64,000 nt of DNA, taken from Tateyamaria sp. ANG-S1. Its GTDB lineage: Bacteria; Pseudomonadota; Alphaproteobacteria; Rhodobacterales; Rhodobacteraceae. Positions 1 to 64,000 of this stretch are shown here, one piece after another. A program made the translations under genes and the position numbers. Location: assembly GCF_000814025.1 (NCBI RefSeq), contig NZ_JWLL01000006.1:434001-498000 (forward strand). The letters are read 5' to 3'. The notes under the pieces are model-generated. The model worked only from the letters and a program-made list of their open reading frames with translations, was not told the origin of the DNA and did no database searches. Within the stretch, counting starts at the first letter, position 1. Each line of letters starts with the position of its first letter.

Positions 1-131
1 AGCAGGCCTACGACAACCAGCTTGTCCGTGCCCGCAAACTCGGTCTGGATCTCGCCGCACAAATCCTCGATCCGCGCCGCGATGGCCTTGGCCGAGATCA
101 TCTGGTCTATGACATATGGCCGCTCTGACAT
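1..131 (-). CDS. hpt: Hypoxanthine phosphoribosyltransferase, N-terminal part (cut by window edge)
   Basis: Only the first 43-44 codons are inside the window; the rest lies beyond the left edge. The start is ATG read on the minus strand at 131. The translation begins [20 protein letters not shown] and continues with an IEDLCGEI helix and a [10 protein letters not shown] strand. This matches the opening of bacterial Hpt, which makes IMP (and GMP) from hypoxanthine (and guanine) and PRPP in purine salvage. The catalytic PRPP loop is not visible, so the call rests on the N-terminus alone. It is divergent from the START-domain gene at 206, with about 75 bp between the two starts. Confidence 0.75.
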
Positions 132-205
132 CTGCGTCCCCTTGATTTCATTGGGCGTTCGGGACACATGCCAGCAACACGTGTTCCTAGGTCACCTCTA
201 TCGCA

Positions 206-649
206 ATGCCGACCCACTCCGAAACCCGCTTCCTGCCTTACAGCCCGCAACAGATGTATGATCTGGTGGCGGATGTGGGAAAATACCCTGAATTCCTGCC
301 TTGGTGCGCGGCCGCCCGCGTGCGCAAGGTTACGCCCAAGGGCGACCAAGAGGTGATGGAGGCCGATCTGGTGATCAGCTTCAAAGTGTTTCGCGAACGC
401 TTTGGATCCTGCGTGGTGCTGTACCCTGAGGCGAAGAAGATCGACACGGAGTATCTCGACGGTCCATTTCGTTACATGAAATCCAACTGGTCCTTTGCCG
501 AAGCAGATGGTGGCTGCGATGTGTCGTTTTTCGTGGACTTCGAGTTCAAGAATGCGATCCTGCAGGGCATTATCGGTGTGGTGTTTAACGAGGCTATGCA
601 GCGCATCGTGCGGGCCTTTGAGCGGCGGGCGGCAGCGCTTTACGGATAA
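206..649 (+). CDS. ratA: COQ10/RatA-like START-domain protein (polyketide cyclase/SRPBCC family)
   Basis: A 147-residue single-domain SRPBCC/START protein. It carries the family signatures near the N-terminus: a YSPQQMYDLVADVGKYPEFLPW stretch (residues about 11-32) and later a DFEFKNAILQGIIG-type segment before a C-terminal amphipathic helix. Mitochondrial COQ10 homologues bind ubiquinone and support respiration; the E. coli homologue RatA was described as a ribosome-association toxin and gives the usual annotation. No antitoxin partner (RatB/UPF0125) is adjacent, so a quinone-chaperone role is the more natural reading; this is inference. The full family length is present. Confidence 0.85.
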   Translation: MPTHSETRFLPYSPQQMYDLVADVGKYPEFLPWCAAARVRKVTPKGDQEVMEADLVISFKVFRERFGSCVVLYPEAKKIDTEYLDGPFRYMKSNWSFAEADGGCDVSFFVDFEFKNAILQGIIGVVFNEAMQRIVRAFERRAAALYG

Positions 650-685
650 AGTGTAGGCTTCGCTGCCAACCGGCCCTTCGGGGAG

Positions 686-705
686 GATTTTTTGAAACAG
701 GGAAG
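686..705 (+). repeat. Dispersed GATTTTTT-GAAACAGGGAA element, copy A
   Basis: A T-tract of six followed by GAAACAGGGAAG lies immediately before the MmgE/PrpD start. Near-identical copies occur at 24969-24990 and 45428-45450. A CCC-TTC-GGG mini-hairpin sits just upstream (about 673-683), so the unit resembles an intrinsic terminator for the preceding gene followed by a purine-rich ribosome-binding segment for the next. Confidence 0.6.
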
Positions 706-706
706 C

Positions 707-1939
707 ATGGACATCACCGCGTTGGTTTTGGCCTATGCGCATGCAGAACCGCCAGAGGATGTGTGCGCCGTCATGCGGCTGTCGGTGCTGGATTGGGCCG
801 CGTGCGGTATTGCGGGGCATCAGGACGGTGCTTTTGACAGTTGGGCCGCGACGCTGACGGGGCAAGGCGCCGCGACGCGATTTGATGGGCGTGGTAGTGC
901 ACTGGCCGAAGCGGCGCTCGTCAACGGCACGCTGTCTCATGCGTTGGACTACGACGACACGCACTTTGCCCATATTGGGCACCCCTCTGTCGTTGTCATT
1001 CCGGCGGCCTTGGCGGTTGCCGAGGCGCGGGGCCTGCCCCTTGAGCAGATGGTTGACGCGGCGCTTGTTGGCGCAGAAGCATCGGTGGCCGTTGGGCTTT
1101 GGCTGGGGCGCGATCACTATCAGGTCGGGTTTCATCAAACTGCGACCGCCGGTGCCTTTGGGGCAACGGTGGCCGCCGGTCGGCTGCTTGGTCTATCGGC
1201 AAAGCACATGCGCGCGGCGCTTGGCCTGTGCTCGACCATAGCGTCAGGTTTGAAGTCCCAATTCGGAACCATGGGAAAGCCGCTAAACGCTGGACTTGCG
1301 GCACGGACGGGTGTCGAGGCTGCGCTTTGGGCGCAAGCCGGTCTGACATCGGCAGAGGATGGCTTGGCAGGCCCGCTGGCCTTTGGCGCAACGCATCACG
1401 GCGCGGGGGCGGATGTGCCATTTGCCTGGCGCATGGGATCGGTCAGCCACAAGTTCCACGCCTGCTGCCACGGTCTGCATGCGGTTTTGGAGGCTGTGCG
1501 TGACGTTGACCTGTCTGGTGCGGCGCAGATCACGGTGCACACCCACCCACGCTGGATGACGGTGTGCAACCAGCCCTCCCCAGACACAGGGCTGGGTGCG
1601 AAGTTTTCCTACCGGCATGTATTGGCCATGGCGGCGCATGGCCATGACACGGGCGACATCACCGCGTTCTCGGACGCAAATGCGCAGGATGCGGCGCTTG
1701 TAGCTTGGCGGGACAGAGTGGGGGTCGAGGCTGATGACACCCTGACCGAAATGCAGGCGCGTGTCGTCGTTGATGGCGTGGTCTACACCCATGATCTCGA
1801 TGCCCCTTTGCCGTTTGATATGCGACAAGATCGCATCCACGTAAAAGCCCGCGCGCTGGTCGGCGCACGGGCGGATGAGATTGCGCAAGCCATCGAAGAC
1901 GACGACTTGCCGCGTTTCGCTCAGCTGCTGACGTCGTAG
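707..1939 (+). CDS. MmgE/PrpD family protein
   Basis: A 410-residue member of the MmgE/PrpD family, which includes 2-methylcitrate dehydratase and related hydro-lyases such as cis-aconitate decarboxylase. Family features are the N-terminal LSVLDWAACGIAG helix, the NGTLSHALDYDDTH signature (about residues 80-95), a GFHQTATAGAFGATVAAGRLLGL segment, and the KFHACCHGLHAVLEA segment in the lid domain. The exact substrate cannot be told. No prpB/prpC neighbours are present, so a methylcitrate-cycle role is not supported. ATG 707 is preferred over an in-frame TTG at 692, because the 692 codon lies inside a dispersed repeat that is non-coding elsewhere. The 3' end overlaps the convergent amt gene by 19 bp. 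Confidence 0.82.
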   Translation: MDITALVLAYAHAEPPEDVCAVMRLSVLDWAACGIAGHQDGAFDSWAATLTGQGAATRFDGRGSALAEAALVNGTLSHALDYDDTHFAHIGHPSVVVIPAALAVAEARGLPLEQMVDAALVGAEASVAVGLWLGRDHYQVGFHQTATAGAFGATVAAGRLLGLSAKHMRAALGLCSTIASGLKSQFGTMGKPLNAGLAARTGVEAALWAQAGLTSAEDGLAGPLAFGATHHGAGADVPFAWRMGSVSHKFHACCHGLHAVLEAVRDVDLSGAAQITVHTHPRWMTVCNQPSPDTGLGAKFSYRHVLAMAAHGHDTGDITAFSDANAQDAALVAWRDRVGVEADDTLTEMQARVVVDGVVYTHDLDAPLPFDMRQDRIHVKARALVGARADEIAQAIEDDDLPRFAQLLTS

Positions 1940-3102
1940 GCGCGCTCGCCATGAACGGCGAGGTCGAGACCGTTGACTTCCGTCTCTTCGTCCACGCGCA
2001 TCGGTGTCACAGCCCTTACGATCAGGACCAGCACAACCGTGACCACGGTGGTGAAGACGCCAACGATCACCAGTGAACCTAGCTGTGCGGCCCATGACCC
2101 AGCACCGAAGGCGGCGATCATGATCGTGCCAAAAATGCCGCCGACGCCGTGCACGGCAAAGACGTCCAGCGTGTCGTCGATTTTCAGCACGTTCCGGATC
2201 AGCGTGACCGCTTCCTGGCAGAGCACACCGGCTACCGCACCGATGATCAGTGCTTCAACCGGGCCGACAAAGCCGGAGGCCGGCGTGATCGACGCAAGGC
2301 CTGCAATTGTGCCGGTGACCATGCCCACAAGCGACGCCTTGCCGAATTTGATCCGCTCCCACAGCGCCCAGGTCAGCGATGCGGTCGCGGCCGAAATATG
2401 CGTGACTGTCAGCGCCATCGCGGCGCCGCCGTCGGCAGCCAGCTGCGATCCGCCATTGAAGCCGAACCAACCGACCCACAGCAAAGCCGCGCCCATCATC
2501 ACCATGCCGGGATTGTGCGGCGGCGTGGTCTGGTTGTTCCGCGCGCCCAGAAACACAGCAAGGATGAGGGCCGCGATACCCGCGGTCTCGTGCACCACGA
2601 TGCCGCCCGCGAAATCGCGCACGCCCGTCTCGCCAAAGATACCGCCATCGGCCAGCATCCCGCCGCCCCAGACCCAGTGCACGACCGGCGCGTAGCACAA
2701 GAGCATCCACAGGGCCGAGAACAGCAGGACAAAGCCAAAGCCGATCCGTTCGACATATGCGCCGACGATCAGCGCAGGCGTGATGATGGCGAATGTCATC
2801 TGAAAGGCGAAGAACAGCACCTCGGGCAACGTGCCCGACAGGCTGTCTGTGTCCACACCGCTCAGCAGCAGCTTGTCCAGACCACCCCAATAGCCCGAGC
2901 CGCCGCTGCCAAAAGCGATGGAATAACCTGCCACGAACCACAGCACGCTCATCAGGCAGGCGATGGCATAGCAGTGCATGAAAACGCTCAACACGTTTCG
3001 GGCGCGCACCAGGCCCCCGTAAAAAAGTGCAAGGCCCGGCAATGTCATCAGCAGCACCAGTGCGGTTGCCACGATGATCCAGGCGGTATCGGCTCCGTTC
3101 AT
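1921..3102 (-). CDS. amt: Ammonium transporter (Amt/Rh family)
   Basis: A 393-residue polytopic membrane protein of the Amt/Mep/Rh family, which moves NH4+/NH3 across the inner membrane. The N-terminal GLALFYGGLVRARNVLSV segment, the GWFGFNGGSQL segment and two pore histidines (in VVHETAGIAAL and VHGVGGIFGT) are typical. The protein starts directly at its first transmembrane helix (ADTAWIIVATALVLL) without the signal peptide seen in E. coli AmtB. No glnK/glnB lies next to it, unusual because amtB is commonly paired with glnK. The 168 bp upstream are AT-richer, with two CTGCACA words on the coding strand, but I cannot assign a binding site. Confidence in the family is high; the paralogue type is not determined. 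Confidence 0.93.
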   Translation of the reverse strand: MNGADTAWIIVATALVLLMTLPGLALFYGGLVRARNVLSVFMHCYAIACLMSVLWFVAGYSIAFGSGGSGYWGGLDKLLLSGVDTDSLSGTLPEVLFFAFQMTFAIITPALIVGAYVERIGFGFVLLFSALWMLLCYAPVVHWVWGGGMLADGGIFGETGVRDFAGGIVVHETAGIAALILAVFLGARNNQTTPPHNPGMVMMGAALLWVGWFGFNGGSQLAADGGAAMALTVTHISAATASLTWALWERIKFGKASLVGMVTGTIAGLASITPASGFVGPVEALIIGAVAGVLCQEAVTLIRNVLKIDDTLDVFAVHGVGGIFGTIMIAAFGAGSWAAQLGSLVIVGVFTTVVTVVLVLIVRAVTPMRVDEETEVNGLDLAVHGERAYDVSS

Positions 3103-3270
3103 TGTCCCCTCCGGATTTTTATGTGGGTGGGGCTGTGACGGAGGAGGGCTGCCGAAAAAAGAGGCAAGTTACGTCAATACCGCTGATTTGTGCAGCATTT
3201 CTGTAAGTGACTAAAAAGTGTGCAGATTTGGGATGTGATTGATCAATTTAAGTGCAAATCGTAAAGCGTT

Positions 3271-3744
3271 CTATTGCGCCGTTAGGGCCTGTTTCAGCAA
3301 TTCCAGCGCATGATCCCGGGCCGCTAAACGGACTTTATCGCGGCCCATCGCGCCAAACTCGACGGTTTCGGTGCGTACACCGTGCCCGTCCGCGATGCCA
3401 AAACAAACCCGCCCTTCGGGCTTGAACTCCGACCCGCCCGGACCTGCGATGCCAGTGATCGACACGGCAAGCTGAACGGGTGCGTGGTTGAGAGCCCCGC
3501 GCGCCATCTCAGCCGCGACCTCTTCGCTGACCGCGCCAAATGCGCCAAGCGTATCCGAACTTACGCCCAGCATCTCCATCTTGGCGCGGTTCGTGTAGGT
3601 GACAAAGCCCCGTTCAACGACCGCGGATGATCCCGGTATGTCGGTCAATGCAGCAGCAACCATGCCGCCCGTGCAGCTTTCCGCTGTGGCGATCGTGATC
3701 CCGTGTTTTTTCGCGTAATCAAGTACATCCACGGCGAGGTTCAT
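3271..3744 (-). CDS. pncC: Nicotinamide-nucleotide amidohydrolase, stand-alone CinA C-terminal domain (PncC)
   Basis: A 157-residue protein consisting only of the CinA_C domain, which deamidates NMN to nicotinate mononucleotide in the NAD salvage cycle. The motifs TAESCTGGMVAAALTDIPGSS (residues about 20-40), a GAVSEEVAAEMARGA helix and SITGIAGPGGS are characteristic. The N-terminal MoCF domain of full-length CinA is absent, which is common in Alphaproteobacteria. Its ATG overlaps the stop of pgpA by 4 nt (ATGA), marking it as the last gene of an ispD-ispF-pgpA-pncC operon. Confidence 0.9.
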   Translation of the reverse strand: MNLAVDVLDYAKKHGITIATAESCTGGMVAAALTDIPGSSAVVERGFVTYTNRAKMEMLGVSSDTLGAFGAVSEEVAAEMARGALNHAPVQLAVSITGIAGPGGSEFKPEGRVCFGIADGHGVRTETVEFGAMGRDKVRLAARDHALELLKQALTAQ

Positions 3745-4235
3745 CTCATCAACACCCCATGCGCAAATGCGGCGAGTGCCATAACGCCGACGGCTGCGAA
3801 CACACCCGCAATCACATCATCCAGCATCACGCCAAGCGCATCTCCGCGTCGGTCCGCCCAGCCCACAAGCCAAGGTTTCCAGATATCGAACAGGCGAAAC
3901 AGGACAAAGGCAGCCACCCAGCCCGGCCACATGGCTAGGATGTCGATGCCCCGATCCCAAGCCGCGTAGCTGAGGGGGAACAGCGCAATCCACTGACCCA
4001 CCACCTCATCTGCGACAATCTCTGATGGATCGTGATCAGCGGTGCCAGTTGTCATCTCCTTTGTCGCCCACCACGCGGCGACAAAGTACGCCGCAGCGGC
4101 CAGCGCCAGCAGGGGAAAGCCGCCCGCAACATGCAGTACCCAGGCTGCAGGCAGGGCGGCGAGCGATCCCCATGTGCCCGGGGCGGGCCGCAGATAGCCA
4201 ACAAAACAAGCAGTGCCTAAAACCCGGGCAATCAT
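3741..4235 (-). CDS. pgpA: Phosphatidylglycerophosphatase A
   Basis: A 164-residue membrane phosphatase that dephosphorylates phosphatidylglycerol phosphate to phosphatidylglycerol. Visible family motifs are the N-terminal [17 protein letters not shown], the acidic [17 protein letters not shown] and the C-terminal RLFDIWKPW followed by DDVIAG, with three to four hydrophobic segments. The start at 4235 overlaps the ispF stop (ATGA, 4232-4235). A longer upstream frame reading exists but falls inside ispF and lacks family similarity. Translationally coupled with ispF upstream and pncC downstream. Confidence 0.9.
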
Positions 4236-4711
4236 GGCTTGATCAGCGCCGCAGTCGCGATGCATGCGATCCCTTCGCCGCGCCCGGTAAAGCCCAAACG
4301 CTCCGAGGTCGTCGCCTTGACCGACACCCGATCTTGCTCCAGCCCTATAATACTCGCCATCACGGTGCGCATCTCCGTCGCGTGCGGCCCGATCTTGGGT
4401 GTTTCGCAAATCAATGTGCAATCCACGTTCGAAATCTCAAACCCCATCTCGGCGGCCAGCGCCACGGCATGACGCAAGAAGATGTCGCTTGCGGCACCCT
4501 TCCACTGCGGGTCGCTCGGCGGAAAATGCTGGCCAATATCGCCGCGCGCCAAGGCGCCATAGATGGCGTCGGTCACTGTGTGCATCCCCACATCCGCATC
4601 CGAATGGCCCACAAGACCCCTGTCGTGGGGCACGCGCACGCCGCACAGGGTCACATGATCGCCGGGGCCAAAGGCGTGTACGTCAAACCCATTGCCCAGT
4701 CTAATGTCCAT
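4232..4711 (-). CDS. ispF: 2-C-methyl-D-erythritol 2,4-cyclodiphosphate synthase
   Basis: A 159-residue enzyme of the MEP isoprenoid pathway, forming the cyclodiphosphate from CDP-ME 2-phosphate. The N-terminal [12 protein letters not shown] contains the Asp-x-His zinc ligands, and [18 protein letters not shown] and the [11 protein letters not shown] loop are diagnostic; the C-terminal [15 protein letters not shown] is intact. The start at 4711 overlaps the 3' end of ispD by 11 bp, and upstream in-frame codons belong to the ispD antiframe. IspD and IspF are fused as IspDF in many Alphaproteobacteria; here they are separate but overlapping genes. Confidence 0.95.
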
Positions 4712-5366
4712 CGCGCCCTCGCAAGATTCTCTCTGCCCGCGCAAAATCGGCAGGCAGGGTGATTTTGAGATTGTCTTCATCGCCGGGGACGATGGCAACA
4801 GCAAGCCCATGGGCGCGGGCGACTTCGACGTCATCGGCCGCACCGCCGGGATGGGCGGCATGAGCCGCGCGGATCGGAGCCAGGTGAAAGCCCTGCGGTG
4901 TCTGTGCGCGGTATAGCCCCGTGCGATCCCGTGTGCCGGTCACCTGACCATCTGCGCCCGTCCACAAGGCATCCGTCACAGGCAGGGCGGGCGCGGCGCC
5001 TGGTGTTGCGTCCAACGCTGCAATGACCGCGGAAATGGTGGCAGAGGTCACAAGCGGGCGCGCCACATCATGCACCAGCACCCGGTCAGAACCTCGGACT
5101 GCAGCCAGCCCGTTGCGCACCGATCCAGCACGATCTTCGCCGCCCTCGACAAGCTTCACACCTTCCGTTCCAAGCTGGTCAATACGGTCGCTGTCGTTGC
5201 GATTGATGACCAGCACAATCTCCGCAATTTCTGTATGGCGGGCAAAGACATCCAGCGTATGCGCGATAACGGGCCGCCCCGCCAGCAGTTGCCACTGCTT
5301 CGGCACATCTCCACCGGCACGCACCCCGCGCCCTGCGGCCACGATCACGGCAGCGGCACGTCTCAT
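4701..5366 (-). CDS. ispD: 2-C-methyl-D-erythritol 4-phosphate cytidylyltransferase
   Basis: A 221-residue MEP-pathway enzyme that transfers CMP from CTP to MEP. The N-terminal nucleotide-binding stretch [21 protein letters not shown], the central [11 protein letters not shown] and the LPVTDALW segment are family signatures, and the C-terminal [11 protein letters not shown] region is present. It is the first gene of the ispD-ispF-pgpA-pncC operon and is divergent from dusB, with about 180 bp between them carrying both promoters. Confidence 0.95.
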
Positions 5367-5548
5367 CGCAGTTCATTTCCACTCATGCCCGATCTCTAGG
5401 CGCAGATGACCATCCTGTCCATGGCCTGCGGTTGTGCCTATTTTTTGGGCGGATGGTCGCCGTAATCAGCGCAAACCGCTCTGAGAGAATTGAGAAAACT
5501 CCTGCGGTGCAGTACCAGAAAGAAACGCACAAGTATTAGGCAACGCGC

Positions 5549-6529
5549 ATGGCCGCTGGCCCCCTCGACATGACTGCTCCTGTGATGCTGGCCCCGATGG
5601 CCGGAATCACAGACCTGCCGTTCCGGTCTCTCGTCGCCCGGTTTGGGGCAGGTATGGTGGTGTCCGAAATGGTGGCGAGCCACGATATGCTCAACGCGCG
5701 CCCCGGCAGCCGCGAAAAGGCGGAGTTGGGACTTAGCGCAGACGGCACGGCCGTTCAACTCGCGGGTCGGGAAGCGGCCCCGATGGCCGAAGCGGCACGC
5801 ATGGTCGCGGGGCAGGGCGCGCAGGTGATCGACATCAACATGGGATGTCCGGCAAAGAAAGTCGTGAACGGCTATTCCGGCTCTGCCCTCATGCGTGACC
5901 CGGACCACGCGCTGACCCTGATCGAAGCGGTCGTGAACGCTGTCGATATTCCGGTGACATTGAAAACCCGGCTCGGCTGGGACGACGCGATGATGAATGC
6001 ACCAGACATTGCCGCACGGGCCGAAGCGGCGGGCATTCAGCAGATCGTGATCCACGGTCGCACGCGCTGTCAGTTCTACAAGGGGCAGGCGGACTGGGCG
6101 GCGATCCGGGCCGTTGTGGATGCCATCGATATACCCGTGATTGCGAATGGCGACATCGTTGACAGTGCCACCGCGCGCAAAGCGCTCGACCAGTCGGGTG
6201 CGCATGGCGTGATGATCGGGCGGGGTGCGCAGGGCAAACCTTGGCTGCTCGCCGACGTAGCGCACGCGCTTTACGGCACGCCTGCACCACATGTGCCGCG
6301 CGGCGATGCCTTTGCCGAGATGGTGATGGGGCACTATGACCACATGCTGCGCTTCTATGGCGATGTGCTTGGCCTGCGGGTCGCGCGCAAGCATCTGGGC
6401 TGGTTCATGGACACCGCAGGCACGCCCGCTGACCTGCGCCGCGCTGTGCTGACCGCGAAGACGCCCAATGCCACGATGGCGCTTTTGCTGCGCGCCTTGT
6501 GCCCGGAAACTGGGATGGCTGCGGCATGA
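5549..6529 (+). CDS. dusB: tRNA-dihydrouridine synthase B
   Basis: A 326-residue FMN-dependent TIM-barrel enzyme that reduces uridine to dihydrouridine in the tRNA D-loop. It shows MLAPMAGITDLPFR near residue 12, the catalytic cysteine in DINMGCPAKKVVNGYSGSALM, VIHGRTRCQFYKG and IANGDIVD. It opens the classic alphaproteobacterial dusB-ntrB-ntrC-ntrY-ntrX operon (known as nifR3 in Rhodobacter capsulatus). Its TGA overlaps the ntrB ATG (ATGA at 6526-6529). Confidence 0.95.
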   Translation: MAAGPLDMTAPVMLAPMAGITDLPFRSLVARFGAGMVVSEMVASHDMLNARPGSREKAELGLSADGTAVQLAGREAAPMAEAARMVAGQGAQVIDINMGCPAKKVVNGYSGSALMRDPDHALTLIEAVVNAVDIPVTLKTRLGWDDAMMNAPDIAARAEAAGIQQIVIHGRTRCQFYKGQADWAAIRAVVDAIDIPVIANGDIVDSATARKALDQSGAHGVMIGRGAQGKPWLLADVAHALYGTPAPHVPRGDAFAEMVMGHYDHMLRFYGDVLGLRVARKHLGWFMDTAGTPADLRRAVLTAKTPNATMALLLRALCPETGMAAA

Positions 6530-7617
6530 CGGGGGCAGGGGATCTCTGGGCGTCGTTGCCCGTACCGGTCATCATTATCGGACCGCAGGACGAGATTGTG
6601 GACATCAATTCCGCTGCCGAAGGGTTCTTCAACTCCTCGGTCAAGACGATGAAGGGCCTGCCGCTCTGGGACGAGCTCGCGGTCGATGCTCCGCTCGAAG
6701 ACAACCTCGCCCGCGCCCGCAAGAACGGCACGCCGCTGTTCGTCAATGACGTGGATGTGGGCCACGGCCAGCGCGCGCCGCTGCAATGCGCGCTGCAGAT
6801 CGCACCGCTGATCGGCGCGCCGGATCACATGGTCCTGATGATCTCACCCCGCGAGTTGTCGGGCCGCATGACCCAGAACCACTCGGTCAAATCCGCCGCC
6901 AAGTCGGCCATCGGCATGGCCGAAATGCTGGCGCATGAGATCAAGAACCCGCTTGCCGGCATCACGGGTGCCGCCCAGTTGCTCAGCATGAACCTCAAGC
7001 CCGAGGATCTGGAACTGACCGACCTGATCGTGGAAGAAGGGCGGCGCATCGTCAAACTGCTGGAACAGGTCGAACAGTTCGGCAACTTGTCCCCACCGGA
7101 CCTCAAAGCCGTGAACATCCACGACGTGCTTGACCGCGCCCGCCGCTCCGCGCTGTTGGGCTTCGGCGCACAGATGAAGATCATTGAGGATTACGACCCC
7201 TCCCTGCCGCTGGCCTATGGCGATCCAGACAAGCTGCTGCAAGTCGTCCTCAACCTGCTCAAGAACGCCTCGGAGGCGGCGGGCGACAATGGCGGTTCGA
7301 TCCGCCTGCACAGCTATTTCGAACACTCCTTCCGCCTGCGCCGCGCCGACGGGTCTGGCCAATCCTTGCCGCTACAGATCGAAATCATAGATAATGGCCC
7401 CGGTCTGCCCGAGGCCATCGCCGCCGACATCTTCGATCCGTTTGTCTCGGGCAAGGAGAATGGCACCGGCCTTGGCCTTGCCCTCGTGTCTAAGATCATT
7501 TCCGACCATGGCGGTTGGATCTCCGTCACCTCCGCCCCAGGCAAAACCGTTTTCCGTCTTTCACTGCCACGCGCACCAAAATCAGCGCAACTTCATTCCG
7601 ACCAATCAAAGGACTAG
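6526..7617 (+). CDS. ntrB: Nitrogen regulation sensor histidine kinase NtrB
   Basis: A 363-residue cytosolic PAS-HisKA-HATPase sensor kinase. An N-terminal PAS domain (VIIIGPQDEIVDINSAAEGFF) precedes the phosphorylation site AHEIKNPLAGITGAAQLL with His137. The ATP-binding N box (LLKNASEAA), G1 (DNGPG) and G2 (GTGLGLALV) boxes follow. It phosphorylates NtrC under nitrogen limitation and is normally controlled by PII. ATG 6526 overlaps the dusB stop; a slightly upstream in-frame ATG (6499) lies inside dusB and adds nothing conserved. ntrC follows after only 3 bp. Confidence 0.95.
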   Translation: MTGAGDLWASLPVPVIIIGPQDEIVDINSAAEGFFNSSVKTMKGLPLWDELAVDAPLEDNLARARKNGTPLFVNDVDVGHGQRAPLQCALQIAPLIGAPDHMVLMISPRELSGRMTQNHSVKSAAKSAIGMAEMLAHEIKNPLAGITGAAQLLSMNLKPEDLELTDLIVEEGRRIVKLLEQVEQFGNLSPPDLKAVNIHDVLDRARRSALLGFGAQMKIIEDYDPSLPLAYGDPDKLLQVVLNLLKNASEAAGDNGGSIRLHSYFEHSFRLRRADGSGQSLPLQIEIIDNGPGLPEAIAADIFDPFVSGKENGTGLGLALVSKIISDHGGWISVTSAPGKTVFRLSLPRAPKSAQLHSDQSKD

Positions 7618-7620
7618 CAC

Positions 7621-8982
7621 ATGGATGGCACCGTTCTTGTCGCCGATGACGACCGCACGATCCGCACCGTTCTGACACAGGCGCTCACACGGGCGGGCTG
7701 CAAGGTCCACGCCACCTCCAGCCTGACAACGCTCATGCGCTGGGTGGGCGAGGGCAAAGGCGATGTGGTCATCTCGGACGTGATGATGCCCGACGGCAAC
7801 GGGCTCGAAATGCTGCCCAAAATCTCCGAAGATCGCCCCGGCCTGCCGGTGATCGTCATCAGCGCCCAGAACACCATCATGACGGCCATCCAGGCGGCGG
7901 AGGCCGAGGCCTACGACTACTTACCCAAGCCCTTCGATCTGCCCGACCTGATGAAGCGCACGGCCAAGGCGCTGGAACAGAAGGCCCACGCCCCTGCGCG
8001 CGAGGAAGAGGTGGACCGCCCCGACGAGCTGCCGCTGGTGGGCCGTACTGCGATCATGCAGGCGCTCTACCGTGTCGTCGCACGGGTGATGAACACCGAC
8101 CTGCCGGTCTTGATCTGGGGCGAAAGCGGCACCGGCAAGTCGCTGATCGCGCGCGCCATCCACGATTTCTCTGACCGCCGAACGCTGCCGTTTGTCACCG
8201 TCACCGCGTCCGAACTCCAAGACCTCGAAGGGCCCGCGCGCGTGCTTGCACGGGTCAAGGGTGGCACACTTCTGATCGACGAAATCGGCGACATCCCCGA
8301 GGAAATCCAGGCCCGCATCGTGCGTATGATGGACACACCCGGCGAATACGTCCCACGCTTCCTCGCCACCTCGCAAACCGACCTCACAGCCGCGATGGAG
8401 GCGGGGCAGGTGCGCAAGGACCTCTACTACCGCCTGTCCGGCGCCACGCTCAACGTGCCAGCCCTGCGCGAACGGGTGGATGACATCCCGCTGCTCGCCG
8501 AACACTTCCTGCTTAAGGGCGAAAAGACAGGCCAGCAGCGTCGCGTGCTTTCGGACGCGGCAGCAGAGATTTTCCGCACCTATTCGTGGCCGGGCAATGT
8601 CCGCCAACTTGAAAACGCGGTGCGCCGCCTTGGCCTCACCAGCAGAGCGGTGGAAATCTCCGCCTCCGAAGTCGAACAGGTGCTGGGCAGCCAGCCGGAA
8701 CTGGAACCGATCCGCAGCGCAGGCGATACCGAAAAGCTGGGTGCCTCCGTCGCCCGCCACCTCAAGCGTTACTTCGACTTGCACGGCAACATGCTGCCGC
8801 CCCCGGGCCTCTACCAGCGCATCCTGCGCGAAGTCGAAGCGCCGCTGATCGAGATTGCCCTCGATGCCACCGGCGGGAACCAAGCGAAATGCGCGGACCT
8901 GCTGGGCATCAATCGCAATACTTTGCGCAAGAAAATCACCGATCTGGATATTGAGGTGACACGCCGCCGCAAGTTGATGTAA
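7621..8982 (+). CDS. ntrC: Nitrogen regulation response regulator NtrC (lacks GAFTGA loop)
   Basis: A 453-residue response regulator with receiver (phospho-acceptor Asp53 in [13 protein letters not shown]; Lys in YDYLPKPF), AAA+ domain (Walker A GESGTGKS at about residues 167-174; LLIDEIGD Walker B) and a Fis-type HTH ([20 protein letters not shown]). The segment between the Walker motifs reads [24 protein letters not shown], where sigma54 activators carry ESELFGHEKGAFTGA; the GAFTGA loop is deleted. In Rhodobacter capsulatus NtrC the same deletion goes with activation of sigma70-type polymerase. The same behaviour is expected here by family analogy. Confidence 0.95.
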
Positions 8983-8985
8983 TAC

Positions 8986-9004
8986 TGCCACACAACCCGT
9001 GGCA
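8986..9004. promoter_or_regulatory. Dyad TGCCAC-N7-GTGGCA in the ntrC-ntrY gap
   Basis: A perfect 6-bp inverted repeat begins 4 bp after the ntrC stop. A second small dyad, GGCAC-AGAC-GTGCC, sits at 9047-9060 and includes the proposed GTG start of ntrY at 9057. Both could be RNA hairpins or an operator between the two kinase/regulator pairs. No function can be assigned from sequence. Confidence 0.35.
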
Positions 9005-9056
9005 TCTGCGCCTCAACGGTGCCGAAGATCACGGGATATGGCGGTAAGGCACAGAC

Positions 9057-11324
9057 GTGCCACATCATCGAGGGCGCACTAAAGTGGCATCCGGAACACG
9101 CACCAGCTGGTGGATGACGCTGGGTCGATTGCGAAGACGCAGGCGCGTGCGCAACCTTGCGACGCTGGGATTGGTTCTGTTGGCGCCTATTCTGGCGCTT
9201 GCAACCTCCCTTGTCCTCGGCCCGCTGGATCAGGGCGCAAACACGCTGTCCCTGCGGCTCGTTTTGCTGGCCGATCTGGTCTATGTGCTGCTGCTTGTCG
9301 CGCTGATCCTGTCCCAAATTGCACGGCTGATTGCGGCACGGCGCGCCAAATCTGCGGGCTCCCGCTTGCACCTGAGGCTGACCGGAGTTTTCGCGCTCCT
9401 CGCCCTGATTCCTACGGTGACGGTCGCTGTCTTTGCAGGTCTCACGGTGAATATCGGGCTCGAAGGCTGGTTCTCTGACCGCGTCAGCCGCGTGGTGGGC
9501 GCGTCACTTGCCGCGGCTGAGGCCTACGAATCCGAACAGCGCGAGGATCTGATCACTGATGCTCGGGCGCTGGCGCGGTACATTGACACCGTCCGGGGTG
9601 CCCAGATCGTCAGTGACCGCGAGGTGCTGACCGATGGCCAGTTGCAGGTCCAGCGTGGCCTGCGCGAGGCATACATCATCGACGGCACCGGGGATATCCG
9701 GGCGCGCGGCGACCGATCCTATCTCTTTGATTTCGAACAGCCTTCGGCGGATCAAATCAAACAATCCCGCGACATCGGCGGGCTTGTGATCCAGGACTGG
9801 GACAACAACGAATTCCGCGCGCTGGTGCCACTCGCCAGCTATGTGGATCGGTTTGTCTATGTCAGCCGCGATGTGGATGGCGAGATTCTGTCACTTCTGG
9901 ACGAAACCAAGGAAACCGTGCGCCTCTACCAGCAGCTTGAAAGCGAACGCGGCACCGTGCTGTTCCAGTTCGGTCTGCTCTATCTTGGCTTCGCCGTGAT
10001 CCTGATCCTTGCCGCCATCTGGCTGGGTCTGTGGTTTGCTGAACGCTTGTCAGGCCCCGTCGGGCGTTTGACGGGTGCCGCACAGCGCGTCGGTGCGGGT
10101 GACCTCGACGTGCAGGTGCGCGAAGAGGAAGGCGATGATGAAATCGCCATGCTTGGGCGGTACTTCAATCAGATGACCAAGCAGCTCAAGGGCCAGCGCC
10201 AGACGTTGCTGGCCAACACCGAACAAATCGAACGCCGCCGTCGCCTGTTCGATTCCGTGCTCAGCTCTGTCACTTCCGGCGTTGTGGGCGTGGACGCGCA
10301 GGGCCGTGTCACATTCGCGAACCCTTCTGCCGCGCGTCTGCTCGATTGGCAGGAAGGGCGCGAGGCCGTGCCGCTTGCTGTTGCCGTCCCCGAATTTGCC
10401 GCGCTCTTCGCGCTTCTCAAGGCCGGACCGCAAGAGGTGGCAACGGGCGAGGTTAAAGTCACACGCGGCGGTCGCCTTGAAAACCTGCTGGTCCGGATGT
10501 CCACCCGCCGCAGCGTCGAAGGTACGCTTGAAGGGTACGTGGTTGCCTTTGACGACGTGACTGACCTTGTGTCGGCACAACGGATGGCCGCGTGGGGCGA
10601 TGTTGCCCGACGCATCGCGCACGAGATCAAGAACCCGCTCACCCCGATCCAGCTCAGCGCGGAGCGGATCAAGCGCAAATTCAGCCCGAAACTTGGGGAA
10701 GAAAGCGACAGCCTCGAACAGATGACCGATGTCATCGTGCGCCAGACAGGCGATCTGCGCCGGATTGTGGACGAGTTTTCAAAGTTCGCGCGCATGCCAG
10801 AACCGGAGCGCAAGAGCGAGGACCTGACCCAGCTTGTTCAGGATGCCGTCGTATTGCAGCAGTCAGGCCAGCCTGATGTGCAGATCGTGGCGGATCTGCC
10901 AGACATGGCCATACATGCCGAAGTCGATGCGACCATGATCTCCCAAGCGCTCACAAACTTGGTGAAGAACGGTGGCGAAGCCATTGAAACCTTGCAGAAG
11001 AAAGGCGCTCCGGAGGGTCATGTACCCCGCATCGAAGTGGCCATGAAGACGGACCCGACCGGCGCAGTGATCGCAATCTCGGACAACGGCATCGGCCTGC
11101 CCGAAGATCGTGCGCGCCTGTTCGAACCATACGTGACGACCCGTGACGAGGGCACAGGCCTTGGCCTGCCCATCGTCAAAAAGATCATCGAAGAACACGG
11201 GGGCACTTTGACCCTCGAAGACGCGGCCCCGTTCGAGGGCCAGACACATAGCGGCGCCAAGGCGGTCATCACGTTGCCCGTCCTGGCAGTCGCACAGGCA
11301 ATTGAGGAAGAGGAAGCAGTATGA
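9057..11324 (+). CDS. ntrY: Nitrogen-related membrane sensor histidine kinase NtrY
   Basis: A 755-residue transmembrane kinase paired with NtrX. Two to three hydrophobic helices occupy roughly residues 30-130, a large extracytoplasmic region follows, then a further membrane helix near 300-325 (LYLGFAVILILAAIWLGLWF). Next come HAMP (ERLSGPVGRLTGAAQRVGAGDLDV), PAS, and HisKA with His522 in AHEIKNPLTPIQLSAERIKRK, and a HATPase with GTGLGLPIVKKI. NtrY/NtrX respond to nitrogen and, in some species, redox or envelope conditions. The start is uncertain: GTG 9057 or GTG 9084. The stop overlaps the ntrX ATG by 4 nt. Confidence 0.93.
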   Translation: MPHHRGRTKVASGTRTSWWMTLGRLRRRRRVRNLATLGLVLLAPILALATSLVLGPLDQGANTLSLRLVLLADLVYVLLLVALILSQIARLIAARRAKSAGSRLHLRLTGVFALLALIPTVTVAVFAGLTVNIGLEGWFSDRVSRVVGASLAAAEAYESEQREDLITDARALARYIDTVRGAQIVSDREVLTDGQLQVQRGLREAYIIDGTGDIRARGDRSYLFDFEQPSADQIKQSRDIGGLVIQDWDNNEFRALVPLASYVDRFVYVSRDVDGEILSLLDETKETVRLYQQLESERGTVLFQFGLLYLGFAVILILAAIWLGLWFAERLSGPVGRLTGAAQRVGAGDLDVQVREEEGDDEIAMLGRYFNQMTKQLKGQRQTLLANTEQIERRRRLFDSVLSSVTSGVVGVDAQGRVTFANPSAARLLDWQEGREAVPLAVAVPEFAALFALLKAGPQEVATGEVKVTRGGRLENLLVRMSTRRSVEGTLEGYVVAFDDVTDLVSAQRMAAWGDVARRIAHEIKNPLTPIQLSAERIKRKFSPKLGEESDSLEQMTDVIVRQTGDLRRIVDEFSKFARMPEPERKSEDLTQLVQDAVVLQQSGQPDVQIVADLPDMAIHAEVDATMISQALTNLVKNGGEAIETLQKKGAPEGHVPRIEVAMKTDPTGAVIAISDNGIGLPEDRARLFEPYVTTRDEGTGLGLPIVKKIIEEHGGTLTLEDAAPFEGQTHSGAKAVITLPVLAVAQAIEEEEAV

Positions 11325-12733
11325 GCGATATCCTGATCGTAGATGACGAGCGCGACATCCGGGAACTGATCTCGGACATTCTCAAGGACGAGGGGTATGC
11401 GACCCGGCTTGCCGGGAACTCCGACGATGCGATGTCGGCCATCAATGATGCCGAACCGGCGCTGATGATCCTCGACATCTGGCTCAAGGACAGCCGAATG
11501 GATGGGATCGACATCCTAAAAGCGGTCAAGCGCGACAATCCGGGCGTGCCCGTGGTGATCATCTCGGGACATGGTAACATTGAGATTGCGGTCGCGGCGA
11601 TCAAGCAGGGTGCCTACGACTTCATTGAAAAGCCGTTCAATATCGACCAGCTGCTGGTCGTCATTCGTCGCGCCATGGAAACCTCTCGCTTGCGACGCGA
11701 GAACCAGAGCCTCCGCCGCCCGGAAGTGGCTGAGGCCAAGATGATCGGCGCCTCCGCCAGCTTCCGCGCGCTGATCTCGCAGCTCGATAAGGTCACCAAA
11801 TCCAACGGTCGGGTGATGCTGACTGGTCCCGCGGGCTGCGGGAAGGAGGTCGCTGCGCGTTACATTCATGCCAATTCGAACCGTTCTGACGCGCCCTTTG
11901 TCACCGTGAATTGTGCCGGTGTTGCGCCTGAGAACATGGAAGAGGTTCTGTTCGGCAAGGAAACCGCCGACCGTGGGATTGAGCCAGGGCTGCTGGAGCA
12001 GGCCCATGGTGGTGTGATCTATTTCGATGAGGTTGCCGACATGCCCATCGGCACGCAATCCAAGATCCTGCGCGTGCTGGTGGATCAGCAATTCCAGCGG
12101 GTTGGCGGGACGGATAAGGTGCGTGTGGATCTGCGTGTCATCTCGTCCACCAACCGCAATCTGGAAGAGGCTATTGCGGCCGAGACCTTCCGGCAGGAAT
12201 TGTATCACCGCCTCAATGTCGTGCCGATCGCGGTGCCGAGCCTTGAGGATCGGCGCGAGGATATTCCGGTTCTGGCCTCGCATTTCATCTTGGAATGCAA
12301 CACGGCGCAGGGCTTACCGAAGCGGGAGTTGACCGAGGATGCGGCGGCTTTGATGCAGACGATGGTGTGGCCGGGGAATGTGCGGCAGCTCAAGAATATG
12401 GTGGAGCGGGTGCTGATCCTGGGCGACGGGACCGGGCCGATTGATGCCAAGGAATTGCCGGGCTCAGAGGAGCCTGCCAGTGAGGAAGGGCGCGTGGTTC
12501 TTTCGGGGGCGCTGGCGACCCTGCCGCTGCGGGAGGCGCGCGAGGCGTTTGAGCGGGAATATTTGCTGACCCAGATCAATCGTTTTGGGGGAAATATCAG
12601 CCGGACGGCCAATTTTGTGGGGATGGAGCGGTCGGCTTTGCACCGCAAATTGAAATCTCTGGGGGTGGTGACCTCTTCTAAATCGGGGGCGCGGGTGGCG
12701 CATCTGGATGAGGAAGAGGTGGAGGCGTCCTGA
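11321..12733 (+). CDS. ntrX: Nitrogen-related response regulator NtrX (lacks GAFTGA loop)
   Basis: A 470-residue response regulator with receiver domain (Asp52 in LMILDIWL), AAA+ domain (Walker A GPAGCGKE; Walker B VIYFDEVADMP) and a Fis-like HTH (GGNISRTANFVGMERSALHRKLKSLG). As in the NtrC above, no GAFTGA loop is present; the equivalent region reads VLFGKETADRGIEPGLLEQAHGG. It is therefore unlikely to activate sigma54-polymerase directly. Codon and base use shifts toward NGG-type endings in the last third, but the frame is intact. In many Rhodobacteraceae trkA follows directly; here 2.7 kb separates them. Confidence 0.93.
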   Translation: MSDILIVDDERDIRELISDILKDEGYATRLAGNSDDAMSAINDAEPALMILDIWLKDSRMDGIDILKAVKRDNPGVPVVIISGHGNIEIAVAAIKQGAYDFIEKPFNIDQLLVVIRRAMETSRLRRENQSLRRPEVAEAKMIGASASFRALISQLDKVTKSNGRVMLTGPAGCGKEVAARYIHANSNRSDAPFVTVNCAGVAPENMEEVLFGKETADRGIEPGLLEQAHGGVIYFDEVADMPIGTQSKILRVLVDQQFQRVGGTDKVRVDLRVISSTNRNLEEAIAAETFRQELYHRLNVVPIAVPSLEDRREDIPVLASHFILECNTAQGLPKRELTEDAAALMQTMVWPGNVRQLKNMVERVLILGDGTGPIDAKELPGSEEPASEEGRVVLSGALATLPLREAREAFEREYLLTQINRFGGNISRTANFVGMERSALHRKLKSLGVVTSSKSGARVAHLDEEEVEAS

Positions 12734-12734
12734 C

Positions 12735-12753
12735 GTGTCCCAGCGTGGGACAC
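12735..12753. terminator. Perfect GTGTCCCA-GCG-TGGGACAC hairpin after ntrX
   Basis: An 8-bp perfect stem with a 3-nt loop starts 2 bp after the ntrX stop and is followed by ACTTTCC rather than a proper T-tract. It sits between convergent genes, so it may stabilise or end the ntr transcript. The TGTCCCA/TGGGACA palindrome could equally be a protein-binding site. Confidence 0.45.
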
Positions 12754-12808
12754 TTTCCAAAACGCCGCAATCACAAGGGCTTAGCGGGCGCTCAAATCCT
12801 TAATTTTG

Positions 12809-13876
12809 TTAACCTTTGCGCACGTCAAGCTGTGCCAGCACGTCGAGACCTTGCATGTTCAGAAAGTGCAGCATGTCGATGAACACCCAGTTCTCGGCCA
12901 GCTTGTCGCCATCGCGGCGATAGATGTCGACCACGCGCAGGTCGGCCTTGCGACCCGAGGGCGGCAGGCCGAGATAGGGACCTGTGCACTCCATCGTCAG
13001 GTTCGGCCAGCCGAAGAAGCCGCCATAGGTCCCTTCGGCCATGCGGCAGATATGGCCATTGAACGTCCGCGCGCCCAGTTGGGTGCGGAAGGGGCGCTGG
13101 TGCTGTTCGATGTAGCGGTCGATGGTGTAGGTGGCACCGATGCCCGTCGGCCCCCACCACAGCATATCGTCGTGCCAGTGCTGGCGCAGCTCTTCGCGCG
13201 GGTCGGGCGGTGTTTCGGTCGCGTTCACGGTCGAGATCATGCCGATCATCGCGTTGATCAGATCAAGCGTCGCGGCACTCTGTGCCGGGTCCTGCGCATC
13301 TGACAGCACGCCATCCTGCGTCATCGGACCGGGCTGCACCAGTTGTGCGCCGGTCATGCCAGGCAGCGGATACTGACCGGCCTGTGCCATCAGGTGCAAG
13401 AGATCGCAGAAGAAGGCCTGTTCGATGATGCGCCCCTCGGACACGCGGCTGAACTCGGCAAAGCGCAGCATCACGATCTTGCCCGTGGGCTGAATGCCCA
13501 GAAACGGCGCGTCAAAGAGCGCGAGGATGTGGCCCATGGCGCAGACCCATGTACCGGGCGCGCCATCAAGGCTGTTGTCCCCGGCAAAGAGCACGTCCAC
13601 CCGCCGCTGCGGGCTGCGCAGCGCCGCTGTCAAAGGGGTCCAGAACCGGTCTGCCACGGCGGCGATGCCGCGCTGGTCGTGCCAGGGGTGCATGCCGCGC
13701 CAATGCACGTCGGGCTCCATGTGCAGGGCGAGGGCCTTGCGCATGTCGCCACCGCGTGCGGCATCACTGATGGCGGCGTGATGGGCCAGCACGATGCTTT
13801 TGGCGTCTTGCAGGCGGGTGGCGTTCTCCGACAGGGGGCCTGCGTCGGCCGTGTGTGGTTTGGTTGTGTGGGGCAT
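12809..13876 (-). CDS. Tandem SnoaL-like (NTF2 fold) protein
   Basis: A 355-residue protein made of two SnoaL-like/NTF2-fold halves. The first half (about 20-150) contains HWRGMHPWHDQRGIAAVADRFW and FAEFSRVSEGRIIEQAFF. The second (about 180-345) contains DDMLWWGPTGIGATYTIDRY and VVDIYRRDGDKLAENWVFID. SnoaL-like domains act as ester cyclases, dehydratases or binding proteins; the substrate is unknown. The ATG at 13876 is preceded by an AAAGAGA ribosome-binding site. An in-frame ATG at 13948 lacks one and would overlap the next gene. It is transcribed against ntrX and lies in the segment that separates ntrX from trkA. Confidence 0.78.
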   Translation of the reverse strand: MPHTTKPHTADAGPLSENATRLQDAKSIVLAHHAAISDAARGGDMRKALALHMEPDVHWRGMHPWHDQRGIAAVADRFWTPLTAALRSPQRRVDVLFAGDNSLDGAPGTWVCAMGHILALFDAPFLGIQPTGKIVMLRFAEFSRVSEGRIIEQAFFCDLLHLMAQAGQYPLPGMTGAQLVQPGPMTQDGVLSDAQDPAQSAATLDLINAMIGMISTVNATETPPDPREELRQHWHDDMLWWGPTGIGATYTIDRYIEQHQRPFRTQLGARTFNGHICRMAEGTYGGFFGWPNLTMECTGPYLGLPPSGRKADLRVVDIYRRDGDKLAENWVFIDMLHFLNMQGLDVLAQLDVRKG

Positions 13877-13916
13877 CGGGGTCTCTTTGAGGGGCCGGGT
13901 GGCCCTGGGGCCTGAA

Positions 13917-14381
13917 TTATCCTTGGGTGACAACGCGGAATCTGCCATCGCCGGTGCGGATGGCGCAGCTGCGGGCGTTGAGCCGGGGCAGGGTGGCTGA
14001 CGGGCCGGGGGGCGCTGCCTTGGACACGCCTTGGGGGCAGGCGGGGATTTCGACGGGCCGGTAGCCCAGATCGCCCATGCATTGCCCTTTGACCCGCGCG
14101 CGCAGGTTGGCGTTTACATCGACGGTATAAACCTCGCCCGGCACCCAGTAGCCGCCGTGGGTGAAGCAGTGGCCATGTGCGTTGCAGACCCGGCGCGGCA
14201 CGTAGCGCGGCGCACCCTGACGCACCCGGTTTGCCACGGGCGCATCCCGCAGGGCGCGGACGTCGCAATTGGTGTCATCCCGTTCGAACTGCGCAAAGCT
14301 GACGCCCTCGGCATAATAGGTCGAGAGCGGCAGGCAGCCGGACAGGGCCACCGGCAGGGCAAGGAGCAAGAGCGCACGCAT
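13917..14381 (-). CDS. Small lipoprotein of unknown function
   Basis: A 154-residue protein whose N-terminus MRALLLLALPVALSGCLPLS is a type II signal peptide with lipobox LSGC (lipidated Cys about residue 16). The mature part holds several cysteines (NCDVRALRD, RRVCNAHGHCFTHGGYWVPGE, GQCMGDLGYRPVEIPACP, NARSCAIR), suggesting disulfides in the periplasm. I do not recognise a named family. A longer frame opens upstream to 14633 but has low-complexity, non-protein-like sequence, so the start is set at the signal peptide. It lies 40 bp upstream of the SnoaL-like gene on the same strand and may be co-transcribed. Confidence 0.75.
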   Translation of the reverse strand: MRALLLLALPVALSGCLPLSTYYAEGVSFAQFERDDTNCDVRALRDAPVANRVRQGAPRYVPRRVCNAHGHCFTHGGYWVPGEVYTVDVNANLRARVKGQCMGDLGYRPVEIPACPQGVSKAAPPGPSATLPRLNARSCAIRTGDGRFRVVTQG

Positions 14382-14543
14382 CGCCGTGACAGTGCCGTAG
14401 CTTGGCCGTTTTGGCAATCGGGGTTTGGGGTGCGGATGGGGTGTTGTGCGGGGTCGTGAGCGGAGGTTCGCGTAAGAGGGGATGAGTGGTGGGAGGCCAA
14501 AACGAAGATTGAACTTGTCTCCTTGTGAGACCAATCTGACTGC

Positions 14544-14984
14544 ATGTTCAGACCTAAGCGCAACCTTAAGAGCCACCCGGAAAAGCGTTGGCAACAGCGT
14601 GACCGCGTGTTCTTCGGGTTTGGTGCCTGTCACATTCTGGCCGGAGTATTTCTGGAAGAGATGTCAGTGGAGGGGTTCTATGGAGAGTGGATTGAGCCTG
14701 GTGATGGTTTCCGCGGCACCCACGTCTATGCGACCAATGGTGTGCTCGCATTTGATTTTCATGGCTATTCTTATCGCGACAATCTGCTCTCACGATATTG
14801 GAAATGGCATCAAGAGCAATTCTATGGGTGGACAGCGACTGTGATAGCGGTGGACTTCTGCCTGCTTGATACGTCCGAATTGAACAAGCGGCAGCACCGG
14901 GGTCCCGATCAATACTTCGGTGACCCGATCCCCAGAGCAAGAAAATTCATAAATTCGCACAGGATGCCATGTGAGCGCATCTAG
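14544..14984 (+). CDS. Hypothetical protein
   Basis: A 146-residue ORF beginning MFRPKRNLKSHPEKRWQQRD. The composition is aromatic-rich and balanced (GFYGEWIEPGDGFRGTHVYA, YRDNLLSRYWKWHQEQFYGW), which argues for a genuine protein rather than a GC-driven shadow, and local GC is lower than in the neighbours. No domain is recognised and no clear signal peptide is seen. It lies in the ntrX-trkA interruption and may be an accessory gene. Base composition unlike its neighbours hints at acquisition; this is inference. Confidence 0.5.
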   Translation: MFRPKRNLKSHPEKRWQQRDRVFFGFGACHILAGVFLEEMSVEGFYGEWIEPGDGFRGTHVYATNGVLAFDFHGYSYRDNLLSRYWKWHQEQFYGWTATVIAVDFCLLDTSELNKRQHRGPDQYFGDPIPRARKFINSHRMPCERI

Positions 14985-15400
14985 AACTGCCACCGACGAC
15001 AGGTTTGCCAGCAAACCCGCCGCCAAGCCGGTCCAATACAAGCCCGTGGGCTGGTGTAACGCCGGACGTTCGGCAGCGCTTTATGGCAGCCAAGCACATC
15101 TCACAGAAATTCGGTTTACTACAGTATCCAAAACACCAGCCCGTCGGGACGGGCCCCATGTTGGACCGGCGCCTTCGGCTTGATTCCGGTCCGGTCAGCG
15201 CTCTGAACACACGGCTGTTGTGTTCGCATACTTACTTCCAGATCAATCCTATGTCGCCGTCCGGTTTCATGTCGTCCGGATGCGGCGCCCACATCACGCT
15301 GCGGCGTGGATGCCGGGCCAAGCGTTGACCGCTTGCCCCCTGTCTGTCATGCAAAGGGGCCGAGTGTGCTGCGATGCGGCGCGTCATCACGGGGACATGG
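14985..15400. other. Gene-free stretch upstream of trkA
   Basis: About 415 bp without a convincing gene. ORFs on both strands are short, arginine/serine-rich and unlike known proteins. The segment contains an imperfect inverted repeat (15027-15057 with 15133-15170). It must also hold the trkA promoter in its last 100 bp, which I could not pinpoint. Confidence 0.5.
15027..15170. repeat. Imperfect inverted repeat, 31/38-nt arms
   Basis: The left arm (15027-15057) starts GCCGGTCCAA and ends GGGCTGGTGT. The right arm (15133-15170) starts ACACCAGCCC and ends TTGGACCGGC. The outer ten bases at each end of the arms pair perfectly, and the right arm has a 7-nt insertion. A 75-nt spacer separates them. 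This resembles a miniature element or the remains of one; no target duplication was identified. Confidence 0.5.
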
Positions 15401-16777
15401 ATGAAGGTCATCATCTGCGGGGCAGGCCAGGTGGGTTGGCAGATTGCCCGCCACCTTTCGGGCGAGCGCAATGACGTGACGGTGGTCGACAATGACCCCG
15501 ATCTGGTGCGGCGCGCGACCGATACCTTGGATGTTCAGGGGGTTGCGGGCTTTGCCAGCTACCCCGATGTGCTCGACCGTGCAGGTGCGCGGGATGCCGA
15601 CATGGTCATTGCTGCGACCTATTCAGACGAGGTGAATATGGTCACCTGTCAGGTGGCCCACTCCGTTTTTGGCGTGAACCGCAAGATCGCGCGGCTGCGC
15701 AGCCAGTCTTATCTGACGGCGATCTATTCTGACCTTTATCGCCGGGATCACATGCCTATTGATGTGGTGATCTCGCCCGAGAAGGAGGTGGCGGCGGCCG
15801 CTTTGCAGCGGTTGAGTGCGCCTGCGTCCTTTGACACCGAGATGTTCATGGACGGGCAGGCGCAGCTTTTGGGCATTTCGCTGGATGCGGATTGCCCGGT
15901 GCTCAATACCCCGTTGCGCCAGTTGACCGACCTGTTTTCGACCTTGCGCGTGGTTGTCGTTGGCGTGCGTCGTGAGGGGACGCTGTTTGCGCCTGAAGCC
16001 TCGGACCAGCTGTTTGAGGGCGATGATGCGTATGTCTTTGCCCATGTGGATGACGTGCCCCGCACCATGGAGGTGTTTGGCAAGACCATGCGCAAGCAGG
16101 AGCGTGTGGTCTTGGTCGGTGGGGGCAATGTTGGTCTGACCGTGGCCCGCGCGCTGGAGCAGCGTGCCAGCCGGGTGCGCGCCAAGGTAATCGAACGCAA
16201 CCGCCGTTGTGCTGAGCTTGCCGCTGAGGGGTTGGAGCGCACGATTGTTTTGAACGGCGATGGCCTCGATGTGAACCTGTTGGCTGAGGCGGGGGTGAGC
16301 CGCGCCGACGCGATGCTGGCCGTGACCGATGACGACAAGACCAACATGCTGGCGGCCGTGCGGGCCAAGGCCGAGGGGTGTCCCTATGCGATTGCGCTGA
16401 TCAACGATCCGACGCTGGTGCCGATGATGGGGCCGCTGGGGATTGACGCCTATATCAATCCGCGTGCGACGACCGTGAGTTCGATTTTGCGCCATATCCG
16501 GCATGGGCGTGTGCGCTCCGTCTATTCCATTGGGGATGCGGATGCGGAGGTGATCGAGGCGGAGGTGCTGTCGACCTCGCCGCTTGCGGGCAAGAAGATC
16601 AACGAGATTGATTTTCCCGAAGGTGTTCTGGTGGGGGCCATCCGCAAGGGGACGGACGTGATCCGTCCCGTGGGCAACACCCGTATCGATGAGGGCGATG
16701 TCGTTGCCATCTTTGCCCTGGCCACCGATGTGCCCGAGGTGGAGCGCCTGATGCAGGTGTCCATCGACTTTTTCTGA
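15401..16777 (+). CDS. trkA: Trk system potassium transporter regulatory subunit TrkA
   Basis: A 458-residue peripheral membrane protein with two RCK_N/RCK_C pairs. The first Rossmann motif is IICGAGQVGWQIARHL at the N-terminus. The second is VLVGGGNVGLTVARALEQ in the middle, with the C-terminal RCK_C at SPLAGKKINEIDFPEGVLVGAI. It binds NAD(H)/ATP and gates TrkH. The start at 15401 (MKVIICGAG) gives the standard family length; an upstream ATG at 15374 adds nine unconserved residues. trkH starts on the last base of the trkA stop (TGATG). Confidence 0.95.
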   Translation: MKVIICGAGQVGWQIARHLSGERNDVTVVDNDPDLVRRATDTLDVQGVAGFASYPDVLDRAGARDADMVIAATYSDEVNMVTCQVAHSVFGVNRKIARLRSQSYLTAIYSDLYRRDHMPIDVVISPEKEVAAAALQRLSAPASFDTEMFMDGQAQLLGISLDADCPVLNTPLRQLTDLFSTLRVVVVGVRREGTLFAPEASDQLFEGDDAYVFAHVDDVPRTMEVFGKTMRKQERVVLVGGGNVGLTVARALEQRASRVRAKVIERNRRCAELAAEGLERTIVLNGDGLDVNLLAEAGVSRADAMLAVTDDDKTNMLAAVRAKAEGCPYAIALINDPTLVPMMGPLGIDAYINPRATTVSSILRHIRHGRVRSVYSIGDADAEVIEAEVLSTSPLAGKKINEIDFPEGVLVGAIRKGTDVIRPVGNTRIDEGDVVAIFALATDVPEVERLMQVSIDFF

Positions 16778-18324
16778 TGCCGGACCGGGCGCATCCCCGT
16801 CAGCCGTTTTGGGCGTCTGTTCTGCAGCTTCCGTTGTTTCTGCTGCTGGTGGGCGTTTTTTCGGCGGCGATGCTTGTGCCTGCCATCTATGGCGGCGTCG
16901 TGCGCGATCTGGATGCGGCGCGTGCGTTTCTTTATGCGGGCCTGCTGGGGGTGGTGATCTTTGCCCTGATCGGGCTGGCCCATGCGGGCCGTGATCCGAA
17001 CCTTGGCACGCTTGGGCCGCTGCTATCGCTCTTCAGCGCGTTTACCGTTCTGCCCGTCATCCTGGCGGTGCCGTTCTATGAGGGTCTGGGCACCACCAGT
17101 TTTCTGAACGCCTATGTGGAGATGGTGAGCGCCATCACCACCACCGGTGCCACGATGTTTGATGATCCGGCGCGGTTGAACGGCACGCTGCATCTGTGGC
17201 GGTCCATGGTGGGCTGGCTGGGGGGCTTGCTGATGTGGATCGCGGCCTCGGCCATCCTCGCACCCCTGAACCTGGGTGGGTTCGAGGTGACGGCCCGGGC
17301 AGAGCCCGGTCGCAGCTCAAGCCGGGACATCGGCATGTCGTCGGCAGAGGTGCGCGTGCGCGTGCGGAAGGTGTCGGCGGTTCTGATCCCGATCTATATG
17401 GGGCTGACGCTGCTGTTGTGGGTTCTTTTGACGGTCGGGGGCGATGCAAGCCTTGTTGCGGTGTGCCATGCGATGGCGATCATGGCGACGTCGGGCATAT
17501 CGCCTGTGGGCGGTTTGACCGGTGCCGGGTCGGGCATTGCGGGTGAGGCGGTCATGCTGCTGTTCATGCTTTTCGCGCTGTCGCGGCTGACGTTCTCCAC
17601 CGACACGACGACGGCCGAGTCGGGCGGGTTGTGGCAAGACCCGGAATTTCGCATTGGCGCAATTGTGGTGGTCGCCGTGCCCGTCTTTCTGTTTCTGCGC
17701 CATTTCCTGGGCGCTTATGACGTGGCCGCGGAAAGCGATCTGATGGGGGCTGCGCGGGCGCTTTGGGGCAGTGCCTTTACCGTCCTGTCATTCTTGACGA
17801 CGACGGGGTTTGCGTCGGCCCATTGGGTGGATGCGCAGGCCTGGTCGGGGCTGCAGACGCCGGGACTGCTGCTGATGGGGCTCGCCCTGATCGGAGGGGG
17901 GGTGGCCACAACGGCGGGCGGGGTCAAGCTGCTGCGGGTTTTTGCGCTTTACCGCAATGGCGTGCGCGAGATGGAGCGGCTGGTGCATCCGTCGTCCGTG
18001 AGTAGTGCGGGGCCGCGGGCGCGGCGGTTGCAGAAGGACGGGGCCTTTATCGCGTGGATATTCTTCATGCTGTTTGCGCTGAGCCTGGCGGTGATCACGG
18101 TGCTGCTGGCCTTGACGGGGTTGTCTTTTGACACAGCGCTTGTCCTTGCAGTGTCGGGCCTGTCCACCACCGGGCCGCTGCTGGATGTGGCCAAGGACGC
18201 GCCAATTACGCTGACCGAGTTGAACACTGGGGCCAAGGCCATCTTTGCGGCTGCCATGGTGCTGGGGCGGCTTGAGACGCTGGCCATCATTGCCCTTTTC
18301 ACCCCTGATTTGTGGCGCGGGTAG
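16777..18324 (+). CDS. trkH: Trk-type potassium uptake channel TrkH
   Basis: A 515-residue polytopic protein of the TrkH/KtrB family forming the K+ conducting subunit with TrkA. Repeated pore-loop signatures are visible: SAITTTGATMF, IMATSGISPVGG, SFLTTTGFASAHW and SGLSTTGPLL, the four filter regions expected of this family. The C-terminus MVLGRLETLAIIALF is typical. It is coupled to trkA by a 1-nt overlap. A small hairpin with a T-tract follows at 18342. Confidence 0.95.
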   Translation: MPDRAHPRQPFWASVLQLPLFLLLVGVFSAAMLVPAIYGGVVRDLDAARAFLYAGLLGVVIFALIGLAHAGRDPNLGTLGPLLSLFSAFTVLPVILAVPFYEGLGTTSFLNAYVEMVSAITTTGATMFDDPARLNGTLHLWRSMVGWLGGLLMWIAASAILAPLNLGGFEVTARAEPGRSSSRDIGMSSAEVRVRVRKVSAVLIPIYMGLTLLLWVLLTVGGDASLVAVCHAMAIMATSGISPVGGLTGAGSGIAGEAVMLLFMLFALSRLTFSTDTTTAESGGLWQDPEFRIGAIVVVAVPVFLFLRHFLGAYDVAAESDLMGAARALWGSAFTVLSFLTTTGFASAHWVDAQAWSGLQTPGLLLMGLALIGGGVATTAGGVKLLRVFALYRNGVREMERLVHPSSVSSAGPRARRLQKDGAFIAWIFFMLFALSLAVITVLLALTGLSFDTALVLAVSGLSTTGPLLDVAKDAPITLTELNTGAKAIFAAAMVLGRLETLAIIALFTPDLWRG

Positions 18325-18341
18325 GCGAGGCTTTGCGGTAG

Positions 18342-18362
18342 GTCCGTAACGGACTGATTTTT
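18342..18362 (+). terminator. Weak intrinsic terminator after trkH
   Basis: Stem GTCCG-TAA-CGGAC (18342-18354) followed by TGATTTTT. A second short stem, CCGTCC-GGAG-GGACGG, lies at 18396-18411 in the hfq leader. The 129-bp gap therefore probably both ends trkAH and carries an hfq promoter. Confidence 0.5.
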
Positions 18363-18453
18363 GGGGTGGAATCTTTCTAAACCGCGCGACATACTCCGTC
18401 CGGAGGGACGGTCTGATCCGCAGGCCTAAGCAAGAAAAAAAGGGTTAACCGAC

Positions 18454-18693
18454 ATGGCTTCGGACCGACAGAATTTACAAGATGCATTCCTAAACCACGT
18501 GCGCAAGACCAAGGTGCCCGTGACGATTTTCCTGATCAACGGCGTGAAACTGCAGGGGGTTATCACGTGGTTTGACAACTTCTGCGTGCTGCTGCGCCGC
18601 GATGGGCAGAGCCAATTGGTCTACAAGCACGCGATCTCGACCATCATGCCGAGCCAGCCGATCAGCCTGTATGAGGGCGAAGACGCCTCTTGA
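18454..18693 (+). CDS. hfq: RNA chaperone Hfq
   Basis: A 79-residue Sm-like protein that forms hexameric rings and pairs small RNAs with mRNAs. Sm1 ([36 protein letters not shown]) and Sm2 ([13 protein letters not shown]) are complete and the C-terminal tail is short, as in Rhodobacteraceae. It is coupled to hflX (1-nt overlap), a conserved hfq-hflX arrangement. Its presence is relevant to the candidate small RNA at 37.96 kb. Confidence 0.97.
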
Positions 18694-19964
18694 TGGGTGA
18701 GATGCCGGAGTTCACCCGCGCTTGGGTGCTCCATCCTGATATCAAATCTGACCCGGACCGGCGCGAGGCGAGCTTTGCGCTGGCCGAAGCCGTGTCGCTG
18801 GCCCATGCCTTGCCCGAGTTGGAGGTTGTGGGCAGTGAGATCGTGCCGTTGCCGCGCCCGCAGGCGGGCCTGCTGTTTGGGTCCGGCAAGATTGAAGAGT
18901 TGGCCGAGCGCTTGCACGATGCCGAGGTTGAGCTGGTTCTGATCGATGGACCTGTCACGCCCGTGCAGCAGCGCAATCTGGAAAAAGCCTGGAAGGTCAA
19001 ATTGCTGGACCGGACCGGGCTGATCCTTGAGATTTTCAGCGACCGGGCGGCAACCCGCGAAGGCGTGTTGCAGGTCGAGATGGCAGCACTCAGCTACCAG
19101 CGGACGCGATTGGTGCGCGCCTGGACCCACCTGGAACGACAGCGCGGTGGTTTGGGATTTGTCGGCGGTCCCGGTGAGACGCAGATCGAGGCGGACAGGC
19201 GCGCCATCGACACGCAGCTTGTGCGCTTGCGCCGGCAGTTGGACAAGGTGGTCAAGACACGGACGTTGCACCGCGCGGCACGGGCCAAGGTGCCCTATCC
19301 CATCGTGGCGCTTGTGGGCTACACGAACGCGGGCAAGTCGACGTTGTTCAATCGGTTGACCGGTGCGGATGTGATGGCCAAAGACATGCTCTTTGCCACG
19401 CTCGACCCGACCATGCGCCGGGTGGAATTGGAGAACGGGCCAGAGGTGATCCTGTCGGACACGGTTGGTTTTATCTCGGCCCTGCCGACGGAGTTGGTGG
19501 CGGCGTTCCGGGCGACTCTGGAAGAGGTGCTGGCGGCTGACGTCATCCTGCATGTGCGCGACATTTCGCACCCCGAGACGGAGGCGCAAGCCGAGGACGT
19601 CCGCACCATCCTGAGCGATCTGGGCGTGGGCGAGGGCCGCGAGATGGTCGAGGTCTGGAACAAGATTGACCTGCTGCCCGAAGAGGAGGCCGATGCGGCC
19701 CGCGCGCGGGCAGAGCGGGATGAAGGTGTGTTCGCGATGTCGGCCATCACGGGCGAGGGGATTGACGCGCTGCTGGCCGATGTGGCCGCGACCTTGCAGG
19801 GCAGCGTGAGCGAGGAGACGCTGCTGTTGCCCTATGCCGAGGGGCGCAAGCGGGCGTGGCTGTTTGAACAGGACGTCGTGCAGGCCGAGCGGCAGGGTGA
19901 GGACGGGTTCGAGTTCGATGTGCGCTGGACGGCGATCCAGAAGGCGCGGTTCGACGGCCTCTGA
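18693..19964 (+). CDS. hflX: Ribosome-associated GTPase HflX
   Basis: A 423-residue GTPase that splits stalled ribosomes under stress. The N-terminal HflX domain has the glycine-rich LLFGSGKIEELAERL and GGPGETQIEADRR segments. The G domain carries G1 GYTNAGKSTLFNRL, G3 DTVGFI and G4 NKID. The ATG at 18693 overlaps the hfq stop (TGATG); ATG 18702 is an alternative. The gene ends at a pair of palindromic hairpins that separate it from the convergent rluE-like gene. Confidence 0.95.
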   Translation: MGEMPEFTRAWVLHPDIKSDPDRREASFALAEAVSLAHALPELEVVGSEIVPLPRPQAGLLFGSGKIEELAERLHDAEVELVLIDGPVTPVQQRNLEKAWKVKLLDRTGLILEIFSDRAATREGVLQVEMAALSYQRTRLVRAWTHLERQRGGLGFVGGPGETQIEADRRAIDTQLVRLRRQLDKVVKTRTLHRAARAKVPYPIVALVGYTNAGKSTLFNRLTGADVMAKDMLFATLDPTMRRVELENGPEVILSDTVGFISALPTELVAAFRATLEEVLAADVILHVRDISHPETEAQAEDVRTILSDLGVGEGREMVEVWNKIDLLPEEEADAARARAERDEGVFAMSAITGEGIDALLADVAATLQGSVSEETLLLPYAEGRKRAWLFEQDVVQAERQGEDGFEFDVRWTAIQKARFDGL

Positions 19965-19971
19965 ACGGCGT

Positions 19972-20017
19972 CGGAAATTTACAAAATTTCCGGTCCGTTT
20001 TCTTTGAAAGAAAACGG
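19972..20017. terminator. Twin bidirectional palindromic terminators
   Basis: Hairpin 1 is CGGAAATTT-ACA-AAATTTCCG (19972-19992, 9-bp stem). Hairpin 2 is CCGTTTTCTTT-G-AAAGAAAACGG (19995-20017, an 11-bp perfect palindrome). AT-rich arms supply a T-run in either direction, which suits termination of both hflX and the convergent gene. The same layout recurs at 40020-40067. Confidence 0.75.
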
Positions 20018-20019
20018 TG

Positions 20020-20562
20020 TCACGTCGAACGCCAGTCTCCCGGCTGCAAATTGTCCAGTGTCCAGTGTCCGATCTGGACCCGGATCAGGCGCAGGGTTGG
20101 GAAGCCCACATGTGCTGTCATGCGCCGGACCTGTCGGTTGCGTCCTTCGGTGAGCGTCAGTTCCAGCCAGCTGTCGGGGACGGATTTGCGGACCCGGATG
20201 GGTGGGTCGCGGTCCCAGATGTCGGGGGGTGCGATGGCCCGTGCCTTGGCCGGTTTGGTGGGCCCGTCCTTTAGCGTGATGCCGGTGCGGAGGTGTGTGA
20301 GGGCGTCTTCTGTGATCGTGCCTTCGACCTGTGCGAGGTAGGTTTTGGGCGCTTTGTACTTTGGGTGCGCGATCTTGGCCTGGAGCCGGCCGTCGCTGGT
20401 CAGGACCATCAGCCCTTCGCTGTCGCGGTCGAGGCGGCCTGCGGCGTAGACGCCGGGTATGTCGATGTAGTTTGAGAGCGTCGGGCGCGGGGAGCCTTCG
20501 GTCCCCTTGTCCGTGAACTGCGAGAGCACGCCGTAGGGTTTGTTGAAGAGGATCGTCGTCAC
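20020..20562 (-). CDS. rluE: RluE/RsuA-family pseudouridine synthase
   Basis: A 180-residue pseudouridine synthase without an S4 domain. The catalytic motif [14 protein letters not shown] contains Asp45, and the N-terminal [10 protein letters not shown] and C-terminal [11 protein letters not shown] are family hallmarks. The short S4-less form matches RluE, which modifies U2457 of 23S rRNA in E. coli; RsuA/RluB are longer. Its start overlaps the penicillin acylase stop by 4 bp, so the two are probably co-transcribed. Confidence 0.88.
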
Positions 20563-23024
20563 TGGAGCGGTTCGAGCCGTGTGATCCCGACTGCGGCGGC
20601 CCGTGCGAGCCCTTCGTCGAGCGACATGGGGATGTATTCCCCGCGTCGCCAGAGTTGCGCCAGATCGTCGTAGTGTCGCGATAGGAAGTGCCCCGATTGT
20701 CCGGTTGAGATGACGAAGACCGAGGAGTTGGGGTCGGCGAAGTCATAGACGCCGCGGTAGCCTGCGCCGTGGACATTGTGGAACGGGTCGGGGCCGGTGC
20801 CGCGGGTGAGGCCGCGCAGAAGGGTATTGTCGCCGCCGGATGTGCTTTGCCGGATGTTGACGAAGTAGCGCAGGATCGGCACGTCGCCCAGCACCTGGTG
20901 GTCGTGGGTGGCCTGGTGTGCGTCGCCCCAGCGGAGGCTTTCCAGTTGGCTGCCCCATGTTTCGTTGATGTCGAGGAGCGCGTCATCGAGGGCGAGCCGG
21001 GCCATGTCGGCGCAGGTTTCGACCGGGGCCGATTGGCGGACGTCGCACCAGATCGCGGCGCCGTCGACATTGCGGAACACACGTTCGATGAAGAGCGGTT
21101 CGGGGTGGGTGAGCGTGTCGGCCATGGGACCCAGTTCATCCCGGATGAGCCGGTCCTGCAGCTTGCGCAGCCAGGCGGCGTAGATCAGCGGTTCGGGCCA
21201 GTGCTCGTTCATCTCGCCGTTCCATTCGGCGAGTAGGGCGAGGGCGCGTTGGCGTTGCCGCTCCGGCGTGCCTGCGGGGGCGGCTTCGCCGGTGAACCAC
21301 AGCTCAGCCCCGATCAGGGGCAGGAGCGAGCGGGCGGTGAAGCTGACCGTGTCGAGTTGCGCCTCGATGAAGCTGTCGCGTGTGTGGACCTCTCGTGCCT
21401 GCATCAGCCTGCGCCAGCGTTGCACCCGTTGTGTATCGCCCCAGGTGAAGCTGATGTGGTTGGGGAAGGGGCGGTCCACCGTCTTGTTGTTGGTGTTGCC
21501 GAGGATGCCGCCCACCGGTGACACAAAGCCGGGGTTTGAGGTGTAGGGCATGCGGCCCTGCCAGCGGTTTTCGGGCCGCCAGCCCAGCGACGGCATGCGC
21601 CCCTGGCTTTGATGTGCGGCGTTGCGGTTGGGCACTGCGCCGATGGTTTTCATGGCAATCGAACTGCGGTCCACCAGGGTGATGTTCTGGGCCGGGGCGA
21701 TGTAGCGTTCGCCTGCGGTGATCGCCTCGGCCACGTTTTGGGCTTTCATGATCCCGAGGGCCGCGCTGAGCGAGGTGTCGTTGGGGCTGAGCACGGTCCA
21801 GCTGAGTGCGGCGACGTGGCCGGGCGGTGTGACCGTGCCGAGATTGCGGACGCTGCCCGGCAGGACGGGGCCATTGTCCGTCCAGCGCAGGGTGAGCGTG
21901 ACCGGGTCCTGATCCGCGATTTCGAGGATGGAATCGCGGGTCTCAAAATCTTTCCAGCCCGTTGGCGTGCGGTACTGGCCGATATTTTCGGGGTTCAGTT
22001 CCTCGATGAACACGTCCTGATCATCGACATAGGCCGTCGTCAGCCCCCAGCCGAGCAGGTCGGAGCGGCCTGTCAGCACCACTGGCATGCCGGGGATCGT
22101 GCCGCCGATGACGCCGCCGGTTTGCAGTTCGAGCCGGGCGAGATACCAGATGGCGGGGGCGGAAAAGCCCAGATGCGGGTCATTGGCCAGAAGCGTGCCG
22201 CCCGAGGCCGAGCGGGCGGCGGCCGCGGCCCAGGCGTTGGAGGCCCCGGCAAACCCGCGGGGGCGGAAGGGCGAGAGCGGGTGCGGTTCGGGCTCAACAG
22301 CGGCAAAGTCAGTCTCAACGCCCGGTACCAGAGATGCGTATTCGGGCAGGCTGGCGATGCCTTCGCCCGGTACATCCGGTAGGATGTCCGCGAGCCGTGC
22401 GGGATCGTCGAGTGCGAGCGACATGCGGGCGCGCAGCACCTCTTCGCTCAGATGGCCGGAGAGTTGCAGGCCCATGAGTTTGGCCACCGCGATGCTGTCA
22501 GCAGGGCGCCAGGGCGCGAGGGGCGTGTTGAAGAGGAACATTTCAGGCGCGCCGCGCCCCAGCGCCTCGGCGTTGATCTGGTCGAGGCGGGCGTTCACCC
22601 CGGAGGCGTAAGCCTCGAGCGCGGCGCGTGTTTCTGCATCTTGCGCGTCGACCGATTGAACCGACAGGCGGTAGATGTCGAGGCGGCGGATAAAGCTGTC
22701 GGTGTCCACCGTGGTGGTGCCGAACAGCTCGCTCAGGCGGCCTTGGGCGGTGCGCCGCAGCATCATCATTTGCCAAAGCCGGTCTTGGGCGTGGGCAAAG
22801 CCGAGGCCGTGGAACACATCGGTGTCCGTTTGCCCAAAGATGTGGGGGACGTTGGCATTGTCGCGCACGATCTCGACCGGGGCGGAGATGGCGGGCACGC
22901 GCACGCGGGCGTCATAGTTGGGCAGCGAGCGGGAGGCGAGGTAATAGACCATGCCGACCGCCAGAACCGCGAGCACGATCAGTGCTGCCGTCAGCCGTAC
23001 CAGCCATTGAAAGACCACTGCCAT
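20559..23024 (-). CDS. Penicillin acylase family Ntn-hydrolase (possible AHL acylase)
   Basis: An 821-residue precursor of the penicillin acylase superfamily. A hydrophobic N-terminal helix (about residues 8-30) targets it to the periplasm or anchors it. The A-chain has [29 protein letters not shown]. The nucleophile is Ser262 in GASNAW, the predicted autocleavage point, followed by [21 protein letters not shown]. Members cleave amide side chains of beta-lactams, N-acyl-homoserine lactones or other acyl amides; the substrate cannot be told from sequence. It shares a 4-bp overlap with the rluE-like gene. Confidence 0.9.
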
Positions 23025-23132
23025 GCCGTGTCGCCCTTATCGTCGCGCGTTGACCCTTGGGCCACGACTGTTAGGTAGGCGGGGACGGAAGCGCAAGCCA
23101 GAGGCGGCGCAAAACACGAGGAGCGATCACGG

Positions 23133-24005
23133 ATGGCAAAGCTGGCATTTCTGGGGATGGGTGTGATGGGCGCGCCCATGGCGGGGCATCTGGTGAAGGC
23201 GGGCCACGAGGTAACGGTGTACAACCGCACAGCGGCCAAGGCGCAGGACTGGGTCAATGACCATGGTGGGGCGATGGTCCGCACGCCGCGTGCGGCCGCC
23301 GAAGGTGCCGATTTCGTGATGGCCTGCGTGGGCAATGACGATGATTTGAGGTCCGTCTGTCTGGGTGAGAATGGCGCTTTTGCCGGGATGGCCAGCGGCA
23401 CTGTCTTTGTCGATCACACCACGGTGTCGGCCAAGGTCACGGCCGAGCTTTATGCGGCGGCGGATGCGGCACAGATTAGCTTTGTCGATGCGCCGATTTC
23501 AGGCGGGCAGGCGGGGGCCGAGAACGGCCAGTTGTCGATCATGTGTGGTGGGGATCAGGGCGCGTATGCCCGCGCCGAGCCGATCATGCAGGCCTATGCC
23601 AAGCTGTGCCGTCGCATTGGCGAGAGCGGTGCGGGGCAGATGACCAAGATGTGCAACCAGATTGCCATTGCGGGTGTTGTTCAGGGCTTGGCCGAGGCGC
23701 TGCATTTTGCCGAGAAGGCGGGGCTGGACGGGCGTGCGGTGGTCGAGGTGATCAGCCAGGGTGCGGCCGGGTCGTGGCAGATGTCGAACCGGTATGAGAC
23801 GATGCTGGATGATCATTTCGATCACGGCTTTGCCACGGACTGGATGCGCAAGGATCTGGGGATTTGTCTGGATACTGCTGATGAGAATGGCGCCAGCCTG
23901 CCGGTGACGGCGCTGGTCGATCAGTTTTACAAGGATGTGCAGAAGATGGGCGGCGGGCGCTGGGATACGTCGAGCCTGTTCAAGCGGTTGCGGACGATTG
24001 GGTAG
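23133..24005 (+). CDS. NAD(P)-dependent beta-hydroxyacid dehydrogenase (HIBADH family)
   Basis: A 290-residue member of the 3-hydroxyisobutyrate dehydrogenase/6-phosphogluconate dehydrogenase-like family. It has the N-terminal Rossmann motif FLGMGVMGAPMAGHLVKAGH, substrate-site FVDAPISGGQAGAENGQL and catalytic-lysine region GAGQMTKMCNQIAIAG. Related enzymes include GarR/GlxR (tartronate semialdehyde reductase) and MmsB. The neighbours do not indicate the substrate. A strong GC-rich hairpin follows within 7 bp of the stop. Confidence 0.88.
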   Translation: MAKLAFLGMGVMGAPMAGHLVKAGHEVTVYNRTAAKAQDWVNDHGGAMVRTPRAAAEGADFVMACVGNDDDLRSVCLGENGAFAGMASGTVFVDHTTVSAKVTAELYAAADAAQISFVDAPISGGQAGAENGQLSIMCGGDQGAYARAEPIMQAYAKLCRRIGESGAGQMTKMCNQIAIAGVVQGLAEALHFAEKAGLDGRAVVEVISQGAAGSWQMSNRYETMLDDHFDHGFATDWMRKDLGICLDTADENGASLPVTALVDQFYKDVQKMGGGRWDTSSLFKRLRTIG

Positions 24006-24011
24006 GGTTTT

Positions 24012-24058
24012 GTCGGTGGGCGGCTCTGTTTGCTGCGCAAAGGCGCCCGCCCACCGAC
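24012..24058 (+). terminator. Large GC-rich hairpin with TTTGC-TGC-GCAAA core
   Basis: Outer arms GTCGGTGGGCGG (24012-24023) and CCGCCCACCGAC (24047-24058) pair over 12 bp. Inside the loop TTTGC-TGC-GCAAA (24029-24041) forms a second stem. A related structure with the same core is at 52374-52423. Placed 7 bp after the dehydrogenase stop, it probably ends or protects that transcript. Confidence 0.65.
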
Positions 24059-24067
24059 CCGTTTGGG

Positions 24068-24196
24068 GCTGCGCCTAGATGCTTTAGGTGTGGCTGGCAG
24101 CTTTTGCGGGAAATGGCTGTCTTTCTGCGGCGCCCCTAAATGCGCAGCCGTTCTCGTGCTGCGCCCAGGTGCTCCACGGTGTGGCTGGCAGCTTTT
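24068..24196 (+). repeat. Direct repeat of ~38 bp, 90-bp period
   Basis: Two copies (24068-24105 and 24158-24196) share GCTGCGCC.AG.TGCT and then a continuous GGTGTGGCTGGCAGCTTTT. The copies are about 85% alike and separated by 52 bp. The second runs into the hairpin at 24190. They lie between convergent genes and no function is known. Confidence 0.6.
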
Positions 24197-24210
24197 TCTT
24201 TGAAAAAGCT
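24190..24210. terminator. Palindromic terminator AGCTTTTTC-TTT-GAAAAAGCT
   Basis: A perfect 9-bp stem with a 3-nt loop and AT-rich arms able to act in both directions. It lies 38 bp downstream of the SYLF gene on the minus strand, similar in design to the hairpins at 19995 and 40045. Confidence 0.6.
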
Positions 24211-24247
24211 ACCCTTGCCACTTAGTGCGTCTGCCTGCGCAGCCGCA

Positions 24248-24814
24248 CTAGGGGATGATGCGGGTGTACTTCGTCCCTTCGAGCGTTGCGCCGATGCGCA
24301 AGCCCGCGCGGGCGAAAACCGCTGCCAAGACTGGCGACAGGGCCGTTGTGGTGTCCGCGGCAACGCTGTCGCCTTCGCCCGACACGACATATTCCAGGTC
24401 TGCCCCTGCGGCCCAACCGGGGCCGCGGCGGAACTCGCTCAGCGCCTCTTCGGTCATGAAGAACAGGACGTGCGCTGATTGCTGGGCTCCGATTTGCAGC
24501 CCGCCGGAGCCCTTGACCACCGAATAGTAGTCAACCGTGACGTTGTTGACCCGAAGGGCACCGCGCCCGTAGGAGCCGCCGAAGACGAACCCGGCTTCGG
24601 TCACCAGCGGCATGATGAGCATGCCATTTGCCTTTTCGGCGAGTTGCACCGTGTTGGGGTAGCTGCGAAACATCTCGTCCAGCGTGGCGTCGACGCGCGC
24701 GTCGATCACGGACCCGCCGCTGCTGCCCACGCCATTCCCACATGCCGCCAGCAGCCCCGTGCCAGCAAGCGCCCCTGCGGCGAAGGCACGCCGCGAGATT
24801 CCGTTCGATTTCAT
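24248..24814 (-). CDS. SYLF-domain (YSC84-like) lipoprotein
   Basis: A 188-residue exported protein of the SYLF/YSC84 family. The N-terminus MKSNGISRRAFAAGALAGTG has twin arginines, and LLAAC forms a lipobox with Cys about residue 25. The SYLF domain follows with ANGMLIMPLVTEAGFVFGGSYGRGAL and GGLQIGAQQSAHVLFFMTEEAL. SYLF domains bind phosphoinositides in eukaryotes; bacterial roles are unknown. RR plus lipobox suggests a Tat-exported lipoprotein, which is inference. Confidence 0.85.
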   Translation of the reverse strand: MKSNGISRRAFAAGALAGTGLLAACGNGVGSSGGSVIDARVDATLDEMFRSYPNTVQLAEKANGMLIMPLVTEAGFVFGGSYGRGALRVNNVTVDYYSVVKGSGGLQIGAQQSAHVLFFMTEEALSEFRRGPGWAAGADLEYVVSGEGDSVAADTTTALSPVLAAVFARAGLRIGATLEGTKYTRIIP

Positions 24815-24938
24815 TTTGAACCGCCTGTGTTGCTCTTGTTTGTGCCCGGTTTCTCCGGACCTCGTGCGCAGATATACGCCGATTGGGGCGATCTGTCACT
24901 ATGGAGGATGGGCTGCGCGGGTTTCTGCCTTGGTATTT

Positions 24939-25038
24939 GGGGGCTTTGCCCCCGGCTGCGCCTCCCCCGGGATTTTTTTGAAACAGGGAATTCGCAGGCT
25001 TCCCGGAAACGCCGTGGGGCGGCGTTTCGCCTGCGAAT
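24939..25038 (+). repeat. Composite intergenic repeat, copy B
   Basis: Three parts are visible. A GGGGGC-TTT-GCCCCC hairpin (24939-24953) is followed by the dispersed GGGATTTTTTTGAAACAGGGAA element (24969-24990). A long hairpin (24990-25038) follows, with outer arms ATTCGCAGGC/GCCTGCGAAT and inner arms GAAACGCCG/CGGCGTTTC. It lies between the SYLF promoter region and the end of hemB and codes for nothing recognisable. Confidence 0.65.
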
Positions 25039-25056
25039 GGGCGGAGCCCTCGGCGT

Positions 25057-26387
<1,331 letters not shown>

Positions 26388-26467
26388 GTTGACGCATATT
26401 TTTTTCGGTAGGAGGTGTCTAGGCACTGCGATGTGCGCGCGCTAAGAGGGGCGCCAACCGAGGTTAG

Positions 26468-27025
26468 ATGGCCCTGAACGCGGGCAACAGGACAGGCGTG
26501 GACTGGTACGACACGATTTTCGAGCTCATCGACATGCGCTCTTTCTCGAACCTGTGGTTCTGGATTGCGCTGGCGGTGATGTGGTCCACGGCAAGCCATT
26601 GGGTGCTGGGTGTGCCCTATGACATGGTGGCGCGGGCGCGGCGGCATGGCGGGCAGGCGGCGGAGGACCTTGAGGATCTGATCCGCATCAACACGAACCG
26701 GTTGCTGTTTATCGGCTCTGTCTCGGGGCTGTGGCTGTTGGGGATCGCCTGTTTTCTGATGACGGGGCTGGTGCTGCTGGGCTTTCTCTATGATGTGGAG
26801 TTTGCGCAGGCCGTGTTCCTGTTGGCCTTTCCCATGAGCATTGTGGGGGCTTTGAACCTTTCCACCGCACGGCTGATCCAGGACGAGGGGGCGACGGGCG
26901 AGGCGCTGTGGCGACGTTTGACCCGGCACCGGACCATCGTGCAGGCCATCGGTATGGTGTCGATCTTTGTCACCGCGCTGTGGGGGATGTACCAAAACCT
27001 GTCTGTTGGGCCGCTCGCCGGTTGA
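26468..27025 (+). CDS. Conserved membrane protein upstream of mfd
   Basis: A 185-residue protein with four hydrophobic helices (about residues 30-48, 76-97, 100-122 and 155-173). The N-terminal VDWYDTIFELIDMRSFSNLWFW and charged RARRHGGQAAEDLEDLIRINTNRLLF loop are distinctive. Homologues in Rhodobacterales are often labelled component of SufBCD complex, but nothing here supports a role in Fe-S assembly and no suf genes are present. GTG 26498, preceded by AGGACAGG, is an alternative start. It lies 57 bp upstream of mfd on the same strand and may be co-transcribed. Confidence 0.75.
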   Translation: MALNAGNRTGVDWYDTIFELIDMRSFSNLWFWIALAVMWSTASHWVLGVPYDMVARARRHGGQAAEDLEDLIRINTNRLLFIGSVSGLWLLGIACFLMTGLVLLGFLYDVEFAQAVFLLAFPMSIVGALNLSTARLIQDEGATGEALWRRLTRHRTIVQAIGMVSIFVTALWGMYQNLSVGPLAG

Positions 27026-27082
27026 CAGCGGCGTCCAAAACGCCAAGTTACGCCCTCTTGGTTTCCCAACATCTGCTGATCC

Positions 27083-30000
27083 ATGTCCAACGCCCAACAC
27101 ATCACCGTTTCCGGCGCGCCCGAAGGGTTTGACGCACGACTGATCCTTGACGAAGTGGCCAAGGGCGGCGCTGTTTGCCATGTGGCCCGCGACGACAAGC
27201 GGTTGGCAGCCATGCAGGCTGCCCTGCGGTTTTTTGCGCCCGACATGCCCGTGCTGGTGTTTCCGGGCTGGGATTGCCTGCCCTATGACCGGGTGTCGCC
27301 GAACGCCGACATTTCCGCCCAGCGGATGGCGACGCTGGCGGCATTGGTCCATGGGATGCCCGAGCAGTTCGTGCTGCTGACCACGCTGAATGCAGCGACG
27401 CAGCGCGTGCCTGCGCGGGACTTGCTGCGTGAGGCGGCATTTTCAGCCACGGTGGGCAATCGTGTGGACGAAGCGGCCTTGCGCAATTTCCTGGTCCGTA
27501 TGGGGTTTGTGCAGAGCCCGACGGTTATGGAGCCCGGGGACTACGCCATTCGCGGTGGGATCATCGATATTTATCCGCCGGGCGACCTTGGGCCCGTGCG
27601 GTTGGACCTGTTTGGCGATGTGCTGGATGGCGCGCGGCGCTTTGATCCGGCGACCCAGCGGACGACCGAGAAGCTGGATGTGATCGAACTGGCCCCGGTG
27701 TCCGAGGTCATTCTGGACGAGGCGGCGATCACGCGGTTTCGGCAGAATTACCGGTTGGAGTTTGGCGCGGCGGGCACGGACGATCCGCTCTATGAGGCGG
27801 TCAGTGCCGGGCGCAAGCATCAGGGTGCCGAGCATTGGTTACCGTTGTTCCATGATGGTTTGGACACGCTTTTTGACTACCTGCCCGGTGCCACGATCAC
27901 GTTGGACGATCAGGTCACACCTGCGCGGCTGGCGCGGTGGGAGAGCATTGAGGACCAGTATGAAACTCGGCGGCTTGCCATGGAAAACCGGTCCAAGATG
28001 GACACGGTGTACAAGCCGGCGAAGCCCGAGGGGCTGTATCTGGACGATGCCGCGTGGGAGGCCGCTGTGGCCGGTTTCCGTGTGCTGTCCTTTGCCCAGT
28101 TGCCGCAGGCGACCGGGCCGGGTGTCACCGATGCGGGTGGGCGGATCGGGCGCAATTTCTCGCCCGAGCGCCAGCAGGAATCCATAAGCCTTTTCGGGGC
28201 TTTGGCATCGCATGTTAAAGGGAAGATGGCGAGTGGGCCGGTTGTCATCGCTAGTTATTCCGAAGGTGCGCGGGAACGCTTGACCGGGCTGATTGAGGAT
28301 GAGGGGCTGGCGGAGGTCATTCCGATCCCGAATGCAACCCGCATCGGGAAACGGGGTTTGCATCTGGCGGTTTGGGCGCTGGAACATGGGTTTGAAGCGC
28401 CCGGCCTGACGGTGATTTCCGAGCAGGATGTGCTGGGGGATCGGTTGATCCGGCAGCCAAAGAAGAAGCGGCGGGCCGAGAATTTCCTGACCGAGACGCA
28501 GTCGCTGTCTCCCGGTGATCTGGTGGTGCATGTGGATCACGGGATTGGCCGGTATCAGGGCATGGAAGTGGTTACTGCTGCTGGTGCGGCCCACGAGTGC
28601 CTGCTGCTGGAATATGCGGAGCGGTCGAAGCTGTATCTGCCGGTCGAGAATATCGAACTGCTGTCGAAATACGGCCATGAAGAGGGCTTGCTCGACCGTC
28701 TGGGCGGTGGGGCGTGGCAGGCCAAGAAGGCCAAGCTGAAAGAGCGCATTCGCGAGATGGCGGATCGGTTGATCCGGCTTGCGGCGGAGCGTGCCTTGCG
28801 CAAGGCGCCCATCCTGGAGCCGCCGCCGGGGATGTGGGACGCCTTTGCCGCGCGGTTCCCGTATCAGGAGACGGATGATCAGTTGAACGCCATTGCTGCG
28901 GTGATGGACGATCTGACCGCGGGCCAGCCGATGGACCGGCTGATCTGTGGCGATGTGGGCTTTGGCAAGACCGAGGTGGCGATGCGCGCGGCCTTTGTCG
29001 CGGCGATGTCGGGTGTGCAGGTGGCGGTGATTGCGCCCACGACCTTGCTGGCGCGGCAACACTACAAGAGCTTTGCCGAGCGGTTCCGGGGTTTTCCTAT
29101 AGAGGTGCGGCAACTGAGCCGTTTTGTGAGCGCGAAAGAGGCGGCGTCTGCGCGCGATGGCATGGCGAAGGGGACGGCGGATATTGTCGTGGGCACCCAC
29201 GCGCTGCTGGCGAAGGGCGTGCGGTTCAACAACCTTGGCCTGCTTGTCATTGATGAGGAACAGAAATTTGGGGTCGGGCACAAGGAGCGGCTGAAGCAGA
29301 TGCGCTCGGACGTGCACGTGCTGACGCTGACGGCGACGCCCATTCCGCGCACATTGCAGCTGTCGCTGACGGGCGTGCGTGATCTGTCGATCATCGGCAC
29401 GCCGCCCGTGGACCGGTTGGCGATCCGGACATATGTCTCTGAATTCGACGCGGTGACCATACGAGAGGCGCTGTTGCGGGAGCATTATCGTGGGGGTCAG
29501 TCCTTTTACGTCGTGCCGCGCATCAGCGATTTGCCTGAGATCGAGGAGTTCCTGAAGGAGCAGTTGCCGGAACTGACGTACGTCGTGGCCCACGGGCAGA
29601 TGGCGGCGGGTGAACTCGATGACCGGATGAACGCCTTTTATGATGGAAAGTTCGATGTGCTGTTGGCGACGACGATTGTGGAAAGCGGTCTGGATATTCC
29701 GACGGCGAACACGATGGTGGTGCACCGGGCGGATATGTTTGGTCTGGCGCAGCTCTACCAGATACGGGGCCGTGTGGGGCGGTCGAAGACGCGGGCGTAT
29801 GCCTATCTGACGACGAAGCCGCGCGCCAAGCTGACGGCTACGGCTGAGAAGCGGCTGCGTGTTTTGGGGTCGTTGGATACGCTGGGAGCTGGGTTCACGC
29901 TGGCGTCGCAGGATCTGGACATTCGCGGGGCAGGGAACCTGCTGGGCGAAGAACAGTCGGGCCAGATGCGGGATGTGGGCTTTGAACTCTACCAATCGAT

Positions 30001-30535
30001 GCTCGAAGAGGCGATTGGCAAGATCAAGGCGGGTGAGATGGAGGCGCTGACCGACGATGACGGGCAGTGGGCGCCGCAGATCAATCTGGGTGTGCCGGTA
30101 TTGATCCCCGAGGACTATGTGCCTGATCTGGACGTGCGGTTGGGGCTGTATCGGCGTCTGTCGGAGCTGAGTACGAAGGTGGAGCTTGAGGGCTTTGCCG
30201 CCGAGTTGATCGACCGGTTTGGGAAGTTGCCGAAGGAAGTGAACACGCTGATGCTGGTCGTGCGGATCAAGGCGATGTGCAAGCGGGCCGGGATCGCGAA
30301 GCTGGATGGTGGGCCCAAAGGGGCGACGCTGCAGTTCCACAACGACAAGTTCGCCTCGCCCCAGGGGCTTGTCGAGTTCATTCAGGATCAGCGCGGCATG
30401 GCCAAGGTCAAGGACAACAAGATTGTTGTGCGCCGCGACTGGGCCAAGGACAGCGACAAGATCAAGGGCGCTTTTGCGATTGCACGGGATCTGGCGGAGA
30501 AGGTTGTGGCGGAGAAGAAGAAGGCGAAGGCGTAA
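27083..30535 (+). CDS. mfd: Transcription-repair coupling factor Mfd
   Basis: A 1150-residue SF2 translocase that removes RNA polymerase stalled at lesions and recruits UvrA. In order: UvrB-like N-terminal region, RNAP-interaction domain (about residues 475-560, LSPGDLVVHVDHGIGRYQGM), RecG-like helicase with Walker A GDVGFGKTEVA and DEEQ box, TRG motif region and C-terminal TRCF domain. Length is normal for the family. It starts with an ATG after a weak purine stretch. Confidence 0.97.
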   Translation: MSNAQHITVSGAPEGFDARLILDEVAKGGAVCHVARDDKRLAAMQAALRFFAPDMPVLVFPGWDCLPYDRVSPNADISAQRMATLAALVHGMPEQFVLLTTLNAATQRVPARDLLREAAFSATVGNRVDEAALRNFLVRMGFVQSPTVMEPGDYAIRGGIIDIYPPGDLGPVRLDLFGDVLDGARRFDPATQRTTEKLDVIELAPVSEVILDEAAITRFRQNYRLEFGAAGTDDPLYEAVSAGRKHQGAEHWLPLFHDGLDTLFDYLPGATITLDDQVTPARLARWESIEDQYETRRLAMENRSKMDTVYKPAKPEGLYLDDAAWEAAVAGFRVLSFAQLPQATGPGVTDAGGRIGRNFSPERQQESISLFGALASHVKGKMASGPVVIASYSEGARERLTGLIEDEGLAEVIPIPNATRIGKRGLHLAVWALEHGFEAPGLTVISEQDVLGDRLIRQPKKKRRAENFLTETQSLSPGDLVVHVDHGIGRYQGMEVVTAAGAAHECLLLEYAERSKLYLPVENIELLSKYGHEEGLLDRLGGGAWQAKKAKLKERIREMADRLIRLAAERALRKAPILEPPPGMWDAFAARFPYQETDDQLNAIAAVMDDLTAGQPMDRLICGDVGFGKTEVAMRAAFVAAMSGVQVAVIAPTTLLARQHYKSFAERFRGFPIEVRQLSRFVSAKEAASARDGMAKGTADIVVGTHALLAKGVRFNNLGLLVIDEEQKFGVGHKERLKQMRSDVHVLTLTATPIPRTLQLSLTGVRDLSIIGTPPVDRLAIRTYVSEFDAVTIREALLREHYRGGQSFYVVPRISDLPEIEEFLKEQLPELTYVVAHGQMAAGELDDRMNAFYDGKFDVLLATTIVESGLDIPTANTMVVHRADMFGLAQLYQIRGRVGRSKTRAYAYLTTKPRAKLTATAEKRLRVLGSLDTLGAGFTLASQDLDIRGAGNLLGEEQSGQMRDVGFELYQSMLEEAIGKIKAGEMEALTDDDGQWAPQINLGVPVLIPEDYVPDLDVRLGLYRRLSELSTKVELEGFAAELIDRFGKLPKEVNTLMLVVRIKAMCKRAGIAKLDGGPKGATLQFHNDKFASPQGLVEFIQDQRGMAKVKDNKIVVRRDWAKDSDKIKGAFAIARDLAEKVVAEKKKAKA

Positions 30536-30652
30536 CGCCATATGGGTGTTTGCAACTTTGCAACCACCACATGCTGTGATTAAGAATTCCTGATTCGTCG
30601 GCATCCATTCACTAAAGTATGTCAGGATCAGCTGCACATTGGAGTTGATGCG

Positions 30653-30817
30653 ATGACGGACAACACTGATCCTTACGCCGTGCACATCGTCGTTCCGGGA
30701 GTAACCATCAAAGTAAAAAATGAAAAGTGTCTGATCTGGTTGTGTGCAACCATGCTCTCGGCGCTTTCGCTTGTCGTCGTGATAGCGCTTGTATTGAAAA
30801 CACCGGGACGGGCCTGA
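30653..30817 (+). CDS. 54-residue single-pass membrane peptide
   Basis: A short ORF reading MTDNTDPYAVHIVVPGVTIK, then VKNEKCLIWLC and a hydrophobic helix (about residues 27-49, ending VVVIALVLK) before a basic PGRA tail. An appropriately spaced GGAG ribosome-binding site lies 8 bp upstream of the ATG. The stop is immediately next to the stop of the convergent MFS gene. The pattern of a soluble N-terminus, one membrane helix and good initiation signals suggests a real small protein. No homologue is known to me. Confidence 0.55.
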   Translation: MTDNTDPYAVHIVVPGVTIKVKNEKCLIWLCATMLSALSLVVVIALVLKTPGRA

Positions 30818-32032
30818 TTAGGCCACAGCCTCTTCCGCGCGGCGCATTTGCTGCATGAGGATGGAAGCTACGATACAGGCCATCAGCACGGTCGCGATGA
30901 GCGGCATGGGCGTTCCGTCGAACATCAGCCCGACGGGTGATGCAAACGCCGCGCCCAGCACTGTGGACACGGCACCGATGACCGAGGCTGCCATGCCTGC
31001 GATATGTCCCATCGGCTCCATCGCGATGGCGTTGAGGTTGGCGACCGTGAGCCCACCCTGGAACATTACGCCCCACTGCCAGAAGATGTAGAACCAGAAC
31101 AGGCCCGGCATGTCGGCGATCATCCACATCACGAAGACGGTGGAGACAACGACCTGCGCGGTCAACGCCCATGTCACCATTCTGCGCATACCGAAGCGTC
31201 CAACGATGGCGGCGTTGAGGAGGCTCGATACGCCTGATGCCAAGGCGATGGCGCCGAACCACAGCGGGAACGTGTCGGCCCGGTCGAACGAGACTTCGAA
31301 GATCGGCTGCACCATCGTCAGGACAGAAAATAGGATCATCAGCATCAGGGTCTGCACGTAGATCGACAGACGTACGGTGCGGTTTGCAAACATCTGGCCC
31401 ACGGCGTCGATCATCAACGGCCAACGCAACGGGCGACGGTTTTCGCGTGGCAAGGTTTCGGACACGCGGGTGCCGAACCACAGGAGCAGGATCAGGGCAA
31501 AGATCAGGAACGCAGGGAAGATGGCGCGCCATCCGGCGGCGTCCATGATGATCTTGCCCAGAAGGGGGGCGATGGCGGGCACGAGCAGAAACACCATCAT
31601 CGTCAGCGACAGGATGCTGGCCATCGCGCGCCCGGCATAGAGATCGCGGATGATGGCCGCTGACACCACGCGGGGGCCCGCTGCGCCTAGCCCCTGAAGG
31701 ACCCGTGCGGCGAGCATCAGTTCGAGTGTGGGTGCCACCCAACTTAGCACCGCGCCGAGTGCGTAGATTGCGAGCCCCAGATAGACTACCGGTTTGCGCC
31801 CAATGGCGTCAGACAATGGACCGGTAAAGAAAGTGCCAGCACCCATACCGATCACAAAGAAGGTCATCACCAGTGCGGCCTGTGCCACACCGCCTTCGGG
31901 TGCGATGTCGTTGGCGATTGCGGGCAGGGCTGGCAGCATCGCGTCGATGGAGAACGCAATGGTCGCGAACATCATCGCCATCAGGGCGATGAATTCGGCT
32001 TTGCCCAGTCTTTGTCCCTCGGGTTCAGTCAC
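30818..32032 (-). CDS. Bcr/CflA-type MFS drug efflux transporter
   Basis: About 404 residues with twelve predicted transmembrane helices. The loop 2-3 motif GPLSDAIGRKPVVYLGLAIYALGA and helix-4 motif LQGLGAAGPRVVSAAIIRD are typical of the Bcr/CflA drug:H+ antiporter subfamily. GTG 32032 (VTEPEGQRLGKAEFIALMAM) is taken as the start. An in-frame ATG at 32092 would add 20 residues without family similarity. Natural substrates cannot be inferred. Confidence 0.87.
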   Translation of the reverse strand: MTEPEGQRLGKAEFIALMAMMFATIAFSIDAMLPALPAIANDIAPEGGVAQAALVMTFFVIGMGAGTFFTGPLSDAIGRKPVVYLGLAIYALGAVLSWVAPTLELMLAARVLQGLGAAGPRVVSAAIIRDLYAGRAMASILSLTMMVFLLVPAIAPLLGKIIMDAAGWRAIFPAFLIFALILLLWFGTRVSETLPRENRRPLRWPLMIDAVGQMFANRTVRLSIYVQTLMLMILFSVLTMVQPIFEVSFDRADTFPLWFGAIALASGVSSLLNAAIVGRFGMRRMVTWALTAQVVVSTVFVMWMIADMPGLFWFYIFWQWGVMFQGGLTVANLNAIAMEPMGHIAGMAASVIGAVSTVLGAAFASPVGLMFDGTPMPLIATVLMACIVASILMQQMRRAEEAVA

Positions 32033-32158
32033 GATTTGAATGGTGTGTCCGGCTGAAAATGACGCTAGTGCGCGCCACCTTGACGATACCAATGCGGTTT
32101 GGCAACGACTTAAGGTTGAAAAGCAACCGAACGATTAAATTGTGATCATCCGTGATGC

Positions 32159-32803
32159 TCAGGCGGCGCCCTGTTGCAGTTCCGTTATGACCTTCGACCA
32201 CAGTTCTGGCGGTTGGGCGCCCGGGACCGCGTGCTGATTGGCGACAATGAATGTCGGGACGGACCCGATTCCCATTTGGCGGCTGTGGGCATCGCGTGCG
32301 GCGATGTCTTCCCTGTCGGCGTCCGATGCCAGCAGGCGCAGCACCACGCTGGCGTCCATGCCGATCCCGTCGGCAATATCTGCCAGCACCTCGTGATCGC
32401 CGATGTCGCGTGTGTCGACGAAATAGGCTTTGAACAGGGCGGATACGGCCGCTGTCTGCTTGCCTTCGATCCCGGCCCAGTGGATCAGCCGGTGGGCGTC
32501 CATCGTGTTGGGGGTGCGGCGCATGCCTTCGAAGTCGATCTTGAGCCCTGCCTGTTCGGCATGTTCGACGACGGGGGCGTAGGCGCGTATGGCCCCTTCC
32601 TTGCCCCCGAACTTGGTTTCGAGATATTCGCGACGATCCATGCCGCCCGCTGGCATGTCCGGGTTGAGCTGGAAGGGGTGCCATTCGATGACAAAGGGGT
32701 GGTCGGGGTTCGCCTCAAGCGCGCGGTCCAGATGTGCCTTGCCGATATAGCACCATGGGCAGATCGGGTCGGACATGATGTCGAGTTTGATCGGATCGGG
32801 CAT
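32159..32803 (-). CDS. FrnE-like DsbA family oxidoreductase
   Basis: A 214-residue thioredoxin-fold protein of the DsbA/FrnE group. It lacks a signal peptide and so is cytoplasmic. The active site is CPWC within SDPICPWCYIGKAHLDRAL, with HPFQLNPDMPAGGMDRREYLETKFGG and the cis-Pro loop GIGSVPTFIVANQHAVPGAQ following. Family members include FrnE (polyketide biosynthesis, oxidative-stress disulfide isomerase) and 2-hydroxychromene-2-carboxylate isomerase. Its ATG overlaps the stop of the upstream acyl-CoA synthetase by 1 nt (TGATG), indicating co-expression. Confidence 0.88.
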   Translation of the reverse strand: MPDPIKLDIMSDPICPWCYIGKAHLDRALEANPDHPFVIEWHPFQLNPDMPAGGMDRREYLETKFGGKEGAIRAYAPVVEHAEQAGLKIDFEGMRRTPNTMDAHRLIHWAGIEGKQTAAVSALFKAYFVDTRDIGDHEVLADIADGIGMDASVVLRLLASDADREDIAARDAHSRQMGIGSVPTFIVANQHAVPGAQPPELWSKVITELQQGAA

Positions 32804-34326
32804 CAGTTTGCTTTCGTCGGTTGGGACCAGAACAGGGGCAGGCGCCGCCGGACCAGCTTGCCATTTGCACCCGCAGGCAGCATCGGCACGTGAATATAGG
32901 CGCGCGGTTGCTTGTACCGCGCGAGTTTCGGCTCGACATAGGCGCGTAGGTCGCGTTCGTCCAGTGGCGCAGGGGATGTGTAGAAGGCTGCGATGATGAA
33001 GACTCCGGTCTTGGCCTCGACCTGAGTGACCCCCACGCCTGTCACACCCGGCGCGTCGGCAAGGGCGGATTCGACCTCAAGCGGGGAAACGCGGTAGCCC
33101 CCGGCGTTCATCATGTCATCGTTGCGGCCCAGATATGTGATCTGCCCGTCCTCATCCATGACACCGATGTCGCCGGTCAGAAACCAGTCGCCCGAAAACC
33201 GCGCTGCGGTCTCATTCGGGGCATTCAGGTATGCGCGCATCAGCCCGGGATCCGAGCGATGGACGGCGATGGTGCCGGGCGTGCCGCGCGGGGTCGGTTC
33301 GTTATCGCCCAGAATGGCAATGTGTCGGCCTGCTTGCGGTTGACCCAGAGCGCCCAGCTTTGCCGGATGTGCGGGGCTGGAGGAGATGAAGGTGGAGCAT
33401 TCCGACATGCCGTAAGCTTCGAAAATGTCGGTGCCGGTGGACGCGCGCCATGACGCGAGCGTCGTTTCGGGCAGCTTTTCGCCTGCGCTGAGCCCGTGGC
33501 GCAGGGCGGGCAGGCCCGGCATTTCGGCGCGTGAGAGCATCTGGCGATAGACGCCGGGTGCGGCGGCAAAGATCGTCGCGCCATGGGCGCTGAGCAAGCT
33601 GCCAAGCGCCTCGGGTGGGGTGCCCGGTGCCGGGATCAGTGCGGTTGCGCCGACGGACCACGGGTCCATCAGGCCGGTGCCCAGCGTGTAGGTCCAGTTG
33701 AAGGCTCCTGCGTGCATCAGCACATCGTCGCGGCGCAGCCCGTACCAGCCATCGTGCATCATCTGGCGCGCCCAGATGGCCCGGTGGGCGTGGGCCACGG
33801 CCCTGGGTTGCCCCGAGGTTCCCGAGGTGTAGATGATGTATCCCAGCCGTTCGGGATCCCCCATATGCCAGTCGGCGGGCGGGTGGTTGCGCAGTGCGTT
33901 CAGCGTTGCGAGCCTGATTTCAGGCGCGCCTGGTGCCGAGGCCACGTGCGGGTCGCGCAGGATCAGGCGCGGGCGCAGCTCAGTCACGATCCGCGCAACC
34001 TCGGGCTCTGTCAGGGCGGCGGAGGTTGGGACCGGCACGAGGCCCGCCGCCAGTGCGCCCAGATAGGCAATGGGAAAGTCGATGGTGTTGCCGAGCCGCA
34101 GAAGAACGATGTCGCCCGGCACGCAGCCTGCGGCCAGAAGGCCGCCGCCGGTGCCCAGCACTGCCTGTTTTAGCGCGGCATATGTGAGGGTCGTCGCGTC
34201 AGTTTGATCCACGACGGATACGGCCACTTTGTCCGGTATCGCATCCGCATGCGCCAGCACGTGGGCCGCCATGTTGAAGGGCGCGGGGCAGGGTGGCGGA
34301 GGTGTGCCGCGGAAAACGCTTAGCAC
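32803..34326 (-). CDS. Acyl-CoA synthetase (AMP-binding, ANL superfamily)
   Basis: A 507-residue adenylate-forming enzyme. The P-loop-like YIIYTSGTSGQPRAVAHAH, the A5-type EAYGMSECSTF, the ribose-binding LTGDIGVMDEDGQITYLGRNDDMMNAGGYRV and the C-terminal lysine in GANGKLVRRRLP are present. It should activate a carboxylate as acyl-AMP/acyl-CoA; similarity to benzoate/acetoacetate-type ligases is general and the substrate is unknown. The start is GTG at 34326; an ATG about 18 codons in is an alternative. It is divergent from an XRE-cupin regulator 44 bp away, which may control it. Confidence 0.85.
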   Translation of the reverse strand: MLSVFRGTPPPPCPAPFNMAAHVLAHADAIPDKVAVSVVDQTDATTLTYAALKQAVLGTGGGLLAAGCVPGDIVLLRLGNTIDFPIAYLGALAAGLVPVPTSAALTEPEVARIVTELRPRLILRDPHVASAPGAPEIRLATLNALRNHPPADWHMGDPERLGYIIYTSGTSGQPRAVAHAHRAIWARQMMHDGWYGLRRDDVLMHAGAFNWTYTLGTGLMDPWSVGATALIPAPGTPPEALGSLLSAHGATIFAAAPGVYRQMLSRAEMPGLPALRHGLSAGEKLPETTLASWRASTGTDIFEAYGMSECSTFISSSPAHPAKLGALGQPQAGRHIAILGDNEPTPRGTPGTIAVHRSDPGLMRAYLNAPNETAARFSGDWFLTGDIGVMDEDGQITYLGRNDDMMNAGGYRVSPLEVESALADAPGVTGVGVTQVEAKTGVFIIAAFYTSPAPLDERDLRAYVEPKLARYKQPRAYIHVPMLPAGANGKLVRRRLPLFWSQPTKAN

Positions 34327-34370
34327 AGGCGGCGTTGCATGGGCGAACCGTGCATCCTATAGAGGTCGCC

Positions 34371-34994
34371 ATGCAAGGCAAAGACCCCAAAACACTGATC
34401 CAGATCGCCCGCTCGACCGGCCGGGACGAAACCGCGGAACCGCTTGACCTGGGGGCGCGTGTGCGCGAGTTGCGCAAGGCGCGCGATTGGACGCTGGAAC
34501 AGGCGGCCAATCAGGCTGGGCTGGCCCGCTCGACCCTGTCTAAGATCGAGAACGGGCAGATGTCGCCGACCTACGAGGCGCTGAAGAAGCTGGCCGTGGG
34601 GCTGGAAATCAGCGTGCCGCAGCTGTTCACGCCGCCGGAAAAGGGGCAGATCAACGGGCGCATGGTTGTCACGCAATCGGGACAAGGCAATGCGCAGGCC
34701 ACGGTGACCTATGAGCACGAGCTTCTGGCAGAAACGCTGACCAAGAAGCAGATGCTGCCCTACCGTGCGCGTGTGCGGGCGCGGTCGATGGAAGAATTTG
34801 ACGGCTGGGTGCGGCACGACGGCGAAGAGTTCCTGTATGTGCTGACGGGGGTTATTCGCCTGTATACCGAGTTTTACGAGCCGGTCGATATGCGTCGGGG
34901 CGACAGCGCCTATTACGACGCGACCATGGGTCATAACGTGGTGTCTGTCAGTGACGAGGATGCGCTGATCCTCTGGGTGACGTCGCTGGCCTGA
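34371..34994 (+). CDS. XRE-family regulator with C-terminal cupin domain
   Basis: A 207-residue regulator. The HTH (about residues 27-82) has VRELRKARDWTLEQAANQAGLARSTLSKIENGQMSPTYEALKKLA. The cupin (about 130-205) has GEEFLYVLTGVIRLYTEFYEPVDMRRGDSAYYDATMGHNVVS. This architecture is common in regulators of polyamine, amino-acid or acyl-substrate catabolism, where the cupin senses a ligand. ATG 34371 follows an AGAGG site; a longer frame to 34293 is not supported. It is divergent from the acyl-CoA synthetase, a likely target (inference). Confidence 0.9.
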   Translation: MQGKDPKTLIQIARSTGRDETAEPLDLGARVRELRKARDWTLEQAANQAGLARSTLSKIENGQMSPTYEALKKLAVGLEISVPQLFTPPEKGQINGRMVVTQSGQGNAQATVTYEHELLAETLTKKQMLPYRARVRARSMEEFDGWVRHDGEEFLYVLTGVIRLYTEFYEPVDMRRGDSAYYDATMGHNVVSVSDEDALILWVTSLA

Positions 34995-35005
34995 GCCTGG
35001 CGCGG

Positions 35006-35224
35006 TCAGGCGGTCTGGCGCGTTTCGGCGTGCTGCGACAGGAAGGCGTCAAAGGCGTCCTGCGCTTCTTTCAGCGACATGTCGTGCGTTGCGGCCAGAT
35101 AGCTTTCGAAGCGATCCTGGTCTGCCTTGAGAAACGGCATGGCACTGGGTTCAAGCTTTGGAAACTCTTTGCGAAGCGCGCGATAGTTGTCCGCCCAGTT
35201 GCGGGTCAGGTCATTCCAGTTCAT
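35006..35224 (-). CDS. Small conserved protein
   Basis: A 72-residue acidic helical protein: MNWNDLTRNWADNYRALRKE, then FPKLEPSAMPFLKADQDRFESYLAATHDMSLKEAQDAFDAFL. The opening MNWNDLTRNW resembles CsbD-like small stress proteins, but the rest differs. Comparable proteins are widespread in Alphaproteobacteria as uncharacterised short ORFs. It is convergent with the XRE-cupin gene (11 bp gap). Confidence 0.75.
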   Translation of the reverse strand: MNWNDLTRNWADNYRALRKEFPKLEPSAMPFLKADQDRFESYLAATHDMSLKEAQDAFDAFLSQHAETRQTA

Positions 35225-35336
35225 GCGTACCCCCGGGGTTTTGCTTCAACAAGTGCTGAACGCATGTCCTCGTCCGCCTCCCACAGCGGGTCAGACATCC
35301 ACCACGGCCCGGACCATATTACATTTCCGTGACAGA

Positions 35337-35993
35337 TCAACTGTTGACCGCAAACAGTCGACGGAGTGTCGCATGTGCGACACCTACAGCCACAAGTTGA
35401 ATTGCGATGAAGGCGGGGATGTGGCCGGGATAAATCCCTGAAAAGGTGTCAGAAAACCCGCGCGCGATGGTCACGGCTGGGTTGGCAAAACTGGTCGAGG
35501 CGGTGAACCAGTACGCACCGGTGATGTAGAGCGCGACGAGTGTCGGCACAGCGTCCGGCCTGCTGCGCAAGCCACCGAAAATGACAAAGAGCAGGCCAAA
35601 GGTCGCGATGCCTTCGGACCACCACTGGGCCAGCCCGGTGCGGTGCATCGTGGTCGACGTTTGCAGCAGGGGAAGGTCGAACATGCCGTGCGTTGCCCAG
35701 ACCCCGACAATGCCGCCGCAGACCTGTGTCGCAACATAGAGCAGCGCAAGGCGCGTGCCGATCTCTCCGCGCAGCCAAAAGGCGAGCGTGACGGCGGGAT
35801 TGAAATGCGCACCCGAGATCGGACCAAGCACCGTGATGATCACGTAGAGCATGCAGCCTGTCGCAATGGCATTGGCAAGGAGCGCAATGGCCACGTTTCC
35901 ACCCGCCAGCGCCTCGCCCATGATGCCGGAGCCGACGACAGAGACGAGGAGCAAGGCGGTGCCCAACCCCTCGGCCCAGAGTTTTTGTATCAT
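35337..35993 (-). CDS. Aquaporin (MIP family channel)
   Basis: A 218-residue six-helix channel with both half-helix signatures: GAHFNPAVTLAFWL and SFANPAVTIARGF, the second followed by the selectivity-filter arginine. It conducts water or small neutral solutes through the inner membrane. Related MIP proteins in rhizobial ars operons (AqpS) export arsenite, but there are no ars genes here, so water/solute transport is the default. It is 19 bp downstream of the peptide-binding protein on the same strand, possibly in one transcript. Confidence 0.9.
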   Translation of the reverse strand: MIQKLWAEGLGTALLLVSVVGSGIMGEALAGGNVAIALLANAIATGCMLYVIITVLGPISGAHFNPAVTLAFWLRGEIGTRLALLYVATQVCGGIVGVWATHGMFDLPLLQTSTTMHRTGLAQWWSEGIATFGLLFVIFGGLRSRPDAVPTLVALYITGAYWFTASTSFANPAVTIARGFSDTFSGIYPGHIPAFIAIQLVAVGVAHATLRRLFAVNS

Positions 35994-36011
35994 CTTACGT
36001 TCCGAATTCCG

Positions 36012-37844
36012 TCAGTTTTCGTCCCACCACCAGAATTGCGGCATCCAGTCCGGCCCGTCACCATAAAGCGGGATCACCTCGGGGTGCTTCATCTCGGATA
36101 CATGGGCGATACGGCCCGTCGTGAACTGCCAGAAGGGCACGACATACCTGCCTGCGGTCAGCAGACGGTCAAGGGCGCGGGTCGCCGCAAGGCTGTCCTC
36201 GCGCGTGGTGGCTGTCAGCATGGCGGTGATCATGGCGTCTATGGCCGGGTCCTGCACGCCCATCAGGTTGCCGGAGCCTTCTTCCTCTGCCGCGGTGGAG
36301 CCCCAATAGAACCATTGCTCATTGCCGGGGCTCAGCGACAAGGCACGGCGAATATAGGCCATGTCGAAATCGAATGCGTCCTCGCGCGCCGTAAACTGGG
36401 CGCCGTCCACAAGGTCGATGCGCACGTCGATGCCAAGCTGTTCCAGCGCCTGAATATACAGGTTTGCGATGGCGCGATCTTCGGTCCGTTGCTGATCGAG
36501 CAGGATGGTAAAGGCCATTGCCTGCCCATCCGCATTGCGCAGCTTGCCGTCCTGCGTGGTCCATCCGGCCTCTTCCAGCAGACCGATGGCACGGCGCAGC
36601 CCCCTGCGGTTGCGCAGCGATCCGTCGCTTTCGGGCAGGGTATAGCCTTCCATCACGCCCGGCAGCAGCTTGCCATTGAACGGCGCCAGCAGTTCGGCCA
36701 CGCGCCCCTTGGCGGCCCCCGGTTCCATCGCCAGCGGTGAGTTCGAAAAGTAGGAGGTGATGCGCGGTTGTGCCCCGCCAGTCAGCGTGTCGTTGATGTA
36801 TTCGAAATTGAAGGCGGTGATCAGCGCCTCGCGCACGCGCCAGTCGTCAAAGGGCACGCGGCGGGTGTTCATGACAAAGCCTGTGATGCCAGACGGTTTC
36901 TGGTGCTCGATTTCTGTCTTGATGACATCACCCGATTGCACGCGGGGAAAGTCGTATTCGCTGTTCCATGTCTCGGCATTGAACTCGCGCCAGGCCGAGA
37001 TTTCACCGGCCTTGAACGCTTCCAGCACCACGTCGCCATCGCCGTAGAAGTCGATGGTGATCTCATCAAAGTTGAAGGTGCCACGGCGGAAATTCAGGTC
37101 ATTGCCCCAGTAATCCGGATTGCGCGTCAGGGTGACGTAGCGCGCGCCTTCGTAGTTGCTGACAACATAAGGGCCAGAGCCGATGGGCACGTCGTTGATC
37201 GTGGCGGCGGCAAAATCCTTGCCCTCCCACTGGGCTTTTTGCAGGACCGGACGCATACCGGCCAGCAGGGCCAGTTCGCGGTTTTCGGAATTGAACGTGA
37301 ACTTGATGCTGCGCGGCCCGGTTTGCTCCATGGTCTCGATCTGCGCCCACAGGCTGCGGTAGCGCCCGTGCCCCTGGGTGCCGAGGGTTTCGTAGGACCA
37401 CATCACGTCTTCGATCGTTACCGGGCTGCCGTCGGAGAATGTCGCCTCTTCGCGCAGGGTGAATTCGACCCATGTGCGGTCGGCATCCGTCTCAATCGAT
37501 TCGGCGAGCAGGCCGTAGAGGGCGAAAGGTTCGTTGCGGCTGCGGCCCATCAGGCTTTCATGGGTCAGGAACCGCAGCTGCCAGGGCACGTTGCCCTTCT
37601 GGATGTAGGGGTTCAGCGAATCAAAGCTGCCCGTGCTGGCCAAGGTGATGGCACCACCTTTGGGTGCATCTGGATTCGCGTGCGGAAGAGACACAAAATC
37701 CGGTGGCAGGGCAGGGTCACCGTACATAGCTATGCCATGTTGTGGCTCTGCTTGTGCCATTGCGGCAAGGCCAACAAGGCCCGCAAGAATCACCGAAGCG
37801 CTGCGTTTTTTGCTGAGTCGCGTTTGGAAAAAATGCCTGCTCAT
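36012..37844 (-). CDS. YejA-like oligopeptide ABC transporter substrate-binding protein (orphan)
   Basis: A 610-residue periplasmic SBP_bac_5 family protein. The N-terminus (MSRHFFQTRLSKKRSASVIL ... AMAQA) is a Sec signal peptide. The mature part starts EPQHGIAMYGDPALPPDF and PHANPDAPKGGAITLAS, typical of YejA-type binding proteins for oligopeptides/microcin C. ATG 37844 has AAGGAT about 10 nt upstream and fits the signal peptide better than ATG 37883. No permease or ATPase gene lies nearby, so it is an orphan binding protein. A divergent candidate small RNA begins about 115 bp upstream. Confidence 0.9.
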   Translation of the reverse strand: MSRHFFQTRLSKKRSASVILAGLVGLAAMAQAEPQHGIAMYGDPALPPDFVSLPHANPDAPKGGAITLASTGSFDSLNPYIQKGNVPWQLRFLTHESLMGRSRNEPFALYGLLAESIETDADRTWVEFTLREEATFSDGSPVTIEDVMWSYETLGTQGHGRYRSLWAQIETMEQTGPRSIKFTFNSENRELALLAGMRPVLQKAQWEGKDFAAATINDVPIGSGPYVVSNYEGARYVTLTRNPDYWGNDLNFRRGTFNFDEITIDFYGDGDVVLEAFKAGEISAWREFNAETWNSEYDFPRVQSGDVIKTEIEHQKPSGITGFVMNTRRVPFDDWRVREALITAFNFEYINDTLTGGAQPRITSYFSNSPLAMEPGAAKGRVAELLAPFNGKLLPGVMEGYTLPESDGSLRNRRGLRRAIGLLEEAGWTTQDGKLRNADGQAMAFTILLDQQRTEDRAIANLYIQALEQLGIDVRIDLVDGAQFTAREDAFDFDMAYIRRALSLSPGNEQWFYWGSTAAEEEGSGNLMGVQDPAIDAMITAMLTATTREDSLAATRALDRLLTAGRYVVPFWQFTTGRIAHVSEMKHPEVIPLYGDGPDWMPQFWWWDEN

Positions 37845-37923
37845 TTTGTAAACAATCCTTGATCGCCCTTGTTTTGTTAACAATAGCGGCCAACAGACAT
37901 TTACGCATTATCAAACTTTTAGC

Positions 37924-37953
37924 TTGGACTCTTCGGGCGGGTTTGCGTATAAC
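37924..37953 (+). promoter_or_regulatory. Sigma70-type promoter TTGGAC-N18-TATAAC
   Basis: The -35 box TTGGAC (37924-37929) and -10 box TATAAC (37948-37953) are separated by 18 bp, a near-consensus housekeeping promoter. The predicted start is about 37960. No coding region lies between it and the terminator at 38007. Confidence 0.65.
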
Positions 37954-37959
37954 AAGGGC

Positions 37960-38035
37960 ACTGCTCGATAGGTTTCTTGCCTGTATGAAACCTGCCTCAA
38001 TAACTTAACGCCAGCTTCGTGCTGGCGTTTTTTTT
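37960..38035 (+). ncRNA. Candidate ~76-nt small RNA
   Basis: A predicted transcript runs from the promoter at 37924-37953 to a strong intrinsic terminator. Its 5' half folds as AGGTTTC-N10-GAAACCT (37970-37993). A single-stranded linker (GCCTCAATAACTTAA, about 37994-38008) follows, then the terminator hairpin. A hairpin, an A/U-rich linker and a U-tail are the layout of Hfq-dependent small RNAs. It is divergent from a peptide-binding-protein gene, a class of mRNA often controlled by small RNAs in other bacteria; any target here is speculation. Confidence 0.6.
38007..38035 (+). terminator. Strong intrinsic terminator
   Basis: Stem AACGCCAGC (38007-38015), loop TTCGT, stem GCTGGCGTT (38021-38029), followed by a run of eight Ts to 38035. 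This is the best-formed terminator in the window and no annotated plus-strand gene precedes it within 10 kb on that strand except the candidate small RNA (the previous plus-strand gene ends at 34994). Confidence 0.85.
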
Positions 38036-38127
38036 GGCGTATGTGAAACCCATTGGGGTGCAGAACCATTCCTTTCGCAGGTGCAGCATGACAGGATGCG
38101 CACAACTTTGGCGAAAGGATCCCCGCA

Positions 38128-38913
38128 ATGGCTTTTGAAATCTCTCTCAGCGGCAAGACGGCTGTCATCACCGGTTCCAACTCGGGCATCGGGCTGGGCA
38201 TGGCGTGGGAACTCGCGCGGGCTGGGGCCGATGTGGTGCTGAACTCGTTCACGGACAACGACGAAGATCACGCCATCGCCAAGGAGATCGCTGATGAGAC
38301 CGGCACAAATGCGCGGTACATTCGGGCTGATATGTCCAAGGGCGATGAATGCCGCGCGCTGGTCGAAAAAGCGGGGGCCTGCGATATCCTTATCAACAAC
38401 GCGGGCATCCAGCATGTGGCGGGCATCCCTGAATTCCCGGTCGAGAAATGGGACGCCATCATCGCGATCAACCTGAGTTCCGCCTTTCACACCACAGCCG
38501 CGGCATTGCCCATGATGCGGGATGCAGGTTGGGGCCGGGTGATCAACGTGGCCTCCGCCCACGGCCTGACCGCTTCACCGTACAAATCGGCGTATATCGC
38601 GGCCAAACACGGCATCGTTGGCCTGACCAAGACAACAGCACTGGAAACGGCCGAAGAGCCTATCACCGCCAACGCCATCTGCCCGGGCTACGTGCTGACC
38701 CCGCTGGTCGAAAGCCAGATCCCTGACACGATGAAAGAGTATGACATGGGCCGCGAAGAGGTGATCAAGAACGTCATGCTCAAGCGCCAGCCATCCAAGG
38801 AATTCGCGACGACGGAACAGATGGGCGGCACCGCCGTCTTCCTCTGCTCATCCGCCGCGGACCAGATCACCGGCACAACAATCAGCGTAGACGGCGGTTG
38901 GACGGCGCTCTGA
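38128..38913 (+). CDS. bdhA: 3-hydroxybutyrate dehydrogenase (SDR family)
   Basis: A 261-residue short-chain dehydrogenase that interconverts 3-hydroxybutyrate and acetoacetate with NAD. The glycine motif GSNSGIGLG (residues 16-24), NNAG, catalytic Tyr156/Lys160 in SAYIAAKHG, and the C-terminal ITGTTISVDGGW are present. The GIQHVAGIPEFPVEKWDAII and LTPLVESQIPD segments match 3-hydroxybutyrate dehydrogenases. It is followed by a patatin-like lipase gene on the same strand, suggesting joint action in PHB or lipid turnover. Confidence 0.92.
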   Translation: MAFEISLSGKTAVITGSNSGIGLGMAWELARAGADVVLNSFTDNDEDHAIAKEIADETGTNARYIRADMSKGDECRALVEKAGACDILINNAGIQHVAGIPEFPVEKWDAIIAINLSSAFHTTAAALPMMRDAGWGRVINVASAHGLTASPYKSAYIAAKHGIVGLTKTTALETAEEPITANAICPGYVLTPLVESQIPDTMKEYDMGREEVIKNVMLKRQPSKEFATTEQMGGTAVFLCSSAADQITGTTISVDGGWTAL

Positions 38914-38919
38914 TCCGTC

Positions 38920-38956
38920 CTTCATCTTGCCAGAAAAACTCCCGCCGGAGGCTCCC
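38920..38956 (-). repeat. Dispersed GGCGGGAGTTTTTCTGGCAAGATGAA element, reverse copy (E)
   Basis: Read on the minus strand it is GGAGCCTCCGGCGGGAGTTTTTC followed by TGGCAAGATGAA. It matches the layout of the element at 59340-59373 (GTATTTTTAGCCAGAAGAAAGG) and shares its GC-rich CCTCCGGCGGG head with copy C at 45417. It lies between bdhA and the patatin gene. Confidence 0.5.
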
Positions 38957-38986
38957 GCACTCTCCGTCCAGACCAGAGGTCCAACC

Positions 38987-40018
38987 ATGACGCGCAAGAA
39001 GATCAACGTGGCCCTGCAAGGGGGCGGAGCACATGGCGCGTTCACCTGGGGTGCGCTTGACGTCCTTCTTGCTGACGACCGGATCGAGATCGCGGGCGTT
39101 TCGGGCACATCGGCGGGCGCGCTGAACGGGGCGGCGATCAAGGCGGGGCTCGCGCAAGGCGGCGAAGATGCGGCGCGCGAGAACCTCGATTGGCTCTGGG
39201 CACAGGTGGCCGGGGTGCAGGACATGCGGATGGCGACGTGGATGGCCCCTTTTGGGCCTGCGCAGATCTCGCAGGCGCTGGAATACTCGCTGCCCTATGC
39301 CATCGGGGACGCGGTCGGCCGCATGGTGTCGCCCTATACCTACGGTCCCTTCTACCGCAATCCGCTGACCGACATCGTGTCGAAGTTCAACATGGACAAA
39401 GTGTGCTGCGATGACGGCCCGCAGCTGTTCATCAATGCTACCCGCGTGCGCAACGGCAAGCTGCGTGTGTTTCGTCAGGCAGAGGTGACGCCGGACGTGA
39501 TCATGGCGTCCGCCTGCCTGCCGACACTGTTTCAGGCGGTCGTGATCCACGATACCGAAACAGGGCAGGAGGAAGAGTTCTGGGATGGCGGCTATACCGG
39601 CAATCCCGCGCTTTTTCCTTTGTTCGACGCCTCGCTGCCAGACGACATCGTGGTCATCAACATCAACCCGCTGGAACGCGATCACCTGCCGCGCACGCCG
39701 CAGCAGATCCAGAACCGGATCAACGAGATCAGTTTCAACTCCTCGCTTCTGCGCGAGATGCGGGCGATTTCATTTGTGAAGCGCCTGATCGACGAGGGCA
39801 CGATCGAGAAGGGCCAGATGCGCCGCGTCAACATGCACATGATTGCGGATGACGCGCTGATGAATGATCTGAGCGTGGCGACGAAACTGGTGCCGAACAG
39901 TTTCGTGATGGGCAAGTTGCGAGAGGCCGGGGCACGGGCTGCGCAGACCTTCCTCGACACGCATTTCGATCAGATCGGCACCGGCGACAGCGTCAACATG
40001 CGCGAGATGTTTTCGTAG
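38987..40018 (+). CDS. Patatin-like phospholipase family protein
   Basis: A 343-residue cytosolic patatin-fold serine hydrolase. The oxyanion loop is GGGAHG (residues 12-17), the nucleophile Ser42 lies in GTSAG and the catalytic Asp200 in DGG, so the Ser-Asp dyad is complete. The ATG at 38987 follows an AGAGG site; an upstream in-frame start at 38927 would read through a dispersed repeat. It lies downstream of bdhA, and patatin-type enzymes can act as phospholipases or as intracellular PHB depolymerases; the latter is inference from context. Confidence 0.9.
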   Translation: MTRKKINVALQGGGAHGAFTWGALDVLLADDRIEIAGVSGTSAGALNGAAIKAGLAQGGEDAARENLDWLWAQVAGVQDMRMATWMAPFGPAQISQALEYSLPYAIGDAVGRMVSPYTYGPFYRNPLTDIVSKFNMDKVCCDDGPQLFINATRVRNGKLRVFRQAEVTPDVIMASACLPTLFQAVVIHDTETGQEEEFWDGGYTGNPALFPLFDASLPDDIVVININPLERDHLPRTPQQIQNRINEISFNSSLLREMRAISFVKRLIDEGTIEKGQMRRVNMHMIADDALMNDLSVATKLVPNSFVMGKLREAGARAAQTFLDTHFDQIGTGDSVNMREMFS

Positions 40019-40019
40019 C

Positions 40020-40067
40020 TCAAAAATCCGACACGGATTTTTGACAAGATTTTTTGTAAAAATCTTG
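40020..40067. terminator. Twin bidirectional palindromic terminators
   Basis: Hairpin 1 is TCAAAAATCCG-ACA-CGGATTTTTGA (40020-40044, 11 bp). Hairpin 2 is CAAGATTTTT-TGT-AAAAATCTTG (40045-40067, 10 bp). They sit between the convergent patatin and DUF502 genes, and the ACA loop of hairpin 1 equals that of the pair at 19972. Confidence 0.8.
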
Positions 40068-40072
40068 CCCCG

Positions 40073-40819
40073 TCAGGACGGTGGCATGGTCGGATCCTTG
40101 CCATTGGGGTACACAAGGCCCGCAGAGATCACCAGCTTCGCCGCGTCCTCGACCGACATATCCAGCTCGATCACGTCCTCGGCCGGGAAAAACAGCAGAA
40201 AGCCCGATGTCGGGTTCGGCGTCGTGGGCACAAAGATACTCAGCAATGCCCCTGTATTGCCCGCCCGGTCGCTCACCTCGCCCTTCGCGGTGGTCGAGAT
40301 GAAGCCAATGGCCCAGATGCCCTTGCGCGGATACTCGATCAGGCACGCCTTCTCAAAAGACCGTTCGGACTGGGCAAAGATCGTCTCAGAAATCTGCTTG
40401 ATGCCGGAATAGATGGAGCGCACCACAGGTGTCCGCTCAACGAGGCTTTCGGCATAGCGGATAAGCGACCGGCCAATGAAACCCTTGGCGATCCAGCCCA
40501 CAAGGATCGTGAACAGCAAAAAGACGATGACGCCCACGCCGCGCACGTTCACCCTGATCCAGTCGGGGTTCGGCACCCGCACGCCGTTTTCATCGATGAA
40601 CCGCGGGTTGTTCAGAAAGTAGTTTACAAGGGAGTCGGGCTGCCATGCCGTAGGCACGAGCGGCCAGACAAAGCCATCAACCCAGCCGATGACGGTCCAG
40701 ATCAGCCAAACAGTCAGACCAACTGGCGCAATGACAACAATGCCGGTCAGAAAGGACGCGCGCAGTCGCGAGAAAATACCGGGGCGCCGGGGTTCTTCTG
40801 GATCAAAAGGGGTGTTCAT
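40073..40819 (-). CDS. DUF502 membrane protein
   Basis: A 248-residue DUF502 protein with two transmembrane helices: GIVVIAPVGLTVWLIWTVIGWVDG (about 23-46) and GVGVIVFLLFTILVGWIAKGF (about 95-115). These are followed by RTPVVRSIYSGIKQISE and FVPTTPNPTSGFLLFFPAEDVIELDMSVEDAAKLVISAG, hallmark segments of the family. The function is unknown; members occur widely in Proteobacteria and plants (COV proteins). It is convergent with the patatin gene. Confidence 0.92.
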   Translation of the reverse strand: MNTPFDPEEPRRPGIFSRLRASFLTGIVVIAPVGLTVWLIWTVIGWVDGFVWPLVPTAWQPDSLVNYFLNNPRFIDENGVRVPNPDWIRVNVRGVGVIVFLLFTILVGWIAKGFIGRSLIRYAESLVERTPVVRSIYSGIKQISETIFAQSERSFEKACLIEYPRKGIWAIGFISTTAKGEVSDRAGNTGALLSIFVPTTPNPTSGFLLFFPAEDVIELDMSVEDAAKLVISAGLVYPNGKDPTMPPS

Positions 40820-40891
40820 CGTGGTCCCGGCACATCTTCACAGGTTACGTAAGGCAACGCTTTCGGCACTACAATGGTTTGTGCCTTTTGT

Positions 40892-41812
40892 TCAGGCATC
40901 CGTGGCGCGCGTGCCCAATTCGGCGGCGATCTGCGCGGCCAGACGCGCATTATTGCGGACAAGCGCGATGTTCGCCGTCAATGACCGGCCATCGGTCAAT
41001 TCAAAAATGCGTTGCAACAAGTAGGGCGTCACGCCCTTGCCGCTGATCCCGTGCGTCTCGGCGTCTTGCGTGGCTTGCGCGATGATCGGGGCGAGGGTCG
41101 CGCGGTCGATCTCGTCCGCTTCGGGAAGCGGGTTGACCACCAGCTGGCCGCCGGGCAGGCCCAGAGCCGCGCGCTGAAGATGCGCTGCGGCGATGTCAGC
41201 GGCATGGTCCATCCGCAGTGGCGCCGTCATGCCCGCACTGCGCGACCAGAAGGCAGGCATGTCATCCTGGCCGTAGGCGATGACCGGCACGCCTTGCGTT
41301 TCCAGCACTTCGAGCGTCTTGGGAATGTCGAGGATCGCCTTGGCCCCTGCCGCCACAACAGTGACCGGCGTTTGCGCCAGTTCCAGCAGGTCTGCCGAGA
41401 TGTCAAAGCTGTGCTCGGCCCCTTTGTGCACGCCGCCAATGCCACCCGTGGCAAAGACGGAAATGCCTGCAATCCGCGCGGCGATCATCGTGGCGGCGAC
41501 GGTGGTGGCCCCGGTGCCGCCTGTGGCCATGCAGACGGCCATGTCGGCGCGGCTGAGCTTTGCCACTTTTTTTGATTGCGCGAGAGCCTCTAGCTGCGCG
41601 TCGGTCAGGCCGACATGCAGGACCCCGTCGATCACGGCCATGGTGGCGGGGACGGCACCGCCCTTGCGAATGTCACCTTCAACCTGTCGCGCGACCTCAA
41701 GGTTTTGGGGGTAGGGCATCCCGTGGGTGATGATCGTGCTTTCCAGCGCGACCACGGGCGTGCCGTTTTCCAGTGCGCCTGCGACTTCGGGGGAGGTGGT
41801 GAAAAGCGTCAT
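40892..41812 (-). CDS. psuG: Pseudouridine-5'-phosphate glycosidase
   Basis: A 306-residue enzyme that cleaves the C-C glycosidic bond of pseudouridine 5'-phosphate to uracil and ribose 5-phosphate. The N-terminal VALESTIITHGMPYPQN, the GGTGATTVAATMIAARIAGI and FATGGIGGVHKGAEHSFDISADL segments are diagnostic. Its ATG overlaps the psuK stop by 4 nt, so the kinase and glycosidase are translationally coupled for pseudouridine salvage from RNA breakdown. Confidence 0.95.
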   Translation of the reverse strand: MTLFTTSPEVAGALENGTPVVALESTIITHGMPYPQNLEVARQVEGDIRKGGAVPATMAVIDGVLHVGLTDAQLEALAQSKKVAKLSRADMAVCMATGGTGATTVAATMIAARIAGISVFATGGIGGVHKGAEHSFDISADLLELAQTPVTVVAAGAKAILDIPKTLEVLETQGVPVIAYGQDDMPAFWSRSAGMTAPLRMDHAADIAAAHLQRAALGLPGGQLVVNPLPEADEIDRATLAPIIAQATQDAETHGISGKGVTPYLLQRIFELTDGRSLTANIALVRNNARLAAQIAAELGTRATDA

Positions 41813-42702
41813 GTGGGCGTCTTTCCTGAAACATAGATGGCCGCAGCCTCAAGCGCGGCGTGCAAAGCGTCCGAGCGGTTGGCGCCGCGCAGTTCGGCGG
41901 CCATGTGGGCTGCCATGAATGTGTCACCGGCGCCCGTGATTCGCGTGACCAGCACCTGCGGGGGTGTTTCGCTGACGAGACCTTCGGCAGAGCCCTCGGT
42001 TGCGGTCTTGCCGCCGTCGGTGACCAGAACGCGCGATGCGCCGCGTTGCAAAAGCCCGTCTGCCGCCTCGACCGAGTTGTCGAACCCGCGCTGACAAAGC
42101 AGCCCAGCTTCTTCAAGGTTTACGTAGAGCGTTCCGCGGCTGTGGGTGAGAAAGGGACCGAGCCGCTCGGCCTTGCCCGGTGAGGCGGGGGCCACGCGCA
42201 GGTCAGCGCGGGCCAGGACCGGGCTGGTGGCAATCTCGTTGAGCAGATCAAGTGTGAGGTTGCCGTCAAGGGCCGCGAGCCCTGCAAACGGTGCTTCTGC
42301 CGTGGCGAGCGTGCCGTCCGTCAACGGGCGCAGGATTTTGGCACCCGCGCTTTCCAGCGAATGCGCGTCTGCAATCGCTGCGATCAGGCCGTTGGCCCCT
42401 TCAACCGCCATGTACTGGTCAGTCGGCAGATCTTCGGAGCGGTACACGGTGTCGGTGATCATGCCGCGCGCCTTGCAGGCAGCGATCAGCTCGTCGCCCT
42501 CGGCATCACGCCCTATGGCTGTCAGCAGGGCAGGCGTCAGCCCGAAACGGGCAAGCGTCATGGCGATGTTCATGGCGACGCCACCGGGCAGCCGCGTGAT
42601 CCGGCCCGGCACGTCCGATCCCTGACGCATCGCGAGCGGCGCGCGCCCGATCACGTCCCACAGCACCGACCCGATGCACAGAATGTCAGGTGTTCGTATC
42701 AT
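41809..42702 (-). CDS. psuK: PfkB-family kinase, probable pseudouridine kinase
   Basis: A 297-residue ribokinase-like sugar kinase with the N-terminal ILCIGSVLWDVIGRAP, GGVAMNIAMTLARFGL and the C-terminal anion-hole motif ITGAGDTFMAAHMA with catalytic Asp. Placed directly upstream of and overlapping psuG, it should phosphorylate pseudouridine at the 5' position. The specific name rests on the operon; the family call is certain. Confidence 0.9.
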   Translation of the reverse strand: MIRTPDILCIGSVLWDVIGRAPLAMRQGSDVPGRITRLPGGVAMNIAMTLARFGLTPALLTAIGRDAEGDELIAACKARGMITDTVYRSEDLPTDQYMAVEGANGLIAAIADAHSLESAGAKILRPLTDGTLATAEAPFAGLAALDGNLTLDLLNEIATSPVLARADLRVAPASPGKAERLGPFLTHSRGTLYVNLEEAGLLCQRGFDNSVEAADGLLQRGASRVLVTDGGKTATEGSAEGLVSETPPQVLVTRITGAGDTFMAAHMAAELRGANRSDALHAALEAAAIYVSGKTPT

Positions 42703-42746
42703 GCGCGTCTTGTGACGTTGCGTGAGGCAAGAGGCAAGAGCGCGCG

Positions 42747-43550
42747 TTACTCCGGCACCGCAAAGGTCAGTGCCGCCCAGTACGTGTCCCAGACGGCATC
42801 CGTGTCTGCGTCCGGTGTGGGCGCGATGGCGACTGCATCGAACAGGTAGTCATGGCCGGGCGTGACAGGGATGGCAGCGATGCCGCTTTCATCTGTGCGG
42901 TGCAGCGTGATTGTGACGCTGTTATCGGGTGCGCGGTCGAATACCTCGACCTGTGCATCGGCGCGCACCTCGCCATCCAGGGTGACCTGCACCTGCATGA
43001 TGCCATCGAAATCCGGCGCATAGGGGTTTGTCAGCGCGATGAATTCGGTTTTCAGACCCAGCGCGCGGTCCGTGCCAATGGCGTCTCCCACGGCGATCAG
43101 AGACTTGGCGTGGCGTGTATAGCGTTCCTTGAATGGCGGTTCGGGAAATCGGTTGTCGGCGTGGCGTGCGGCGATGTTCGGGAAATCCTTGTGATCGGCG
43201 AACTTCTGGAACTTGGCCCATTCCCGGTAGGTCAGAAGCGATGGTGTCGTTTCGTGCACCACGATCACGAGCCCTTCGACCGGCCCCGGCACATCGAGCG
43301 CCGGATTGTCGCCCATACGTGCCTCAACCGGGCGGATGGTGTCGCCCACGACGACGTCAAAGCGTGCGATGCGCCGTTCGAAATAGGACAGGTTCACCCC
43401 TTCGAATTCTTCGCCGTTCTTGAGCCGCGCCACGATCTGTGCCGACGGGGGCACTTGATAACGTTCCGGTTCGATCCAGAACTCATGGGCGGTTGCGCTT
43501 GTGGCACAGATGGCGCACCAAAGCGGAACGATCAAACGGATGAAAATCAT
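42747..43550 (-). CDS. DUF4198 periplasmic protein
   Basis: A 267-residue exported protein. The signal peptide MIFIRLIVPLWCAICATSAT ends at AHEFWIEPERY, and the mature N-terminus with HEFW is the DUF4198 hallmark. The HEFW histidine and acidic loops suggest metal binding; the family (COG5266) has been linked to cobalt/nickel uptake. ATG 43550 lies on a CATG shared with the divergent HupE gene. An upstream open frame to 43769 lies inside HupE and is not protein-like. Confidence 0.85.
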   Translation of the reverse strand: MIFIRLIVPLWCAICATSATAHEFWIEPERYQVPPSAQIVARLKNGEEFEGVNLSYFERRIARFDVVVGDTIRPVEARMGDNPALDVPGPVEGLVIVVHETTPSLLTYREWAKFQKFADHKDFPNIAARHADNRFPEPPFKERYTRHAKSLIAVGDAIGTDRALGLKTEFIALTNPYAPDFDGIMQVQVTLDGEVRADAQVEVFDRAPDNSVTITLHRTDESGIAAIPVTPGHDYLFDAVAIAPTPDADTDAVWDTYWAALTFAVPE

Positions 43551-44742
43551 GCAAGCTGCCTTCTCTAGCGTATCCCGAAAGCTGCCGCTTTGGGCTTTGT
43601 TGTCAACTCTTTGGTTTGGCCTGTGCGCCAGTATGGCCGCCGCGCATGAGGTCGTGCCGACGATTGCTGACCTGACAGTGACAGACGGGACCGTCCGGGT
43701 GGAAATGCGCGTGAATGTCGAGGCGCAGATGTCCGGCATCGACCTGGATCTGGTTGAGGATACCGACAACGCCGAGAATGCCGCAGATTATGACGCGCTG
43801 CGCGCCCTGAGTGACAGCGAGGTGGAGGCGCTGGTGCCGTCGCTTGTCGAGACCCTGAATGCGCTGCCACTGGTGAGCATGGGTGGCGAGGCTGTGAGCT
43901 TTGCACTTGATACCGCGGCTGTTCCGCAGGTGGAGAATGAAGAACTGGCGCGCATCACGGATGTCGTTCTGACCGGAGTTGTCCCCGCGGGGACAGATAC
44001 GATTGAGGTGGCCTGGCCTGCCGGTGCCGGAGATCTGGTTTTGCGGCAGCAGGGGGTCGACTCGCCTTATACCGGTCTGATTTCGGGCGGTGACAGCAGT
44101 GGTCCGATTGCTGTTGCGGGGGGAGGTGCTGCCTCTGGCTGGCAGACCTTTGGCGCATACGTGCCCGTAGGCTTTGATCACATTCTGCCCAAGGGGCTTG
44201 ATCATATCTTGTTCGTGCTGGGGCTGTTTTTCCTGTCCACGCGGCTGGGCCCGCTTCTGTGGCAGGTCACGGCCTTTACCATTGCCCATACGGTCACGCT
44301 GGCGCTTGGCGCACTGGGGATTGTCAACCTGCCGGGCAGCATCGTGGAGCCGCTGATTGCGGCGTCGATTGTCTATGTGGCCATCGAAAACATCTTTGCC
44401 CGTGGGCTGAACCCATGGCGGCCTGCGATCATCTTTGGCTTTGGGTTGCTGCACGGGCTTGGCTTTGCCTCGGTCCTTGGCGAATTCGGCTTGCCCGAGG
44501 GGCAGTTCATCCCGGCGCTGATCGGCTTCAATGTCGGGGTCGAGATTGGCCAGCTGACGGTCATCGCGCTGTCGGCAATACTGCTTTGGTTGGGCGTGCG
44601 CGCGGCGCGGATGTCCGACCTTGAGGGGCAGGAAGAGACGATCACCGACTACAACGTGATGTTCCGGGCCTGGTCACTGACCGGTTCGTTGCTGATTGCG
44701 GTGATTGCGATCTACTGGGTGATCGAGCGGACGCTGCTTTAA
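43540..44742 (+). CDS. HupE/UreJ family membrane protein
   Basis: About 400 residues. A signal peptide (KLPLWALLSTLWFGLCASMAAA) exposes a mature AHEVVP N-terminus and an extracytoplasmic region of about 180 residues. A HupE/UreJ membrane domain with six or so helices follows, containing GFDHILPKGLDHILFVLGLFF, FTIAHTVTLALGALG, VYVAIENIFARG and LLHGLGFASVLGEFGLP. The His-rich GxDHI and HGLGFA motifs are the family's metal-permease signature (nickel/cobalt, possibly copper). ATG 43540 and 43549 are both possible. The stop overlaps convergent thiE by 4 bp. Confidence 0.85.
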   Translation: MKIMQAAFSSVSRKLPLWALLSTLWFGLCASMAAAHEVVPTIADLTVTDGTVRVEMRVNVEAQMSGIDLDLVEDTDNAENAADYDALRALSDSEVEALVPSLVETLNALPLVSMGGEAVSFALDTAAVPQVENEELARITDVVLTGVVPAGTDTIEVAWPAGAGDLVLRQQGVDSPYTGLISGGDSSGPIAVAGGGAASGWQTFGAYVPVGFDHILPKGLDHILFVLGLFFLSTRLGPLLWQVTAFTIAHTVTLALGALGIVNLPGSIVEPLIAASIVYVAIENIFARGLNPWRPAIIFGFGLLHGLGFASVLGEFGLPEGQFIPALIGFNVGVEIGQLTVIALSAILLWLGVRAARMSDLEGQEETITDYNVMFRAWSLTGSLLIAVIAIYWVIERTLL

Positions 44743-45353
44743 CCGATCGGGTCTATCAGGCGGGCGAGGGCGGCGGCTGGATCATCGTCGCCCCAGATTT
44801 CTTCGCCAACACCGAAAAAGTCAGTGATAGGGGCAAGGCGCTTGACTGTGTCGAGCGTCAGGCCGCCCTCGGCCACCACGGGCACTTCGATCATCTCGGA
44901 CCACCAGGCAAAAAGGTCGTCCTCGGCTGTCGCCTCCTCCGCCACACCGGCGAGAGGACCAAAGGCGATGTAGTCGGCACCGGCTTCACCCGCTGTCATG
45001 CCATCATGGCGCGAGGTGCCGCAGAAGCTGCCGATGATGGCATCGGGCCCCAGCGCCTTGCGCGCGTCGCGGACGGATTTGGCGGCATCGCTCAGGTGCA
45101 CGCCGTCGAGGCCAAGACGCTCGGCCAGGCTCACATGGTTGTTCAATACGATGGCAACGTCGTGGGCATGCGCGACTTCCCGGCAGGCATCGGCGGCTCG
45201 GGAAATGCGGTCCTCATCCTGTGTGGCAAGGGCGAGGCGGATGCAGGCCACGTCATGCGCCTCAAGCACGGCGTTCAATTGCCCCGGAAAGACGGACAGC
45301 TCGAAGACAGGCGGGGTCAGGAGGTAGATCTGCGGCTGCTCGGGGGCACTCAT
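44739..45353 (-). CDS. thiE: Thiamine phosphate synthase (ThiE-like)
   Basis: A 204-residue TIM-barrel protein of the ThiE/TenI family. The central GLDGVHLSDAAKSVRDARKALGPDAIIGSFCGTSRHDGMTAGEAGADYIAFGPL matches the phosphate- and pyrimidine-binding part, but the canonical LGQED is replaced by LSDAA and the GxSTHT by GTSRHD. It may therefore be a divergent paralogue with altered substrate use. ATG 45353 follows AGAAGGA. The remaining thi genes are not in the window. Confidence 0.72.
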   Translation of the reverse strand: MSAPEQPQIYLLTPPVFELSVFPGQLNAVLEAHDVACIRLALATQDEDRISRAADACREVAHAHDVAIVLNNHVSLAERLGLDGVHLSDAAKSVRDARKALGPDAIIGSFCGTSRHDGMTAGEAGADYIAFGPLAGVAEEATAEDDLFAWWSEMIEVPVVAEGGLTLDTVKRLAPITDFFGVGEEIWGDDDPAAALARLIDPIG

Positions 45354-45416
45354 GGGCGTTGTCCTTCTGCTCTTGCGTGCCGCTCTAGCCGGAAAAGGCA
45401 GGGCTTGAAAAGATTT

Positions 45417-45450
45417 ATGCCTCCGGCGGGGATTTTTTTGAAACAGGGAA
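45417..45450 (+). repeat. Dispersed GATTTTTTTGAAACAGGGAA element, copy C
   Basis: ATGCCTCCGGCGGG followed by GATTTTTTTGAAACAGGGAA. It is placed between divergent thiE and the TrmJ-type gene, about 40 bp before the latter's start. The 22-nt tail is identical to copy B at 24969-24990 and differs from copy A by one T. Confidence 0.65.
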
Positions 45451-45491
45451 GGGGATTGTCGGGCGTTCTGTGTCGCGGTAGACGGCGCGCC

Positions 45492-46220
45492 ATGACACCG
45501 ACATTTGTGCTGACGCGCCCTCAGATGGGCGAGAACATCGGGGCGGCTGCCCGCGCGATGCTGAACTTTGGCGTGGACCGGATGCGCATCGTGGATCCCC
45601 GCGACGGCTGGCCCAATCCTGCGGCAGTGGCGATGGCGAGCGGCGCGGGGCGGGTGCTGGATGCCGCAACGGTGCATCCGGATGTGGCGGGCAGCGTCAC
45701 TGACTGCACCTATGTCTATGCCACGACGGCCCGGATGCGGGACATGACCAAGGACGTGCTGAGCCCCGAGGCCGCCATGCAGGACGCCGCACGTCGCATC
45801 GCAGAAGGCCAGCACGTGGCCGTGATGTTTGGGCCGGAGCGGGCTGGGCTGGAGAACGAGGATCTGGCGCAGGCCAATGCGCTGATCACGGTGCCTGTGA
45901 ACCCTGAATTTCCATCTTTGAATCTTGCCCAATGCGTTTTGCTGGTGGGCTACGAGTGGCGGCGTGCCAGTGCGGAGATTGAGCATCGCGTGACCGAGAT
46001 GGCGGGCACCGAATGGGCCGACGGGAACGAAATCGACCATCTTGCACGCCATTTCGAGGAGCGGTTGGACGAGGCCGGGTTCTTTTTCCCCGAACACAAG
46101 GCCCCCAGCATGAAGATGAACCTGCGCAATCTGTGGAGCCGGATGCCGCTGACCCGTGCCGATGTGCAGACCCTGCACGGCATGCTGCGTCAGATGGTCC
46201 GGTGGGCGAACCGCCCCTGA
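45492..46220 (+). CDS. TrmH/TrmJ-family RNA 2'-O-methyltransferase
   Basis: A 242-residue SPOUT methyltransferase. Motif 1 is FVLTRPQMGENIGAAARAMLNFG, motif 2 MFGPERAGLENEDL and motif 3 NPEFPSLNLAQCVLL, all intact. The C-terminal extension (about 165-242, HLARHFEERLDEAGFFFP ... MLRQMVRW) matches TrmJ, which 2'-O-methylates C/U32 in tRNA. The ATG is at 45492; the open frame continues upstream to 45006 but only through thiE antisense. Confidence 0.9.
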   Translation: MTPTFVLTRPQMGENIGAAARAMLNFGVDRMRIVDPRDGWPNPAAVAMASGAGRVLDAATVHPDVAGSVTDCTYVYATTARMRDMTKDVLSPEAAMQDAARRIAEGQHVAVMFGPERAGLENEDLAQANALITVPVNPEFPSLNLAQCVLLVGYEWRRASAEIEHRVTEMAGTEWADGNEIDHLARHFEERLDEAGFFFPEHKAPSMKMNLRNLWSRMPLTRADVQTLHGMLRQMVRWANRP

Positions 46221-46279
46221 CGCTGGACGACCCCGCACGGCGGACTTAGGTTGCGCGGTGAGCAAGAACCGGAGCCAAG

Positions 46280-47425
46280 ATGGCAAAGAACCGTAGTATT
46301 TTCGAAGAGGTCGGGACCACCGAAAAGCAGTTGGTCGAAACGGGGGTGATCGACAAGGGCAGGGGCGGCGCGCGCGGTGCGATCCGCGTCTGGCTGATGA
46401 TGCTCTTTGCCCTCGTGGTCGTGATGATTGCTGTGGGTGGACTGACCCGTCTGACCGACAGTGGGCTGTCGATCACCGAATGGCGGCCCTTTACCGGGGC
46501 CATTCCGCCGCTGAGCCAGGCGGATTGGGAGGCGGAATTCGCATTGTACCAGCAGATCGACGAGTTTCGGCTGCAGAACGCCTGGATGACCATGGCCGAC
46601 TTCAAGGTCATCTACTGGTGGGAATGGGGGCACCGGCAGCTTGGCCGGGTAATCGGCCTTGTCTGGGCCATTGGTTTCTTCTGGTTTCTGATCCGCCGCC
46701 AGATCCCGACGGGTTGGACACCGCGTCTGCTGGGCCTGGGCGTGCTTGGCGGGCTGCAAGGTGCGATCGGTTGGTGGATGGTTGCGAGCGGTGTAACGCA
46801 GGGCGAGGGGATGCTTGATGTGGCCAGCTACCGGCTGGCGACCCATCTGGGCCTTGCTTTTGTCATTCTGGGCTTCATTGCCTGGTATACTTACTTGCTG
46901 GGCCGTCCTGAGCGGGAGTTGATGCAGGCGCGCCGCGACAAGGAAGCCAAGCTGTTTTCGATGTCCACCGGGCTGATGCACTTTGCCTTTCTGCAAATTC
47001 TGATCGGCGCGCTGGTTGCGGGCATTGATGCTGGGCGCACGTACACCGACTGGCCACTCATGGGCGGGCAGGTGTTCCCCGCGACGGCCTTTGTGTTTGA
47101 GCCATGGTGGCGGAATTTCTTTGAAAGCCCCGGCCTTGTGCAATTTATCCACCGGATCACGGGCTATCTGCTTTTTGTCTTTGCCGTCGTCGTCTGGCTG
47201 CGCGGGCGCAAATCGGCGCATGAACGGACGCGCTTTACCTTCAACGCGGTCTTTGCCGCCATGAGCCTGCAGATCGTGCTGGGCATTGTCACTGTCCTTT
47301 ATGGCGCGCCGTGGCAGGTGGCGATCCTGCACCAGTTCCTGGCCGTGGTCCTGTGGGCATTGATCCTGCGCGGGCGTTTCCTCGCCGCATATCCGATTGC
47401 AACATCCATCCGGGGGACATCCTGA
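46280..47425 (+). CDS. ctaA: Haem A synthase
   Basis: A 381-residue inner-membrane enzyme oxidising haem O to haem A for aa3-type cytochrome oxidase. It is the Cox15-type form with about eight helices. GGLTRLTDSGLSITEWRPFTGAIPPLSQADWEAEF, WEWGHRQLGR, SYRLATHLGLAF, AGRTYTDWPLMGGQVFP, FIHRITGYLLF and ILHQFLAVVLW include the conserved haem-ligand histidines. The stop overlaps the next ATG by 1 nt (TGATG). Confidence 0.95.
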   Translation: MAKNRSIFEEVGTTEKQLVETGVIDKGRGGARGAIRVWLMMLFALVVVMIAVGGLTRLTDSGLSITEWRPFTGAIPPLSQADWEAEFALYQQIDEFRLQNAWMTMADFKVIYWWEWGHRQLGRVIGLVWAIGFFWFLIRRQIPTGWTPRLLGLGVLGGLQGAIGWWMVASGVTQGEGMLDVASYRLATHLGLAFVILGFIAWYTYLLGRPERELMQARRDKEAKLFSMSTGLMHFAFLQILIGALVAGIDAGRTYTDWPLMGGQVFPATAFVFEPWWRNFFESPGLVQFIHRITGYLLFVFAVVVWLRGRKSAHERTRFTFNAVFAAMSLQIVLGIVTVLYGAPWQVAILHQFLAVVLWALILRGRFLAAYPIATSIRGTS

Positions 47426-48900
47426 TGAGTGCGTTTGACGACCTGCTTGCCCATGACCACACCACGCAGGCTCTGGGACAGGTGGCAGGTCGCCTTGGCT
47501 GGGATCAGGAGACGATGATGCCGCGCGGTGCTGCTGCGCAACGGGGCGAAGAGATGGCTGCGATGGAAAGCGTGCTGCATGCGCGCCGGACAGATCCAAA
47601 GGTCGGTGATTGGTTGGCCGCGATTGACGCGGGTGGGTTGAGTGCCGTCGATGCGGCCAAGCTGCGCGAGATCAAGCGTGGCTATGACCGCGCCTCAAAG
47701 GTACCGGCGGATCTGGCGGCACAGATCGCGCGTGTGACGTCCACGGCGCAAGGCAAATGGGCCGAGGCGCGCGAGGCGGATGACTACGCGGCCTTTGCCC
47801 CCGTGCTGGCCGAGGTTATTGCCCTGAAGCGCGAAGAAGGTGCGGCGCTCGCAAATGGCGGCGACATTTATGACGCCATGTTGGAGGATTACGAACCCGG
47901 CACGACGGGTGCGGATCTGGAGGAGATGTTCGGCGCGTTGCGTCCGGCCTTGACCGAGCTGCGGGCTGCAATCCTCGACAAACCTGCGCCTGCACAGGTG
48001 CAAGGGCCGTTCGACGAAATGGCGCAGCTGCAGATCAGCACCCTGCTGGCCAAGACCTTTGGCTACGATCTGGGACATGGGCGCATCGACAAGGCGGTGC
48101 ATCCGTTCTCTTCCGGCTCGGGCAATGACGTACGGATCACCACGCGCACGAACCCGGACGACCCGTTCAACTGTTTCTACTCGACGATCCACGAGGTCGG
48201 GCACGCCTGCTATGAGCAGAACATCGACGATGCCTACCTGCTCAGCCCGCTGGGGCGCGGTGTGTCGATGGGGGTGCATGAAAGCCAGAGCCGCATCTAT
48301 GAGAACCAGCTGGCGCGCAGCCGCGCGTTTACCGGTTGGCTTTACGGTCAGATGCGCGATGCGTTTGGTGATTTCGGGATCGCGGACGAAGAGGCGTTCT
48401 ATGCTGCCGTGAACCGTGTCTCGAATGGCTATATCCGGACCGAAGCCGACGAGGTGCAGTATAACCTGCATGTCCTTTTACGCTTTGATCTGGAGCGGGC
48501 CCTGATGTCCGGTGACCTGGATGTTTCGGACCTGGAGGCCGCTTGGAACGACCGGTTCAAGGCTGACTTTGGCTATGCCGTCGACAAGCCGTCAAACGGT
48601 GTTTTGCAGGATGTGCATTGGTCTGTTGGACTGTTTGGATACTTCCCAACCTATTCGTTGGGCAATGTCTATGCCGGGTGCCTGCACGAGGCGTTGCGGG
48701 CGGCTGTTCCGGATCTTGATGCGCAACTGGCGCAAGGTGAAACGTCAGCGGCGACAGGCTGGTTGCGCGACAATTTGCAGGTGCATGGCAGTTTGTACGA
48801 GCCGCGTGAGATGATCGAACGAGCCAGTGGCCGCGCGCCGGGGCCGGAGCCGCTTCTGGCGTATCTCAAAGACAAATTCAGCGGTATTTACGGGTTTTAG
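47425..48900 (+). CDS. Carboxypeptidase M32 (Taq family)
   Basis: A 491-residue zinc metallocarboxypeptidase of family M32. The zinc motif HEVGH occupies residues 256-260, with DVRITTRTNPDDPFNCFYSTIHE upstream and GVSMGVHESQSRIYENQLARS (second Glu ligand) downstream; WSVGLFGYFPTYSLGNVYAGCL is also diagnostic. It releases C-terminal residues broadly, except beside Pro. ATG 47425 overlaps the ctaA stop, suggesting co-transcription with ctaA. Confidence 0.93.
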   Translation: MSAFDDLLAHDHTTQALGQVAGRLGWDQETMMPRGAAAQRGEEMAAMESVLHARRTDPKVGDWLAAIDAGGLSAVDAAKLREIKRGYDRASKVPADLAAQIARVTSTAQGKWAEAREADDYAAFAPVLAEVIALKREEGAALANGGDIYDAMLEDYEPGTTGADLEEMFGALRPALTELRAAILDKPAPAQVQGPFDEMAQLQISTLLAKTFGYDLGHGRIDKAVHPFSSGSGNDVRITTRTNPDDPFNCFYSTIHEVGHACYEQNIDDAYLLSPLGRGVSMGVHESQSRIYENQLARSRAFTGWLYGQMRDAFGDFGIADEEAFYAAVNRVSNGYIRTEADEVQYNLHVLLRFDLERALMSGDLDVSDLEAAWNDRFKADFGYAVDKPSNGVLQDVHWSVGLFGYFPTYSLGNVYAGCLHEALRAAVPDLDAQLAQGETSAATGWLRDNLQVHGSLYEPREMIERASGRAPGPEPLLAYLKDKFSGIYGF

Positions 48901-48918
48901 AAGCGCTGTGCCCATCGG

Positions 48919-48962
48919 GCGCACCCTACGCATATTGGTAGGGTGCGCATTTAATGCGCACC
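48919..48962. terminator. Overlapping alternative hairpins between convergent genes
   Basis: GCGCACCCTAC (48919-48929) pairs with GTAGGGTGCGC (48938-48948), an 11-bp stem. GGTGCGCAT (48942-48950) can instead pair with ATGCGCACC (48954-48962), a 9-bp stem around TTA. The two structures share 48942-48948, so only one can form at a time. They lie between the carboxypeptidase and gyrA stops. Confidence 0.65.
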
Positions 48963-48963
48963 G

Positions 48964-51696
48964 CTATTCTGCGTCTTCCTCATCAGCCTGATCCGCAATC
49001 CAGGCGACACTGACCACTTCCTCGCCCTTGCCCGTGTTGAACACGCGCACGCCGCCCGCGCTGCGCGAGCGGAAGCTGATGCCTTCGACGGGCACACGGA
49101 TCGATTGGCCCTTGGACGTCGCCAGCATGATCTGGTCGTCCATCTCAACTGGGAAGGAGGCGACGATGTCGCCGCCGCGCATTGCCTTGTCCATGGCCGC
49201 AACACCCAAGCCACCGCGACCGCGCACGGGGTAGTCGTGGCTGCTGCTGAGCTTGCCGGAACCGGTCGCAGTGATCGTCAGGATCAGGTTCTCGGCCGCG
49301 GACATTTCGGCATAGCGTTCGGGGGACAGGTTGCCGGGTGCGACATCATCCTCATCGCCTTCCGGCTCTTCGGTGACACCAGCCATCAGGCGGCGTTGCT
49401 TGAGGTAAGCCGCGCGTTCTTCGGCATCTGCGTCGAAATGGCGGATGATCGACATGGACACGACGCGATCCGATCCGTTCAGCTTGACCCCGCGCACGCC
49501 CACAGACGAGCGGCTGTTGAACACGCGCACGTCGGTGGCCGGGAACCGGATGGCGCGGCCCGAGTTTGTCACCAGCATCACGTCGTCATCGTTGGACGCG
49601 ATGCGGGCGTTGATAAGGGTCGTGTCGGCGTGTTCATCCTCGAATTTCATGGCAATCTTGCCGTTCGCCTTCACATTGGTGAAGTCGCTCAGCTTGTTGC
49701 GACGCACGGTGCCGGCAGAGGTGGCGAAGACGACCTGCAGGTCATCCCATTCCTTCTCATCGCGATCCACAGGCATGATGGCCGCGATGCTAACCCCTTG
49801 CGGTATCGGCAGAATATTGACAATCGCCTTGCCCTTCGACGTGCGGCCACCTTGCGGCAGGCGCCAGGTCTTGAGCTTGTAGACCATGCCATCGGTGGTG
49901 AAGAACAAGAGCTGCGTGTGCGTGTTCGCGACGAAGAGGGTGGTGATCACGTCCTCTTCCTTGGTCTGCATGCCGCTGACACCCTTGCCGCCGCGCTTCT
50001 GACTGCGGAAGTTGGCGAGCGGGGTGCGCTTGATGTAACCGCCAGAGGTCACGGTGACGACCATGTCCTCACGCTCGATCAGGTCTTCGTCTTCCATGTC
50101 GCCGGACCAGTCGACGATTTCGGTGCGACGGGGCACGGCGAACTGGTCTTTCACCTCGGTCAATTCGTCCGAAATGATACCCATGATCCGTTCGCGCGAA
50201 CCCAGAATTTCCAAGTATTCCTTGATCTTTGCAGCGAGTTCTTCAAGTTCGTCCGTGACTTCCTTGACCCCGATCTGGGTCAGGCGTTGCAGGCGCAGAT
50301 CAAGGATGGCGCGCGCCTGAATTTCCGTCAGGTTGTAGGTGCCATCGTCGTGCATTTTGGACAGCGGATCGTCGATGAGGCGCAGGTAGCCTTCAATCTC
50401 GGCGGCGGGCCAGCGGCGTTCCATCAGTTTGGCGCGTGCCTCTGCCGCGTCGGCGGAGGAGCGGATGGTGGCGACCACTTCGTCTACATTTGAGACCGCA
50501 ACGGCGAGGCCACACAAGATGTGGCTGCGATCACGTGCTTTGCGCAGGTCGAATGCGGTGCGGCGGATGACGACTTCTTCGCGGAAATCGAGGAACGAGG
50601 TGAGGAACCGGCGCAGGGTCAGTTGCTCGGGTCGGCCGCCGTTCAGTGCCAGCATGTTGCAGCCGAAAGAGGTTTGCATCGGGGTGAACCGGAAGAGCTG
50701 GTTTAGGACAACTTCCGCGGTCGCGTCGCGCTTCAATTCGATGACCACGCGGACGCCGTTGCGGTCGGATTCGTCCTGGACGTGGCTGATCCCTTCGATG
50801 CGCTTTTCACGTGCGGCCTCGGCGATGCGTTCGATCATCGTGGCCTTGTTCACCTGATAAGGAATCTCATCAATAACAATGGCGTAGCGGTCTTTCCTCA
50901 ACTCCTCGACGCGGGTTTTGGAGCGGACAATGACGCTGCCGCGTCCTTCGAGGTAGGCTTTGCGCGCGCCGGAGCGGCCCAGCATGATGCCGCCTGTTGG
51001 GAAGTCAGGGCCGGGCACGTAGTCGATGAGCGCTTCGGAGGACAGGTCCGGGTCTTCGATCAGGGCGAGGCAGGCGTCGACCACTTCGCCCAGGTTGTGG
51101 GGCGGGATGTTTGTGGCCATGCCAACGGCGATGCCACCTGCGCCGTTGACCAGCATGTTGGGGAAGCGGGCGGGCAGGACTGTGGGTTCGCGGTCTTTGC
51201 CGTCGTAATTGTCCTGGAAATCGACCGTGTCCTTGTCGATATCGGCGAGGACGAAGGCCGCCGGTTTGTCCATGCGGACTTCGGTATAGCGCATGGCAGC
51301 GGGGTTGTCGCCGTCCATGGAGCCGAAGTTGCCTTGCCCGTCAAGTAGCGGTAAAGACATGGAAAAATCCTGCGCCATGCGCACGAGCGCATCGTAGATC
51401 GCGCTGTCGCCGTGAGGGTGGTACTTACCCATGACGTCGCCGACAGGACGGGCGGATTTGCGGTAGGATTTGTCGTGTGTGTTCCCGGTTTCGTGCATTG
51501 CATAAAGGATGCGCCGGTGCACAGGTTTTAGGCCGTCGCGCAGGTCGGGAATGGCGCGGGAGACGATGACCGACATGGCGTAGTCCAGATAGGACGTGCG
51601 CATTTCGGCTTCGATGGAGACCGAAGGGCCATCGTATTCCGGCCGCTCTGGCCGCATTTCATCATCATTTTCAGGGGGTTGTGGCGTGTCGTTCAC
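48964..51696 (-). CDS. gyrA: DNA gyrase subunit A
   Basis: A 910-residue type II topoisomerase subunit. The active-site Tyr is in [10 protein letters not shown]. The quinolone-resistance region reads [21 protein letters not shown], with Ser and Asp at the two positions usually mutated in resistant strains, i.e. the sensitive form. The C-terminal beta-pinwheel carries the GyrA box as QKRGGKG, and the tail is acidic. gyrA is monocistronic here, divergent from usg. Confidence 0.97.
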
Positions 51697-51887
51697 GTGG
51701 CTCTGCCCGTTCTGTCGCGTGCTCTATATCTTGGGTCTGGTTCTATCAGAAACCGCATATAGGGTGCAATGCTTGAGGTGCGGCGTTGTTAGCACTCTGC
51801 CCGGATCGGTGATAGGCTGTTGTTTTCATTGAAAATTAATCGGTGATCGGCTCTGCTGAGCATAGAGCAGAAATAAAGAGGTGCGAT

Positions 51888-52157
51888 ATGGCCGAGAGCG
51901 AGACCGAGTTGATGCTGAAGGGATATGGGCTGACCACGGCGGAGATGTTCTATCATATGCCGGACTATGTGCATGTTTTGAATACATTTATCTGGCAGGA
52001 CTACGATCTGGCACCGGACCATCCGCGGCTGTTCAAGTTTATCGACTTCTGGCGGGCGGAGATTGAGGGGGCGCTGCATTCTGTGCGCTTTACTCACCGC
52101 AAGATGATTGGGCCGGGCGAGTGGCAGAACGTGACGGGCGAGTTCACGCTGCAGTGA
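51888..52157 (+). CDS. usg: Usg family protein
   Basis: An 89-residue protein matching the alphaproteobacterial Usg family: LKGYGLTTAEMFYHMPDYVHVL, then TFIWQDYDLAPDHPRLFKFIDFW and EIEGALHSVRFTHRKMIGPGEW. The name came from an ORF upstream of a trp gene cluster; the function is unknown. No trp genes are in this window. ATG 51888 follows AAAGAGG. The next 308 bp contain no gene. Confidence 0.9.
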   Translation: MAESETELMLKGYGLTTAEMFYHMPDYVHVLNTFIWQDYDLAPDHPRLFKFIDFWRAEIEGALHSVRFTHRKMIGPGEWQNVTGEFTLQ

Positions 52158-52203
52158 AAGTTAGTGGAGCGCGCGGTGGGGCGAGACGGGTGGCTAACAC
52201 CCG

Positions 52204-52311
52204 AAACTGCATATTTTCAGCTTCAAACTGCGCATTTTTGACGGTCGCGTTTGGCCGGTTTTCCACGTCATTTGGCAAAACTGCACATTTTGGCCGTAAA
52301 ACTGCGTGTTT
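52204..52311 (+). repeat. Four iteron-like AAACTGC-RYR-TTTT repeats
   Basis: The copies begin at 52204, 52225, 52278 and 52298. All read AAACTGC, then A/G-C/T-A/G, then TTTT. Spacing is 21, 53 and 20 bp, so they form two pairs each about two helical turns apart. The motif is near-palindromic around TGCGCA. This layout is typical of cooperative protein binding. Confidence 0.6.
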
Positions 52312-52373
52312 TGGGTGCGCAGCAGCGATTAACCTGTTGGTAAGATGTGCGTCGGCGTTAACCTTTGTTGTCC

Positions 52374-52423
52374 GGCCCGGCAGGTGCGCTCTTTGCTGCG
52401 CAAATTCACCCACCCGCCGGGCC
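52374..52423. terminator. GC-rich hairpin with TTTGC-TGC-GCAAA core
   Basis: Arms GGCCCGGCAGGTG (52374-52386) and CACCCGCCGGGCC (52411-52423) pair at 12 of 13 positions. The inner TTTGC-TGC-GCAAA (52392-52404) is identical to that in the hairpin at 24012-24058. It lies about 40 bp beyond the end of the minus-strand membrane-protein gene. Confidence 0.6.
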
Positions 52424-52465
52424 CATTGAAGTATCGCCGCTTGCGGTTGTCAGTGATGTGCCCAA

Positions 52466-52864
52466 CTACGCGCTTGGCAGAAAGCACAGGTTCAGGCCGA
52501 TCAGTGCAGCCCAGAATCCCGTCTCAAGGGTTTCGGTGATGGGTTGGGACCCCTCAAGCCAACCCCAGACATGGACGACGACCATGAAGACGCAGAACAA
52601 GGTGAAGTATTCGAGCAAGAGTTGAAGACCCGATCCATCGAGTGCGGCACGGAGAAAAAAGACGTTGGTGACAATCGCAAAGGACCCCAGGCAACGGGCG
52701 AAGTACCAAGCGAGATCTGTGTCGTCGGGGAGCCGCCAAAGCAGCATCCGGGCCCACACGCGCGGCGCCAGAAAAATCGGCAGGGAAAATGCGAAGAAGG
52801 TCACGCAGGTCAGAACCAGCATGTAGGTTTGGGCGTGATTGGCCCATATTCCGATGAACTGCAT
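52466..52864 (-). CDS. Small integral membrane protein of unknown function
   Basis: A 132-residue protein with four hydrophobic helices: TYMLVLTCVTFFAFSLPIFLAP, YFARCLGSFAIVTNVFFLRAAL, LLLEYFTLFCVFMVVVHVWGW and ETGFWAALIGLNLCFLP. No family is recognised. ATG 52864 (MQFIGIWANHAQ) is chosen; a start at 52900 would overlap the upstream gene. It lies 8 bp downstream of the secreted repeat protein, so the two are very likely one transcript. Confidence 0.75.
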   Translation of the reverse strand: MQFIGIWANHAQTYMLVLTCVTFFAFSLPIFLAPRVWARMLLWRLPDDTDLAWYFARCLGSFAIVTNVFFLRAALDGSGLQLLLEYFTLFCVFMVVVHVWGWLEGSQPITETLETGFWAALIGLNLCFLPSA

Positions 52865-52872
52865 GTCGGACC

Positions 52873-53439
52873 TCAGAACAGTCGTTTTTCGTATTTCCAA
52901 GCGTCCGCATCGGGCGTGACGGAATCGAGGTCGAAGTCATTGTCGATCAGGTGCTGGGCGGTCTCACTGCCCATCTCGGCCGCCTTGCGGATGATCTGTT
53001 CTCCCAGGTCCTGATCATAGGGCACGCCGCGTCCTCGCAGCACGTCCAGCCCATAATTGAATGCGCCGATTTCCGAGCCAAGTTCCATCGCGCGGCGGTC
53101 CAGCTCTGCCGCAGCTTCGGGGTTTTCCGGGCCGGCAAGGCCGTTGTCTTCCATCCATGATAGCCATGTCAGGCCCTGTACATTGTCCCGACGGGCGCTT
53201 TCCGAGAAGATTTCGCGCGCCTCTTCATGCATGCCAGCCTTGGCGGCACCATACCCGATGGCGCCGGTCATCGGGTGCCATTCCCCATGCCGCATGCGGT
53301 CCAGGGCACCTCGCATGGAAAGCTCTTCGGGGTTCTTTGTTCCAAATTCATCCGAAACATGGCTGTCCCGGTCCTCGGCCATGGCATGAGATGCGAAGGC
53401 TGCGCATGCAAGGATGCATGTGGTGCGTTTGATGTTCAT
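52873..53439 (-). CDS. Secreted Sel1/TPR-like repeat protein
   Basis: A 188-residue exported protein. The signal peptide MNIKRTTCILACAAFASHAMA ends near residue 21. The mature part holds Sel1/TPR-like helical repeats (AIGYGAAKAGMHEEAREIFSESARRDNVQGLTWLSWM; LGSEIGAFNYGLDVLRGRGVPYDQDLGEQIIRKAAEMGSE). Such repeats mediate protein-protein contact in the periplasm. ATG 53439 follows GGAGA. It is placed directly downstream of the membrane winged-helix regulator and upstream of the membrane protein. Confidence 0.78.
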   Translation of the reverse strand: MNIKRTTCILACAAFASHAMAEDRDSHVSDEFGTKNPEELSMRGALDRMRHGEWHPMTGAIGYGAAKAGMHEEAREIFSESARRDNVQGLTWLSWMEDNGLAGPENPEAAAELDRRAMELGSEIGAFNYGLDVLRGRGVPYDQDLGEQIIRKAAEMGSETAQHLIDNDFDLDSVTPDADAWKYEKRLF

Positions 53440-53540
53440 ATCGGTCTCCAATCCTAGACGTTGCATCGACAGACTGGAGTGTTCGGCGCAGCGGAGTGCC
53501 AGAAACGTGTGAGACTTCTGCAAAAAATGCGCAAAAAACG

Positions 53541-54368
53541 CTATTTTACTAACTTGTAGCCAACGCCGCGCACCGTCTCGATGACGGGTGAGCGGCTTTT
53601 GTCCGGATCGAGTTTCTTGCGGAGGTTGATGATGTGCTGATCGAGTGCGCGCGAGTTCGGCATGAAATCACGCCCCCATCCTGCGTCGTAAAGCTCATCC
53701 TTGGTGACAACGGCTCCGTGCTTTTCCTGGAGGAATTCAAGCAAGCGAAAGTCGCGTGGTGTCAGCGCAACCTGAAGCGTGCCGTGCCGTGCGCTGTGTT
53801 GGTCGGGCAGGAGGACGAGTTGGTCGTCGGATGGCTGTGCTGCCCTATGCCGCCAAGCCACAAGCAGGCTGAGCGACCCCAGCAACGTCAACGCCCATGT
53901 CACGCCCTTGGTCCATCCATGCAGGGCGGTTTGAAAGCCGTTCTGCAATTCGGCATGAGCGTAGATCAGGCACATCCGTGGGCTTGTCTGGCAATAAAGA
54001 CGCTCGTGCCCGTCTCTGTCATAGGGAGACCAGTTGCCTGCCAGGGGCTTTGACGTGAGGCGGGTGAGTTCGCTGATCTCTTCCGGCGACAGATCGAACC
54101 GTGTCGGCACGTAGGCGTGCGGCCCGGGATACAGAAGTGACCCGTTCGGGGACCACATGACGGCTTTCAAAAGGCTTGTGTCTTTTGCCAGGTAAAAGCT
54201 GATGCGGTCCGGCTGGTTTTGGATGTGGTTGAGCGCCTGTGCGTCTGCTGCGCCTTTGCGGGACGCCGATTGCCACGGATCAGCTGTCACCCAGAGGGAG
54301 CTGGCTGCCATGAGGCAGATACATCCGATCAACATGAACAAACGTTGCATTGCGGTGGCAGAATGCAC
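53541..54368 (-). CDS. Membrane-anchored winged-helix regulator with C-terminal DNA-binding domain
   Basis: A 275-residue protein with an unusual order. TM1 is at about residues 8-27. An extracytoplasmic sensor region (about 30-152) contains only two cysteines, Cys126 and Cys133. TM2 is at about 155-172, and an OmpR-type winged helix (about 195-275: LQVALTPRDFRLLEFLQEKHG, VVTKDELYDAGWG, ALDQHIINLRKKLDPD, VIETVRGVGYKLVK) ends the protein. ToxR/CadC proteins have the reverse order (DNA-binding N-terminus, sensor C-terminus). It has no kinase or receiver domain, so it is a one-component membrane sensor. The first 6 residues may be untranslated (Met7). Confidence 0.85.
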   Translation of the reverse strand: MHSATAMQRLFMLIGCICLMAASSLWVTADPWQSASRKGAADAQALNHIQNQPDRISFYLAKDTSLLKAVMWSPNGSLLYPGPHAYVPTRFDLSPEEISELTRLTSKPLAGNWSPYDRDGHERLYCQTSPRMCLIYAHAELQNGFQTALHGWTKGVTWALTLLGSLSLLVAWRHRAAQPSDDQLVLLPDQHSARHGTLQVALTPRDFRLLEFLQEKHGAVVTKDELYDAGWGRDFMPNSRALDQHIINLRKKLDPDKSRSPVIETVRGVGYKLVK

Positions 54369-54413
54369 CGGCTTGCCGTGTCGTTAAATGAGACTTTCGT
54401 CAGGGCCGCCCGT

Positions 54414-55355
54414 CTAGGCCGAGCAGGAGGCGCCGCCCAGAACGCAGAACTTGGCGCAGTGGGGGTGGTTGAGCGACACGTCGGCTTCGGCCTGTTCCAG
54501 CGTCGTGCCCAGTTCGAATTGCGGGTCGTAGGGCAGGAGCGTGCAGGCGAGGACGGCGGGGGCTGAGGCCCCTTTGCGTTTGACCACCATGCGGGAGGAA
54601 GAGCACATGACCGCGTCGGGGTGTTTGTTCAGGATGCCCCAGCAGGCGGTGGTGATTTCGGGCACTTCGACCGTGTCGTCCATTTCGGGGAAGAGGACGG
54701 TCATGCCGGGATTTTGCGCGTCGATGTCCCAGCCGTGTTTGGCGTAGAGAGCCGCGTAGCCGTCGCGGGCCTCAGCCTCGCTTTCCGCCATTTCGATGCG
54801 GCCCGCGACCGCGAGCCGTGCGCCGATGGAGGCGAGCCAGTCGATGCCGCGGAGCGTCTTGGCGAAGGTGCCGACGCCGCGTTCGGTGTCGTGGACGGAT
54901 GCGGCGTGGTGGTCGAGCGAGATGCGGAAGGTGAGCTTGTCGCCATATGTCTCGACCAGCGGGATGATGGCCGCCTTGATCTTGGGCCGCATCATTGGGG
55001 CCATGGCATTCGTCAGGATCAGCACGTCATAGCCGCGGGCCAGCGACCGTTCGACCATATCGAGGAAGGCGGGGTTCATGAAAGGCTCGCCCCCGGTGAA
55101 GCCAATCTCGCGCACGTTCCATTGCCGGTCTTCGAGCTGGTCAAGGTAGTTCGTGACCTCGTCCGCTGTCATGTATTCTAGCGCGTCGTTGGTGGGCGAG
55201 CTTTCGATATAGCAGTTGGCGCAGGCGATGTTGCAGAGCGTGCCGGTGTTGAACCAGAGCGTTTCGGGATGGGTCAGCGAGACCTTGGCGCGCGGCTCGC
55301 CCTTGGCGGTGACATCGGGGTCCTGAAACTTGCCGAGGTTTGCCAGATCTTTCAT
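54414..55355 (-). CDS. Radical SAM protein with C-terminal cysteine cluster
   Basis: A 313-residue radical SAM enzyme. The 4Fe-4S motif is C-x3-C-x2-C (Cys41, Cys45, Cys48 in TLCNIACANCYIE), then GFTGGEPFMNPAFLDMVE and ILTNAMAPMM. The C-terminal part adds several cysteines (TACWGIL, VMCSSSR, LACTLLPY) and ends in Cys300-x3-Cys304-x6-Cys311 two residues before the stop. This suggests a SPASM/twitch-like auxiliary cluster. The substrate is unknown, and no precursor-peptide gene was found next to it. It starts with ATG and is divergent from zwf. Confidence 0.85.
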   Translation of the reverse strand: MKDLANLGKFQDPDVTAKGEPRAKVSLTHPETLWFNTGTLCNIACANCYIESSPTNDALEYMTADEVTNYLDQLEDRQWNVREIGFTGGEPFMNPAFLDMVERSLARGYDVLILTNAMAPMMRPKIKAAIIPLVETYGDKLTFRISLDHHAASVHDTERGVGTFAKTLRGIDWLASIGARLAVAGRIEMAESEAEARDGYAALYAKHGWDIDAQNPGMTVLFPEMDDTVEVPEITTACWGILNKHPDAVMCSSSRMVVKRKGASAPAVLACTLLPYDPQFELGTTLEQAEADVSLNHPHCAKFCVLGGASCSA

Positions 55356-55565
55356 GCGCGGTGGTCCAATTCTGCTTATGCCGTCGGAGGTTAGACCTAT
55401 GCCCTGCGATCACAAGGGAAAAGCGCACTGTGGCCCCCTGACGGCTTTGTGATAAAAAGGTGCCGGTTCGTGCTGCACATGCAGCATCGGGCGTTGAGTA
55501 TCTGTTTGAATCTGCTAGTGGTAGCGCAAACATTTCGCAGGCACGGAAAAGAGGGAGCCCTTGCC

Positions 55566-57017
55566 ATGGTATCGCGCGTCATTCCGGTGGACCCCTTTGA
55601 TCTGGTGATTTTCGGGGGCACGGGCGATCTGGCCCGGCGCAAGATCCTGCCCGGTCTGTTTCGCCGCTTTTGTGCAGGGCAGATGCCCAACGGGTCGCGT
55701 GTGATCGGGGCCGCGCGGGGTGAGATGGACAGTGCTGCGTACCGCGCCTTTGTTGCCGAGGCGATTGCCGAGTTTGGTGGCGGGCGTGCCTGTGAGGATG
55801 GCACGCTGGACGGTTTCCTGGAGCGGATGGAGTTCGTCACCATTGATGCGCGCGGCGAGAACGGGTGGTCCGATCTGGTCGCGTTGATGCGCGATGATGT
55901 GGTGCGTGCGTTCTATTTCTCGGTCGGCCCGAGCCTGTTTGGGGATCTTGCTGAGCGGTTGACCAAGCATGGGCTGACCGATGCGGACAGCCGGATCGTG
56001 GTCGAAAAGCCCTTTGGCCGTGATCTGGAGACGGCGAAGGCGTTGAACCGCGATCTGGCCAAGCATTTTGACGAGCGGCAGATTTACCGGATCGACCACT
56101 ATCTGGGCAAGGAGACGGTGCAGAACCTGATGGCCGTTCGCTTTGGCAACATGCTGTTTGAGCCGTTGTGGAACAGTCAATATGTCGATCACATCCAGAT
56201 CACCGTGGCCGAGACCGTCGGCGTGGGTGGCCGGGGTGAATACTATGACAAGTCGGGTGCGATGCGCGACATGGTGCAGAACCACCTGATGCAGCTTCTG
56301 TGCCTGATCGCTATGGAGCCGCCGTCCAAGTTCGACCCGGATGCGGTGCGTGATGAGAAGCTAAAGGTGATCCGGGCGCTGGATCCGATGGTGCCGCATC
56401 ATATCGTGCGCGGTCAGTATGAGCCGGGCGCGGATGCGCCGGGCTATCGTGAGGCGGTGGGTGATCCGCGGTCACGGACCGAGAGCTACATTGCCATGAA
56501 GGTTGGGATTTCCAACTGGCGGTGGGCGGGCACGCCGTTTTACCTGCGCACCGGCAAGCGGCTGAAGGCGCGGTCGAGCGAGATTGTGGTCGTGTTCAAG
56601 GAGCTGAACCATTCGATCTTTGGTGAGGCGGGGGAGCATCGCAACGAGCTGTCCATTCGGTTGCAGCCGAATGAGGGGATTACGCTGGGCGTGACCATCA
56701 AGGAGCCCGGTCCGGGGGGCATGCGGTTGATGAATGTGCCGCTGGACATGTCCTTTGCCGAGGCGTTGGGGCCGGATGGGGCGGATCAGACCGATGCTTA
56801 TGAGCGGCTGATCATGGATGTCATTCGCGGCAACCAGACCCTGTTCATGCGGGGTGATGAGGTTGAAGCCGCCTGGGCCTGGACCGATCCCATCATCCAG
56901 GGCTGGGAGGCGCGCGGAGATGTGCCCAAGACCTATGATGCCGGTAGCGAGGGCCCTGTGGATGCCGTACAGCTTCTGGCACGCGACACCCGCGTGTGGA
57001 GGAAAGTGGCCCCATGA
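55566..57017 (+). CDS. zwf: Glucose-6-phosphate 1-dehydrogenase
   Basis: A 483-residue NADP/NAD-dependent enzyme oxidising glucose 6-phosphate to 6-phosphogluconolactone. The nucleotide motif IFGGTGDLARRKILPGLFR and the active-site RIDHYLGKETVQNLMAVRFGN are intact, with KRLKARSSEIVVVFKELNH downstream. ATG 55566 (MVSRVIPVDPFDLV) with an upstream AGAGGGAG site gives the family length. It begins a zwf-pgl-pgi operon; the stop overlaps pgl by 4 nt. Confidence 0.96.
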   Translation: MVSRVIPVDPFDLVIFGGTGDLARRKILPGLFRRFCAGQMPNGSRVIGAARGEMDSAAYRAFVAEAIAEFGGGRACEDGTLDGFLERMEFVTIDARGENGWSDLVALMRDDVVRAFYFSVGPSLFGDLAERLTKHGLTDADSRIVVEKPFGRDLETAKALNRDLAKHFDERQIYRIDHYLGKETVQNLMAVRFGNMLFEPLWNSQYVDHIQITVAETVGVGGRGEYYDKSGAMRDMVQNHLMQLLCLIAMEPPSKFDPDAVRDEKLKVIRALDPMVPHHIVRGQYEPGADAPGYREAVGDPRSRTESYIAMKVGISNWRWAGTPFYLRTGKRLKARSSEIVVVFKELNHSIFGEAGEHRNELSIRLQPNEGITLGVTIKEPGPGGMRLMNVPLDMSFAEALGPDGADQTDAYERLIMDVIRGNQTLFMRGDEVEAAWAWTDPIIQGWEARGDVPKTYDAGSEGPVDAVQLLARDTRVWRKVAP

Positions 57018-57682
57018 GTATCGTCGAGTATCCCGACCGAGATCTGCTGGCCATCGGGTTGGCCGATGCGCTTGCGAGCGAGTTGAAGAACTGTCTGCTG
57101 GTCCATCCGTGGGCGTCCTTCGTGGTGCCGGGCGGCACGACGCCGGGGCCGATCTTTGACAACCTGTGCGCTGCGGATGTGGATTGGTCACGCGTGCATG
57201 TGATGCTGAGCGATGAGCGGTGGGTGCCCGAGGATCACGAGCGGTCGAATGCGAAACTGCTGAAGGAACACCTGTTTCAGAGCCGTGCGGCGGCGGCCAA
57301 GTTCGTGCCGTTTTATATTGAGGGGCAGACACCGGAAGAGGCGGCGCCTGTCCTGTCCGAGCAGTTGGCGGAGGAGATGCCAATCTCCATCCTGCTTTTG
57401 GGGATGGGGGCGGATATGCATACGGCCTCGCTGTTTCCGGGCGCTGTCGGGTTGGCCGAGATGCTCGCCGATGATGCGCCACTGGTGGTGCCGGTGTCGG
57501 TTGAGGGGCAGGAGCCTCGGATTTCGTTCTCGGGCCCTGCGTTGGCCGGGGCGATGGCGAAGCATTTGGTGATTTATGGGGCTGAGAAGCGGGACGCTTT
57601 GGAACGGGCGGAGAGCCTGGATGTCACGCAAGCGCCAATTAAGGCGGTTATGAGCAGCCTCACGGTGCATTGGGCGGAGTGA
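57014..57682 (+). CDS. pgl: 6-phosphogluconolactonase
   Basis: A 222-residue DevB-type lactonase hydrolysing 6-phosphogluconolactone. [60 protein letters not shown] and [10 protein letters not shown] are family motifs. ATG 57014 overlaps the zwf stop. pgi starts 4 bp after its stop, so the three enzymes are made from one message. Confidence 0.95.
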
Positions 57683-57686
57683 TTTT

Positions 57687-59264
57687 ATGTGGACTGAATT
57701 GAAGACGAAGGCCGATGCGGTAGCGGATCGGGCCATTCTGGACCTGTTTGATGATGCGCGTGCGGATGAATTTGCCGTGCAGACGCAGTACATGCGGTTT
57801 GATTATTCGAAGACGAATTTGGATGCCGACACCCGTGCGCTTTTGCTGGCGCTGGCGGGCAGTGCCAATGTGGCAGCCCGGCGCGATGCGATGTTTGCGG
57901 GCGAGAAGATCAATGAGACCGAGGGGCGGGCCGTGCTGCACACGGCCTTGCGCAACCTTGATGGCGGTCCGGTGCATGTGGATGGCGAAGACGTCATGCC
58001 GGGTGTGCTGGAGATACTCGGGCGGATGGAGGCCTATGCCGCAGAGGTGCGCGGGAGTGCCATCACGGATGTGGTGAATATCGGGATTGGCGGATCGGAC
58101 CTTGGGCCCGCGATGGCTGTGCAGGCGCTGTCGCCTTACCATGATGGGCCGCGTGTGCACTTTGTGTCCAATGTGGACGGGGCGCATATTGCCGACACGT
58201 TGCGGGGGCTGGATGCCAAGACGACGCTGGTGATTGTCGCGTCGAAGACCTTTACCACCATTGAAACCATGACCAACGCGCGCACGGCGCGGGCTTGGAT
58301 GCTGGATCAGGGCGGTGATCCGGCGGCGCAGTTTGCCGCTTTGTCTACGAACCTTGAGAAGACGTCGGAGTTTGGCATTCCGGCCGAGCGCGTCTTTGGC
58401 TTCGAGGACTGGGTTGGCGGGCGTTATTCGATGTGGGGGCCGATTGGGCTGTCGCTGATGATGGCCATCGGGCCTGATGGTTTCCGCGCGTTTCTGCGCG
58501 GTGGGCAGGAGATGGACCGCCATTTCTGTGCCGCCGAAGGGGCGGACAACATGCCCTTGATGCTGGCGCTGGTGGGCATCTGGCACCGGCAGGTGCTGGG
58601 CCATGCGACGCGGGCGGTGCTGCCCTATGACCAGCGGTTGGGGCAGTTGCCGGATTATTTCCAGCAGCTTGAGATGGAATCGAACGGGAAATCCGTGACC
58701 ATGGATGGTGGCGTGGTGCCGGTCGAGAGTGGCCCTGTGGTCTGGGGCGCGCCGGGCACGAACGGGCAGCATGCGTTTTATCAACTGATCCATCAGGGCA
58801 CGTCCGTGATCCCCTGTGAGTTCATGGTGGCCTGCGAGGGGCACGAGCCGGAGTTGCGTCATCATCACGATTTGCTGGTGGCGAATTGCCTGGCGCAGTC
58901 CGAAGCGCTGTTGCGCGGGCGGACGCTAGATGAGGCGCGCGCCAAGATCGCGGGTAAGTTCGAAGGTGCAGAGCTTGAGCGGCAGGCGGCGCATCGGGTG
59001 TTTGCGGGCAACCGGCCGTCGACCACGCTGATCTATCCCAAGCTTGATCCGTTCACCCTGGGCCAGATCGTGGCGCTCTATGAGCATCGCGTGTTTGTCG
59101 AGGGTGTGATCCTGGGCATCAATTCCTATGACCAATGGGGTGTGGAATTGGGCAAGGAATTGGCGACGGCGTTGCAGCCTGTTGTCGAAGGGACGGCATC
59201 GGCTGAGGGTAAGGACGGATCGACCCGCAGCCTGATCGCCTATCTGCATGCGCATCGGTCATGA
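57687..59264 (+). CDS. pgi: Glucose-6-phosphate isomerase
   Basis: A 525-residue enzyme interconverting glucose 6-phosphate and fructose 6-phosphate. [53 protein letters not shown] and GANGQ-equivalent [17 protein letters not shown] are characteristic, and the C-terminal [14 protein letters not shown] motif is present. In this operon it can feed fructose 6-phosphate back into zwf-dependent NADPH formation and the Entner-Doudoroff route; edd/eda are not adjacent. Confidence 0.96.
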
Positions 59265-59315
59265 CTGCTGTTGAACGGCGCGCCTGACGGCGCACGCGAT
59301 CTATTTTTTGCTGAC

Positions 59316-59373
59316 GAGGGGGCTGTCTGCCCCCTCGAGCTCCCCCGAAAGTATTTTTAGCCAGAAGAAAGGC
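59316..59373 (+). repeat. Dispersed hairpin + GTATTTTTAGCCAGAAGAAAGG element, copy D
   Basis: A GAGGGGGC-TGTCT-GCCCCCTC hairpin (59316-59336) precedes CTCCCCCGAAAGTATTTTTAGCCAGAAGAAAGG (59340-59373). The head resembles the GC hairpin before copy B. The tail matches the reverse copy at 38920-38956. It lies between pgi and the peroxidase and probably acts as terminator of the pgi operon. Confidence 0.6.
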
Positions 59374-59522
59374 TGAGGTGTATATGCGCGGTTTTTCGCC
59401 GATGCAGGTGCGTTTGGTCGGGAATATCTGACCTGACTTATGGTTGAAAGCGCAACATTGTTGCGTCAGGGCATCCAATATTTTCGCCCTGTTTCTTTCA
59501 ACATGCACCGGAGGCCAATATT

Positions 59523-61007
59523 ATGGCTGGCACACAACACGGGCTGACACGGCTCGATCAACTTTTCAAAACGTGTATTCATGGCAAGGGACCGGCGCGG
59601 CCCTTTGCGCAAACCTTGGGGCGGGTGTTGCCCGCGAACCCTGTTCGCATCAAGAACATCACCCATGCGGACGTGATTGCGACGCTGCACGAGCTGGCGA
59701 ACGCGATGGGCGCGACCGAGAATGAGGACGGGCCTGCGGATGCGGGGATGACCTTCCTTGGGCAGTTCGTGGATCATGATATCACGCTGGATGCGACCTC
59801 GGCCCTCGGGACGCGCATTGACCCCTCGACCATTCCGAATGTGCGGACGCCGAGCCTCGATCTCGACTGCGTTTATGGCGCAGGGCCGGAGGCGTCGCCG
59901 CATCTCTATGGTGCGGGCGAGGCGGAGCAGTTCCTGGTTCATGGTCGCAAGGACAACCCGCGGGATCTGGCGCGGACCTGTGCGGGCAAGGCGCTGATTG
60001 GCGATCCGCGCAATGACGAGAACATTCTGGTCGCGCAGGTGCAGTCGGTGTTCATCGAGTTGCACAACATCCTGATGAGCAAGCGGGTCGAGGGCGGCGA
60101 TGACGCCAAGGACATCAGCGCCTGCGCCCATGAGGGGCTGCCCAAGCATGTCTGGCATGATCATGTGAGCCCGAAGCTGGCGAACTTTGAAGAAGTGCGC
60201 CGGTTCATTCGTCTGCATTACCAGTGGATTGTGTGGTGTGAGTTGCTGCCCGCCTTTGTGCAGCAGGAGTGCCTGGACTGGGCGTTGCAGAATGATCCCT
60301 TTGGCTGGGATGCGCCGGTGATGCCGGTGGAGTTCACCGGTGCTGGCTATCGCTTTGGACATGCGACCACGCAGTTTGAATATGCGCTGACGGATGGGGC
60401 TGACCCCAAGGGTCTGTTTGCCACGCTTGGTTTCGGACGCAGGCCAACAAGCGGGAACATCGATTATGCCATGTTCTTTGGCATGAATGGGGATGTTACC
60501 TCGCAAAAGGCGCGGCCTGTGGCGCCGAAGTTGGGCATGCCGCTGTTGAACCTGCCCTTTGTCCATGCACCGATTGAGTTGGCGGAGATCGGGGAGACGT
60601 TGACGCAGCCGCAATCTGCCAACCTGGCCCTGCGCAACATGGTGCGCGACCGCTATACCTATCAACTGGCGAGCGGGCAGCAACTGGCGGCGCATCTGGG
60701 CACGCATCCCATTGATCCGCCTGCGATCCTGAAGGCCAAGGGCATCACCAAGACGCCGCTGTGGTTCTACTGCCTGCAGGAAGCGGAACAGAAGGGTCAT
60801 GGCAAGTTGACCGGGGCGGGGGGTCGTCTGGTGGCGTCCGTCTTTGCCAACCTGCTGAAGCGTGATCCCACGACCTTCCTGCATGTGCCGCACTTCAAGC
60901 CGTGGCACGGGTTTACGGGCCAGCCGAGCGTGATGGCAGGGCTGATCGCCTATGTCGAGGCGCATCGGGGGCATATTGCCCATGCCGAGGATTTGCAGTG
61001 CGGCTGA
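59523..61007 (+). CDS. Animal-type haem peroxidase (peroxinectin/cyclooxygenase superfamily)
   Basis: A 494-residue member of the peroxidase-cyclooxygenase superfamily. The distal His85 lies in TFLGQFVDHDITLD. The catalytic-arginine region GDPRNDENILVAQVQSVFIELHN is at about 160-182, and the proximal haem ligand is His280 in YRFGHATTQ. These residues are all intact. No signal peptide is visible, so it is cytoplasmic or exported by a non-Sec route. Bacterial members can be halide- or lipid-oxidising; the substrate is unknown. It lies about 260 bp downstream of pgi and has its own terminator. Confidence 0.88.
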   Translation: MAGTQHGLTRLDQLFKTCIHGKGPARPFAQTLGRVLPANPVRIKNITHADVIATLHELANAMGATENEDGPADAGMTFLGQFVDHDITLDATSALGTRIDPSTIPNVRTPSLDLDCVYGAGPEASPHLYGAGEAEQFLVHGRKDNPRDLARTCAGKALIGDPRNDENILVAQVQSVFIELHNILMSKRVEGGDDAKDISACAHEGLPKHVWHDHVSPKLANFEEVRRFIRLHYQWIVWCELLPAFVQQECLDWALQNDPFGWDAPVMPVEFTGAGYRFGHATTQFEYALTDGADPKGLFATLGFGRRPTSGNIDYAMFFGMNGDVTSQKARPVAPKLGMPLLNLPFVHAPIELAEIGETLTQPQSANLALRNMVRDRYTYQLASGQQLAAHLGTHPIDPPAILKAKGITKTPLWFYCLQEAEQKGHGKLTGAGGRLVASVFANLLKRDPTTFLHVPHFKPWHGFTGQPSVMAGLIAYVEAHRGHIAHAEDLQCG

Positions 61008-61028
61008 GCCGATTGCAGTGAATGAGAG

Positions 61029-61062
61029 AGGGCCGGCCATGATGTGGTCGGCCCTTTTCTTT
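61029..61062 (+). terminator. Intrinsic terminator after the haem peroxidase gene
   Basis: Stem AGGGCCGGCCA (61029-61039) pairs with TGGTCGGCCCT (61045-61055) over 11 bp with one G-U, loop TGATG, followed by TTTTCTTT. Confidence 0.85.
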
Positions 61063-61197
61063 GCGTCAGCCGCGTGACGCCGTGCTTGCAAGGTGCGCCG
61101 CCCCTTGGCAGGGTTGGACCAAGGGAGGAACGCGCGCGCACCGGGGAGGGTGCGTGCGGGCAAGGCGTTGCTCTGACAGGAAAAACGGGAGGCGCCG

Positions 61198-62817
61198 ATG
61201 CTTGGCCAAATGATGAACTATCCCCTGACCATTGGATCGCTGGTCGACCATGCGGCGCGGTATCATGCCGAGACGGTGATCACGTCCGTGAATACCGGCG
61301 GCGGCGTCGAGGAGACCACTTGGGGGCAGGTGGGCGCCAACAGTCGGCGGTTGGGCGATGCGCTGTTGAAGCTGGGGCTGGAGCCGCAGGCGCGCTGTGC
61401 CACCATTGCGTGGAACAACCGGCGGCATCTGGAGATTTACTTTGGCGTGTCCGGGGCGGGGCTGGTGTGCCACACGATCAACCCGCGCCTGTTTCCGGAA
61501 CAGCTGATCTACATCATCAACCATGCAGAGGATCGGGTGCTGTTTATTGACCGCACGTTCATTCCGCTGGTGAAGGCAATCCGGGACAAGATCCCCGGTG
61601 TGGAGCATGTCGTGTTAATGGAAGGGCGCGACGAGGTGGCGGCGGCCGAGATCGACGGGCTGGAGTTCTATGATGAGTTGGTGGCCACTGGCGTGCCAGA
61701 TTTCGCGTGGCCGGAGTTCGATGAAAACACCGCCTCGTCGCTGTGCTATACGTCCGGGACGACGGGTAACCCGAAAGGTGTGCTCTATTCACACCGCTCG
61801 ACTGTTTTGCATGCGTTTGCGTCGAACACGCCGGACTGCATCGGGTTTTCGGCCCGTGATGTGGTGCTGCCTGTCGTGCCGATGTTCCATGTGAATGCCT
61901 GGGGCACGCCCTATGCCTGTGCGCAGGTGGGTGCGCGGATGGTGTTGCCGGGGCCGGGTCTGGATGGGCCGTCGCTGGTGAAGCTGATTGACGGGTGCAA
62001 GGTGTCGATTGCGCTTGGTGTGCCGACGATCTGGTTGGGCCTGCTGGGTGAGGCGGAGGCGTCGGGGTCGCAGCTTGCATCCTTGAAGCGGACGGTTGTG
62101 GGTGGGTCGGCCTGTCCGCCGTCGATGATTGCGGCCTTCCGCGAGACATACGATGTGGAGTTGATCCATGCCTGGGGCATGACCGAGATGTCACCTTTGG
62201 GCTCGTCCAATCAGCCGCTGGCCAAGCACGCCGATCTGCCGATCGAGGCGCAGCACAAGCTGCGCGAGAACCAGGGGCGTCCGCCCTGGGGGGTCGAGTT
62301 GGAGATCATGGATGATGAGGGCAATCCGTTGCCCCATGATGGGGAGGCGCAAGGGGCGCTGATGGTGCGGGGGCATTGGATCCTGGACAGCTATTTCCAC
62401 AAGAGCGTGGACGAGACGCTGACGAATGGGTGGTTTGATACCGGCGATGTGGCGACGCTGGACCCTGACGGGTACCTGTCGATCAAGGATCGGTCGAAGG
62501 ACATCATCAAGTCGGGGGGCGAGTGGATTTCGTCCGTGGACCTGGAGAACATCGCCATCGCGCATCCGGCGCTGGCCGATGCCGCCGTGATTGGCGCGCG
62601 GCATGAGAAATGGGATGAGCGGCCCGTGCTGGTGGCCGTGGCGGCCGACGGGCAGAGCCCGTCGGAGGCGGAGGTGCTGGAGGTGTTCGACGGCAAGATC
62701 GCCAAGTGGCAGGTGCCGGACAAGGTGGTGTTTACCGATGTGCTGCCCCGCAACGCGACGGGCAAGGTGCTGAAGCGGAACCTGCGCGATGAGTTTGGCG
62801 AGGTGCTGGTGGGCTGA
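61198..62817 (+). CDS. AlkK-type medium/long-chain fatty acyl-CoA ligase
   Basis: A 539-residue ANL-superfamily ligase. The substrate/ATP motifs SSLCYTSGTTGNPKGVLYSHRS, HAWGMTEMSPLGS, WFDTGDVATLDPDGYLSIKDRSKDIIKSGGEWISSVDLEN and the C-terminal lysine in ATGKVLKRNLR are all present. Its N-terminus (MNYPLTIGSLVDHAARYH) and VSGAGLVCHTINPRLFPEQLIYIINHAED match the AlkK/acyl-CoA ligase group. It activates fatty acids for beta-oxidation. Confidence 0.92.
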   Translation: MLGQMMNYPLTIGSLVDHAARYHAETVITSVNTGGGVEETTWGQVGANSRRLGDALLKLGLEPQARCATIAWNNRRHLEIYFGVSGAGLVCHTINPRLFPEQLIYIINHAEDRVLFIDRTFIPLVKAIRDKIPGVEHVVLMEGRDEVAAAEIDGLEFYDELVATGVPDFAWPEFDENTASSLCYTSGTTGNPKGVLYSHRSTVLHAFASNTPDCIGFSARDVVLPVVPMFHVNAWGTPYACAQVGARMVLPGPGLDGPSLVKLIDGCKVSIALGVPTIWLGLLGEAEASGSQLASLKRTVVGGSACPPSMIAAFRETYDVELIHAWGMTEMSPLGSSNQPLAKHADLPIEAQHKLRENQGRPPWGVELEIMDDEGNPLPHDGEAQGALMVRGHWILDSYFHKSVDETLTNGWFDTGDVATLDPDGYLSIKDRSKDIIKSGGEWISSVDLENIAIAHPALADAAVIGARHEKWDERPVLVAVAADGQSPSEAEVLEVFDGKIAKWQVPDKVVFTDVLPRNATGKVLKRNLRDEFGEVLVG

Positions 62818-63120
62818 TCAGCGATTGCGGCGCGTCCAGCCGGTCTTGGTCACCGCGCCGTTTTCGAAACTCTGGTAGTCACGGTCGATGGCGACCCCGT
62901 ACTGGTCGACGCTTTGCGTGCCCTTTTCGAACAGGGTGTTCGGGGACACTTTGTCCTTATGTTTGGTGTGGTGCCAGATGCCGTTTTTGATTGTGACGGT
63001 CGATATGACATTGCGGGTGCCGTAGCGCGAGTGGGATTCGGTGTAGCGGCAGGTGCCGGGGGGCTGCTGCAGTCGTGCGGAGAGAGCAGATCGACCGCTG
63101 CGAAATGCTCTCTGCTGCAC
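62818..63120 (-). CDS. Hypothetical ORF downstream of the beta-helix protein
   Basis: A 100-residue frame ending QSFENGAVTKTGWTRRNR, with RYGTRNVISTVTIKNGIWHHTKHKDK in the middle; the C-terminal 75 residues look protein-like, the first 25 do not. It is in the same frame as the beta-helix gene and opens immediately after that gene's TGA at 63142-63144. It may be a separate small gene, with a GTG start at 63120, or a former C-terminal extension cut off by a stop codon. An alternative frame from ATG 63131 exists. The function is unknown. Confidence 0.4.
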   Translation of the reverse strand: MQQRAFRSGRSALSARLQQPPGTCRYTESHSRYGTRNVISTVTIKNGIWHHTKHKDKVSPNTLFEKGTQSVDQYGVAIDRDYQSFENGAVTKTGWTRRNR

Positions 63121-63141
63121 TGATCCGCCATGTGTTGGCGG

Positions 63142-64000
63142 TCAGCTCTCCGCCCACCATGAGAATTGCAGGTTGTTCGTCCCTGTTGGTGGCGCGGTCG
63201 TATAAGTTATCTGCACATCCGTTGCTGTAGCTGACACATAGTGATTGCCCGCCGCATCCGCTGAGGCTGGACGCACGTCGAATGTCGTTGGTGCGGCGCT
63301 CAGACCGTGGGGGATCGAGAAGGCCGTCACGATGCCATTACCAGACCGTGTTGCGGTGTCGCTGTTGGAGTAAACGCCATTCGCAACAAAGGGTCGGAAT
63401 TCTGCAACCACCCAACCTTCACGTCCGCCAACGTATTGAACAGGCAGCTTGAGGCTGTCATCGGTGTAGCCGCGCATCCCGCGCTTCGGCGTCGCGTAGG
63501 CGACAAAATCCGCATAGTCCGCTGAACCAAAGAATTCGATTTCAGCGTCGTCACTTCCGTTGATAGCGGTGTTCGTCTTAATGAACTGCGACGGCAGCCG
63601 TAAGGACGTGTTCGGCGCAACACCGATGCTGACCGGCAGCGGCTCGCCCACATATTCGATGTCACACTGCGACACGCGGTCCAGAACAAGAGCTTGAGTG
63701 GCCCCCCTGTGGCGGGCAGCCACAACCGTGTATTTCGATCTGGTTACATTGGTGAGGCCAATGGGATCGCCAAACGTAACCAGCGGTCCGGTGTCTTGGC
63801 TTTCAACGACAATTGTCAGACATGAGCCATTGTCGCGTCTGATCACCGCAGCACTATCCTGTGGTTGGCCCACTCTGACCAAGCCCGTGAGTTGGCCGGT
63901 GCTTTTCACGTCCAGCCAAGGACCATTTCGAGGTTGGGCAATGTTAAGGTTATCGAAAATCACACCTGTCTGACGCGCGTCGCTGCCTTGGTCGATTTCG
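63142..64000 (-). CDS. Beta-helix / tail-spike-like protein, C-terminal part (runs off right edge)
   Basis: The frame is open to the window end, so the true start lies outside. Upstream of a GTG at 63963 it still reads EIDQGSDARQTG without a stop. The visible ~285 residues contain a strand-rich region with repeated short turns (GSCLTIVVESQDTGPLVTFGDPIG, SQCDIEYVGEPLPVSIGV). They end in FSIPHGLSAAPTTFDVRPASADAAGNHYVSATATDVQITYTTAPPTG-type beta-sandwich sequence. This resembles the C-terminal head of phage tail spikes or polysaccharide-acting beta-helix proteins. No other phage gene is visible. Confidence 0.55.
   Translation of the reverse strand, partial: EIDQGSDARQTGVIFDNLNIAQPRNGPWLDVKSTGQLTGLVRVGQPQDSAAVIRRDNGSCLTIVVESQDTGPLVTFGDPIGLTNVTRSKYTVVAARHRGATQALVLDRVSQCDIEYVGEPLPVSIGVAPNTSLRLPSQFIKTNTAINGSDDAEIEFFGSADYADFVAYATPKRGMRGYTDDSLKLPVQYVGGREGWVVAEFRPFVANGVYSNSDTATRSGNGIVTAFSIPHGLSAAPTTFDVRPASADAAGNHYVSATATDVQITYTTAPPTGTNNLQFSWWAES

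Follow-up and report, generated by a model that had tools for sequence, protein, structure and literature searches.

StsR and UpsM as the closest described systems

StsR (formerly RSs0827) of R. sphaeroides is a 72-nt RNA under the control of RpoHI/RpoHII that can bind Hfq (PMC8307010); it is induced in stationary phase and upon heat, oxidative stress and iron limitation (PMC8307010, PMC3413700, PMC3688512). Pairing of StsR with UpsM and with the dcw 5' UTR changes the structure of the target and opens access to an RNase E site; in R. sphaeroides, pairing with UpsM lowers dcw mRNA and slows growth (PMC8307010, PMC11354728, PMC8625941). The mraZ/dcw leader is the main known target of StsR, and the rpoE mRNA is a further one in this species (PMC8307010). 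UpsM is a 206-nt RNA derived from the dcw 5' leader; it starts 268 nt before mraZ and gives rise to a stable 3' fragment of 130 nt (PMC5089854). Weber et al. already reported that the long mraZ leader is a feature of the Rhodobacteraceae, and that UpsM shows little conservation in its region R1 (PMC5089854). The sections of the literature examined describe StsR in one species (PMC8307010, PMC11354728, PMC8625941); no report of StsR across the Rhodobacteraceae was found in the literature searched, and NAR gkab491, which lies outside that search, may already discuss its conservation.

Locus anatomy and predicted RNA

Within the window, the 64,000-nt stretch of Tateyamaria sp. ANG-S1 DNA that was analysed, a small RNA of ~76 nt is predicted at 37960-38035 on the plus strand, with predicted ends; it is supported by an alignment of 60 loci and by covariance model R1. 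The first 39 nt (37960-37998, +) form a near-invariant core, ACTGCTCGATAGGTTTCTTGCCTGTATGAAACCTGCCTC, which shows very few changes across the aligned loci and includes parts complementary to the mraZ leader. Hairpin 1 (37970-37993, +) lies within this core and has seven base pairs, AGGTTTC (37970-37976) with GAAACCT (37987-37993), closing a 10-nt loop; an A/U-rich linker connects it to an intrinsic terminator (38007-38035, +) with a 9-bp stem (38007-38015 with 38021-38029) and eight Ts (38028-38035). The hairpin, the linker and the terminator had all been pointed out in a sequence-only reading of this DNA, and each is present.

The promoter (37923-37953, +) consists of a C followed by TTGGAC (37924-37929), an 18-nt spacer and TATAAC (37948-37953). 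It had been described as near-consensus; the two boxes and the spacer are indeed there, but TTGGAC agrees with the sigma-70 hexamer TTGACA at only 3/6 bases, and a sigma-70 scan of the 4 kb around the locus found no promoter, so that the description does not hold for the housekeeping sigma factor. The boxes are kept across the family, CTTGG and TATA each in 54/60 loci; of the 53 loci with a measured spacer, 31 have one of 17 nt and 20 have one of 18 nt. Promoters of both RpoH factors have a conserved TTG at -36 to -34; in the RpoHI logo C is over-represented at -37, and T at -9 is critical for RpoHI (PMC3441632). The promoter of the putative StsR homologue likewise shows a conserved TTG with a C before it, in keeping with the RpoH logos; no T at -9 is apparent. 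It is more like the RpoH type than the sigma-70 type, and RpoH control of the Tateyamaria RNA is plausible. A conserved element, CAAACTTTT (37912-37920, +), adjoins the -35 box upstream and is exact in 48/60 aligned loci; it could serve as an UP element or as the binding site of a regulator.

The segment 37958-38037 folds better than 200/200 shuffles (z -3.97); in its best fold the hairpin 1 sequence is paired differently, and the 76-nt transcript folded alone gives the hairpin as described. A scan recovers the terminator of the RNA, with 3 terminator-like sites against 3.3 expected in 4 kb, which is no excess. As the terminator count shows no excess and the scan yields no sigma-70 promoter, the evidence from the single sequence is modest; the decisive evidence that the RNA unit is real is comparative and comes from its conservation across the genomes of the family. 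A stand-alone intergenic RNA gene with its own promoter and terminator at 37960-38035, as first proposed, is supported by the sequence together with this conservation.

Distribution and conservation in the Rhodobacteraceae

With a 146-bp query, 60/61 genomes of the Rhodobacteraceae were matched strongly (E of 5e-13 or better), the exception being a genome that is 74% complete (G052). The 60 loci were aligned and represent 38 distinct transcripts, from which the covariance model was built. A covariance search for the unit in other Rhodobacteraceae, which the sequence-only reading had named as a check, came out in its favour: at E up to 1e-4 the model matches 383 of the 394 family genomes sampled; among those with a completeness of 90% or more and a contamination of 5% or less, it matches 344/347. 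Among the 11 misses, the small RNA copy of G448 is interrupted by a contig end; in three others (G192, G214, G052) a laxer search gave no RNA copy either. In G286 (L174, ~1471-1530, reverse strand) ~30 nt are inserted within the core, between CTGCTCGA and AAGGTTTC. Two model matches each (E up to 1e-4) occur in G240, G278 and G344, which may be duplicates or assembly redundancy.

Of 385 genomes sampled across the class, five that belong to the family score 104-108 bits and 27 others score only 22.4-31.3 bits. The latter were judged to be noise, and the seven of them examined as loci (L148-L154) lack two core strings; occurrence outside the family was rejected. Because matches outside reach at most 31.3 bits as against 104-108 inside, the RNA looks restricted to the Rhodobacteraceae. 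In Paracoccus denitrificans, a very abundant small RNA of 80 nt, 'intergenic 60', and a further one, 'intergenic 134', are reported to be conserved in Rhodobacteraceae (PMC5107571); they might include an StsR-type RNA or UpsM.

The aligned family loci also bear on the structure of the RNA. Both sides change in 4/6 counted pairs of the terminator stem; two-sided changed cells number 26 in both helices taken together, compared with 7.1 in shuffles, and all 26 fall in the terminator. Six of the seven pairs of hairpin 1 never vary in the aligned loci, so that the alignment gives no covariation evidence for this helix.

Nowhere in the window is there an Rfam match at gathering level, and no Rfam 15 family covers the RNA at that level. 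The sequence-only reading could name no family for the RNA; the evidence given below points to StsR. Membership in a described family would have to build on sub-threshold matches to BjrC1505 (RF02356, 28.9 bits), RyhB (RF00057, 23.7 bits) and mmgR/suhB (RF00519, 20.7 bits), and is contradicted by the curated cut-offs of 50, 55 and 41, respectively, under which all three scores lie. Six BjrC1505 loci that do score above the cut-off contain no 39-nt core in 160 bases each, and a search of their 3 kb for seven flanking proteins gave no match; that the RNA belongs to one of these families has next to no probability.

Neighbouring genes

The gene divergent from the RNA encodes a solute-binding protein (SBP_bac_5; 36012-37844, -). 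Its divergence had been noted at the outset, with the gene named as one for an oligopeptide-binding protein, and proves to be a lasting arrangement, as the same opp neighbour is found in 59/60 loci (the exception is L038). The presence of hfq in the window is likewise borne out (18454-18693, +; Pfam Hfq, E 5.9e-34). GcvB and AbcR1 are trans-acting small RNAs of the Hfq type. With a constant opp neighbour and hfq in the genome, the RNA could act in the manner of GcvB or AbcR and regulate ABC transporters for oligopeptides or amino acids, the divergent gene first among them; peptide and amino-acid ABC mRNAs had been suggested as targets in the sequence-only reading, together with an interaction prediction at the start of the opp gene. 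That prediction went against the suggestion: the duplex energy at the opp 5' regions beats all 60 shuffles in 1/59 loci only, with a median z of -0.1, so no conserved complementarity is seen at the opp neighbour, to which this comparison applies. GcvB/AbcR-like control of the opp gene is rejected by this result, and the gene is regarded as a conserved neighbour and not as a supported target; a regulator of ABC transporters in the wider sense is given a very slight probability.

A dehydrogenase gene starts at 38128 (+), downstream of the RNA, and the RNA might on this account be its leader, by read-through or as a riboswitch, rather than a free RNA. Between the two, however, lies the strong terminator with its covarying stem, and the dehydrogenase follows often but not always, several loci with the RNA giving no dehydrogenase match in the stretch examined; a leader of this gene is about as improbable as membership in one of the Rfam families above.

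Complementarity to the mraZ/dcw leader

The longest perfect match to the RNA outside its own locus in the Tateyamaria genome lies on the opposite strand in the mraZ leader, where 18 nt are identical (G000:C29:79759-79776, outside the window). A transcript from there would therefore be perfectly complementary to the RNA over 37978-37995 (+), a stretch that takes in the 3' arm and most of the loop of hairpin 1. In the same genome a terminator match with mismatches scores equal to this one. The order of the dcw cluster at this mraZ site is taken as generally known and from PMC5089854.

For 74 pairs of small RNA and leader (20 of them from one genus), mraZ loci were taken from relatives; dropped were G041 (no mraZ match), G036 (short leader), G052, G192 and G214 (no small RNA), and G400, G448 and G286 (small RNA cut or interrupted). 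The longest complementary run exceeds that of all 60 dinucleotide shuffles in 67/74 genomes, and the duplex energy is better than that of all 60 shuffles in 60/74, with a median z of -4.5; the 7/74 and 14/74 genomes that remain show no complement longer than all shuffles and no energy beating all 60, respectively. The weakest complementarity among the 74 is that of G425. In 60/74 leaders there is a CGAGCA hexamer, the complement of a portion of the RNA's 5' end; this is an uncontrolled count. In L100 (G052, 74% complete) the mraZ leader keeps TTTTCATACAGGCA and no RNA copy was found; the RNA may lie in a portion of the genome that the assembly lacks.

The part of the core that is matched varies by genus, the CATACAGGC side being used in most and the GAGGCAG side in five divergent genomes; in these (L202, L204, L200, L199 and L198 of G113, G425, G446, G142 and G372) the longest leader complement contains GAGGCAG and not CATACAGGC. 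Compensatory evolution of core and leader was considered and rejected. It is suggestive in G161 only, where the leader pairs at -44.1 with its own core against -41.3 with the consensus core, at a different place; G118 (-32.4 own, -35.8 consensus) and G216 (-40.2 own, -42.1 consensus) speak against it, G425 shows no difference between the two cores, and in G048 the own core lengthens the longest run from 7 to 10 with no improvement in energy (-30.9 vs -31.3).

Identity of the RNA

The PufL protein of one genome in the set (G110) is 100% identical to the sequence taken as R. sphaeroides PufL, which matches PDB reaction-centre L chains of presumably the same species. Judged by PufL, this R. sphaeroides-like genome is presumably R. 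sphaeroides. It has one strong copy of the RNA (L129, 1501-1576, minus strand), predicted at 76 nt as against the 72 reported for StsR, with an identical 39-nt core, the same opp and dehydrogenase neighbours and a TTG-type -35 box. Its mraZ leader contains AGCAGGCTTCATACAGGCA, which corresponds to nt 53-71 of UpsM; complementarity is perfect over a run of 12 nt, and the longer site includes one mismatch. The position of UpsM in this genome was placed from the published distances and a GTG start.

Length, the single locus, the target and the promoter together argue strongly that the G110 locus is StsR, a comparison made through these features and not through a printed StsR sequence. This indirectness leaves some room for a different small RNA that shares with StsR only its target in the mraZ leader, in which case two RNAs would bind UpsM; the R. 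sphaeroides-like genome, however, holds one strong locus, and that locus has the right length, the complementarity to UpsM and the TTG-type -35 box, which makes a second RNA improbable, if less so than the Rfam, ABC-transporter and dehydrogenase explanations. The Tateyamaria RNA is very probably a homologue of the trans-acting StsR.

A leader stem beside the pairing site

The RNase E cut implied by the 130-nt fragment of the 206-nt UpsM falls around nt 76-77, just past the 3' end of the pairing site (nt 53-71). In the predicted fold of the free R. sphaeroides-like leader, TTTCATC at the cut forms a stem with a GATGAGA close to the 5' end, and this stem is lost in the predicted co-fold with the small RNA in both species examined (Tateyamaria and R. 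sphaeroides-like). The freed strand goes partly into a small new hairpin in the R. sphaeroides-like case and is partly paired with the small RNA in Tateyamaria; since it is not simply single-stranded in the co-folds, RNase E access at the cut remains a proposal. The gain on co-folding in Tateyamaria (-20.8) lies beyond all 100 shuffles, the lowest of which gives -13.5; in the R. sphaeroides-like pair it is not exceptional (-11.3 kcal/mol, with a mean of -8.0 and a lowest value of -19.9 in 100 shuffles).

The stem was followed in the 68/81 leaders that have a recognisable site and enough sequence, 20 of the 68 coming from one genus. A run of at least seven pairs is present in the windows round the site in 51/68 leaders, compared with 14/68 after one shuffle each, and in some leaders the best run lies elsewhere in these windows. 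For a permutation test one genome per genus was kept (49 genera), with 19 congeners and the motif-less leaders dropped: the pairing score with the own partner, 750.5, exceeds all 10,000 partner permutations (highest 685.0), and the own partner pairs better than the average other one in 35/49 genera. Windows shifted off the stem give z values of 1.34, 0.11, 2.54 and -0.15, compared with 7.74 for the stem windows (48 genera); as the shifted windows have no effect to that degree, base composition does not account for the signal. The stem that closes region R1 of UpsM thus appears to be kept by covariation, and is a new element here.

Carried over from the work on R. sphaeroides, the following switch is proposed. 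In stress or stationary phase, RpoH-type sigma factors would turn the RNA on, and together with Hfq it would bind the dcw leader by base pairing in the UpsM part. This would break the leader stem, the 3' strand of which (in many species TTTCATC) adjoins the pairing site, and RNase E would then cut there. After the cut, UpsM and dcw mRNA would fall and growth would slow. The alignment of the family makes this switch model testable by compensatory mutation.

Significance and comparison with known systems

An RNA of the StsR kind is predicted to act on cell division, a principle that is already published; what the genomes compared here appear to add is an occurrence nearly throughout the family, a core that hardly changes and the covarying leader stem beside the StsR site. 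The findings suggest that one small RNA may couple stress sigma factors to the cell-division operon throughout the family, many marine bacteria included. The core is conserved far beyond what its known target appears to require; the stretch that is matched differs between genera, and some genomes combine a weakly matching leader with the fixed core. For these reasons a second universal partner of the core, another mRNA or a protein, can be put forward tentatively, with somewhat less than an even chance of being correct; StsR would then act across the family as a hub between stress and division, and not as a one-target RNA.

BjrC1505 resembles the Tateyamaria RNA as an alphaproteobacterial small RNA with a similar A/U-rich stretch and terminator, but it has another conserved block and other neighbours, and its score is under the cut-off. 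GcvB and AbcR1 would share with the Tateyamaria RNA the character of a trans-acting small RNA of the Hfq type, and differ in that the latter shows no sign of pairing with the neighbouring ABC-type mRNA. UpsM is its presumed partner, the target and not this RNA, and is encoded outside the window; upstream of mraZ, the Tateyamaria genome carries the pairing site together with the GATGAGA/TTTCATC stem and a hairpin resembling a terminator. The closest likeness is to StsR of R. sphaeroides: 72 nt compare with ~76 predicted, both RNAs are intergenic with a terminator and their own promoter containing TTG, both are complementary to the mraZ/dcw leader (UpsM), and the same 39-nt core is present in the R. 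sphaeroides-like genome. They differ in the promoter spacer, 18 nt in Tateyamaria against 17, and in the host, Tateyamaria being a roseobacter in which the RNA is known here from sequence alone.
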